NCBI GenBank assembly: GCA_005787685.1
Contig: SYAC01000044.1
Coordinates: forward strand, 1-39,419
Origin: Planctomycetia bacterium
GTDB lineage: Bacteria; Planctomycetota; Phycisphaerae; Phycisphaerales; SM1A02
DNA: 39,419 nucleotides
Reading direction: 5' to 3'
Shown here: one piece after another, positions 1 through 39,419 of the stretch
Layout of the letters: the number at the start of each line of letters is the position of its first letter
Numbering within the stretch: the first letter of the stretch is position 1
The notes under the pieces: generated by a model
Told to the model about the DNA's origin: nothing
Seen by the model: the letters and a program-made list of their open reading frames with translations, nothing else
Database searches by the model: none
Made by a program: the position numbers and the translations under genes

Positions 1-408
1 GTAGTACTCAGGCAAGGAGGGTGGTCCCCCCATGTTCAAGCCAGGATTCTCGAGCCTGACTCTACTTGAAGCCATTTCCCAGGTACGTGCCTACAGGGCT
101 GTCACCTTCTGTGGCTGATCTTTCCAGATCACTCAACACGGTACTGGTTCGTCCACTTTCGCTCGGCGCTACTTGCGGAGTCGCGGTTGCTTTCCTTTCC
201 TCCAGCTACTGAGATGTTTCAGTTCGCTGGGTTTGCTTTACTGTCCCTATACATTCAGGACAGAATGACCTTACGGTCGGGTTGCCCCATTCGGAGATCC
301 TAGGATCAAAGCTCGGTTACCAGCTCCTCTAGGCTTATCGCAGGTTCCAACGTCCTTCATCGCCTCTTAACGCCAAGACATCCACCATGTGCCCTTTTAC
401 GCTTGGCC
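1..408 (-). rRNA. 23S ribosomal RNA, 5' part (runs off the window)
   Basis: Read on the minus strand, this stretch carries the conserved 5' domain of bacterial 23S rRNA. Next to the mature 5' end are GGTGGATG followed by GCGATGAAGGACG and GCGATAAGCC. The 5' end is placed near 408 by comparison with the E. coli start GGUUAAGCG (here GGCCAAGCG). The remainder of the gene lies to the left of the window. No 16S rRNA or tRNA lies upstream: after a leader of about 380 bases comes a promoter, then the end of a protein-coding operon. An unlinked 23S gene is known for several planctomycetes. The exact 5' end is an inference. Confidence 0.96.
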
Positions 409-790
409 ATGTCGACCGGAGACCGTCGGATGAATTGCTTCACTCGACTGTTTTCAGATCAACAACCATGCCGGCCCCTTTTGCTTATTGGACCGGCAAC
501 CCGCGTTCATTATTTAATTTGTTCAGTGAAGAATTTATTATTTATTGAACACGAGCAGCATCTCAGACATTCTCGAATTCTCGGTGCTTGCAACATTCAG
601 TGTGTATTTTCTTTAAACTTCACAAGAAAAAAACACACGATGTGTCTATCTGTATTCGTGATGACCTCAGTGGCCCTCGAGACCAGTGGCACCAGCCACG
701 TCACACGAACACTCAAACCATTGTCTCATTTACTTATAAAAGAGCCGACTTTCGTCGCCTTTCACAGGGCTTTCGCCTTTATGGAAGGTC
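409..790 (-). promoter_or_regulatory. Structured leader of the 23S transcript
   Basis: This 380-base stretch lies between the predicted start of transcription and the 23S 5' end and has no convincing protein gene. On the minus strand it shows two small GAAA-tetraloop hairpins (768-777, GGC-GAAA-GCC; 746-757, CGAC-GAAA-GTCG). It also has a strong 9-bp hairpin at 469-498 (TGCCGGTCC pairing with GGGCCGGCA, one G-U, 11-base loop) about 60 bases before the mature 5' end. These may serve RNA processing or antitermination; that is inference. I could not recognise a clear boxA. Confidence 0.5.
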
Positions 791-794
791 GATG

Positions 795-822
795 ATTGTA
801 GTGAACTCTGGAAGCCTGTCAA
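795..822 (-). promoter_or_regulatory. Sigma-70 type promoter for the 23S rRNA gene
   Basis: On the minus strand a perfect -35 box TTGACA (817-822) is followed after 16 bp by a near-perfect -10 box TACAAT (795-800). The DNA upstream of the -35 box is AT-rich, like an UP element. Transcription would start near 788 and run into the 23S gene. It is the best-matching promoter seen in the window, as expected for an rRNA gene. Confidence 0.8.
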
Positions 823-843
823 GCCTTTGAAACATAGGAAATA

Positions 844-852
844 TGTGGATAA
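844..852 (-). promoter_or_regulatory. DnaA-box-like 9-mer upstream of the rRNA promoter
   Basis: The minus strand reads TTATCCACA, an exact match to the E. coli DnaA-box consensus, about 22 bp upstream of the -35 box of the 23S promoter. A single 9-mer can arise by chance, and no cluster of boxes, dnaA or dnaN gene is nearby, so this is not an origin. A role in coupling rRNA synthesis to replication is speculative. Confidence 0.3.
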
Positions 853-893
853 ATTGGAATTCGACACCCCCACAGGCCGCCCTGCTTCGGGGC

Positions 894-922
894 AAAACAA
901 AGACTGGGACAATTACCCAGCC
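894..922 (-). terminator. Intrinsic terminator of the pilM-type operon
   Basis: On the minus strand GGCTGGG (916-922) pairs with CCCAGTC (902-908; one G-T pair) around a 7-base loop. A T-rich run TTTGTTTT (894-901) follows. The loop contains the TAA stop codon (913-915) of the last operon gene, so the stem overlaps the coding end. It would separate the pilus-like operon from the rRNA promoter just downstream. Confidence 0.55.
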
Positions 923-2814
923 TTGACTGGGTCAACCTTTATGGATTTGGCCTGTTCAACCAATTCTTTGAGCTTGGCTTGATCCAAATCCTTGACTTGG
1001 GCAGTTGGATATCGAATCTCAAACTTGGCCTTGCCATCGCGGTGACTTAACACAACACTTGGAAGTGTTGATCTGTTCTTTTCTGGCGAAGCATTGGGGT
1101 CATCCACTATGTCAACCACATACCAGCCGGTATCAATTTCATTGACGGATGCGTTGTTGTCCGCCAATTTATCTTTGAACGTCAGCGGAAAAATGAGTGG
1201 CTGGCCAAGTTCGAACGATGGATTGGGTTCCGTCTTTCGCCAAAGACCATTTTGTAATACATACACATTAAAAAATATGCTTGACTTTGAACCGGCCACG
1301 CTGGTTTCAAGCGTTCCGTTTTCCGCGAAATACATTGTCTTACGCGGCACACGAACAGGCGCGCTCCACTGGCTGAAATCAGTTGAAATTGCCGAGGCTT
1401 TGGCAAGGCCTTGTTGCTTCTTACCCAATTGCCGCTCTTTCCCAAAGAACGGATTATAAATATCAATGCGGCAGCGATAGCGCACCACTTTTCCAAGCGG
1501 CGCCTGCAAGTCGTGCGTCCAAACATCAATGAAATCAGCTTCGGATTGCGCGGGCTTTGATGGGGCTTCAACTTTGGAATCTTTGGAATCGGCGGATTGT
1601 TCACTTTCCACGCCGAATTCCTTTTGAAGATCCTTTATAACTTTGCGCAGAGCCACGGCTTCTTTGGTGATCCTTTTCCACAATGGAATTTTCAGGTCCT
1701 CTGGGGGCACGAGTTTGTAGTTTGGATTGTTCTTTTTACCCTCTTTATTTACGCGATCGGCATCTTGTTTTGCCTTTACTTTCTTGGTGTCTTCTTTTTC
1801 TTGAGTCCAATCACCACCGAAAGAGTTTAATTCTTTATCCAACGCCTGCATCTGCACCATGTAATTGTCTAATTCCTGCTTCTTCTTGTCGCGGGCTTGC
1901 TGCTTTTTTTTGTCGCCTGGCGCTGCGGCTTGCTCGCCAGCTGCGCCCTTGGTCGAATTCGTTTTGCCTATCCCGTGAAGGGTGTCGTAAAAGTCTGGTT
2001 GACGGATAAGTTTTTCAATGGACTTCTCCCCACGCATGCTGGCGAAGATCTTGTTGGAATCCAAATCTTTTTTATCGCGGAACAAGTTGCCTTCAAACCC
2101 AAACATGATTGGCACGATCACTGGATCGCTCCAAGAGCCATTCTCATTTTGCTCTTGCCTTTCAAACACGACATCCAGGAGGAAAATGGCGTTTTTGCGC
2201 CATTCAGAATTGGCAGCAAAGAGGGGCGGATTGGCTTCCTTGTCTTCCTTGGTCAACTCATTTCGAATGGCCTTCAAATCAACACGGGCCACTGGCCTTG
2301 TCCAAATCACATCCAAACTATCCGCGTCAGATTGACTGGCAAGAAATTTTTTCAAGGGTTCATTTGCTGAAACGGCATTTGGTTGAAGCGCGTCGCTGAA
2401 CCATTCCACCGGAGTCACCATGGTGGGTGGCTCGAACCGTGGTTGGTAATACAGCGTGTCCACGCTTCGAGTGTCTGGCACAATCATTTTTGCAGCCAAG
2501 TTGGGCGCGGTGCGGGGGAATGGAGCAGCGGGCAAAAGATCCCCGTTCATTTTTTGCGCAAAAGCTTGTTGCGTGGCTCCCTTGACAAGTGGCTCCCACT
2601 CAATGATTTCTGTGCTGGCTTGTTTTTGTGAAATCTTGCCAGTTTCTTGAAGAAGAATTTCGTTGGCGTTCGCTGGAATGACATTGGAATTACTGCCCAA
2701 TTGAAATGTCGCGGGCGCGTAAAAATCCCAGCCAACATACCCTGCAACCGCCAAAGCGACCACCAATGCGATGGCTTTTTCAAAGTGACGTTCAACAATT
2801 GAAATACCCTTCAT
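913..2814 (-). CDS. Membrane-anchored protein of the pilM-type locus, unknown function
   Basis: This 633-residue protein has a short cytoplasmic N-terminus, one membrane span at about residues 14-32, and a large predicted periplasmic part. A Lys-rich, coiled-coil-prone segment with runs such as DKKKQQARDKKKQELD lies around residues 300-345. I recognise no domain with confidence. Its start codon overlaps the stop of the preceding gene (ATGA), so translation is probably coupled. Its position after a PilM/PilN-like protein and another single-span protein suggests that it fills the place of PilO or PilP in a type IV pilus or secretion alignment complex. This rests on gene order and topology only. 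It is the last gene of the operon, followed by a terminator. Confidence 0.8.
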   Translation of the reverse strand: MKGISIVERHFEKAIALVVALAVAGYVGWDFYAPATFQLGSNSNVIPANANEILLQETGKISQKQASTEIIEWEPLVKGATQQAFAQKMNGDLLPAAPFPRTAPNLAAKMIVPDTRSVDTLYYQPRFEPPTMVTPVEWFSDALQPNAVSANEPLKKFLASQSDADSLDVIWTRPVARVDLKAIRNELTKEDKEANPPLFAANSEWRKNAIFLLDVVFERQEQNENGSWSDPVIVPIMFGFEGNLFRDKKDLDSNKIFASMRGEKSIEKLIRQPDFYDTLHGIGKTNSTKGAAGEQAAAPGDKKKQQARDKKKQELDNYMVQMQALDKELNSFGGDWTQEKEDTKKVKAKQDADRVNKEGKKNNPNYKLVPPEDLKIPLWKRITKEAVALRKVIKDLQKEFGVESEQSADSKDSKVEAPSKPAQSEADFIDVWTHDLQAPLGKVVRYRCRIDIYNPFFGKERQLGKKQQGLAKASAISTDFSQWSAPVRVPRKTMYFAENGTLETSVAGSKSSIFFNVYVLQNGLWRKTEPNPSFELGQPLIFPLTFKDKLADNNASVNEIDTGWYVVDIVDDPNASPEKNRSTLPSVVLSHRDGKAKFEIRYPTAQVKDLDQAKLKELVEQAKSIKVDPVKAG

Positions 2815-4319
2815 GACTGTGGCGCCTCAGTGGTTTCAGGGTTTTCATTGGCGTTTGGCTCGGCGATCACCGGCTTTGGAGTTGCGACCCCCTGCGTCCA
2901 AAGTAATTTCTTTAAATCTTTCGGCATTTTTTTTGTGGTCCACTCACGCAACCAAATTGTTTGCACGGTCATGGTAATTTGGCAACAAGCCTCCGTGCCA
3001 TAGAGATAGCCCATGCGCGCGGCTTGAAAGAGATTGACTGGCTTGTATTTTAAATTTGTAATGGCCATGAAATTCTGACGGGTGAAAGAATTAAATATTC
3101 TTGGTAACTCGGCCGTTGCCACAACAAGTTCTAAGTTGACATTGCGAACGTCATACAATTGACAACTTGTGAGACCCGTGAACGAACTGGCATAGTTGAG
3201 TGGTATTGCGGTGGATGGACTGATTGGATCACCCTCAACCACTTCATCGACGGGTTCCGACCCCGCTTCTGTGGGCGCGGCTTCTGTGGGCGCGGCTTCT
3301 GTGGGCGCGGCTTCTGTGGGCGCGGCTTCGACCGTTTCAACAACCTCCTCTGGCGCGGGCGCGCCATCGACTGCGGCTGCCACTTGGGCCTGAATGTCCT
3401 TGATGCGAATACTCATAATTCGTTTGATTGGCGCCGAAAGAACGCCATCTTTCACGCCCGCATTGGCGTTGGCAATGGCCGCAAATATATCTTGAAGAAT
3501 CCACAGGTCCCATTGCATAACAAAACAACGAGCGAGCGTGGTTTTGCCTTCGGTGGGCGGCATTCGAATTGCATTGGGGTCCAGATACATGGAAATATCT
3601 TTGGCTTTTTCCTGCAAGTTTGTTATGCGCGCCATGCGCAACTCATTGGCTAAATCTTTTAAATCGTTGGGCTCTGTCACCTCGGCGCGTGAATTTTTCT
3701 TGAGATTATTTTGTATAAATTCAGTCTCGCGTCTTTGGACGGATTCAAGAACTTCCGCAGGAGTGGGGGGTTGACCGGCGCGACTATTGCTGATCAGGGA
3801 TTCGTAGGCGGAATTGATACCTGTTCCAAGATCTTTGTCACCGTCGTATTTCTTTCCTAAATAGACTTCCTCAAGCACAACATCTTTCGGCTTGTTTGGG
3901 AATATTTCCACTTGATCGTGGGCAGGCGCGAAGACATGGTCCTTTGCATTGCGCTCCACCGCAGAGGTGTATTGAAATTTAAATTCGTCCTCAAGCGCCA
4001 GATTTCTCTCCTTCACAGCCTCAATCATGGACATATTCAAAACCACCGATCGTTTCTCCGGCTCAGCCGAAGTGCTGCGAATGCTGACCGAAGTTTTTCC
4101 CATGGCGGCAATTTTTTCAAAATCTTTTTGGCGCTGCTCCATGGTTGCGGCAATGTCGTCCGTCATGCTCGAGCGAAACCATAACGCTGCAAATGGAACA
4201 ATGACAATCACCACGCAGCTCACCAGAATGACTCCGCGCCGTTTGAAGAGCTCGACCGCTTTTGAGAAGTCGATGTTCTTAAGGGCTTTCAAATCGACTT
4301 TTACTTTTGGAGCTTTCAT
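2811..4319 (-). CDS. Single-span membrane protein of the pilM-type locus (PilO-like position)
   Basis: This 502-residue protein starts with a basic stretch (MKAPKVKVDLKALKN), followed by one hydrophobic span at about residues 29-48 and a predicted periplasmic domain. A Pro-Thr-Glu-Ala repeat (APTEA, four units) sits at about residues 335-355 and is encoded by a 15-bp tandem repeat. The start overlaps the stop of the PilM-like gene and the stop overlaps the start of the next gene, both by ATGA. This means a tightly coupled three-gene operon. Topology and position suggest a PilN/PilO-like role in a trans-envelope alignment complex, but no conserved PilO motif was recognised. Confidence 0.8.
   Translation of the reverse strand: MKAPKVKVDLKALKNIDFSKAVELFKRRGVILVSCVVIVIVPFAALWFRSSMTDDIAATMEQRQKDFEKIAAMGKTSVSIRSTSAEPEKRSVVLNMSMIEAVKERNLALEDEFKFQYTSAVERNAKDHVFAPAHDQVEIFPNKPKDVVLEEVYLGKKYDGDKDLGTGINSAYESLISNSRAGQPPTPAEVLESVQRRETEFIQNNLKKNSRAEVTEPNDLKDLANELRMARITNLQEKAKDISMYLDPNAIRMPPTEGKTTLARCFVMQWDLWILQDIFAAIANANAGVKDGVLSAPIKRIMSIRIKDIQAQVAAAVDGAPAPEEVVETVEAAPTEAAPTEAAPTEAAPTEAGSEPVDEVVEGDPISPSTAIPLNYASSFTGLTSCQLYDVRNVNLELVVATAELPRIFNSFTRQNFMAITNLKYKPVNLFQAARMGYLYGTEACCQITMTVQTIWLREWTTKKMPKDLKKLLWTQGVATPKPVIAEPNANENPETTEAPQS
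3266..3325. repeat. 15-bp tandem repeat, four units
   Basis: Four perfect copies of CTTCTGTGGGCGCGG follow one another inside the coding sequence, giving the peptide repeat APTEA on the minus strand. Such in-frame minisatellites can change copy number without breaking the frame, so linker length may vary between strains. Confidence 0.9.
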
Positions 4320-6454
4320 TGTGAAACTGGAACCTCCGCTTGGGGGGAGGCCACATCAATAATTTCGACGGTGAACAGAATTGTTGCCTTGTACACTTTC
4401 ATGCCGGGTGAATATAAAATGAGCTCGTTGATGGGAGCCAACAATTCCAAGTCGCCGCTGCCAGTTTTGGATTCATCGCTTGTTGCAGTCAATTCTTCGC
4501 TGGCGTCTGCTTTGGGCGCATCGGTTGCGTTCGCGCTTGTGCTAGATGTAGAACCGCTATCGGGTGGTTGTTCTCTGACAACTCCGCCTTCCGAGCCTCT
4601 GCGTCGTCCACTACCCCTTGCTCCGGATGATCCCCCACCCCCGGCGCTTCCAGAGGCGGAACCAGCGGGCGGCGGCGTGGCAGATGCGTCTTGATCGGCG
4701 GAGTCCCCCTGATCAGTCGCAGAGGCATTTGAATTTGGCTTTTGAGAATCAGTCTTTTTCTCGGCGCCAGGAATTTCAGTGACTTGAAGTTCCTCGCCTT
4801 TGGCATCAGCTTTCAACGCGATTGACTTGGGCAAAATGATGTAAGGCACATCAGGGCGCGGCTTGTCTTGTGTTTCGAGCCACTTCATAATGGAATTCAC
4901 AAGAAATGTCTTCTTGCCATCGCTGGCAAATTCAATATTCATGGAAACAACAATGGTGCGTTTTTTGGTGGCGTCGTCGAACGCATAGGCGCCTGAAAGA
5001 CTTTCAAGCACAATGAGCTTGCGATTTTTGGCTGAAATGCCATGAATAGCGGCGACATCTTTGGCGTTGATTTCATCATCCGGCTTGGCTGAAAGGGTGG
5101 CATCCAAAGCGTCCTTGAGAATGCATGGCCAAATTCTTCTATCGTTGCTCAGCAATTGATCCATGTTGGCCACGGTGGCGCCCGCCTCGCCAGTGGACTC
5201 GGCCTCTTGCAATAATTTTTGCAAGTTGGCTCCGGTTGAGAGGACCGATGAAATTTCAGATTGGTCGAGCAGGTCTAAATGACGTTGATCCACAACGGGC
5301 GCCGCGAACATGGCGACCGAGCCAGCCACGGCGATACTTGCTGCGGTGATGAACCATTTGTTCTTTTTCCCCCACACTTTTTCACGCAGACCGAGCACCG
5401 GCGCCAGGTTCACGCTGATACGGCTCAAGCCAATGCCCTGCAACGCAAGACCATAGGCGGTGACAAAATTAATTGAATTGGCGGCAAAATCAGCGGCTTC
5501 ACGGCCTTCCACACGAACTCGCTTGAATTCATCCATGCGATGAATATCAACATTGAGTTGTTGACCAAGAAATTTACGCAGCCCTGGAATTCGAAAGGTG
5601 CTTCCAGCGGCAAGCATGGTTTCAATGGGAGTTTGTTGATGATTGGTTTGATAGTGGCTAATGGAGAGCTGCACCTGCTGCACTAAATCGCCAAATACTG
5701 GTCGCATGGCCTGCATCATCTGACGCGCATGTTGACTGGTGGCGCTTTCGGCTTTCAAGCGATCGGCCTTGGAGTAATTGATCTTGAATGAATCTTTCAG
5801 CGCGTCGGTGAAATGGGTTCCGCCCAATGGAAATGTGCGGATCCAACAGCGACCGCTGTCGGCGAAAATGACATCGCTGGCTTGGGTTCCAATGTCAAGA
5901 ATGACCATTGGCTTGTGATCCTCCGCCAAGGTATGGTCATACGAAACGGCGTTGAAAACCGCCAAAGGTCCAAGCGTCACGACTTCCGGGCGAATACCGT
6001 ATTCGGCGTACAACTTCAGCTTTTCTTCGATTCGCGCCTTCTCGATGGCAAAAATGCCAACCTCCACTTCAGGATTGTCCGTCGAGGAAAAGATTTGATA
6101 GTCCCACTCAACTTGCTCAATAGGAAACGGTATTTGTTGCACCGCTTCAAATTTGACAATGTTGGGAATCATTTTTGGTTCCACTGGCGGCAACTTGGCG
6201 AAGCGCGCCAACGCCGAATGGCCCGGAACGGAAATGACCACTTTTTGATCCTCAAGATTCTTTACGGCAACCAACTGTCCCATGGTCAGTCGGGTCATTT
6301 CCGCCACATCCACATCCGGAGTGGTTAAGGGCTTGTTGTGAGCAATGCAGGCAAAGTCGCGTATGACGGCTTCATCACCAACAAGTTCAAGGCGAATGGC
6401 CTTTATGGCGTGCGCCCCAATTTCAATACCCCAAGCAGATTTATTCTTAGCCAT
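4316..6454 (-). CDS. pilM: PilM-type actin-like ATPase fused to a PilN-like N-terminal segment
   Basis: The protein has 712 residues, about twice the usual length of PilM (about 350). Residues 1-340 show the actin-like PilM fold: the first phosphate motif near GIEIGAHAIKAI (9-20), the second VILDIGTQASDVIF (184-197) and an AAGSTFRIPG segment (282-291). Directly after it, ISVNLAPV (346-353), a basic stretch and a membrane span (366-386) resemble the start of PilN (INLLP motif, then a span). The rest is predicted to be periplasmic, with a Gly/Ser/Ala-rich linker around residues 560-660. In other bacteria the PilN peptide binds PilM from a separate protein; here both appear joined. It is the first gene of a three-gene operon. 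Calling it a type IV pilus component is well supported; the fusion reading is inference from motifs. Confidence 0.88.
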   Translation of the reverse strand: MAKNKSAWGIEIGAHAIKAIRLELVGDEAVIRDFACIAHNKPLTTPDVDVAEMTRLTMGQLVAVKNLEDQKVVISVPGHSALARFAKLPPVEPKMIPNIVKFEAVQQIPFPIEQVEWDYQIFSSTDNPEVEVGIFAIEKARIEEKLKLYAEYGIRPEVVTLGPLAVFNAVSYDHTLAEDHKPMVILDIGTQASDVIFADSGRCWIRTFPLGGTHFTDALKDSFKINYSKADRLKAESATSQHARQMMQAMRPVFGDLVQQVQLSISHYQTNHQQTPIETMLAAGSTFRIPGLRKFLGQQLNVDIHRMDEFKRVRVEGREAADFAANSINFVTAYGLALQGIGLSRISVNLAPVLGLREKVWGKKNKWFITAASIAVAGSVAMFAAPVVDQRHLDLLDQSEISSVLSTGANLQKLLQEAESTGEAGATVANMDQLLSNDRRIWPCILKDALDATLSAKPDDEINAKDVAAIHGISAKNRKLIVLESLSGAYAFDDATKKRTIVVSMNIEFASDGKKTFLVNSIMKWLETQDKPRPDVPYIILPKSIALKADAKGEELQVTEIPGAEKKTDSQKPNSNASATDQGDSADQDASATPPPAGSASGSAGGGGSSGARGSGRRRGSEGGVVREQPPDSGSTSSTSANATDAPKADASEELTATSDESKTGSGDLELLAPINELILYSPGMKVYKATILFTVEIIDVASPQAEVPVSQ

Positions 6455-6681
6455 ATGGTTCAGATTTTCTCATTATGATTTTGATATTGAATTTGAATGT
6501 GGGAGGCGGCAGGACGGGTCAAATTGCTTCATTCCAAAGTAAAGTCTGAGGTTTGGGAATATACCTCTTTGGAGGAGTTGCGATGGGAATATAACTTTAC
6601 GCAATTGCTCGTGATTCTGTTGCCTGTATTTCCCCCAAAGTAGTTCGTTCGCGGATACTCTAGTTGAAAACCAAAATCGCC
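6455..6681. promoter_or_regulatory. Divergent intergenic region between pilM and the S1-domain gene
   Basis: This 227-bp stretch must hold the promoters of both divergent units. The 10-mer TGGGAATATA occurs twice as a direct repeat (6554-6563 and 6584-6593), 30 bp apart, about three helical turns. The first copy sits in a short inverted repeat (GAGGT...ACCTC, 6549-6568). No promoter with good matches in both boxes was found. Confidence 0.35.
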
Positions 6682-7971
6682 ATGTCAACACCCCCCAACG
6701 ACCCATCCAATCCGCTCGCCTCCAAACTTGGTGCATCGCCTATGCGCATGGACGATGTTCTAGCGCAAGAAATGGCGCAAGCATTGGCGGGTCTGAGCGA
6801 AAATGATCTACTGGGTATTCAGCCGGCCAAAAAAGTCTTGCCCAGGGTGAAGGGCGATGGCCACACACGCACCGGCACAATTATTCGTGTGCAAGGAAGC
6901 GACGTGATGGTCGAGTTTGGACCCAAGAGTCAAGGCGTGTGTCCGCTGAACCAATTTGAAAGCGCGCCCGATGCCGGAACCGTGATGGAATTTGCCGTGG
7001 AGCGCCTGGACGCGTTTGAAGGTTTGCTGATTTTATCGCGCATTGGAATGCGAACCAAACCACAGTGGGACAATTTACAAGTTGGACAAATTGTGGACGC
7101 GCGTTGCGTGGGCATGAATCAAGGCGGCTTGGATATGGAGGTCGCTCATCACCGCGCGTTCATGCCCGCGGGCCAAGTGGATATTCGCTCGGTGCCCGAT
7201 ATCAGTATTTTCTTGGGCGAGAAATTGCAGTGCATGATCATTGAAATGCGCAAGGAACGCGGCCGAATGGTGCTGAGCCGCAAGGCCGCGCTGTCGCAGA
7301 CTAGGCGTGAAAATCAGCAGAAAACCCTTGCTGAAATCCAAATTGGGCAAATTCTTGAGGCCACCATCATCAGCTTGCAGCCCTTTGGCGCCTTCGCCGA
7401 CATTGGTGGCGTTGACGGCTTAATTCACATCAGCGACTTGGCGCATGAACGGCTGAAAACCGCCAGTGATGCCGTGAAGGTGGGCGATGTTGTGCGCGTG
7501 AAGGTGATGCGAATTGATCGCACTCAGAAGCCGCCGCGCATTGCACTGAGCCGTAAAGAAGTGATGGACGATCCAATGGTGGGCAAGTTTGAGGCGCTTA
7601 AAGTTGGCGAAAGCGTTTCCGGGCGCGTCACCAAACTTGCGGACTTCGGAGCGTTTGTGGAACTCACTCCAGGCGTTGAAGGTCTGGTGCACATCAGCGA
7701 AATCAGCCACGATCGAATTTTTTCAGCCGACAAAGTGTTGACGGTGGATCAAATTGTGACCGCCAAAATTCTTGCCATTGATCTTGATCGTCGGCGCGTC
7801 AGTTTGTCCATCAAAGCGTTGCTGGATCGACCCGCGCCGGTGCAAAGCGCCAACAAGTTCAATAAGGATGACCGCCAGAACGCCAAGCCCGTGCGCGAGG
7901 ATGATCCATCCATGCGCAAATTGCGCCTGAAATTTGGCGCGCCGAGTTCCTTGAAGGGCGGATTGTCCTAA
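6682..7971 (+). CDS. Four-domain S1 RNA-binding protein (ribosomal protein S1-like)
   Basis: This 429-residue protein has four S1 (OB-fold) domains at about residues 62-121, 134-203, 221-292 and 308-378. The last two are the most canonical, with FGAFADIGGVDGLIHISDL and FGAFVELTPGVEGLVHISEI. Proteins of this type bind single-stranded RNA and help mRNA bind the 30S ribosomal subunit; short S1 proteins with four domains are known in several phyla. The ATG at 6682 is preferred over an upstream in-frame TTG at 6664, because the peptide then begins MSTPPND; no Shine-Dalgarno is visible for either. Whether it is the ribosomal S1 itself or a related regulator cannot be decided here. Confidence 0.9.
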   Translation: MSTPPNDPSNPLASKLGASPMRMDDVLAQEMAQALAGLSENDLLGIQPAKKVLPRVKGDGHTRTGTIIRVQGSDVMVEFGPKSQGVCPLNQFESAPDAGTVMEFAVERLDAFEGLLILSRIGMRTKPQWDNLQVGQIVDARCVGMNQGGLDMEVAHHRAFMPAGQVDIRSVPDISIFLGEKLQCMIIEMRKERGRMVLSRKAALSQTRRENQQKTLAEIQIGQILEATIISLQPFGAFADIGGVDGLIHISDLAHERLKTASDAVKVGDVVRVKVMRIDRTQKPPRIALSRKEVMDDPMVGKFEALKVGESVSGRVTKLADFGAFVELTPGVEGLVHISEISHDRIFSADKVLTVDQIVTAKILAIDLDRRRVSLSIKALLDRPAPVQSANKFNKDDRQNAKPVREDDPSMRKLRLKFGAPSSLKGGLS

Positions 7972-8065
7972 AGCTGAATTGCGCTTTGAGGGCTTTCCAC
8001 CCTGGATTTCTCGCTTGGCAAGCGCGCTCGCTCCGCAAGTTGCGTGGTTGGCGTGGACGGCGCTT

Positions 8066-8656
8066 TTATGGCGTCAGCAGTTGCTCTAGCTGAATCACAG
8101 TGCGCTGCGCAATGGGCTTGCCAGTTTGCAAATCAAGGTGAGCCTGCGTGAGTTGCCGCGGTGGACAACGCGTAATGGTGAGCGGCGCAAAATCAAAGGC
8201 GCTGTGCAGTTGCTCTAGCACGCCAACGCGTGCTGCGAATGTTTTTATTTCAGGCTCTGGCAAATGGGCTCGCACCACGGCGTCGGCAATGAGATGGATG
8301 GGCGTGTCCGCCACAAAGCGAATGTACACATGCGCGTCGGCGTCGAAATGTCCCTCGCTGGCGCGGCCAACCAGCGCAAGTTGCGCGCGTGGAAAATCGT
8401 GCTCAAGTTGACGCATGAAATCAATTATGGTGACAAGGCGTTCATAGCGTTGTTGTTCATATCCTTCTTGACCAAGTTGCGTCATGGCAAGTGCTTGGGC
8501 GTGACGGCGCACCAACGCTTTGGAGGGCGCGGGCGTAGCGCGCGGCAACCCAAGATGCGCGGTGGCTTGTGAAATAGCGTCAATGACCGCAAGAAACGGC
8601 TCTTTTCGCAGCAAACTGGCGGCGCGGCGGGCAATGTCATCTTGATGATCATTCAC
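8066..8656 (-). CDS. Unknown protein, 196 residues
   Basis: The predicted protein is soluble, with no signal peptide or membrane span. It is rich in Ala, Arg and His. A mostly helical N-terminal half is followed by a mixed segment around residues 100-165 (HFDADAHVYIRFVAD, then ITRCPPRQL). I recognise no family. It starts 19 bp after the stop of the membrane protein gene upstream on the same strand, so the two are probably cotranscribed. It converges with the S1-domain gene. Codon use matches its neighbours and the frame is long and clean, which supports a real gene. Confidence 0.7.
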   Translation of the reverse strand: MNDHQDDIARRAASLLRKEPFLAVIDAISQATAHLGLPRATPAPSKALVRRHAQALAMTQLGQEGYEQQRYERLVTIIDFMRQLEHDFPRAQLALVGRASEGHFDADAHVYIRFVADTPIHLIADAVVRAHLPEPEIKTFAARVGVLEQLHSAFDFAPLTITRCPPRQLTQAHLDLQTGKPIAQRTVIQLEQLLTP

Positions 8657-8675
8657 AGTTCACACACCATGGCGG

Positions 8676-10064
8676 TTACGCGGCTTGATCTTGCCGTGAA
8701 CCCGCGGGAGTGCCTGGCATCCAAAGATCGTCAAAGGGTTGATCGTCGCAAGTTTTTCGAAGCGCCAAATACGCGGCCGTAGCCACCGTCCACAACGCGC
8801 CAAAGCACGCGCCCGCGGCAAGCGACTTCACAACTGTGATCCACAATCCGACAAATCCTGCGGAGATGGAGCCCGTGAAACCAAGCGAACGTATGGGTTG
8901 GATATCGTCTGGCAACAACAATCGAATTGTGGCCATGTTGGACATGGGGCCTTCGCCGGCGGTCATGCCCACAAAATTCGCGGCCAATGAAAGCGTTGCC
9001 ATGGCAAACAAGTCGGCGACAAAGATGACAAGCGAAACTCCAATCGCGGCCATGATGAGATACAACAACGCGTGCAATGGTCGGCGCAACACATACGCCA
9101 CGGTGCGTTGCGCGGCTTCTAGACCGTCGCAGCCCTCGCATGCCGAGGCCGCGACGGCCAACGGCATGCAAAAACCCCAAGGAATAAGGGCAATTGCGGC
9201 AAAAAAAGCTAGGAAAATCAACAGGCCATAGGCAAGACCCGCAAAGACATCTATTAACGGAATACGGCTGAGCCATCCCAGTATGGCGGCGACTGGAAGC
9301 AGAATAAGAAGCGTGAGCAGTGGCCACATTGGAACCAACGCGTGATTGATCCAGCGCGGTTTGACAAACGCGAACGCCTCGGCCGCGGAGAGTTTGTCTG
9401 TGCCTGCCAAATCAATCGCCGTCATGCGGCACAGCGTGGCGCCACCCGCGCCCATGGCGATCAGAAATGCGGCGCCGAACACGAAACAAAACCAGCGATC
9501 ATCACGCCAACATGCCAAGGGCAAATCGATAAAGAGATTGGAGAACGCGCCAATTGCCATGACGGGACTGAGCGTGAGAACTCCCACCGCCAGATTGTCA
9601 ATGCAACGGCCAACCGCCACGGAGAATGAATCAAAGGTTCCCTTTCGTCGATAGGATTCAAGCCGCTCAAGCGCGCGGCGAATTCCGTCGGCTTCAAATC
9701 CAGTGACCGAACCCAGGCGATTTTGCAGCGAATTATAAACCGTTTCAATATCGACCCCGCCGCGCGTGTCCATGCCGGCGGGCCGCTGATCGGGCGGTAA
9801 ATTTTCCAGCGCCGCCCGCCGCGCCGCATCGGAGGCGACGGCGGAATCAATTTGACTTCGTGCTGGCGAAAGCAATCCAGCGGGCTGAATGGTTGGTCCG
9901 CGAAGCGCATCGTAAAAGCGGCCAGCCACGGCCAGCGCCAGCACAATAAAGGTTGCGGCCAAAAGCCGCGAAGGCTGGAACGCGCCCGTGGCGGAGGTCA
10001 GAACCCTATGAAAAACAAGCGCGGAACGAAAGTCAATTTGATCCACCACCACGCGTTCAGCCAT
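8676..10064 (-). CDS. Polytopic membrane protein of unknown function
   Basis: The protein has 462 residues from the ATG at 10064, which has a good Shine-Dalgarno (AGGAG, about 7 bases upstream). An in-frame upstream TTG at 10094 is less likely. Hydrophobic spans are visible at about residues 34-50, 156-180, 191-213, 243-264, 273-300, 328-355 and 408-436. A soluble loop of about 100 residues follows the first span. No known transporter or enzyme motif was recognised. It probably forms a two-gene unit with the 196-residue protein downstream, and it is divergent from the M20 dipeptidase gene. Confidence 0.8.
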   Translation of the reverse strand: MAERVVVDQIDFRSALVFHRVLTSATGAFQPSRLLAATFIVLALAVAGRFYDALRGPTIQPAGLLSPARSQIDSAVASDAARRAALENLPPDQRPAGMDTRGGVDIETVYNSLQNRLGSVTGFEADGIRRALERLESYRRKGTFDSFSVAVGRCIDNLAVGVLTLSPVMAIGAFSNLFIDLPLACWRDDRWFCFVFGAAFLIAMGAGGATLCRMTAIDLAGTDKLSAAEAFAFVKPRWINHALVPMWPLLTLLILLPVAAILGWLSRIPLIDVFAGLAYGLLIFLAFFAAIALIPWGFCMPLAVAASACEGCDGLEAAQRTVAYVLRRPLHALLYLIMAAIGVSLVIFVADLFAMATLSLAANFVGMTAGEGPMSNMATIRLLLPDDIQPIRSLGFTGSISAGFVGLWITVVKSLAAGACFGALWTVATAAYLALRKTCDDQPFDDLWMPGTPAGSRQDQAA

Positions 10065-10183
10065 TTTTGTATCTCCTGTTGCTTGTGAGGACAAACTAGA
10101 AATGGAATGCTAACTCAAATTTGGCGCTTTAGCCCAAAGGGCGATTGTGTGGCTTGATTGAGATTGGGATACCTTCTCACTCC

Positions 10184-11596
10184 ATGAGCATTTCAACCCA
10201 CACACAACTTGACAGCGTGCTTGCGCGGACTGATGCCAATCACAGCGGCGGCATTGAGCGCCTGGTGGAATTTCTAAAAATTCCAAGCGTAAGCACCGAC
10301 CCCGCTTTCGCCGCGGATGTGCGCCGCGCCGCTGAATGGGCATCGCGTGTGTTGGTGGAATGTGGATTTGAATCGCGGCTTGTGAATACACATGGACATC
10401 CAATGGTGTTGGCCAAGCATCCTGGCCCCCAAGGCGTGACCGCACCGCGCGTGCTTTTTTATGGCCACTACGATGTGCAACCCGCCGACCCGATTGAATT
10501 ATGGACGAGTCCTCCGTTTGAACCAGTGATTGTGAATGGTCCAATGGGCAAGCGCGTTGTGGCGCGCGGCGCAGTGGATGACAAAGGACAAGTGATGACA
10601 TTTTTGGAGGCGTTGCGCGCCTGGCACGCCTGCGCGGGTGGTCCACCCTGCCCCGTTACCGTTCTCTTGGAGGGCGAGGAGGAATCGGGCAGTGAAAGTT
10701 TGGAGCCGTTTCTGCGGGAATACGCCAAAGAATTAGAATCCGATGTGGCCATTGTGAGCGATACGGGAATGTGGGACATGGACACGCCTGCTATCACAAC
10801 CATGTTGCGCGGCTTGGTGTATGTGCAGGCCAAACTGAAAGGTCCATCGCATGATTTGCATTCGGGTTTGTATGGCGGGGCCATCGCCAATCCCATCAAC
10901 GCATTGGCGCGCATGATTGCCAGCTTGCACCACGATGATGGCCGTATTGCCATTGAAGGTTTTTATAACCAAGTGAAACCCCTGCCGGATAAAATACAAA
11001 AGCAATGGGACAAACTTGCGTTTGACGACGCGGAATTTTTAGGCAAGGCCGGGGTGATCAACGGATTTGGCGAGCCTGGTTTCAACGCCATGGAGCGAAC
11101 CTGGTGCAGACCCACATGCGATTGCAATGGCATCAAAGGCGGGTATCAAGGCGAGGGTGCAAAGACCGTGATTGCATGCGAAGCGACCGCGAAGATTTCC
11201 TGTCGCTTGGTGGCCGACATGGATCCGCAGGACACTTTTGAAAGATTGTCGTCGCACTTGCGCGCGCGCGTGCCCGCGGGCTACACGCTTGAATTGACAA
11301 CATTTGGCAAAAACCCGCCAATTCGCGTGAAAGACGAGAGCCCCTACCTTGTGGCGGCCGAGCGTGGCTTGGCCAAGGTGTACAACAAACATCCCGTGTG
11401 TATTGGAACAGGCGGCAGCATTCCCGCGGTTGGTCTCATCCAACGCATTTTGGGCGTTGAAAGTTTGCTCGTTGGATTTGGTTTGGATGACGACCGGGTT
11501 CATAGCCCAAACGAAAAATTTGAATTGACTTGCTTCCGTCGCGGATCGCTGAGCCACGCCGCAATCTTGGCGGAACTTGCGGGGCTGCGTCCCTGA
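10184..11596 (+). CDS. M20 family metallo-dipeptidase
   Basis: This 470-residue enzyme belongs to the ArgE/DapE/CNDP (M20) metallopeptidases, which cleave dipeptides or acylated amino acids with a two-zinc centre. The metal-binding signature is complete: YGHYDVQP (His95, Asp97), RGAVDDKG (Asp132) and LEGEEESGS with the catalytic Glu pair (165-166). The dimerisation domain begins near GPSHDLHSGLYGG, and a late GTGGSIPAV plus a C-terminal His complete the family pattern. The ATG at 10184 (MSISTH) is chosen over a TTG at 10145 because it gives the normal N-terminus. A housekeeping role in peptide turnover is likely; exact substrates are unknown. The next gene starts 5 bp after its stop. Confidence 0.93.
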   Translation: MSISTHTQLDSVLARTDANHSGGIERLVEFLKIPSVSTDPAFAADVRRAAEWASRVLVECGFESRLVNTHGHPMVLAKHPGPQGVTAPRVLFYGHYDVQPADPIELWTSPPFEPVIVNGPMGKRVVARGAVDDKGQVMTFLEALRAWHACAGGPPCPVTVLLEGEEESGSESLEPFLREYAKELESDVAIVSDTGMWDMDTPAITTMLRGLVYVQAKLKGPSHDLHSGLYGGAIANPINALARMIASLHHDDGRIAIEGFYNQVKPLPDKIQKQWDKLAFDDAEFLGKAGVINGFGEPGFNAMERTWCRPTCDCNGIKGGYQGEGAKTVIACEATAKISCRLVADMDPQDTFERLSSHLRARVPAGYTLELTTFGKNPPIRVKDESPYLVAAERGLAKVYNKHPVCIGTGGSIPAVGLIQRILGVESLLVGFGLDDDRVHSPNEKFELTCFRRGSLSHAAILAELAGLRP

Positions 11597-11601
11597 AACG
11601 A

Positions 11602-14148
11602 ATGATCACAACTCACACAATGAAATACTTGCGCGCATTCCATATGACCGTGGCGGCAATGGCTTTCATGGTGTGCGCAACCACGGGCTTGGCACGCGCG
11701 GATCGTGTTGAAATTCAGGTTGAGCGATTTGGAGCATGCAACGCCTATCGCGGCGGCGATGTAACCGGGATTCAAGTTCGACTTCGCAGCGACTTCAGCG
11801 AACCCATCAGCGCCATTGTGCAGTGGGATGTTGAGAACGCCGACGGTGACATGGCGAACTACTGGCGCGAGGTGACGCTCCCTCCTGGTCAATTTGTGAC
11901 GCGCTGGTTGTACGCCAAATTACCGCCTATTTCCGCATCATCTTTGTCCCAACTCGTGTTCAATGTGGGAGTTTTTGAGGCACAAGGCGCGCGGCGAATT
12001 CGGGAACTCGGCACGCTTGGATTTAAGGCCATCGAAGCGAAGGAGCAATCCCTGCCACTGGAAATACAACAAGACGCCATTGCGTTGGTGGGTGATGGCC
12101 GCATGGGACTTCAAGATCTAGGTGTGGTTGCAGGCGGCTTTGAATTTGTGCCCAGCATGAATTCATTCACGCAATTACCGCGCGGAATTTCACCGGAGGA
12201 ATTTCCTGATCGTTGGGAAGGCTTCTGGAGCTTCAACGAAATTATTTGGTCGCAAGCGTCCCCGCAATCGCTTACGGGTGATCGCGCCGCGGCGCTTCGA
12301 GATTGGATTGAGCGCGGCGGATCATTGGTGATTGTGTTGCCTGAAAGCGGCAACCCGTGGGGCATTGGCGGCGGGCCATCCAATTTTCTTTCCGATCTGT
12401 TGCCCACCAAGGGCGTGACTCAATTGGATGGCGTACCTCTGGAACGACTGCTGCCCGCGCTTACCAGCGCTACGCAATTGCTGCGAGACAATGTGCGTAT
12501 TCCCATGTATGTATTTGATCCTGTGCAATTAAGCGCGCCCTGGCACGGGTTGATTGCCTTGCCCGAAAGCGCCGTTACGCCTGCAAATTATGGCCAAATT
12601 AACAATATCAACGACCGTGCCAGCATGGTTGTTCGACGCCCATTTGGGCATGGCTGCATCACCTTGATCGGAGTGGATGTGAACGCCTTGCACAGCGGCG
12701 CATACGCCTATGAGTCCATACCGCAAGTCAATGTATTTTGGAACCGCATTTTGGGAAGACGCGCCGACGCCTTAAGCGCGAATGATTTTGACCGCCTGCA
12801 AAAGAATGTTCCCAAGAAACTAGCCATTGCTAGCGGCTATGACATGTACGACTGTGGTCAAGGCGAAATCATCATGCGAGCGATTGGCTTGCAAGGTCAG
12901 GTGGTGACCAGCGTCTTGGCAACGGTCGCGCTGTTCGTTGTCTATTGGCTGGTGGCTTGCCCCATTGCATGGATGGTGCTTCGTCGAAAAAATTTGCAGA
13001 AATTGGCGTGGCTTGTCTTCTTTGGAGTGTCGCTGCTGGCCTGCGCCGGCGCGTACGGATTGGGCTTGATGATCAACACAACAACCACCGAACTTCAGCA
13101 TTTGACGGTGCTTGATACGGTTGATGAATCCACATCAACGCCGTCCCCCACGAACGCCATGACACGCGCAACCTTGTGGATGAGCGCGCTGCTTCCTGGA
13201 TTTGCGACGGCAGAGATTGCCTTGGAAAACAAGGGAAATGACCCCAATATTTTGACGACCTGGGCGCCGCCCACGGGTCAAAATACGCAACGCTTTCCAG
13301 ATTCCGCGCGCTTTGATCAAGCGATTGATGTTCCCAGCAAATGCATACTTCCCGCGCGCGCGACCACCTCCGACTTCGAGGTTCGCTGGTTGGGACAGGT
13401 CGCGCCAAGTTGGGGGCGGCTTCCATCACAGGTCAGTGGAAAAGAGGTGGTCGCCATAACGCAGGAAAAAAACTTGAATCGTATCGCGCTTACTGGTTCG
13501 CTCACGCATCAACTGCCTGGCGCCTTGAAAAATGTGCTACTGATTCATGTATCACCATTTGAATTTCAAAAGCAGCGGTGGCAAACCGACCAGCGCCTTG
13601 CCATGAAACCAAGCGCGCCGCTACCCAACGCGGGTCGCATGGTCGAGCTTGTGAATGATTGGTTGCCCAACACGGAAATAGATCTTGCCCAAGCGCTCTA
13701 CCCAACTGGCGCGGCTGATCCTTCCAAATTGGATACCACTTCGCTGACACAGGAAATTCTAAATCGCTACGCGCGGCCTTTGCGTCAAATGAGTGCGCGT
13801 ATGTTGTCCCAATCCATACAAGAGGTTTTTGCAGACGCATCGTTGCAAACCAATTTGCAAATGCTTTCTCTGTATCAAATGCTGGAGCCGCCGGCTTATG
13901 AAATGAATCCGCCCGACGCGCCCACACCGAATCGCGTGACCCGCTCATTGGGACGCTCTTTGGATTTGTCACGGTGGCTGACGCAACCCTGCTTGATTGT
14001 GCTTGGAACGCTCAAAGATGCGCCCGTGCCGCTTGCCATCAATGTGTCGGGCGAGCCGGCGCAGAGTAATGGCAGCGTGTTTGTTCGCTACATCATTCCG
14101 CTGCCCAATGATGAGGCCATCTTTTGGCCGCCGCTTCCCGTACCCTAA
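11602..14148 (+). CDS. Exported protein with two central membrane spans, next to an ABC ATPase
   Basis: This protein of about 848 residues begins with a signal peptide (KYLRAFHMTVAAMAFMVCAT, then Ala-Arg-Ala before the likely cleavage site). The start is taken at 11602; an ATG at 11620 is equally possible. A large external domain follows, including a Rossmann-like segment (GGSLVIVLPESGNPWGIGG) that resembles glutamine-amidotransferase-like domains found beside ABC exporters. Two spans lie near the middle (VVTSVLATVALFVVYWLVA and WLVFFGVSLLACAGAYGLG), then a second external domain. The gene is 13 bp upstream of an ABC ATPase gene with no classical permease beside it, so it may be a partner subunit. 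That role is inferred from context only. Confidence 0.8.
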   Translation: MITTHTMKYLRAFHMTVAAMAFMVCATTGLARADRVEIQVERFGACNAYRGGDVTGIQVRLRSDFSEPISAIVQWDVENADGDMANYWREVTLPPGQFVTRWLYAKLPPISASSLSQLVFNVGVFEAQGARRIRELGTLGFKAIEAKEQSLPLEIQQDAIALVGDGRMGLQDLGVVAGGFEFVPSMNSFTQLPRGISPEEFPDRWEGFWSFNEIIWSQASPQSLTGDRAAALRDWIERGGSLVIVLPESGNPWGIGGGPSNFLSDLLPTKGVTQLDGVPLERLLPALTSATQLLRDNVRIPMYVFDPVQLSAPWHGLIALPESAVTPANYGQINNINDRASMVVRRPFGHGCITLIGVDVNALHSGAYAYESIPQVNVFWNRILGRRADALSANDFDRLQKNVPKKLAIASGYDMYDCGQGEIIMRAIGLQGQVVTSVLATVALFVVYWLVACPIAWMVLRRKNLQKLAWLVFFGVSLLACAGAYGLGLMINTTTTELQHLTVLDTVDESTSTPSPTNAMTRATLWMSALLPGFATAEIALENKGNDPNILTTWAPPTGQNTQRFPDSARFDQAIDVPSKCILPARATTSDFEVRWLGQVAPSWGRLPSQVSGKEVVAITQEKNLNRIALTGSLTHQLPGALKNVLLIHVSPFEFQKQRWQTDQRLAMKPSAPLPNAGRMVELVNDWLPNTEIDLAQALYPTGAADPSKLDTTSLTQEILNRYARPLRQMSARMLSQSIQEVFADASLQTNLQMLSLYQMLEPPAYEMNPPDAPTPNRVTRSLGRSLDLSRWLTQPCLIVLGTLKDAPVPLAINVSGEPAQSNGSVFVRYIIPLPNDEAIFWPPLPVP

Positions 14149-14161
14149 GTTTACCTTGCCG

Positions 14162-15103
14162 ATGATTGAAACAGTCAACCTCACCAAGAAGTACGGCGAC
14201 TTAATCGCCTTGGACAATTTAAATTTGTCCATCGAGGCTGGCGAGTGCTTCGGATTTATTGGTCCCAACGGAGCGGGCAAGACCACCACGATTAAAATTT
14301 TGTCCACGCTGCTCAAGCCCACATGGGGCGAGGCGCGCGTGGACGGAAAAACCATTGGCTACCAAAATAATCTCATCCGTCCATTGATTGGCTATGTGCC
14401 GGATTTCATGGGCGCGTACGAGGAAATGACCGTGATGGAGTACCTCGAATTTTTCGCCGCCTGCTACGGCATGCACGGCAACGAGCGATTTCAGGCGGTG
14501 AACGATGTGCTGGAATTGACAGATTTACAAGGTAAATCCAACACGGAGGTCAATGGCTTGAGCCGCGGCATGCAGCAACGGTTAAGTGTGGCGCGCGTGC
14601 TGCTGCATAATCCCAAGGTCCTTCTCTTGGACGAGCCCAATTCTGGTCTTGACCCGCGCGCGCGTATTGAGATGCGTGAACTGCTGAAGGAACTGTTGCG
14701 TATGGGAAAAACTATTTTAATTTCCAGCCACATCTTGCCGGAACTAGCCGAGCTTTGTACAAGTGTTGGCATTATTGAGCGCGGCAAATTGATATTCGCC
14801 GGCAGCATGAAGGATGTCTTGTCGCGAGCGCATTTGGGAACCCTGGTCAAGATTGTGTTGGATGATCGCCCCGAGGCCGCCGCCCAACTTTTACGCAAGG
14901 TGCCAGGCGTGAGCCTGGTGGAATTGAAAAATGGCGAGGGCGTGACACGCATAGAGGTGACGCTGGACTCAAATACCGCACTGTCCGTGAGCGATTTACC
15001 AAATCGACTCATTGCCGCGGGATTTCGTATAAATTCAATGCAGCAAGCGGAGGCGGACTTAGAAACCGCATTCCTTCGCCTGACCAAGGGGCTGGTGGCG
15101 TAA
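14162..15103 (+). CDS. ABC transporter ATP-binding protein (ABC-2 exporter type)
   Basis: The protein has 313 residues. Its nucleotide-binding domain has Walker A GPNGAGKTT (34-42), a signature LSRGMQQ (133-139), Walker B VLLLDEP (153-159) and an H-loop in ISSHILPEL. A C-terminal extension of about 90 residues follows, as is common in ATPases of ABC-2 drug, polysaccharide or Gld-type exporters. The ATG at 14162 gives the normal start MIETVNLTKKYG; the reading frame is open further upstream but overlaps the preceding gene. No ABC-2 permease gene is adjacent; the gene upstream encodes a two-span exported protein that may be its partner. The substrate is unknown. Confidence 0.93.
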   Translation: MIETVNLTKKYGDLIALDNLNLSIEAGECFGFIGPNGAGKTTTIKILSTLLKPTWGEARVDGKTIGYQNNLIRPLIGYVPDFMGAYEEMTVMEYLEFFAACYGMHGNERFQAVNDVLELTDLQGKSNTEVNGLSRGMQQRLSVARVLLHNPKVLLLDEPNSGLDPRARIEMRELLKELLRMGKTILISSHILPELAELCTSVGIIERGKLIFAGSMKDVLSRAHLGTLVKIVLDDRPEAAAQLLRKVPGVSLVELKNGEGVTRIEVTLDSNTALSVSDLPNRLIAAGFRINSMQQAEADLETAFLRLTKGLVA

Positions 15104-15118
15104 AGTGGGCAAGCACAT

Positions 15119-15976
15119 ATGACAGATGTTCTTCTTATCGCGGATAGACGGCGCAAAGGCGTGCCCGAGGCCATTGAGGAAGTGCGCCGAATCATCACGC
15201 CGCATGGCCGCATTGTGGAGGAATTGGAAGCCGACCTGCGCCCCATTCCACCGCGAACCATATTTGATTTGGTGGTTGTGCTTGGCGGGGACGGAACGTT
15301 GATCGCGCAGTGTCGACGCTTGCTTGACCGCGGCGTGCCCATGGTGGGCTTAAACTTTGGGCGTCTTGGTTTTTTGGCGGAGTTTGATTTGGATTCGCTG
15401 CGCCAACACGCCACCATGATTTTTGGACACGACGCCATTGTGCGCAACCGCATGGTGCTTGACGCCATTGTGCGCAACGCGCGCGGTGATTTGGTGCATG
15501 AGGGTCTTGCCATCAACGAAGCCGCCGTGACCGCGGGCACTCCGTTTCGCATGATTGAACTTAAAATTTCATTTGGACGGGATCAAGGTCCGGACTTGCT
15601 TGGCGACGGCGTGATTGTGGCCACGCCCATTGGCAGCACCGCCTACAACGTCAGCGCGGGTGGACCCATTGTGCAACCCGATCTTGAGGCCATTATTGTC
15701 ACGCCCATCTGCGCCCACAGTTTGGCATTTCGCCCCATTGTCACCGCGAGCCATTTGGAGATCATGATTGAAGTGATGCGCGCCAATGATGGCTCTGCGT
15801 TGGTGCTTGATGGACAAGCGATTGTTCCGCTGAGCGCTGGCGACCGCGTGCTGGTTGGTCGCCACCATACCGCGGCAAAATTCATTGGAAATCCTGATCG
15901 AACCTATTGGGACACGCTTGCTGACACCATGCGATGGGCCGCCGCGCCCAGCTATCGCCGACCGAATTCTCCGTGA
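15119..15976 (+). CDS. nadK: NAD kinase
   Basis: This 285-residue enzyme phosphorylates NAD to NADP with ATP or polyphosphate. The family motifs are present: the GGDGT loop (56-60), the NFGRLGFLAEF segment (79-89), the Asn-Glu pair in INEAAV (133-134) and PIGSTAYNVSAGGPIV (170-185). Length is typical. It starts 15 bp after the ABC ATPase gene and precedes serS by about 80 bp in the same direction. An exact 18-bp direct repeat (15431-15448 and 15461-15478) duplicates the peptide DAIVRN at residues 105-110 and 115-120 without breaking the frame. Confidence 0.95.
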   Translation: MTDVLLIADRRRKGVPEAIEEVRRIITPHGRIVEELEADLRPIPPRTIFDLVVVLGGDGTLIAQCRRLLDRGVPMVGLNFGRLGFLAEFDLDSLRQHATMIFGHDAIVRNRMVLDAIVRNARGDLVHEGLAINEAAVTAGTPFRMIELKISFGRDQGPDLLGDGVIVATPIGSTAYNVSAGGPIVQPDLEAIIVTPICAHSLAFRPIVTASHLEIMIEVMRANDGSALVLDGQAIVPLSAGDRVLVGRHHTAAKFIGNPDRTYWDTLADTMRWAAAPSYRRPNSP

Positions 15977-16058
15977 ATTCAGCCGTGAACCCAGCCCAAC
16001 TCGCAAATCTTGCCTGCGCCAAACACGCACGCCACTTTTTTCTACACTCGTTTATTCC

Positions 16059-17462
16059 ATGATCGATATTAAAGCACTGCGTGAAGACCCAGAACGATTT
16101 AAAAATGGCGTGCGCTTAAAGCGTGCCGATGTGGACATTGACGCGCTGCTTGCCATTGACGCTCGCCGCCGCGAGTTGACTGGCGCCGTTGAAGCCAAGC
16201 GCGCCGAACAAAATAAATTCAGCAAGGAAACCGGTCCCGAGCTTGGCCGCTTGAAGGGTCAGCTGAAATTCGCAACGGAAGCCGAGCGCGAAGTGATTGA
16301 AGCCAAATTGAAAAACCTTGAGCGCCGCCCCGCGGAATTAAAATTGGAGGCCGCTGAACTGGACAAGCAACTGGCCGAGACCGGTCCCAAGTGGCACGAC
16401 TTGATGCTGCGCATTCCGCAACCGCCCGCCGCCGATGTTCCTATTGGAGCCGGCGCCGAGGACAACAAGGAAATTCGCCGCTGGAACGCGCCGCACTTTG
16501 ATCCATTGAAAAGTTTTGCAAGTCAGCGTGGCTTCAAACCAAAGACGCATTTGGAATTGGTGCGCGACCTTGGCTTAGTTGATTTTGAGCGCGGCGTGAA
16601 GATCGCGGGCACGCGCCACTATGTGCTTACCGGCCTTGGCATGAAATTGCATCAGGCCGCGCTTCGCTACGCCTTTGACTTTATAACCGAGCAGCGCGGT
16701 TTCACCGCCATGGGCGTGCCCGTGATCGTGAAGGAAGAGTGCATGCAAGGCACTGGCTTCTTTCCATTTGGGCGCGATCAGGCGTATCACATAGAGGAGT
16801 CGCGACGCGGCGCTGGCCACGATTTATTTCTGACTGGTACCGGTGAAGTTGGCCTAATGGGCTTTCACGCCGACGAAATTATTCCCATTGAGCAACTGCC
16901 GCTGAAGTACACCACGCAAAGCACTTGCTTTCGCCGCGAGGCCGGCGCGTCGGGCAAGGACACCGCGGGCTTGTATCGCATTCATCAATTTGACAAGGTT
17001 GAACAAGTTGTGATTTGCCGCGCCGACGACGCTGAAAGCCGCGGCTGGCATAAACACATGTTGGAGACGGTGGAAATGATTTTGCAAGGATTATCACTGC
17101 CGTATCGCCTACTGCAATGTTGCACTGGCGACCTTGGAATGAAGAACGAGGACATGATTGATGTTGAATGTTGGATGCCAGGCCGCGGCGCTATTGGCGC
17201 CGATGGTATTCCAAGCGGCGAATGGGGCGAAACGCATTCCGCCAGCCGTCTTGGTGATTTTCAATGTCGCAGATTGAATTTGCGCTACCGCGACGCCGAT
17301 GGAAAAATTCATATTGCATGGGCGCTGAACAACACGGTGCTTGCCAGTCCGCGCGTGCTCATTCCCATTCTGGAGTTGAATCAGAACGCGGATGGATCCG
17401 TGAATGTTCCGCATGTGTTGCGGCCGCACATGGGTGGTGTTGAGAAGATCACGCCGCGATAA
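16059..17462 (+). CDS. serS: Seryl-tRNA synthetase
   Basis: This 467-residue class II synthetase charges tRNA-Ser (and tRNA-Sec where present) with serine. Residues 1-120 form the antiparallel coiled-coil arm that contacts the long variable arm of the tRNA (MIDIKALREDPERFKNGV, then charged helices). Class II motif 2 is seen as CFRREAGASGKDTAGLYR and motif 3 near HSASRLGDFQCRRLNLR. The ATG at 16059 is supported by this canonical N-terminus; the frame is open upstream only by chance. The stop lies 5 bp from that of the convergent Gly-rich gene. Confidence 0.96.
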   Translation: MIDIKALREDPERFKNGVRLKRADVDIDALLAIDARRRELTGAVEAKRAEQNKFSKETGPELGRLKGQLKFATEAEREVIEAKLKNLERRPAELKLEAAELDKQLAETGPKWHDLMLRIPQPPAADVPIGAGAEDNKEIRRWNAPHFDPLKSFASQRGFKPKTHLELVRDLGLVDFERGVKIAGTRHYVLTGLGMKLHQAALRYAFDFITEQRGFTAMGVPVIVKEECMQGTGFFPFGRDQAYHIEESRRGAGHDLFLTGTGEVGLMGFHADEIIPIEQLPLKYTTQSTCFRREAGASGKDTAGLYRIHQFDKVEQVVICRADDAESRGWHKHMLETVEMILQGLSLPYRLLQCCTGDLGMKNEDMIDVECWMPGRGAIGADGIPSGEWGETHSASRLGDFQCRRLNLRYRDADGKIHIAWALNNTVLASPRVLIPILELNQNADGSVNVPHVLRPHMGGVEKITPR

Positions 17463-17467
17463 TTTTT

Positions 17468-17755
17468 TTAGCGACCGCGCGCGCCGCCAGCGCCTGAACG
17501 CTTTTGCCCACCAGCTGGAGCAGATCGTTTGCCACCGCCTTTGTTGGCGCCCTTGCCGCCACCAAATGTTGCGCCCTTGCCGTGAAATGGTGTTGCGCCA
17601 GCGCCACCAAAGTTGAACGCGGCGGGTTTGCCCGCGTGATCCAATCCAGCGCCAAAGACGCCGCCAGACTTTGCGCCAAGCGTTGGTTTTTTACCCGCGT
17701 CGGAATTGTTGTTGGCATTGTTGGACGAATTGTTTGCTGGTGTATTGCTTGTCAT
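17468..17755 (-). CDS. Small Asn/Gly-rich low-complexity protein
   Basis: The 95-residue product begins with an Asn/Ser-rich stretch and ends in a Gly/Lys/Arg-rich tail (GGGKGANKGGGKRSAPAGG). It has no signal peptide and no domain that I recognise. GGAG lies 6 bases before the ATG at 17755, so this start is preferred over an ATG 12 bases upstream that contains the same motif. The basic Gly-rich tail is similar in character to the tail of the nearby DEAD-box helicase (19670-22042), so a role in RNA binding or condensates is possible but speculative. It converges with serS. Low-complexity composition lowers confidence. Confidence 0.6.
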   Translation of the reverse strand: MTSNTPANNSSNNANNNSDAGKKPTLGAKSGGVFGAGLDHAGKPAAFNFGGAGATPFHGKGATFGGGKGANKGGGKRSAPAGGQKRSGAGGARGR

Positions 17756-17889
17756 AGTGAGCTCCATGTTTCAAAGCGGGAAATCTGCGCAAACACATTG
17801 TAATCAAAGTCATTGCGTGGATCACATTCAGAAATTGTATGGCGAGATTCAAGTATTCTTCACAATTCAGAAACACGCGATTATGAGAA

Positions 17890-18194
17890 CCAGCACAAAT
17901 GTGGCGCATCTTCCCTGCGACAAGAGCTGTCTTCCATCCCGCACTTCTCCTTTCCCCTTTAAGAAGTCTCTCTATGAAATCACTTTCGTCTTAATTCATC
18001 GCCTCAGAGGTGATCGCCACTATGTCAGCCGCCTCGGTCGATAAAGTCCCGAACTGGAGCAGCCGTTCCAACCCCGGGCGCCATCGCTTTGGTCGGCTTG
18101 GCTTGCTTGGTTGCATGACGTCGACGCTGCGTTGGCACTTGATTGACTTCACAACTTCCAATCGCCCCCACTCAACTGGGAGCGGTTGCCTTTT
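17890..18194 (+). pseudogene. Collapsed relic of the neighbouring anchored secreted protein gene
   Basis: This stretch resembles both ends of the intact gene at 18340-19125 but lacks its middle. The leader CTTCTCCTTTCCCCTTT and ATGAAATCACTTTCGTC (from 17974) match the start of the intact gene. In-frame TAA at codon 7 breaks the signal peptide. About 90 bases later, in another frame (18068-18130), the DNA encodes PTPGAIALVGLACLVA, a stop, then RRRC: a decayed copy of the C-terminal anchor. A shared tail (GATTGACTTCACAACTTCCAA) and a degenerate terminator stem (18159-18194) complete the match. It reads as a tandem duplicate that lost the part encoding the mature protein. Confidence 0.75.
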
Positions 18195-18339
18195 ACAGGT
18201 TTAAATTTCATACATACATTTACTCATTCTTAACAAACTTCAAATAAAGAATATAGCGAATCATCACAAATGCGCTGCACTATAGCTTGTGTTCTAACTA
18301 CTTCTCATTTCCTTTTTACCAACCATCAGGAGTCCCTTC

Positions 18340-19125
18340 ATGAAATCACTTTCGTCGTTATTGATCACCTCAGCTGTGATCGCCGTTTCCGCAACCGCGT
18401 CCGCCGCACTTGTGGCAGGCGATATTGCGCTTGTTAGCTTTCAAGCCTCGGGCACGCCGAGCGACTCGTTTTCATTTGCAACTTTGGTGAATGTTGACGC
18501 TGGAACTGTTTTATATTTCACAGACAATGGTTTCACAACAGGGTCAGGCTTTCGTGGCGTGCTGAGTACGGACAATGATGGCAACGAAGGCGTTATAAAA
18601 TACACTGTGGGCGCAAGTGGTTTGGCAGCGGGTCAAATCGTCAGTAGCCTTTCCACAAACACCGCTAACGGCACGTGGACTTTAAGTGGTCTGATTTTCA
18701 CAAGCGGATCTGGCTCATTTGCACCGCTTAATTTCTCCGCAAGCGGCGAGCAATTGACAGTGTTGACCAGCACTAATTCCCAGCCCTTGCTGAGTGGCTA
18801 CACAGCGTTGTATAACTTTGACAACACTGGCGCGTACGAGGCGAGCACAAGTTCTTCAACTGGACAATTGGTTACTGGCCTTGTTGCTGGAACCAGTGCA
18901 GTTTTGCTTGGTTCCCCATTGAATGCCAACTTTGCCAATTTCAACTTTGGTGCATTTAGTGGTAGCGCGGATCGCGACACTTGGCTCGCCCGTATGGGAA
19001 ATAGCGCCAATTGGACAACAAGTGTTGCTACAACGAATACCTCTGATGGCTCATTCAACATTCCAGCTCCGGGCGCGGCGGCGTTGCTTGGTTTGGCTGG
19101 TTTGATCGCGCGTAGACGACGCTAA
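18340..19125 (+). CDS. Secreted protein with PEP-CTERM-like C-terminal anchor
   Basis: The 261-residue protein has a signal peptide (residues 1 to about 22, ending SATASA) and a beta-rich, Ser/Thr/Gly/Asn-rich exported part. It ends in a short anchor (residues 242-261): a Pro-Ala-Pro-Gly motif, a hydrophobic helix (AAALLGLAGLIA) and four Arg. This tripartite ending resembles PEP-CTERM sorting signals, but with PAPG in place of PEP; such endings are common in Phycisphaerae. A good Shine-Dalgarno (AGGAG, 18328-18332) lies 7 bases before the ATG. It is followed by a strong terminator and preceded by a collapsed copy of itself. A surface or matrix role is likely; the exact function is unknown. 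Confidence 0.88.
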   Translation: MKSLSSLLITSAVIAVSATASAALVAGDIALVSFQASGTPSDSFSFATLVNVDAGTVLYFTDNGFTTGSGFRGVLSTDNDGNEGVIKYTVGASGLAAGQIVSSLSTNTANGTWTLSGLIFTSGSGSFAPLNFSASGEQLTVLTSTNSQPLLSGYTALYNFDNTGAYEASTSSSTGQLVTGLVAGTSAVLLGSPLNANFANFNFGAFSGSADRDTWLARMGNSANWTTSVATTNTSDGSFNIPAPGAAALLGLAGLIARRRR

Positions 19126-19153
19126 GGTTACGATTGATTGATTTCACAACTTC

Positions 19154-19190
19154 CAACCGCCTCCATGAAATTGGGGGCGGTTGCTTTTTT
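19154..19190 (+). terminator. Intrinsic terminator of the anchored secreted protein gene
   Basis: An 11-bp stem (CAACCGCCTCC with GGGGGCGGTTG, one G-T pair) around an 8-base loop is followed by CTTTTTT. A decayed version occurs after the relic upstream (18159-18194). Confidence 0.85.
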
Positions 19191-19205
19191 GCCATTTGCA
19201 TTTGT

Positions 19206-19240
19206 GATTTGCGATTTGCGATTTGCGATTTGTGATTTGG
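19206..19240. repeat. Heptamer tandem repeat (GATTTGC type)
   Basis: Five consecutive 7-bp units: GATTTGC three times, then GATTTGT and GATTTGG. Less regular units (CATTTGCATTTGT) precede them. It lies in noncoding DNA right after a terminator. No function is evident; such heptamers usually arise by slippage. Confidence 0.85.
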
Positions 19241-19669
19241 GTTTCCAGAAATACGCATTGAGTTCTTGCAAATTGGTGTAATACGATTCAGGCGCTTTCA
19301 CAAATCACATTTGCCGCAAAGCCGACATGCGCGCGGCGCGCCAACACGAACATGTGCAGTGGGTGCTCCAGCAAAGACACCCTGTATCACAAGCCATTCG
19401 GAAGCGAATTACAACTGTGGAAATTCAAATCAATGGGATGTCGCCAAATCATGCGCAAACGACAGCGGCATGAATGCGTCAACGCTCGCAGTCAATGTGT
19501 CCAACGCCCATCAGTTGAATTTGCAGCGACTGGCCGCACCAAAAATAAGTTATCCATGGAACAAGTATGACTACTTTGGCGTGTTGAAATAAGCCAGTTG
19601 CCAAAGGAATGCGTTTGCAGAGTTGGATGCACTGACCACCGCTGTTGATTGCAACGGTAGATTTATAAA
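19241..19669. other. Intergenic region without a recognisable gene
   Basis: This stretch lies between the heptamer repeat and the convergent helicase gene. Several overlapping frames stay open in 19266-19592, but none resembles a known protein, has a Shine-Dalgarno or shows the codon pattern of the neighbours. It might be a decayed gene. No tRNA or clear terminator for the helicase gene was found. Confidence 0.4.
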
Positions 19670-22042
19670 TTATCGCGGACCGCTTTGAAAGCCGCCAGTC
19701 TTTTTAAAGCCAGCTTTTTTGAAGCCGCCTTTTTTGAAGCCGCCGCCTTTGAAACCGCCACCTTTGAAACCGCCACCTTTGAAACCGCCACCTTTGAAAC
19801 CGCCACCACTTTTAAATCCGCCACCGGAACCGCCGCCGCCAGAAGATGATCCGCCGCGATAACCGCCACCGGAACCGCCCCCGCCAGAAGACGATCCGCC
19901 GCGATAACCGCCACCGGAACCGCCGCTTGATGAGCCGCCACTTGGCGCGCCCTTTCTAAATTCGCCGCCTGATGGTGGGCCCTTTCGGAAACCGCCGCCA
20001 GAAGAAGATTTGCCGCGGTAGCCGCCACCAGAACCGCCGCGTGATGCGCCGCCACTTGGCGCGCCTTTTCTAAAGCCGCCGCCGGAACCGCCGCCGCTTG
20101 GGGCGCCAGAAAATCCGCGTGCTTTGGCTTGTTGAAAGCCTCCGCGCTTACCAAAGCCAACATGGCCGCCATCACGCGCGCCTTGCGCGGCGCCCGCACC
20201 ACGCGCAACATTTGCGCCGTCGTGCTCGCCAAAATGACCTCCACCGTCGCGGGCATTGCCACCATTTTCACCTCCAGCAGAACCGCCACTGCCAGCGGCC
20301 TCGCCAGTGCCCCCCGCTTGAAATGGATGAGGCGTGCGCGGCGAATATGTTTTCTTACCGTAGGCTTTTTTCTCGCCAAAAGTTTTTTTCTCAAACGGCT
20401 TTTTGCCAGAGGCTTTCTTTTCAAAGGCGCGCTCGGCAAATGATTTCTTGCCCTGCGGTTTATTGTCGGCACCCGCGGTAACATCCGCGCCTGCATCGGC
20501 AACTACGCGCTTGGGGCGGGAATCGGACTTGGCGCTACGCGGATATTCCTTGCGCACGGTCACATCATTGGGTTGATCTTGTCGATCTGGAGCGAACATT
20601 GGCTCACGAATAATTGGCGCGCGTTCGCGCTTTGGTCGATCGATTGCGGCGCCATCACCCGCCGCGTCGCGCGGTTGTGAAGAAGAAACACGGCCATCGC
20701 CTCCACCAATGCGACCAGCGCTTTCATCACGCGCACTACGATCGCCGCCCCTGCCTGCGCCCTCGCGGCGTGTGCCACGATTGCGTTGACGACCACCATC
20801 GCGCGTTGCGCCACGATCACCACGACCGCGACCTTCGCGACTTCTGCGACCACCCCGATCACCGTCGTTGGAATCATCAAGCACGGCGCCTGGAACTGGC
20901 TTCATTTCTGGCAGTTCCGCGGGCATTTTGCCGCGCGGAATGGGCTTGCGAATTAGGCGCTCAACATTGCGCAAAAGATTGCGCTCGGAGTCATCACAAA
21001 AGGCGATGGCAATTCCAACCGCACCCGCGCGTCCAGTTCGACCAATGCGATGCACATAGGCCTCGGCCTCAATTGGCAAATCGTAATTAATGACATGCGT
21101 GATTCCATCCACATCAAGTCCACGCGCGGCGACATCGGTTGCCACAAGAACTTTGGTGCGTCCAGAACGGAAACCATCCAGCGCTTTGGTGCGTTGACTT
21201 TGCGCCTTGTTGCCGTGAATGGCGTCGGCTTTTTCACCGCACGCCCGCAGACGCTTGGTGATCTTGTCGGAGTTGTGCTTGGTCTTCATGAACACCAACA
21301 CACGCTTGACCTCGGGGTCCCTGAGAATGTGGCCCAGTAGCGCGAACTTGCGGTCACGCGAAACTTGATACAGAAGTTGCTCAATTTTGGGGGCGGCGCT
21401 GGCCACGGTGTGCACTGCGACACGCACTGGATTGCTGAGCAAGGAGCCGGCAAGACCCGCGATAGCCGGCGGCATGGTGGCGGAAAACAGCAGCGTTTGC
21501 CGCTTTGTAGAGAGCATTTTGGCAATGTCGCGAATGGGATCAATGAAACCCATGTCAAGCATGCGGTCGGCCTCGTCCAGAACAAAGGTGTGGATGTGCG
21601 CCAGCGAAATAATTCCTTGATCGATCAAGTCAATTAAGCGGCCAGGCGTGGCCACCAGAATGTCAACGCCGCGTTCAAGCGCGCGCTCTTGGTGATACTG
21701 ACTGACGCCACCAAAAATGACCGTGTGACGCAGGCCAGTACCGCGACCGTACGTGGCGAAACTTTCGGCGATCTGCGCCGCAAGCTCGCGCGTTGGCGAA
21801 AGAATGAGCGCGCGTGGCTCGAACAATTTCTTGGACAACTTTTCATTTTGCAGCTTCTGAATAATTGGAAGCGCGAAGGCCGCGGTTTTTCCGGTGCCGG
21901 TCTGTGCAATGCCAAGCACATCTTTGCCCGCGAGAGCCGGAGGAATGGCTTGCGCCTGAATGTCGGTGGGCGTGGTGTAGCCCTCCTCTGTCAGCATGCG
22001 AAGTGTCGAATCGTCTAAACCAAGTGTTGAAAATAGGGACAA
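19670..22042 (-). CDS. DEAD-box RNA helicase (RhlE-like) with long Gly-rich tail
   Basis: This 790-residue ATP-dependent RNA helicase has all core motifs in residues 1-380: Q motif GYTTPTDIQ (21-29), AQTGTGKT (46-53), PTRELA, DEAD (156-159), SAT (187-189), ARGLD and HRIGRTGRAG (331-340). A disordered tail of about 400 residues follows, first Arg/Asp/Gly-rich, then with GGGYRGGSSS and FKGGG repeats. Such tails bind RNA and promote condensates in cold-shock and ribosome-assembly helicases. The start is a TTG at 22042 with AAAGG just upstream; the next in-frame ATG lies beyond the N-terminal motif region. The rhlE-like assignment is by core similarity only. Confidence 0.93.
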   Translation of the reverse strand: MSLFSTLGLDDSTLRMLTEEGYTTPTDIQAQAIPPALAGKDVLGIAQTGTGKTAAFALPIIQKLQNEKLSKKLFEPRALILSPTRELAAQIAESFATYGRGTGLRHTVIFGGVSQYHQERALERGVDILVATPGRLIDLIDQGIISLAHIHTFVLDEADRMLDMGFIDPIRDIAKMLSTKRQTLLFSATMPPAIAGLAGSLLSNPVRVAVHTVASAAPKIEQLLYQVSRDRKFALLGHILRDPEVKRVLVFMKTKHNSDKITKRLRACGEKADAIHGNKAQSQRTKALDGFRSGRTKVLVATDVAARGLDVDGITHVINYDLPIEAEAYVHRIGRTGRAGAVGIAIAFCDDSERNLLRNVERLIRKPIPRGKMPAELPEMKPVPGAVLDDSNDGDRGGRRSREGRGRGDRGATRDGGRQRNRGTRREGAGRGGDRSARDESAGRIGGGDGRVSSSQPRDAAGDGAAIDRPKRERAPIIREPMFAPDRQDQPNDVTVRKEYPRSAKSDSRPKRVVADAGADVTAGADNKPQGKKSFAERAFEKKASGKKPFEKKTFGEKKAYGKKTYSPRTPHPFQAGGTGEAAGSGGSAGGENGGNARDGGGHFGEHDGANVARGAGAAQGARDGGHVGFGKRGGFQQAKARGFSGAPSGGGSGGGFRKGAPSGGASRGGSGGGYRGKSSSGGGFRKGPPSGGEFRKGAPSGGSSSGGSGGGYRGGSSSGGGGSGGGYRGGSSSGGGGSGGGFKSGGGFKGGGFKGGGFKGGGFKGGGFKKGGFKKAGFKKTGGFQSGPR
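19741..19800. repeat. 15-bp tandem repeat in the helicase tail
   Basis: Four units of CGCCACCTTTGAAAC (the first with one change) encode repeated Phe-Lys-Gly-Gly-Gly on the minus strand. Diverged units flank it on both sides, and a 42-bp repeat coding GGGYRGGSSSGG-type peptide lies at about 19830-19920. The repeats keep the frame and probably vary in number. Confidence 0.85.
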
Positions 22043-22213
22043 AGGCGCCTTTCAAATATCAAGCCGAATTGGCCTGCCCACGAGATGTATTTGTTGAGAG
22101 CGATGAAATTCGCCCCTCGTTGGAGGGTCAATACTACATGAAATCGGCTTCAAATACTATGGCTTTCTGGAATATTCCTAGTTTGACCATGCCTGCAAAG
22201 GTCATTGCGCGCA
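22043..22213 (-). promoter_or_regulatory. Upstream region of the helicase gene
   Basis: This 171-bp stretch lies between the carbamoylase stop codon and the helicase start, both on the minus strand. A perfect 5-bp hairpin (CCCTC-CAAC-GAGGG, 22114-22127) sits about 75 bases before the start. Candidate promoter boxes are weak (for example TTGACC at about 22130). Long structured leaders are known for cold-shock helicase mRNAs, but nothing here proves one. Confidence 0.25.
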
Positions 22214-23461
22214 TTACAAGGCTGTGGCGATCCATTTCATGATGTTGTCGGCAAGCGCGTCAAAGGCAGTCACGGACATTTCAATGTGCTCTTGCAAGGT
22301 GTCCTCCAATTTGTTGTGGCTAATGCCGTGAAGACTTTGCACAAACATCATGGTTGTTGGAATACCAATTTGCGCCATGGACGCCGCGTCGTGCAGTGGT
22401 CCCGACGGCAACCGAAATTGCGTGCCCGTTATCTTTTGAATCGCCGCGTCGCACAGATCCGTAAGTTGCGGATGAAACGGAATGGGCTCGATCTGCCACA
22501 AGCGTTCCCAATGCACGGAGACATTTCCCTCGCGCGCGAACTTTTCACTGGCCTCGTGCGCGGCGCGCAACATGTTGGCCAGCGCCGCAGGATCAAGATG
22601 GCGTTGATCAAGCGTGATGCGGCAATCTTCCACCACACTGGTCACAATGTTTGGCTTGGTGGTGCAAGAACCAATGGTGCACACGCCTCCACATTTTTCC
22701 GTGATGGCGTAAATTTCCTGACCCATACGCGCTGCCGCAAGAAAAGCGTCGCGGCGGCGATTCATAGGCGTGCTGCCAGAGTGCGCTGCCTGTCCGTGAA
22801 ATACAATGGCATGGCGCTCCACACCGTATGTTCCAAGCACAGCACCAAGCGCAAGATTTTTATCGAGCAGAACCGGTCCTTGTTCAATGTGCAGCTCCAT
22901 GTAGGCCGCAGCATTTTTGAGTTCGCCGTGGCTGTCTTTCACGCGCTCAAATTCAATACCAACATTGTTGAGTGCGGCGGGAAGTGTCACGCCATCCTTA
23001 TCCGTAAGCACGCGCGCCTCATTCATGTCAAGCGTGCCAGCGCAGGCTGATGAACCAAACAAACTTTTTCCAAAGCGTGCGCCTTCTTCATCGGCCCAAT
23101 CCACTAGGCGAATGGTGACGGGCGGCCTGCCGTTGAACTGCGTATTGATACGGCGCAGAATTTCCAAACCCGCCAGCACATTCAAGCATCCGTCGAGCCA
23201 ACCACCGTTTGGAACGGAGTCCATGTGGCCGCCAATCAGAAGTTCCTTGGAAGAATCGCCGCGCAAGGTGCTCCACAAATTCCCCGCGGCGTCGATATGG
23301 GTTGCAACCGGCAACTGCGCTAGTTTTTTGGTGAACCAAGAACGCGTGGTGCTCCACATGGGTGTGAATGCCACACGCTGCGCGCCGTCCGCATCGCTGG
23401 TGAGGGCGCGCAAATCCTTCAATTCATCCACGGTGCGTTTGGGCTGCAGTGCGCTTAACAT
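22214..23461 (-). CDS. pydC: N-carbamoyl-beta-alanine amidohydrolase (beta-ureidopropionase, M20 type)
   Basis: This 415-residue zinc amidohydrolase belongs to the hydantoinase/carbamoylase branch of the M20 family. Metal and catalytic residues are visible: GGHMDSVPNGG (His79, Asp81), LDGCLNVLAGLE (Asp90), DWADEEGARFG (Glu125, Glu126) and ELHIEQGPVL (His191). Relatives act on N-carbamoyl amino acids, allantoate or ureidoglycolate. Here the divergent neighbours encode dihydropyrimidine dehydrogenase and dihydropyrimidinase. The likely reaction is therefore N-carbamoyl-beta-alanine to beta-alanine, CO2 and ammonia, and the 2-methyl analogue from thymine. The substrate comes from gene context; the family alone would not settle it. 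Confidence 0.88.
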   Translation of the reverse strand: MLSALQPKRTVDELKDLRALTSDADGAQRVAFTPMWSTTRSWFTKKLAQLPVATHIDAAGNLWSTLRGDSSKELLIGGHMDSVPNGGWLDGCLNVLAGLEILRRINTQFNGRPPVTIRLVDWADEEGARFGKSLFGSSACAGTLDMNEARVLTDKDGVTLPAALNNVGIEFERVKDSHGELKNAAAYMELHIEQGPVLLDKNLALGAVLGTYGVERHAIVFHGQAAHSGSTPMNRRRDAFLAAARMGQEIYAITEKCGGVCTIGSCTTKPNIVTSVVEDCRITLDQRHLDPAALANMLRAAHEASEKFAREGNVSVHWERLWQIEPIPFHPQLTDLCDAAIQKITGTQFRLPSGPLHDAASMAQIGIPTTMMFVQSLHGISHNKLEDTLQEHIEMSVTAFDALADNIMKWIATAL

Positions 23462-23604
23462 GTGCGCAAGTGTGGCTCAAAAATCACGCCGCGTCGAGTG
23501 CGTACGCGCCAAATCTTACAAATGTGGACGCTGAGATAAAGTGACCTCAACCAAAACATGTTGGCTTTACGCACAAATTAACGATACCATTGATCGTATT
23601 CACG
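23462..23604. promoter_or_regulatory. Divergent control region of the pyrimidine degradation cluster
   Basis: This 143-bp region separates the carbamoylase gene from preT. A short inverted repeat ACGAT-N7-ATCGT (23581-23597) lies 8-24 bases before the preT start and could be an operator. No regulator gene is present in the cluster. No promoter with two good boxes was identified; TTGGCT near 23564 is a weak -35 candidate for preT. Confidence 0.35.
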
Positions 23605-25083
23605 ATGTCTTTCAAGCCCCTTCTTCCTATTGAAGCAATTACTGCCAATATGGCGGATCTGCACTTGCCCCTACGGCCACAAGAAGCCATTGTGGAAGCC
23701 GACCGCTGCCTGTACTGCTTTGACGCGCCCTGCATTGCAGCGTGCCCCACTGGTATTGATGTGCCAGGATTTATAAAGAAGATCGCTGCGCGCAATGAGG
23801 TTGGCGCCGCGAAAACAATTTTAACCGCCAACATTCTCGGCGCCTCGTGCGCGCGCGTGTGCCCCACCAAGGTGTTGTGCGAGGGCGCATGCGTATTGCA
23901 TGACCGCGACCAGAAGCCCATTGAAATTGGCCGCCTACAACGCTTTGCCACGGACTATGTGAGCGAGCGAAAAATTTCGGTGCTGAAGCCACCCGCCACA
24001 AAAAACGGAATTGCCATTGCCGTGATTGGCGCGGGTCCCGCGGGTCTGGGCTGCGCCGCGGAGTTGGCGCAACTTGGCTACAGCGTGACCGTGTTTGAAA
24101 AGGAAAAATTGCCGGGTGGATTAAACACCTACGGCATTGCGCTGTACAAAATGACACCCGCCTTCAGCCTGGAAGAAATTGAGTTGGTCAAAAGTTTGGG
24201 CGTGCAGATTCAATGCGGCGTAAACATTGGCAAAGACAAATCCATTGCCGATATGGAGCGTGAATTTAAGGCGATTTTTGTGGCGATTGGTTTGGGCGCT
24301 GGAAATCGCTTAGGTATTCCCGGAGAGGATTTGCCGCAGGTGGTTGACGCGCTGACATTTATCAAGCGCCTGCACAGCGAGCCACTGAACAGCGTGGCGG
24401 TTGGCGAACGCGTAGTGGTGATTGGGTGCGGCAACACCGCCGTTGACTCCGTAACGCAATCCATTCGTCTTGGCGCCAAACAGGTCAGCGTGGTGTACCG
24501 CCGTGGCCAAAATGAAATGAGCGCGTACGACTTTGAATACGCCCACGCCAAACATGACGGCGCCACTTTTTTATTCCACTGCATGCCACTAGAAGTTGTA
24601 GCCAGTGGCGGCCATGTCAGCGGCATCAAACTTGTCAAGACAAAGGTGAACGCCGCGGGCAACTTAGAAGCCGTCGCGGGTTCAGAATGGATTGAGCCAT
24701 GCGACATGATTGTGAAAGCCGTTGGCCAAGAGAAGCAAGTGCCGTTTCTCAAAAAATTATTTCCCACGCTTGCCATGAATAAGCGCGGAGGAATTGTCAC
24801 CGACGCACTGACCGGCGCCACGAGCCTGCCGCATGTGTTCACCGGTGGCGATTGCTCTAACGCTGGGCGCGAAGTGGTCAACGCCGTGGGCGAGGGCAAG
24901 AAAGCGGCGCATGGGATTCACCAGTTTGTAACCAAGAAACAGCCGGAATTTCCTATGCAACATTCGCGCATGGGCCACAAGGCGGGCGCCAGTGGCTCTG
25001 GTTTGCTGCACCCAATTCGCGCGCATGAACTCGAGGCCGCGCTTGCCAAAAGACTCTCCGCCCAAGGCAAGGCAAACAAATAA
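23605..25083 (+). CDS. preT: Dihydropyrimidine dehydrogenase, FAD/Fe-S subunit
   Basis: This 492-residue flavoprotein passes electrons from NAD(P)H to PreA, which reduces uracil and thymine. The N-terminal part carries two sets of Fe-S cysteines (CLYCFDAPCIAACPTGID, then CARVCPTKVLCEGAC), as in the GltD/PreT family. The FAD-binding motif is AVIGAGPAGLGCAAEL, and a second nucleotide fold is seen at VVVIGCGNTAVDS. The ATG at 23605 (MSFKPLLP) is preferred over a TTG at 23590. Only 2 bp separate its stop from preA, so the two subunits are cotranscribed. Length and motifs match the bacterial two-subunit enzyme. Confidence 0.93.
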   Translation: MSFKPLLPIEAITANMADLHLPLRPQEAIVEADRCLYCFDAPCIAACPTGIDVPGFIKKIAARNEVGAAKTILTANILGASCARVCPTKVLCEGACVLHDRDQKPIEIGRLQRFATDYVSERKISVLKPPATKNGIAIAVIGAGPAGLGCAAELAQLGYSVTVFEKEKLPGGLNTYGIALYKMTPAFSLEEIELVKSLGVQIQCGVNIGKDKSIADMEREFKAIFVAIGLGAGNRLGIPGEDLPQVVDALTFIKRLHSEPLNSVAVGERVVVIGCGNTAVDSVTQSIRLGAKQVSVVYRRGQNEMSAYDFEYAHAKHDGATFLFHCMPLEVVASGGHVSGIKLVKTKVNAAGNLEAVAGSEWIEPCDMIVKAVGQEKQVPFLKKLFPTLAMNKRGGIVTDALTGATSLPHVFTGGDCSNAGREVVNAVGEGKKAAHGIHQFVTKKQPEFPMQHSRMGHKAGASGSGLLHPIRAHELEAALAKRLSAQGKANK

Positions 25084-25085
25084 TC

Positions 25086-26402
25086 ATGGCTGACCTTTCA
25101 AGCAATTTCGCTGGCATAAAATCACCCAACCCATTTTGGGTGGCGTCTGGTCCACCTTCCAACACCGCCTACCAAACTCACCGCGCGTTTGAAGCTGGCT
25201 GGGGCGGCCTGGTGTGGAAGACCATCGGTACACCTATTGTGAATGTGGCATCGCGCTACTCGGCGTTGAACTTTGGCAATCAGCGCATGATTGGTTTCAA
25301 CAACATTGAGTTGATTAGCGACCGCGCGCCCGAAACAAATTTCCTGGAGATCGCCGAGGTCAAAAAGCGTTGGCCCAATCACGCGGTCATTGCCTCCTTG
25401 ATGGTGGAGACGCGCGAAGAGTGGCGCGAGTTTGTGAAGCGCGCCGCCGACTGCGGCGCCGACGGCATTGAACTGAACTATGGTTGCCCGCACGGAATGT
25501 GCGAGCGTGGAATGGGTAGCGCCGTGGGCCAGCAACCGGAAGTGGCCGAGCGCATTACCAGTTGGGTTATGGAAACCGCCACGAGTCCCGTGATAGTGAA
25601 ATTAACACCAAATATCACTGATATCACCGCGGCCGCGCGCGCCGCCAAACGCGCTGGTGCCAACGCTATTTCGCTGATCAACACCATCAATTCCATCACC
25701 AATGTGAACTTGGACACCTTTGTGCCCGAGCCAACGGTGGCGGGTCTTTCCTCACATGGCGGCTACTGCGGTCCCGCCGTCAAGCCCATCGCGCTGAACA
25801 TGGTGCAATGTTGCGCCGCCGACCCAAAAGTTGCCCTTCCCATTTCTGGAATTGGCGGCGTAGCCAATTGGCGTGACGCGGCCGAGTTCATCGCGCTCGG
25901 GGCTACCAATGTGCAAGTGTGCACCGCCATCATGCACTACGGCTTTCGAATTGTTCAGGACATGAATGAAGGCCTAAGCACCTACTTGGACAGCAAGGGC
26001 ATGCAGAGCCTGGAGGAACTTGTTGGCAAGAGCGTGCGCAATGTGAACGAGTGGAAGGACCTTGACTTGAACTTTCAACGCGTGGCGCGCATTGAGTACG
26101 ACAAATGTATTGGCTGCAATCTGTGCTACATAGCGTGTGAAGATGGCGCGCATCAATGCATTGATTTGGTGGCGCCCGAAAGTATTGGCGTTGATCTTGG
26201 TCCAGGCCGCGTACCCCACAAGGTGCTGCCAAAAATCCGCGAGGACGATTGCGTGGGTTGCAATTTGTGCTCGCTGGTGTGCCCGGTTCACAATTGCATC
26301 ACCATGGTTGAGATAAAAAATGACAAACCACGCATGTCGTGGAGCGAACTTCAAGACAGGGTGGCGCGCGGCGAAATGAAGCCAATTCCGCCACATCCGT
26401 GA
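25086..26402 (+). CDS. preA: Dihydropyrimidine dehydrogenase, catalytic FMN/Fe-S subunit
   Basis: This 438-residue subunit reduces uracil to dihydrouracil and thymine to dihydrothymine. Residues 1-310 form a dihydroorotate-dehydrogenase-like barrel. The catalytic loop ELNYGCPHGMCERGMG keeps the proton-donor Cys (Cys134, equal to Cys671 of the mammalian enzyme) and the following Pro-His. Late barrel motifs SGIGGVANW and LGATNVQVCTAI bind the flavin phosphate. The C-terminal ferredoxin domain has two cysteine sets, CIGCNLCYIAC and CVGCNLCSLVCPVHNC, for two 4Fe-4S clusters. It lies 2 bp after preT. Confidence 0.95.
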   Translation: MADLSSNFAGIKSPNPFWVASGPPSNTAYQTHRAFEAGWGGLVWKTIGTPIVNVASRYSALNFGNQRMIGFNNIELISDRAPETNFLEIAEVKKRWPNHAVIASLMVETREEWREFVKRAADCGADGIELNYGCPHGMCERGMGSAVGQQPEVAERITSWVMETATSPVIVKLTPNITDITAAARAAKRAGANAISLINTINSITNVNLDTFVPEPTVAGLSSHGGYCGPAVKPIALNMVQCCAADPKVALPISGIGGVANWRDAAEFIALGATNVQVCTAIMHYGFRIVQDMNEGLSTYLDSKGMQSLEELVGKSVRNVNEWKDLDLNFQRVARIEYDKCIGCNLCYIACEDGAHQCIDLVAPESIGVDLGPGRVPHKVLPKIREDDCVGCNLCSLVCPVHNCITMVEIKNDKPRMSWSELQDRVARGEMKPIPPHP

Positions 26403-26581
26403 GGCGTGCGGCGATTCAATACCTGACTGATAGCGCCCATGGTCATGCGGCATCGCGAGTTATTTAAGCCTGAATGGCAACCTCAATCATGCAGCGCGGT
26501 TGCTTAGGACCCAACATCAAGCTCTCTAACATGAAGCGCAATCAGATAGACTACTTTCTCGCATCTTTTGAAGGAAATTCC

Positions 26582-28078
26582 ATGTCCACAACCATGACCG
26601 CCCTTACTCCCTGTCCAATGTTCTTAGACGGCAAGTGGATCACGCCCCACATTGCGTCCACGCCAGTGTTCAATCCGTCCACAGGCGAGGTGATTGCAGA
26701 GTGCCCCGCTGGTGGCGCGGCTGAAGTGAATGCCGCCGTTGAAAGCGCGCACGCCGCATTTCCCGCGTGGCGCGACACGCCGCCTATGGAGCGCGCGCGC
26801 GTGTTCTTTAAGTATCGCCAACTGGTCGAGTCCAACTTTGACCGACTGTGTAAATGCGTTTCACGCGAGCATGGAAAAACATTGGTGGAGGCGCGTGGAA
26901 GTATTTTTCGCGGCCTTGAGAACATTGAATACGCGTGCGGCATTCCATCGCTACTCATGGGCGACACACTGGAGATTGCGCGTAGCGTTGACTGCGAAAC
27001 CATGAATCAACCCCTGGGCGTGTGCGTGGGAATTACGCCGTTTAACTTTCCAGCCATGGTTCCGCTGTGGATGTTTCCAGTGGCGCTGGCTTGCGGAAAC
27101 ACCTTTGTTTTAAAGCCCAGCGAGAAGGTTCCTTTAACCGCGAATGTTCTGGTTGAGCTGCTGCACGAGGCCGGCTTGCCCAAGGGCGTGTTGAATTTGG
27201 TGCATGGCGGCCGCGAATGCGTTGACACTTTGCTGCGTCATCCAAAAGTCAAGGCGATATCTTTTGTGGGTTCCACGCCCATTGCAAAATATATTTATGA
27301 AACTGGCACACAACACGGCAAGCGCGTGCAAGCTAACGGCGGCGCTAAAAATTACATTGTGATTATGCCCGACGCGGATATGCCCAAGACCGTAGAGGCA
27401 CTTTCAACCGCGGCCTTTGGTTGCGCCGGCGAGCGTTGCATGGCTGGCTCCACAGCGCTGACCGTTGGCGCGGCCGCCGACAAATTGTTGCCCTCGCTGG
27501 TTGAAGCGGCGCGCAACATTCGTGTGGGTCCAACCGACCGCCCCACTCAACCTGACATGGGACCTGTGATTACCGCAGCGCACCGCGACAAGGTCACAAG
27601 CCTGGTGACTAGCGGCGAGAAGGAAGGCGCCAAAGTGATTTGCGACGGACGCGGCGTGAAGATTGCCGACGCGCCAAAAGGTTTTTATGTGGGCGCGACC
27701 ATTGTGGATCATGTGGTGGACGGAATGAATATTGCCAAAGAGGAAGTCTTTGGTCCGGTGCTGAATGTGATGCGCATGGACGATTTGAACATGGCCATTG
27801 AGTTGGCCAACCGCTCAAATTACGGCAATGGCGCCGCCATTTTCACCCAAAATGGAAACGCCGCGCGCGAGTTCAAGCAACGCGTGAAGGCTGGCATGGT
27901 TGGCATTAATGTGGGCGTGCCCGCCACCATGGCCATGTTCCCATTCACTGGGTGGGATGAATCCTTCTATGGCGACCTGCACATTCAAGGCCGCGAGGGC
28001 GTGCAGTTCTTTACGCAACAAAAGGTGGTTTCAACGCGTTGGTTTGGCGGCAATGTAGGCGATGTGTGGCGCAAGTGA
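26582..28078 (+). CDS. mmsA: (Methyl)malonate-semialdehyde dehydrogenase, CoA-acylating
   Basis: This 498-residue aldehyde dehydrogenase converts methylmalonate semialdehyde to propionyl-CoA, or malonate semialdehyde to acetyl-CoA, releasing CO2 and NADH. The MmsA-type active site GCAGERCMAG holds the catalytic Cys286; PFNFPAMVPLWMFP and FVGSTPIAKYIY are also typical of this branch. The ATG at 26582 has AAGGA 6 bases upstream, so it is chosen over open codons back to 26474. Next to pyrimidine degradation genes, it would take the semialdehydes made by the aminotransferase downstream. A gap of about 180 bp separates it from preA, so an extra promoter is possible. Confidence 0.93.
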   Translation: MSTTMTALTPCPMFLDGKWITPHIASTPVFNPSTGEVIAECPAGGAAEVNAAVESAHAAFPAWRDTPPMERARVFFKYRQLVESNFDRLCKCVSREHGKTLVEARGSIFRGLENIEYACGIPSLLMGDTLEIARSVDCETMNQPLGVCVGITPFNFPAMVPLWMFPVALACGNTFVLKPSEKVPLTANVLVELLHEAGLPKGVLNLVHGGRECVDTLLRHPKVKAISFVGSTPIAKYIYETGTQHGKRVQANGGAKNYIVIMPDADMPKTVEALSTAAFGCAGERCMAGSTALTVGAAADKLLPSLVEAARNIRVGPTDRPTQPDMGPVITAAHRDKVTSLVTSGEKEGAKVICDGRGVKIADAPKGFYVGATIVDHVVDGMNIAKEEVFGPVLNVMRMDDLNMAIELANRSNYGNGAAIFTQNGNAAREFKQRVKAGMVGINVGVPATMAMFPFTGWDESFYGDLHIQGREGVQFFTQQKVVSTRWFGGNVGDVWRK

Positions 28079-28079
28079 T

Positions 28080-28105
28080 GTGCGGCGTGTGGACGCTTCA
28101 CGCAC
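28080..28105 (+). promoter_or_regulatory. Hairpin between mmsA and the dihydropyrimidinase gene
   Basis: GTGCG-GCGT pairs with ACGC and CGCAC around a GTGG loop, with a 4-base bulge (TTCA). It begins 2 bases after the mmsA stop codon. A T-run appears only about 20 bases later, so it is a weak terminator at best and may rather be an mRNA-stability element. Confidence 0.35.
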
Positions 28106-28175
28106 GCGAATTTGAATTTGTGATTTTTTGAGTTGTTGGGCAACGGACACTCGAAAAGACATCTAGGAAATCAAT

Positions 28176-29558
28176 ATGAGCATTCTTATTCGCGGCGGCG
28201 AAATTGTGACGGACAGCAATCGCTTTGTGGCGGACATTTTTTGCAAGCATGAAACCATAACCGCCATTGGCGTCAACTTGACTGCGCCCGAAAACGCCAC
28301 CGTGATCGAGGCCAAAGGCAAATATGTTTTTCCGGGCTTCATTGATCCACATGTCCACATTTACTTGCCGTTCATGGGAGCGTTCGCCAAGGACACCTAT
28401 GAAACCGCCAGCCGCGCCGCGCTGATGGGCGCAACCACCACGCTAATTGAAATGTGTTGCCCCTCGCGCGCCGACGATCCGATTGCGGCGTTTGATATGT
28501 GGATGGCAAACGCAGTGGGTAAGTCCGCCTGCGACTTTTCATTTCACATGGGCGTGACCAAATTTGACGACACCACCGCGGCCAAGTTGCAAGCAATTGT
28601 GGCGCGTGGCATAAGTAGTTTGAAGGTTTTTTTGGCTTATAAAGGCGCGTTTGGCATTGATGACACGGAGCTGTACAACACCTTGAAGTTTGCCAAGAAT
28701 CACGGGCTCATGGTGACGGCGCACTGTGAAAATGAAACGCTGGTGTCCGAGCGCTGCAAGGAATTGCTGGCCGCGGGTAAGACTGATCCAGCGCAGCACC
28801 ATGAAAGTCGCCCCCCGATCGTGGAAGCCGAAGGTGTGCACCACTTGATGACCTTCGCCGAGTTGACCGGCGCCGCCACCTACATTGTGCATTTAAGTTG
28901 CCAAGAGGCTTTGAACGAGGCGCTGTGCGCGCGCCGGCGTGGCGTGCGTGTGGGCATTGAAACGCTGATTCAATATTTGGTGCTGGACAAAAGTTACGCC
29001 GAGCTTCCAAACTTTCAGGGCGCAAAGTTTGTCATGTCACCCCCGCTACGCGATGTGAAGAATCAATCCGTGCTGTGGAATGGCTTGCAAAGTGGCGACA
29101 TTGACACGGTGGCCACCGACCACGCGCCATTTGATTTTGCAAATCAAAAATCAATGGGGGAACATGACTTCACCAAAATTCCAAACGGTATTCCTTCGCT
29201 TCAGGAGCGCGTGCATTTGCTGTACAGCTACGGCGTGGTGCCGGGAAAAATAACCTTGGAGCAAATGGTGAGGGTGGCCAGCACCAATGTGGCCAAGCAG
29301 TTTGATTTGTATCCACGCAAAGGCGCCATTGCGGTTGGCAGCGACGCCGACTTGGTGGTGTTTGACCCCGACTACCGCGGCGTGATTAGCGCCCAAACAC
29401 AGGCAATGAATGTGGATTACAGCGCGTTTGAGGGCTGGAAGATTCAGGGTCGGGCAAGCGTGGTCACGGTGCGCGGCGAAATCGCCGTGCGCGATGGAAA
29501 GTTTGTGGGCTCGCAGAACCGCGGGCAATTTTTACGGCGCAAGCCAAGCCACCTTTAA
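28176..29558 (+). CDS. hydA: Dihydropyrimidinase (D-hydantoinase family)
   Basis: This 460-residue amidohydrolase opens the ring of dihydrouracil or dihydrothymine to give the N-carbamoyl beta-amino acid. All zinc ligands of the family are visible: DPHVH (His59, His61), the lysine carbamylated to bridge the metals (SLKVFLAYKG, Lys150), His183 (TAHCEN), His239 (VHLSC) and Asp315 (ATDHAPF). AGGAAA lies 6-12 bases before the ATG. It sits between mmsA and the transporter gene. Hydantoinases of the same fold can act on other cyclic amides, but the presence of preTA beside it favours pyrimidines. Confidence 0.94.
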   Translation: MSILIRGGEIVTDSNRFVADIFCKHETITAIGVNLTAPENATVIEAKGKYVFPGFIDPHVHIYLPFMGAFAKDTYETASRAALMGATTTLIEMCCPSRADDPIAAFDMWMANAVGKSACDFSFHMGVTKFDDTTAAKLQAIVARGISSLKVFLAYKGAFGIDDTELYNTLKFAKNHGLMVTAHCENETLVSERCKELLAAGKTDPAQHHESRPPIVEAEGVHHLMTFAELTGAATYIVHLSCQEALNEALCARRRGVRVGIETLIQYLVLDKSYAELPNFQGAKFVMSPPLRDVKNQSVLWNGLQSGDIDTVATDHAPFDFANQKSMGEHDFTKIPNGIPSLQERVHLLYSYGVVPGKITLEQMVRVASTNVAKQFDLYPRKGAIAVGSDADLVVFDPDYRGVISAQTQAMNVDYSAFEGWKIQGRASVVTVRGEIAVRDGKFVGSQNRGQFLRRKPSHL

Positions 29559-29599
29559 AGTTGTGTTGCTGGCGTCGGCGACGACTTCGCCATGCTTGC

Positions 29600-29630
29600 G
29601 AGCCATTGAGGACAAATTGGCTCAATGCTC
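29600..29630 (+). promoter_or_regulatory. Hairpin in front of the transporter gene
   Basis: GAGC(c)ATTGAG pairs with CTCAATGCTC: ten base pairs with one bulged C and a 10-base loop. It ends about 31 bases before the NCS1 transporter start. No T-run follows, so it is not an intrinsic terminator. It may stabilise or process the mRNA, or control transporter translation. Confidence 0.45.
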
Positions 29631-29661
29631 GGCTTCGTTCTTGCCGATACATAGGAACTTT

Positions 29662-31164
29662 ATGGAGAATCAGCACAAAGCTTCCACAATCGCCATGACT
29701 GGTATTGAAGACTCTCATCTTTGCAACGACGACCTTGCGCCAGTGTCGCTGTCACAGCGCAAATGGGGAATGTGGAGCATTGCCGCACTGTGGATTTCTA
29801 TGGCGGCATGCGTACCAACCTACATGCTGTCTTCGTCGCTGATTGAGGGCGGCATGAATTGGTCGCAGGCCATATTCACGGTGTTTCTAGGAAACCTGAT
29901 CGTCGTCATTCCCATGGTGCTCAACGCGCACGCCGGCACAAAATATGGAATTCCATTTCCAGTTTTTTGCCGCGCATCATTTGGCATTTTGGGCGCAAAC
30001 ATTCCCGCGCTCATGCGCGCCGTGGTGGCGTGCGGTTGGTTTGGCATTCAAACATGGATTGGCGGCGAGGCCATATTCAAGATTGGCTCCACATTTTTCC
30101 CGGCGCTGATTGATCCAGCGTGGGCGTCCACCTTGGGCATTACCCTGCCGCAATTCGCGTGCTTCATGTTGTTCTGGTTCATCAATATGGTTGTGGTTTA
30201 CAGGGGAATTGACTCCATTCGCATTTTGCTGCAAATCAAGGCGCCGCTGTTAATCATTCTTGGAATTGCGTTGCTGTGGTGGGCGTTCGACGCAGCTGGC
30301 GGCTTTGGACCAATCTTGTCGCAACCTTCCGCATTCGCTCCAGGGCAACCTAAAGAGGGTCAATTTTATTCCTTCTTCTTTCCAGCACTCACTGGCATGA
30401 TTGGTTTCTGGGCCACCCTGTCGCTGAACATTCCAGACTTCTCTCGCTACGCGCACACGCAGCGTGACCAAATTGTGGGACAATTCGCAGGCTTGCCATT
30501 CACTATGGCGCTATACGCGTTCATTGGCGTGGCCGTGACCAGCGCCACAACCATTATTTATGGCAAGGCCATTTGGGACCCCGTGAATGTGTTGATGCAA
30601 TTCAAGAACCCAGTGGTGTTGATTGTCGCCATGATCGCATTGTGCATTGCGACGCTGGCCACCAACTTGGCAGCCAATGTGGTGAGCCCCGCAAATGACT
30701 TTGCCAATCTGGCGCCACGCGCAATTTCATTTCGCACCGGCGGATTGATCACGGGCGTCATTGGCATTCTGATGATGCCCTGGAAACTCATCGCCGATCC
30801 ATCGGGCTACATCTTTGTGTGGCTGGTTGGATATAGCGCGCTGCTTGGCCCCATTGGGGGCATTCTGATTTGTGATTACTTTGTCATTCGCCGCGCCAAA
30901 TTGAGCTTGCCCGACCTCTATCAACACCATGGCCAATATCGTTATCACGGCGGGTTCAGCGTCACAGCCATAGTGGCACTTTTAGCGGGAATTGCCCCAA
31001 ATATTCTAGGCTTCTTGGGAACCATCAAGGTCATTGACGCCGCCACCGTGGGTCATTTCTGGATGCACTTATACAGTTATTCCTGGTTCGTTGGCTTTGG
31101 CGTTGCCTTTGCGGTGTACGGCGCACTGCGCGCCATCAAACCGCTGCACAATCACAACGCCTAA
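29662..31164 (+). CDS. NCS1 family nucleobase or hydantoin transporter
   Basis: This 500-residue inner-membrane protein has about twelve hydrophobic spans and fits the nucleobase:cation symporter-1 family (Mhp1, PucI, FurD type). Family features include a conserved early span with GTKYGIPFPVFCRASFG, the VACGWFGIQTWIGG segment and LNIPDFSRYAHTQ, close to the NCS1 signature. The ATG at 29662 follows TAGGAA by 6 bases. Within the pyrimidine cluster the most likely substrates are uracil, thymine or the dihydropyrimidines. The choice between base and hydantoin cannot be made from sequence alone. Confidence 0.92.
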   Translation: MENQHKASTIAMTGIEDSHLCNDDLAPVSLSQRKWGMWSIAALWISMAACVPTYMLSSSLIEGGMNWSQAIFTVFLGNLIVVIPMVLNAHAGTKYGIPFPVFCRASFGILGANIPALMRAVVACGWFGIQTWIGGEAIFKIGSTFFPALIDPAWASTLGITLPQFACFMLFWFINMVVVYRGIDSIRILLQIKAPLLIILGIALLWWAFDAAGGFGPILSQPSAFAPGQPKEGQFYSFFFPALTGMIGFWATLSLNIPDFSRYAHTQRDQIVGQFAGLPFTMALYAFIGVAVTSATTIIYGKAIWDPVNVLMQFKNPVVLIVAMIALCIATLATNLAANVVSPANDFANLAPRAISFRTGGLITGVIGILMMPWKLIADPSGYIFVWLVGYSALLGPIGGILICDYFVIRRAKLSLPDLYQHHGQYRYHGGFSVTAIVALLAGIAPNILGFLGTIKVIDAATVGHFWMHLYSYSWFVGFGVAFAVYGALRAIKPLHNHNA

Positions 31165-31255
31165 CGCGTACGCTTGCATATTTCCACAATCGTCATATGG
31201 GAACTATGCTTACAGCGTGAGTATACAAACATCAAACTCCACTTCTCATTTCGCT

Positions 31256-32587
31256 ATGCAACTTCCACCCTTCGCCTACACGCCCAAGCCGTACACCGGA
31301 CCCTCGCCTGAGGAGGTGCTTGCCATGCGCAAGCACAATTTGTCGCCGGCTATTTTTCACTACTACAAAAATCCAATCATGATTGTGGAGGGCAAGTCGC
31401 AATACTTGTTCGACAACAATGGCCGCCGCTACTTGGATTGTTTTGGTGGCATTGTCACGGTGAGCGTTGGTCATTGCCATCCTGAAGTGACCAAGGCGGC
31501 GATTGAGCAACAAGAAACCATTGTGCACACCACCACGATTTATTTGAATCCACAAGTGGCGTTGTTCGCCAAGGAACTCGCCGCCAAGATGCCTGGCGAT
31601 TTAAAGGTGTGCTACTTCGTGAACTCCGGTTCCGAAGCCAACGATTTGGCCATCACCATGGCGCGCGCCGCCACCGGCAATTATGATGTGATTGCTCTGC
31701 GAAACGCCTATCACGGCGGAAGTCCTGGCGCCATGGCGCTGACCTCGCACCACACATGGAAGTTCAATGTGCCCCACGGATTTGGTGTGCAACACGCCGT
31801 GATGCCAGACACCTACCGCGGACAATTTGGCGCAAACGATCCCGACGCTGGCCGCAAGTACGCGCTTGATGTGAAGAGCCTCATTCAGTTTGGAACATCT
31901 GGACAAGTGAGCGCGTTCATTGCCGAAAGTATTCAGGGCGTGGGCGGCACGGTGGTGTTGCCCAGTGGCTATTTGAAAAATGCCTACGAGCATGTGCGCG
32001 CCGCAGGCGGCCTGTGCATTGCGGATGAAGTGCAAGCCGGCTTTGGAAGAACGGGCACGCACTTTTGGGGATTTGAAACTCAAGGCGTAACGCCCGACAT
32101 TGTCACCATGGCCAAAGGTATTGGAAACGGTTGCCCGCTTGCCGCGGTGGTGACCACGCCGACCATTGCCAAGAGCATCGCCAACCGAATTCACTTCAAC
32201 ACATTTGGCGGCAACCCGGTTTCATGCGCGCAGGGCCGCGCGGTATTGCGCGTGATTGAGCGCGAAGGTTTGCAGGCAAATTGCCTTCAAATTGGCGCGC
32301 AATTGAAGGCGGGCTTCGCCAAACTTGCCGAAAAACATTCGCTCATTGGCGAAGTGCGCGGCATGGGTTTAATGCTTGGAATTGAATTGGTCAAGGACCG
32401 AACCACCAAGGAGCCAGCCAAGGAGGAATGCGCCGCCGTGTTTGAAAAGTGCAAGGACCTTGGACTTCTCATTGGCAAGGGTGGCTTGTTTGGCAACACG
32501 CTTCGTATTAAACCACCCATGTGCATCAACAGCGCCGACGCCAATTTTATTGTTGGCGTGCTTGATCAAGCGCTGGCCAGTGTTTAA
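31256..32587 (+). CDS. Class III aminotransferase, AGXT2-like (beta-alanine / 3-aminoisobutyrate)
   Basis: This 443-residue PLP enzyme shows [10 protein letters not shown] (cofactor phosphate site), [23 protein letters not shown] with Asp257 for the pyridine nitrogen, and Lys287 ([10 protein letters not shown]), which forms the Schiff base. The overall pattern is that of alanine-glyoxylate aminotransferase 2. In animals that enzyme also transaminates (R)-3-aminoisobutyrate, the end product of thymine breakdown. In this cluster it would turn beta-alanine or 3-aminoisobutyrate into the semialdehyde used by MmsA. No Shine-Dalgarno is clear; a GTG at 31217 is an alternative start. The assignment to beta-amino acids is inferred from context. 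Confidence 0.9.
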
Positions 32588-32661
32588 TGTGAGCGTCCGC
32601 GGCGCGCCGCAGATTTTGTGCGCGCGCCGAATGCATCTCTTGCGCTAGGCTGCGGCACACG

Positions 32662-33423
32662 ATGCCATGCACACTTGAAGTTCCTGTTGACTCGCTGGAG
32701 TCAGCGCTGCTTGCCGCGCCCTTTGCCACGCGCTTGGAGTTATGCCATGACTTGGCCAGCGAAGGTTGGACGCCAAAAGCAAGCCTTATTGAGCGTGTTC
32801 GTGCAGTGGTGCCAACGCACTTGGTGGCCATGATTCGGCCACGCTTTGCGGATTCGCCGCGCACGCTCACGGTGGAATCTTTTGTTGCTAGCAAGCGCGT
32901 TCTAGATGCGTCCAAAGAAGAAATAAAATCGGCGGCGTCGGCTGGAGCGCATTCTGTGGCTATTGGCTTACTTGACGCGCAAGGACATGTTGACATGGAT
33001 GCGTGCGGCGAACTTGCGGAGTTGGGGCGCTCCTTCAAACTTGAAGTTGCCTTCCTGCGCACATTTGATTTGCTCACCGATCGCGCGCGCGGCATGCGCG
33101 ACATCAGCGCGCTAGGCATGAAACGCGTTGTCACCGCTGGCGTGTTGGGTTGGGACGCCGCGGTTGCCACGCTTGAGCAACGCATTGTGCAATTACAGAA
33201 CGACTCCGCCAATGCCGCGGCCGCCGCGCGGTTGCCGACTGGCACACACGCACAACTTGGCGGCACTGGCATGCCTGTTGAAATTGTTCCAGGCGGCGGC
33301 GTTCGGGCCATAAACGCCAAACAGTTTCTGGGCGTATCCCCCCACTTGCATGCCTCATGCCGGCGCGGCGGCGTGATCAATCTGCAGGAATTGCAACAAC
33401 TGCACGCCCTGCTCAAGCCTTAA
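32662..33423 (+). CDS. cutC: CutC family protein (TIM barrel)
   Basis: This 253-residue protein matches the CutC family: LEVPVDSLESAL at the start, TRLELCHDLASEGWTPK, an AMIRPR motif, the AGAHSVAIGLLDAQGHVDMD segment, a TSG-type turn and a late EIVPGGGVRAIN. CutC was linked to copper tolerance in E. coli, but its biochemical function is disputed. It starts 75 bp after the aminotransferase gene on the same strand and may be cotranscribed, though no role in pyrimidine use is known. It converges with the MgtC gene, with 18 bp between the stops. Confidence 0.88.
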   Translation: MPCTLEVPVDSLESALLAAPFATRLELCHDLASEGWTPKASLIERVRAVVPTHLVAMIRPRFADSPRTLTVESFVASKRVLDASKEEIKSAASAGAHSVAIGLLDAQGHVDMDACGELAELGRSFKLEVAFLRTFDLLTDRARGMRDISALGMKRVVTAGVLGWDAAVATLEQRIVQLQNDSANAAAAARLPTGTHAQLGGTGMPVEIVPGGGVRAINAKQFLGVSPHLHASCRRGGVINLQELQQLHALLKP

Positions 33424-33441
33424 TTTTGCAACCGTGGCGCG

Positions 33442-34155
33442 TTAAACGTGCCAATGCGTTTCTTGCACACCAGCCATTTGACCAATTCGATCGCTCACCT
33501 GAACGGGAAAGCGAACCAGGTCAATCTTTTTAAATTTCAGTTGGAAGGTCATGCGTTGACGCGGCTGCTCTTGCGAAGTCTGAATATCCAAGCTTTTAAT
33601 CTTGATGGAAAAAGTTTTGAGTTCTTTCAAGATGTCATCCACCGATACTCCTCCATCTTTGAGGTTGACCGAGAATTCCGCATACCAATCATCTTGAATT
33701 TTGGATTCAATGATTGGAAGCGCGTACAAAATAAGAATGGAAGACACCGAAGCCAACAATCCAATACCAATCGCGCCCGAACCAAACGCCAGGCCAATGA
33801 CCGTGGCAGACCACAATGTGGCCGCGGTGGTGACGCCGCGAACAATGTGGCTGGTTTGGCGAATAATCACGCCCGCGCCAAGGAACCCCATGCCCGATAG
33901 CGCGCCCGCCGCAAGCCGCGCGGGATCGGGGTGCCACGCCGGAGCGGTGCCCACAATGGCCAGGCTTTTTATGTAAAACGAGTCGGAAATAATCATCACG
34001 GCGCAGGCCGAAAGGCTGACAAGCAGCGTGGTGCGCAAGCCGGCGGCGCGACCATGGCGCTCGCGTTCAATGCCCAAAATAAATCCCGCCACGAGCGTCA
34101 GTGCAACGCGCAGCAAAATTTCTGGGCGCATATCAACCATAATTTCATTCAACAT
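33442..34155 (-). CDS. MgtC/SapB family membrane protein
   Basis: The protein has 237 residues. The N-terminal half has four to five membrane spans with family signatures: GIERERHGRAAGLRTTLLV, GMGFLGAGVIIR and VRGVTTAATLW. A soluble C-terminal domain of about 80 residues follows. MgtC proteins affect F-type ATPase activity, magnesium stress and virulence in some bacteria; in environmental bacteria their role is unclear. The ATG at 34155 is preferred, since GGAGG lies 9 bases upstream; in-frame ATGs at 34170 and 34203 are possible. It converges with cutC. Confidence 0.9.
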   Translation of the reverse strand: MLNEIMVDMRPEILLRVALTLVAGFILGIERERHGRAAGLRTTLLVSLSACAVMIISDSFYIKSLAIVGTAPAWHPDPARLAAGALSGMGFLGAGVIIRQTSHIVRGVTTAATLWSATVIGLAFGSGAIGIGLLASVSSILILYALPIIESKIQDDWYAEFSVNLKDGGVSVDDILKELKTFSIKIKSLDIQTSQEQPRQRMTFQLKFKKIDLVRFPVQVSDRIGQMAGVQETHWHV

Positions 34156-34364
34156 AGAATTGACCTCCATTTGAAATTGTGTTGTGAGATCGACAACCAA
34201 CACTTCTGAAAAATTCAGATTGTGTTAATTCTGCATGCGCGCCGCAGCGTGCCGACGGAATTGAGATTGCCATCAATACAAAAGTCTACCCACTTCACGC
34301 CCGCACTTCAAATGGCCCAAGACAGCGGCGATGTCCGAAACTCGCCATGCCATGGAACGCATGA

Positions 34365-34544
34365 CTACCTTGAACGCTCTGGCATAAGAAACCACAAAAT
34401 AAGATAGACCAGGATTCCCGGAAACGCGGCGCTGAGCAGTGACAGCAGCACATACGCAACGCGCACTCGCGTGGCGGACCAACCAAGTTGCTCCGCTATT
34501 CCCCCGCATACGCCAGCGATGATTGGATCATTGGAGCGATACAT
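34365..34544 (-). CDS. Small PspC-domain membrane protein
   Basis: This 59-residue reading frame encodes MYRSNDPIIAGVCGGIAEQL, a turn, TRVRVAYVLLSLLSAAFPG and a closing membrane span ending in FLMPERSR. The order of an AGVCGGIAE motif, an RV-rich helix and a hydrophobic span is diagnostic of the PspC domain. A good Shine-Dalgarno (AAGGAGA) precedes the ATG by 6 bases. PspC proteins take part in phage-shock or envelope-stress responses; short stand-alone versions are common in many phyla. No other psp gene is nearby. Confidence 0.9.
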   Translation of the reverse strand: MYRSNDPIIAGVCGGIAEQLGWSATRVRVAYVLLSLLSAAFPGILVYLILWFLMPERSR

Positions 34545-34651
34545 GAAGTCTCCTTGTATGTGGGTGTGAATGTCGATTCATACAATGAAAAATAGATTAC
34601 TCGCTCACTCCCGCGCTAGCGCATGCCTGTATCTACTTACAACCCACGACA

Positions 34652-35317
34652 CTATAAAGCCGCACGAGACTTTCTTAAAAACACCACATTTTGGCAGGGA
34701 ATTTCGCATGCCAAACCAAACTTTGCCGCGATGACATGAAAAGTTTCTTGGCGATAAAAAACCACATGCGTGGGGTCGCGGCGATAGTGCCAATCGGCGA
34801 AGCGGTGGTCGTCGGTTTGAAATGTGGTCATAAGCGCCAACAGACCGTTGGGCTTCAACAGTCCAACCAAGCGCGTGAACTCCGCATGTGGCTGGTGAAA
34901 ATGCTCCGCTACTTCCGTGCAGGTGATAAAGTCGAAGTGTTGATCAAGCACCGTGGCGTCCGGAAAAAAGATTGGGTCAAATACATGCATGGTGTGACCC
35001 GCGCCCACAAGCATGTCAGCCAAGGCTGGACCAGGTCCACACCCAAAATCTAGACCCACTTGCTTGGGCGCCAACACGGCAATCAACGGCGCAGCCAAGC
35101 GATTCAAAAAAGCCCGGTAGCGCGCGTCTAATGGGTCATTCTCATGCTGCTCAAATTTGCGCCGCTGCGCTTCATGGCTGGGCAATTGCGCCAGCGACAT
35201 CAAAGTGGCTTGACAATATCCACATCGCAGATAATCCAAGCCATCCTTGTGCAAAAAGGGCGCGAGCGAATTGTGTAGGCACACGCGGCACGCGCTTGTA
35301 CCGATGAAAGGTTGCAT
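34652..35317 (-). CDS. SAM-dependent methyltransferase with N-terminal zinc ribbon
   Basis: This 221-residue protein starts with a CxxC...CxxC ribbon (Cys10, Cys13, Cys32, Cys35). A class I methyltransferase domain follows, with the SAM-binding loop GLDFGCGPGPALADM (88-102), an acidic residue after strand 2 (HVFDP), and ITCTEVAEHFHQP as motif of the fourth strand. The ATG at 35317 is chosen; a GTG at 35335 is possible. The substrate is unknown; methyltransferases with this arrangement often modify small molecules or glycans. It is divergent from the PPK2 gene. Confidence 0.88.
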   Translation of the reverse strand: MQPFIGTSACRVCLHNSLAPFLHKDGLDYLRCGYCQATLMSLAQLPSHEAQRRKFEQHENDPLDARYRAFLNRLAAPLIAVLAPKQVGLDFGCGPGPALADMLVGAGHTMHVFDPIFFPDATVLDQHFDFITCTEVAEHFHQPHAEFTRLVGLLKPNGLLALMTTFQTDDHRFADWHYRRDPTHVVFYRQETFHVIAAKFGLACEIPCQNVVFLRKSRAAL

Positions 35318-35423
35318 TGCATTTGCTTGGGGCACGGCGCAATGCTACTTCCACAAGCCAAGGCGCAAGTGATTACCCTTATATTTGCCAAGCAAATCGC
35401 ACCAAATCACCCGAGAGCAATCC

Positions 35424-36251
35424 ATGCCATTCGACCTTTCCAAATTTGAAGTGAATCCAAAATCCATGCGCCACTTAAATGATTGGAAGACCAATGACGA
35501 CGAAGGCCTGACGCGAGAAGCCATGGCGCCCATCTTTGCCGAAAATCTGAAGGCGATCTCAGAACTGCAATATAAATTGTTCGCCGACGGCTCGCGCGGC
35601 GTGCTGATTGTGATTCAAGGCATTGACACCGCGGGTAAGGACGGCGTGATACGCGATGTGTTCAGTTGCATGAATCCCCAAGGCGTGTATGTGAAGTCCT
35701 TCAAGAAGCCGGAGAAAAGCGAATTGGCCCACGACTATTTGTGGCGCGTGCACCAAGCCTGCCCGGGCAAGGGCATGATTGGCGTGTTCAACCGCAGCCA
35801 TTATGAGGATGTGCTGATCACGCGCGTGCACAATTGGATTGACAGCAAGACCTGCCAACGCCGCTACGAGCACATCAACAACTTTGAGAAGTTGCTTACC
35901 GACGAAGGCACCATCATTGTGAAGTTGTTCCTGCTGATCTCCAAGGCTGAACAATTCACCCGTCTGCAAAAGCGCGTTGATGATTCACAGAGCAACTGGA
36001 AATTTAACCTGGCAGATTTGGCCGAGCGCGCATTTTGGAATGAATACATGGACGCCTTTCACGACGCCCTGGCGGCGACCAGCAGCAAACACGCGCCGTG
36101 GTTTGTTATTCCCAGCGACAAAAAGTGGTTTCGTAACCTGCTTGTCAGCCACATTCTCCTGGCGCAATTGAAAGCGCTCGACTTGAAATGGCCCAAGTCA
36201 GAGGCCGACGCCGCGACATTGCGTTCAGCTTTACTTGTCGCCAAAGAATAA
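35424..36251 (+). CDS. Polyphosphate kinase 2 family protein (polyphosphate:nucleotide phosphotransferase)
   Basis: This 275-residue protein belongs to PPK2, which transfers phosphate between polyphosphate and nucleotides. The Walker A motif is QGIDTAGKDG (65-74) and Walker B lies in FNRSHYEDVLITRVH (122-136). The wording MNPQGVYVKSFKKP and the EQFTRLQKRVDD lid segment fit the branch whose members phosphorylate AMP and ADP with polyphosphate. The ATG at 35424 gives the normal start. The direction of the reaction in the cell is not shown by sequence. It may relate to phosphate or energy storage together with the DUF1476 gene downstream, but there is a gap of 110 bp. Confidence 0.92.
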   Translation: MPFDLSKFEVNPKSMRHLNDWKTNDDEGLTREAMAPIFAENLKAISELQYKLFADGSRGVLIVIQGIDTAGKDGVIRDVFSCMNPQGVYVKSFKKPEKSELAHDYLWRVHQACPGKGMIGVFNRSHYEDVLITRVHNWIDSKTCQRRYEHINNFEKLLTDEGTIIVKLFLLISKAEQFTRLQKRVDDSQSNWKFNLADLAERAFWNEYMDAFHDALAATSSKHAPWFVIPSDKKWFRNLLVSHILLAQLKALDLKWPKSEADAATLRSALLVAKE

Positions 36252-36361
36252 ATCGCGCCTTATAAAGGTCGCAAGACAACTTGCGGACATACAAATCCAT
36301 GCGCCATAATGCCATTCCAAATACGGTTAGAATGCGAAGCCCACCCTACAGGAGCAACCCC

Positions 36362-36682
36362 ATGTCAGAATCAGGATTTGCGCATCGAGAAGACGCATTT
36401 GAGAAAAAATTTGCCCACGACGCTGAACTGCGCTTTAAGGTTGAGGCGCGGCGCAACAAGATGTTGGCCGCTTGGGTTGGCGCCAAGTGCACAATGAGCG
36501 CCGCCGAAATTGCCGCCTACACCACGCAACTGGTGGGCGCGGACTTAAAGACACCCGGCGACATGGATGTGCAAACCAAAATTTACGCTGACCTGAAGGC
36601 GCGCGGCGTTCACACCACCGAGGCTGAAATTCGCGCGCAAATGAATCACTGCTTTCAAGCCGCGGCCGCTGAGTTGATGTGA
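36362..36682 (+). CDS. DUF1476 protein (F1-ATPase zeta-inhibitor-like)
   Basis: This 106-residue protein closely fits the DUF1476 family: FAHREDAFEKKFAHDAELRF, VEARRNKMLAAWVGAK, MSAAEIAAYTTQLVGADLK, and a final acidic/helical segment with EAEIRAQMNHCFQ. In Paracoccus and other Alphaproteobacteria the family member zeta inhibits ATP hydrolysis by the F1 ATPase. A clear Shine-Dalgarno (AGGAG, 36350-36354) precedes the ATG by 7 bases. No ATP synthase genes are in the window. The family is chiefly alphaproteobacterial, so gene transfer is possible; an inhibitory role here is inference. Confidence 0.88.
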   Translation: MSESGFAHREDAFEKKFAHDAELRFKVEARRNKMLAAWVGAKCTMSAAEIAAYTTQLVGADLKTPGDMDVQTKIYADLKARGVHTTEAEIRAQMNHCFQAAAAELM

Positions 36683-36727
36683 GTTCGCCACGGCTTACAA
36701 GCCGAGACCATGAAAGCGGCGGAAGAT

Positions 36728-37123
36728 TTAAGGCGCACCAAAATCAAACATCTCTGATTTGGACCATTTTGGCTTCCACTTTTTGATGAGCGCCACATGA
36801 TCTAGATTGGCTTGATAATCTCGATAAACTTGCACATTTGCAAATTCCACCAAGATGCCAAGCGAGTAATCTTGGCGTATATTTTTGCGACCAACATCAA
36901 TGTGGGGGGCGCACGCGTAATTGAGCACGCCGGGAATGTTTGGAATCACTGCGTCCGCATCGGCCTTCATGGCGTCGGCATCTATTGGGTTAAGTAGAGT
37001 GATAAAAACCACATGTTGCACATGTGTGGATGTGTTCTTGGCTATATTTGTGCCCCCAGTTGCGGCGCACGCGTTCATCAATAGGACAAAGGCGCACGCC
37101 CAAAATTCATTCTTGATCACCAT
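36728..37123 (-). CDS. Lipoprotein with Dabb-type (stress-responsive A/B barrel) domain
   Basis: The 131-residue protein has a lipoprotein signal with lipobox LMNAC (Cys19), a short linker and then a ferredoxin-like fold (VQHVVFITLLNPIDADAMKA, a central DYSLGILVEFANVQVYRDYQ and a DHVALIKKWKP ending), typical of Dabb proteins. The ATG at 37123 gives the shortest sensible signal peptide; ATGs at 37147 and 37156 are alternatives. Dabb proteins form dimers of unclear function; secreted lipoprotein versions are frequent in planctomycetes. It converges with the DUF1476 gene and is divergent from the broken surface protein gene. Confidence 0.82.
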   Translation of the reverse strand: MVIKNEFWACAFVLLMNACAATGGTNIAKNTSTHVQHVVFITLLNPIDADAMKADADAVIPNIPGVLNYACAPHIDVGRKNIRQDYSLGILVEFANVQVYRDYQANLDHVALIKKWKPKWSKSEMFDFGAP

Positions 37124-37298
37124 CACGAGGTCTTGACTTTGGCTCATTTGGAGCACAATAACCGCAAAATGGAGGTAAATTTACAGATGAGAGTCAAAAG
37201 TTGTTTAGAATTTAAATATTTATTGGACGAGTCGCAATTTGATGAAAGTTTAGTGCGTTACTTGTTAAGTAATTTTAAAATCGATTTAGGAGTTCATC

Positions 37299-39419
37299 AT
37301 GTCAAATATTGGCAACACATACGGCAAATTTTCCGCAACATTATGTGGGGTTGCGTTAACTTGTATCGTCGCTGTTTTGAATAGCAGCTCTTTTGCCCAA
37401 AATGCCTAAAATCCATGTTTTACAACGGTTACTTCCATATCGCCGTTATGTGGACCCACTACTGGAGGTAACCCTATAACAATTACGTTGATTGGTGATG
37501 GTGAAATACTAAACCTTTCTGCTTCAATAACAGTCACATTTGGTAGCCCAACCGCTATTGCAATTCCAAGCAGCACACCAACATATACATGTCTTCCCCA
37601 AGAAACTTGTTCTGCAACACAACAATGTTCACAATGTCCTGAGTTTCAGACAGAGGATTCGAACAATTGCATCCAATGTACTTTTGAAGTTCATGCCCCA
37701 ACTGGGCTTTCAGCTGGGTCTTCAAATGTTTCTGTGCAGGTACAAATTAATAACATCAACCAATATTCATATTATGCCCCCGTTAATTATACTTATGCAG
37801 ACACCGGTACCGGTCGTGTAACAACTTTCGTCGTCATGAATAACACAGGATTGCCAGATAAAGACATTTATGTTAGTTTTCAGAATACTGCTAACATTTT
37901 ACAAGCGGCCGACTGCACAACTTGTTCGGCTCCTATCCAATTATATGGTGGAAAGGATTCAGTAGCAGCAACAAATCTTACTACGCTTCTAAATTCAGCA
38001 GGTGTTGGAGAATGTACAGACACTCCAATTAATTTAAAGGACATGCGAGGGTGGGTTCTTTCAAATGCTGCTCATGGAAATAACTATACTCCGACAACTA
38101 GTGAAAAATGGTGGTTGCGACAAACATACCACGATTTGATTCCAAATAACCCTGATAGCACCGTCACAGGACATTTTCCAACTTTCACCCTCGGGTTATT
38201 TAGTGCGTGCACAGATACAAAGGCTGCTGGTCGTATTGCCTTTTCGGCGCTGGCACCTTTTACAGAAGATCTTTTTTCAAACAGCCCCCCTATAATTCCT
38301 CCTTACGTGTTGTTAGAAGGATCAGTTTTCCCAACTGATAAACTCCCTTGGTCACCGGGTGCAAGTAATTTTGATAGTTCATGTGTAGATTCATTGGGAA
38401 TTCCAGCCAATTTTGAGTTGTATGGGGGAAATTTGTCATCATCATGGGCGGCTTTAGGTTCTGAATCATATTCAAATGGTGGAACTCTAATAATAGACCA
38501 AAAGGCATCTGAAATATTTAATGATGCTGGTAGTGACATCCAGTCTAATCTTTTTACAGATACAACAGGTAAATATAAAACCTTTTACGCGTGGACACAT
38601 TCGCTCTCCTCCTCATCCCCCGCCCCGGCGCCGATGGATTATTTTATCCATACTTTAATGGATAATTGGACTCAATCCACTACTACTGCAATTGCACCCC
38701 AAGTATTTCAAGTTGCAAGTTATAAAGCGCAAACTTTCGTTGGAAACCCGAACGCCATCCCGATCCCTTTTGGTAATTCGTATTATAATAATCCATTAGA
38801 TTATAATTTTGGTGGCTATTTCGGATATTTTGATACTTCAACTTCATCAGTCGCTGATGTGAATTTATAGAATACCATATCAAACAAAGGTGTTCATGGC
38901 ACAAGCTCTTGGCTGTACACAGCCATCCCATCATTAAAACAATTTTGTGGCGCGAAGATTCCACCACCAACATCAGAACAACTTCCGCAAGGAAATTATC
39001 TGTTTCTACTTGGCCAGCTGACACCAGGAAATAGTGGATCCTATATTAATCTGAATAAAAAACAAAATCCGCATGGGTCTGAGATTCTTAAGTGGACAGA
39101 AGATGGTAATTACACTTATGAAAGCAGCGGCACCCAGTCATTACAGTTCAACGACAAATTTGATGATACAACTATAACACCGGGTTCTATTTCCTTTGCC
39201 CCATACAAGCCAGTGCCTGGTTGCCCAACTAAAACAACTCTCGCTCATCCTCAGCCTAATCATTGCTCAATACAAACCAAGTGTGAATGTAGGAAATGTG
39301 CCAGGGACATATAATACTGGTGACAATTATGTTTTTGTGATCACGCTTCATAAATTAGTTTCACAAACTAGTGATACAACATTTTTAAGCCCTGACTTGG
39401 ACAACAACGGGACGGTCGA
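37299..39419 (+). pseudogene. Broken secreted IPT/TIG-like surface protein gene (runs off the window)
   Basis: A Shine-Dalgarno (AGGAG, 37288-37292) and ATG at 37299 start a signal peptide (ending SSSFAQNA). TAA at 37407-37409 then interrupts, but the same frame goes on with NPCFTTVTSISPLCGPTTGG, an IPT/TIG-type domain start, and 486 open codons up to TAG at 38868-38870. It remains open past this stop for 147 more codons, up to TAA at 39312. From about 39230 a different frame carries the likely continuation (YKPSVNVGNVPGTYNTGDNY), ending in SPDLDNNGTV, like the start of a calcium-binding dockerin-type repeat. Two stops and one frameshift point to decay, though assembly error or recoding cannot be excluded. 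The region is much richer in A and T than its neighbours and the product is Cys-rich near residues 90-125. Confidence 0.75.

Follow-up and report, generated by a model that had tools for sequence, protein, structure and literature searches.

Pantothenate synthetase (PanC) needs beta-alanine. The planctomycete draft genome considered here (2.37 Mb, 65 contigs) encodes PanC and gave no match to PanD, the aspartate decarboxylase that usually makes beta-alanine, and since the assembly is 91% complete, a single absence of this kind is weak. One of its contigs carries seven adjoining genes predicted to break down uracil and thymine by way of beta-alanine or 3-aminoisobutyrate. The locus thereby raises the question of whether such a cluster serves only to recover pyrimidine nitrogen and carbon, or whether it also provides the beta-alanine from which pantothenate and coenzyme A (CoA) are made. 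In what follows, the window is the whole stretch of DNA analyzed, 39,419 nucleotides long and corresponding to positions 1-39419 of that contig.

Gene content of the cluster

The cluster occupies positions 22214-32587 and consists of seven intact open reading frames, with neighbors lying 2 to about 180 bases apart. The M20-family gene lies on the minus strand, and the other six genes run divergently from it on the plus strand in the order preT, preA, mmsA, dihydropyrimidinase, NCS1 permease, and class III aminotransferase. The features, with the basis for each assignment, are as follows.

22214..23461, minus strand: M20-family amidohydrolase, probable beta-ureidopropionase (N-carbamoyl-beta-alanine amidohydrolase); TIGR01879 above cut-off, invariant residues aligned to the active site, and gene context
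23462..23604, no strand: intergenic region from which the M20 gene and preT diverge; open reading frame ends and conserved PreT start
23605..25083, plus strand: PreT, predicted Fe-S/FAD/NAD(P)H subunit of dihydropyrimidine dehydrogenase; Fer4_20, Pyr_redox_2, and structure matches
25086..26402, plus strand: PreA, predicted FMN catalytic subunit with two 4Fe-4S motifs; NF006183, Fer4_21, and active-site Cys motif aligned to dihydropyrimidine dehydrogenase (DPD)
26582..28078, plus strand: MmsA, predicted CoA-acylating (methyl)malonate-semialdehyde dehydrogenase; TIGR01722 and 5tjr
28176..29558, plus strand: predicted dihydropyrimidinase / D-hydantoinase; TIGR02033 and 1gkp
29662..31164, plus strand: predicted NCS1-family nucleobase permease; TIGR00800 and Mhp1
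31256..32587, plus strand: class III aminotransferase, probable beta-alanine / 3-aminoisobutyrate transaminase; Aminotran_3, with the role taken from context

The likely start of PreT at 23605 is common to the aligned loci L095-L097, and alignment of the divergent region with the same loci also showed conserved coding ends, with no regulatory site identified in it. The starts given for MmsA (26582), the permease (29662), and the aminotransferase (31256) are candidates picked by choice of ATG. A CutC-family gene located downstream (32662-33423) was excluded from the cluster; only the window passed the filter for it (at least 75% length and at least 35% identity), and few of the stretches extend beyond the aminotransferase.

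The two reductase subunits were assigned from family and structure matches. For PreT, the Pfam families Fer4_20 and Pyr_redox_2 passed, and the 25 best NCBIfam models listed all fell short of their cut-offs. The protein resembles the N-terminal part of mammalian DPD (7m31, 225 bits) and scores higher (305 bits) with 4ylf_B, an entry titled dihydropyrimidine dehydrogenase subunit A. PreA matched NF006183 with 654 bits against a cut-off of 335, as well as the Pfam family Fer4_21, and its motif NYGCPHGMCERGMG aligns with NLSCPHGMGERGMG of mammalian DPD, the 1h7x entry having Ala in place of Cys within this active-site motif. On these matches, a predicted dihydropyrimidine dehydrogenase composed of PreT and PreA is present in the cluster.

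The dihydropyrimidinase exceeded the cut-off of TIGR02033 (535 versus 393 bits), a model that does not separate dihydropyrimidinase from D-hydantoinase, and remained under that of the allantoinase model TIGR03178 (269.5 versus 358 bits); its nearest solved structure is the hydantoinase 1gkp (602 bits). MmsA reached 646 bits with TIGR01722 (cut-off 448.5) and 540 bits with 5tjr. The NCS1 permease scored 393 bits with TIGR00800 (cut-off 353), and its closest match of known structure is Mhp1, a hydantoin permease (149 bits).

In the pathway that these assignments suggest, the NCS1 permease would import pyrimidine bases, PreTA would use NAD(P)H to reduce uracil or thymine, and the dihydropyrimidinase would open the reduced ring. 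The M20 enzyme would then strip the carbamoyl group as CO2 and NH3 to leave beta-alanine or 3-aminoisobutyrate, which the aminotransferase and MmsA would carry to acetyl-CoA or propionyl-CoA. Part of the beta-alanine would pass to PanC and from there into pantothenate and CoA. The aminotransferase and MmsA would drain beta-alanine. Methylmalonyl-CoA mutase is also present in the genome.

The original prediction had proposed a complete reductive uracil/thymine pathway, which is well supported by the family matches and by conserved gene order, and the seven genes and the coordinates it listed agree with the intact frames and the matches described above. The dihydropyrimidinase, for which grouping with hydantoin or allantoate enzymes had been named as a counterargument, does not fall with the allantoinases on the two model scores, although D-hydantoinase is not separated by them. 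The proposed release of two ammonia equivalents was too loosely worded: the ureidopropionase step frees one ammonia along with CO2, and the remaining nitrogen is passed on in the transamination step and ends up in an amino acid rather than as ammonia. A link to pantothenate was absent from that prediction.

PanD and the uracil pathway across the class

The distribution of PanD was compared with that of the pathway in 298 genomes, an even draw from the larger class, in which a genome was counted as pathway-positive when PreA and/or dihydropyrimidinase scored above the cut-off. PreA did so in 65 genomes (36 full-length and 29 short) and dihydropyrimidinase in 68; PanC was found in 287 and PanD in 199. 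PanD occurs in 4 of the 69 pathway-positive genomes versus 195 of the 229 pathway-negative ones, and the two traits likewise exclude each other among the 231 genomes with a completeness of 90% or more and no more than 5% contamination (4/60 versus 152/171). When the labels were dealt within families, 27.4 co-occurrences were expected and 4 observed (p = 8e-21), a value in which kinship inside families remains. The 10 genomes with M20 matches at E <= 1e-60 all lack PanD. Within the window's family (21 genomes), 13 genomes have the pathway only, 7 have PanD only, one has both, and none has neither.

The exclusion was also followed on a tree of PanC sequences. It covers 61 of the 287 genomes that have PanC, with the window's family represented in full (21 genomes) and another 40 drawn from families f7, f16, f18, and f21. 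At least 12 pathway changes and at least 10 PanD changes fall on this tree. Independent pairs on well-supported branches were drawn in 200 random sets; in these, PanD changed in the opposite direction or stayed unchanged and never changed the same way, with a tree-based sign test that is borderline (median p 0.06).

Pathway-positive genomes vary in how much of the pathway was seen. A ureidopropionase candidate of the M20 or nitrilase type was found in 31 of the 69, the remainder being covered only in part. The genes lie scattered in many of the 69, and in family f7 PreA or dihydropyrimidinase mostly stands without other pathway genes nearby. Two genomes, G177 and G228, appear as exceptions when judged by PreA, yet they carry dihydropyrimidinase. 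In G177, this gene adjoins an aminotransferase, a permease, and part of a nitrilase, and in G228 and G257 it has no other cluster gene beside it within the stretch read.

One explanation of these patterns is that the cluster is purely catabolic, serving pyrimidine nitrogen and carbon supply, and that PanD loss was caused otherwise, for example by beta-alanine uptake or another decarboxylase. The aminotransferase and MmsA, which would steer beta-alanine into central metabolism, speak for this explanation, as do the 34 of 298 genomes that have neither PanD nor the pathway (4 have both). Because of these 34 genomes a third source of beta-alanine must exist, and PLP-type decarboxylases, polyamine routes, and uptake are candidates besides the two sources covered by the count, PanD and the pathway. 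However, PanC is kept, PanD is rarer among pathway-positive genomes in each of the nine families with both kinds of genome, and the two states occur side by side in at least two genera: in g2, G084 has PanD and G209 and G246 have the pathway, and in g84, G048 has PanD and G157 (65% complete) has PreA. A purely catabolic role is therefore rather unlikely in our judgment.

Since PanC is retained, PanD is absent, and a pathway that would make beta-alanine is present, use of that pathway is the simplest reading. Judging from its genes, we consider it likely that the locus is a Pyd cluster whose beta-alanine also feeds pantothenate and CoA synthesis in this PanC-positive genome without detected PanD. 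A double role, as a source of a vitamin precursor and of nitrogen and carbon, is compatible with both the draining enzymes and the PanD pattern.

A precedent comes from Rhizobium etli CFN42, which has no panD. According to the available part of PMC7142369, it obtains beta-alanine via AmaB, the ureidopropionase of the uracil pathway, and loss of amaB results in beta-alanine auxotrophy, as established with a mutant and its complementation. The corresponding features were found here, namely PanC without detected PanD in the window's genome and a complementary pattern across its relatives. The two cases differ in that R. etli is a member of the Alphaproteobacteria with a mutant in hand, whereas the planctomycete case is a class-wide pattern of presence and absence read from genomes alone.

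Substrates of the aminotransferase and the M20 enzyme

The fate of beta-alanine in the proposed pathway depends on the class III aminotransferase, which passed the Pfam family Aminotran_3. The 25 best NCBIfam models listed for this protein all stay below their cut-offs, and its nearest solved relative is 6tor, an ethanolamine-phosphate phospho-lyase (386 bits), followed at 267 bits by another phospho-lyase entry. Both observations point toward a phospho-lyase or an enzyme acting on some other substrate, in which case the cluster would end at beta-alanine. However, the gene accompanies those for MmsA and dihydropyrimidinase in many loci, and AGXT2, the R-3-aminoisobutyrate transaminase, belongs to the same broad class, so that we regard such a different activity as quite improbable and retain the enzyme as a probable beta-alanine or 3-aminoisobutyrate transaminase.

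The M20 enzyme passed only one broad model, TIGR01879 of the hydantoinase/carbamoylase family (287 bits, cut-off 204). Its best-scoring model is named allantoate amidohydrolase, and the curated cut-off of that model was missed by 55 bits (344 versus 399). Among solved relatives, it scores 193 bits with 5tp4, 187 with L-carbamoylase, and 177 with yeast beta-alanine synthase; 8c46, a bacterial N-carbamoyl-beta-alanine amidohydrolase, ranks below the L-carbamoylase at 156 bits. His, Asp, and Glu residues at positions 79, 90, 125, 126, 191, 227, and 382, whose counterparts in known enzymes form the metal site and supply the catalytic Glu, are invariant in 88 of 88 relatives, a set that excludes truncated copies and distant second copies (at least 75% query coverage and at least 35% identity). 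Arg287 is likewise invariant in all 88. All 88 have Thr at position 274, at which yeast beta-alanine synthase, an L-carbamoylase, and AllC have Asn.

The specificity of the M20 enzyme is thus not readable from family models, and it is the gene context that favors beta-ureidopropionase, because six relatives in the window's family carry a nitrilase-type enzyme instead. Eight genomes of this family have full-length PreA; two of them (the window's genome and G197) have the M20 enzyme, and in the other six a nitrilase-type gene, with 85-90% identity to the copy in G161, sits between PreA and dihydropyrimidinase. This nitrilase-type enzyme is named a putative ureidopropionase from its own sequence.

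The context was surveyed further in M20 loci from named genomes, namely the best 80 of 551 confirmed relatives, which were scanned for the nitrilase and for the genes present in the window, allantoin genes being outside the scan. A reductase gene lies on the fetched stretch in 56 of the 80 loci, 26 of them with the PreA type and 30 with the short one-subunit type. It was not seen in the other 24, of which 7 are flanked by at least 5 kb in each direction; among all 32 loci with that much flank, 25 have it. A cluster for hydantoin or allantoin rather than pyrimidine degradation, toward which the below-threshold allantoate amidohydrolase score and the similarity of the permease and the dihydropyrimidinase to solved hydantoin proteins would point, is very improbable on family scores and gene context, considering that PreT and PreA have no known role in hydantoin or allantoin breakdown, that the dihydropyrimidinase model passes whereas the allantoinase model does not, and that the M20 gene has pyrimidine genes as neighbors in the window, accompanies reductase genes in most of the surveyed loci, and alternates with a nitrilase-type enzyme.

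Conservation, origin, and relation to known clusters

All seven genes stand in the window's arrangement in 10 of the best 80 of 551 M20 loci, eight titled Verrucomicrobiota, one Planctomycetota, and one uncultured. Chance is excluded by the occurrence of the same gene set and order in other phyla. Another 12 of these 80 loci contain all partners with a one-subunit reductase replacing PreTA, and 9 of the 12 have the same layout. The four loci nearest by M20 sequence (90-91%), again among the best 80 of 551, comprise two titled Planctomycetia and two titled uncultured bacterium. The short PreA of relatives differs from the PreTA of the window in having no Fe-S tail and no PreT found nearby in the loci read; it presumably resembles plant PYD1, a one-subunit dihydropyrimidine dehydrogenase.

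A quick tree of 58 PreA rows, with SH-aLRT as its only support measure, places the window within a group of 23 (support 99) that all have an M20 gene nearby and of which 14 are titled Verrucomicrobiota. PreA of the window's own genus (G155) and of five other family members forms a separate group (support 100) belonging to nitrilase clusters, and the M20-linked PreA of G156 (locus L062) lies outside the window's group. The Verrucomicrobiota loci were retrieved via the M20 gene, and the tree is thus without Verrucomicrobiota PreA of other cluster types. Sequences for trees and residue counts were filtered at 75% query coverage and at least 35% identity (30% for dihydropyrimidinase and 29% for aminotransferase). 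Transfer of the operon between phyla, its direction and number aside, would be the simplest reading of these placements.

The seven-gene cluster itself is of the already known Pyd kind. The available part of PMC7332683, whose introduction discusses Firmicutes, describes bacterial Pyd clusters with PydA1/PydA2, PydB, PydC, PydD, and MSDH, and the window shares with them the same steps, a split dihydropyrimidine dehydrogenase, and an ending in a semialdehyde dehydrogenase. Unlike them, as far as that part of the source goes, it has a divergent M20 ureidopropionase candidate and a built-in NCS1 permease. The original prediction knew of no detailed description of such a cluster in Phycisphaerae; pyrimidine degradation enzymes had in fact been mentioned, in the one sentence seen in PMC6461901, for the freshwater Phycisphaerae family Nemodlikiaceae, which qualifies the claim. 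No mention of pantothenate, uracil, or alanine was found in the main text of PMC6461901. For exclusion of PanD by uracil degradation in planctomycetes, no earlier report was found in the open-licence literature among the matches listed or in passages of PMC11136935 and PMC13212565, and the class-wide trade-off between the uracil pathway and PanD is a new point as far as that literature shows.

On balance, it seems probable that CoA synthesis in this planctomycete class has repeatedly switched its beta-alanine source between PanD and uracil breakdown, by means of interchangeable and partly horizontally moved operons (PreTA or one-subunit reductase, M20 or nitrilase-type enzyme), and that the pathway is thereby essential for a vitamin. 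The operon alone is ordinary. The exclusion of PanD, however, makes it a case in which to examine how the synthesis of an essential cofactor may change the source of its precursor, in many lineages and via exchange of a catabolic operon. Genomes without panD should accordingly be checked for a Pyd pathway before they are called pantothenate auxotrophs.

Variant enzymes in related clusters

A nitrilase-type enzyme takes the place of the M20 protein, the probable beta-ureidopropionase of the window, in the clusters of one genome of the window's genus and five of its family (loci L033-L035 and L037-L039). This cluster version is of different descent from the cluster in the window. A second variation was found at the position of PreT and PreA, the two subunits of the dihydropyrimidine dehydrogenase, which is filled by a short relative of PreA in loci L083 (15353-16357), L087 and L090-L094. 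The short protein is missing the 4Fe-4S tail, and a search for PreT gave no match on the fetched stretches carrying it. In most cases its C-terminal tail reads YFTTHADLV.RQ, which we take to resemble plant PYD1.

Genes flanking the cluster

The following genes flank the cluster in the window:

18340-19125, secreted-looking protein ending in what is presumably a PEP-CTERM-like sorting signal
19670-22042, minus strand, putative DEAD-box helicase, judged by its motifs
32662-33423, CutC-family gene, from a Pfam match to residues 4-178 of 253

The tail of the putative helicase is very long and rich in Gly, and in it GGFK and GGYRG units recur in nearly identical form. The CutC-family gene adjoins the 3' side of the aminotransferase gene in the window; the gene order found conserved in other loci runs from the M20 gene to the aminotransferase gene.

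Genomes lacking both PanD and the pathway genes, and further M20 matches

In the class search, 34 of the 298 sampled genomes showed neither the aspartate decarboxylase PanD nor PreA/dihydropyrimidinase over the cut-off, with 24 of them belonging to families f14, f18 and f21; one of the 34, G074, harbors an M20 relative. Among the best 80 of 551 M20 relatives, five loci titled Verrucomicrobiota (L119, L124, L145, L147 and L150) showed a second, distant M20 match at 28-31% identity, accompanied in all except L119 by a distant dihydropyrimidinase-like match nearby. This second M20 possibly belongs to another carbamoyl or hydantoin pathway.
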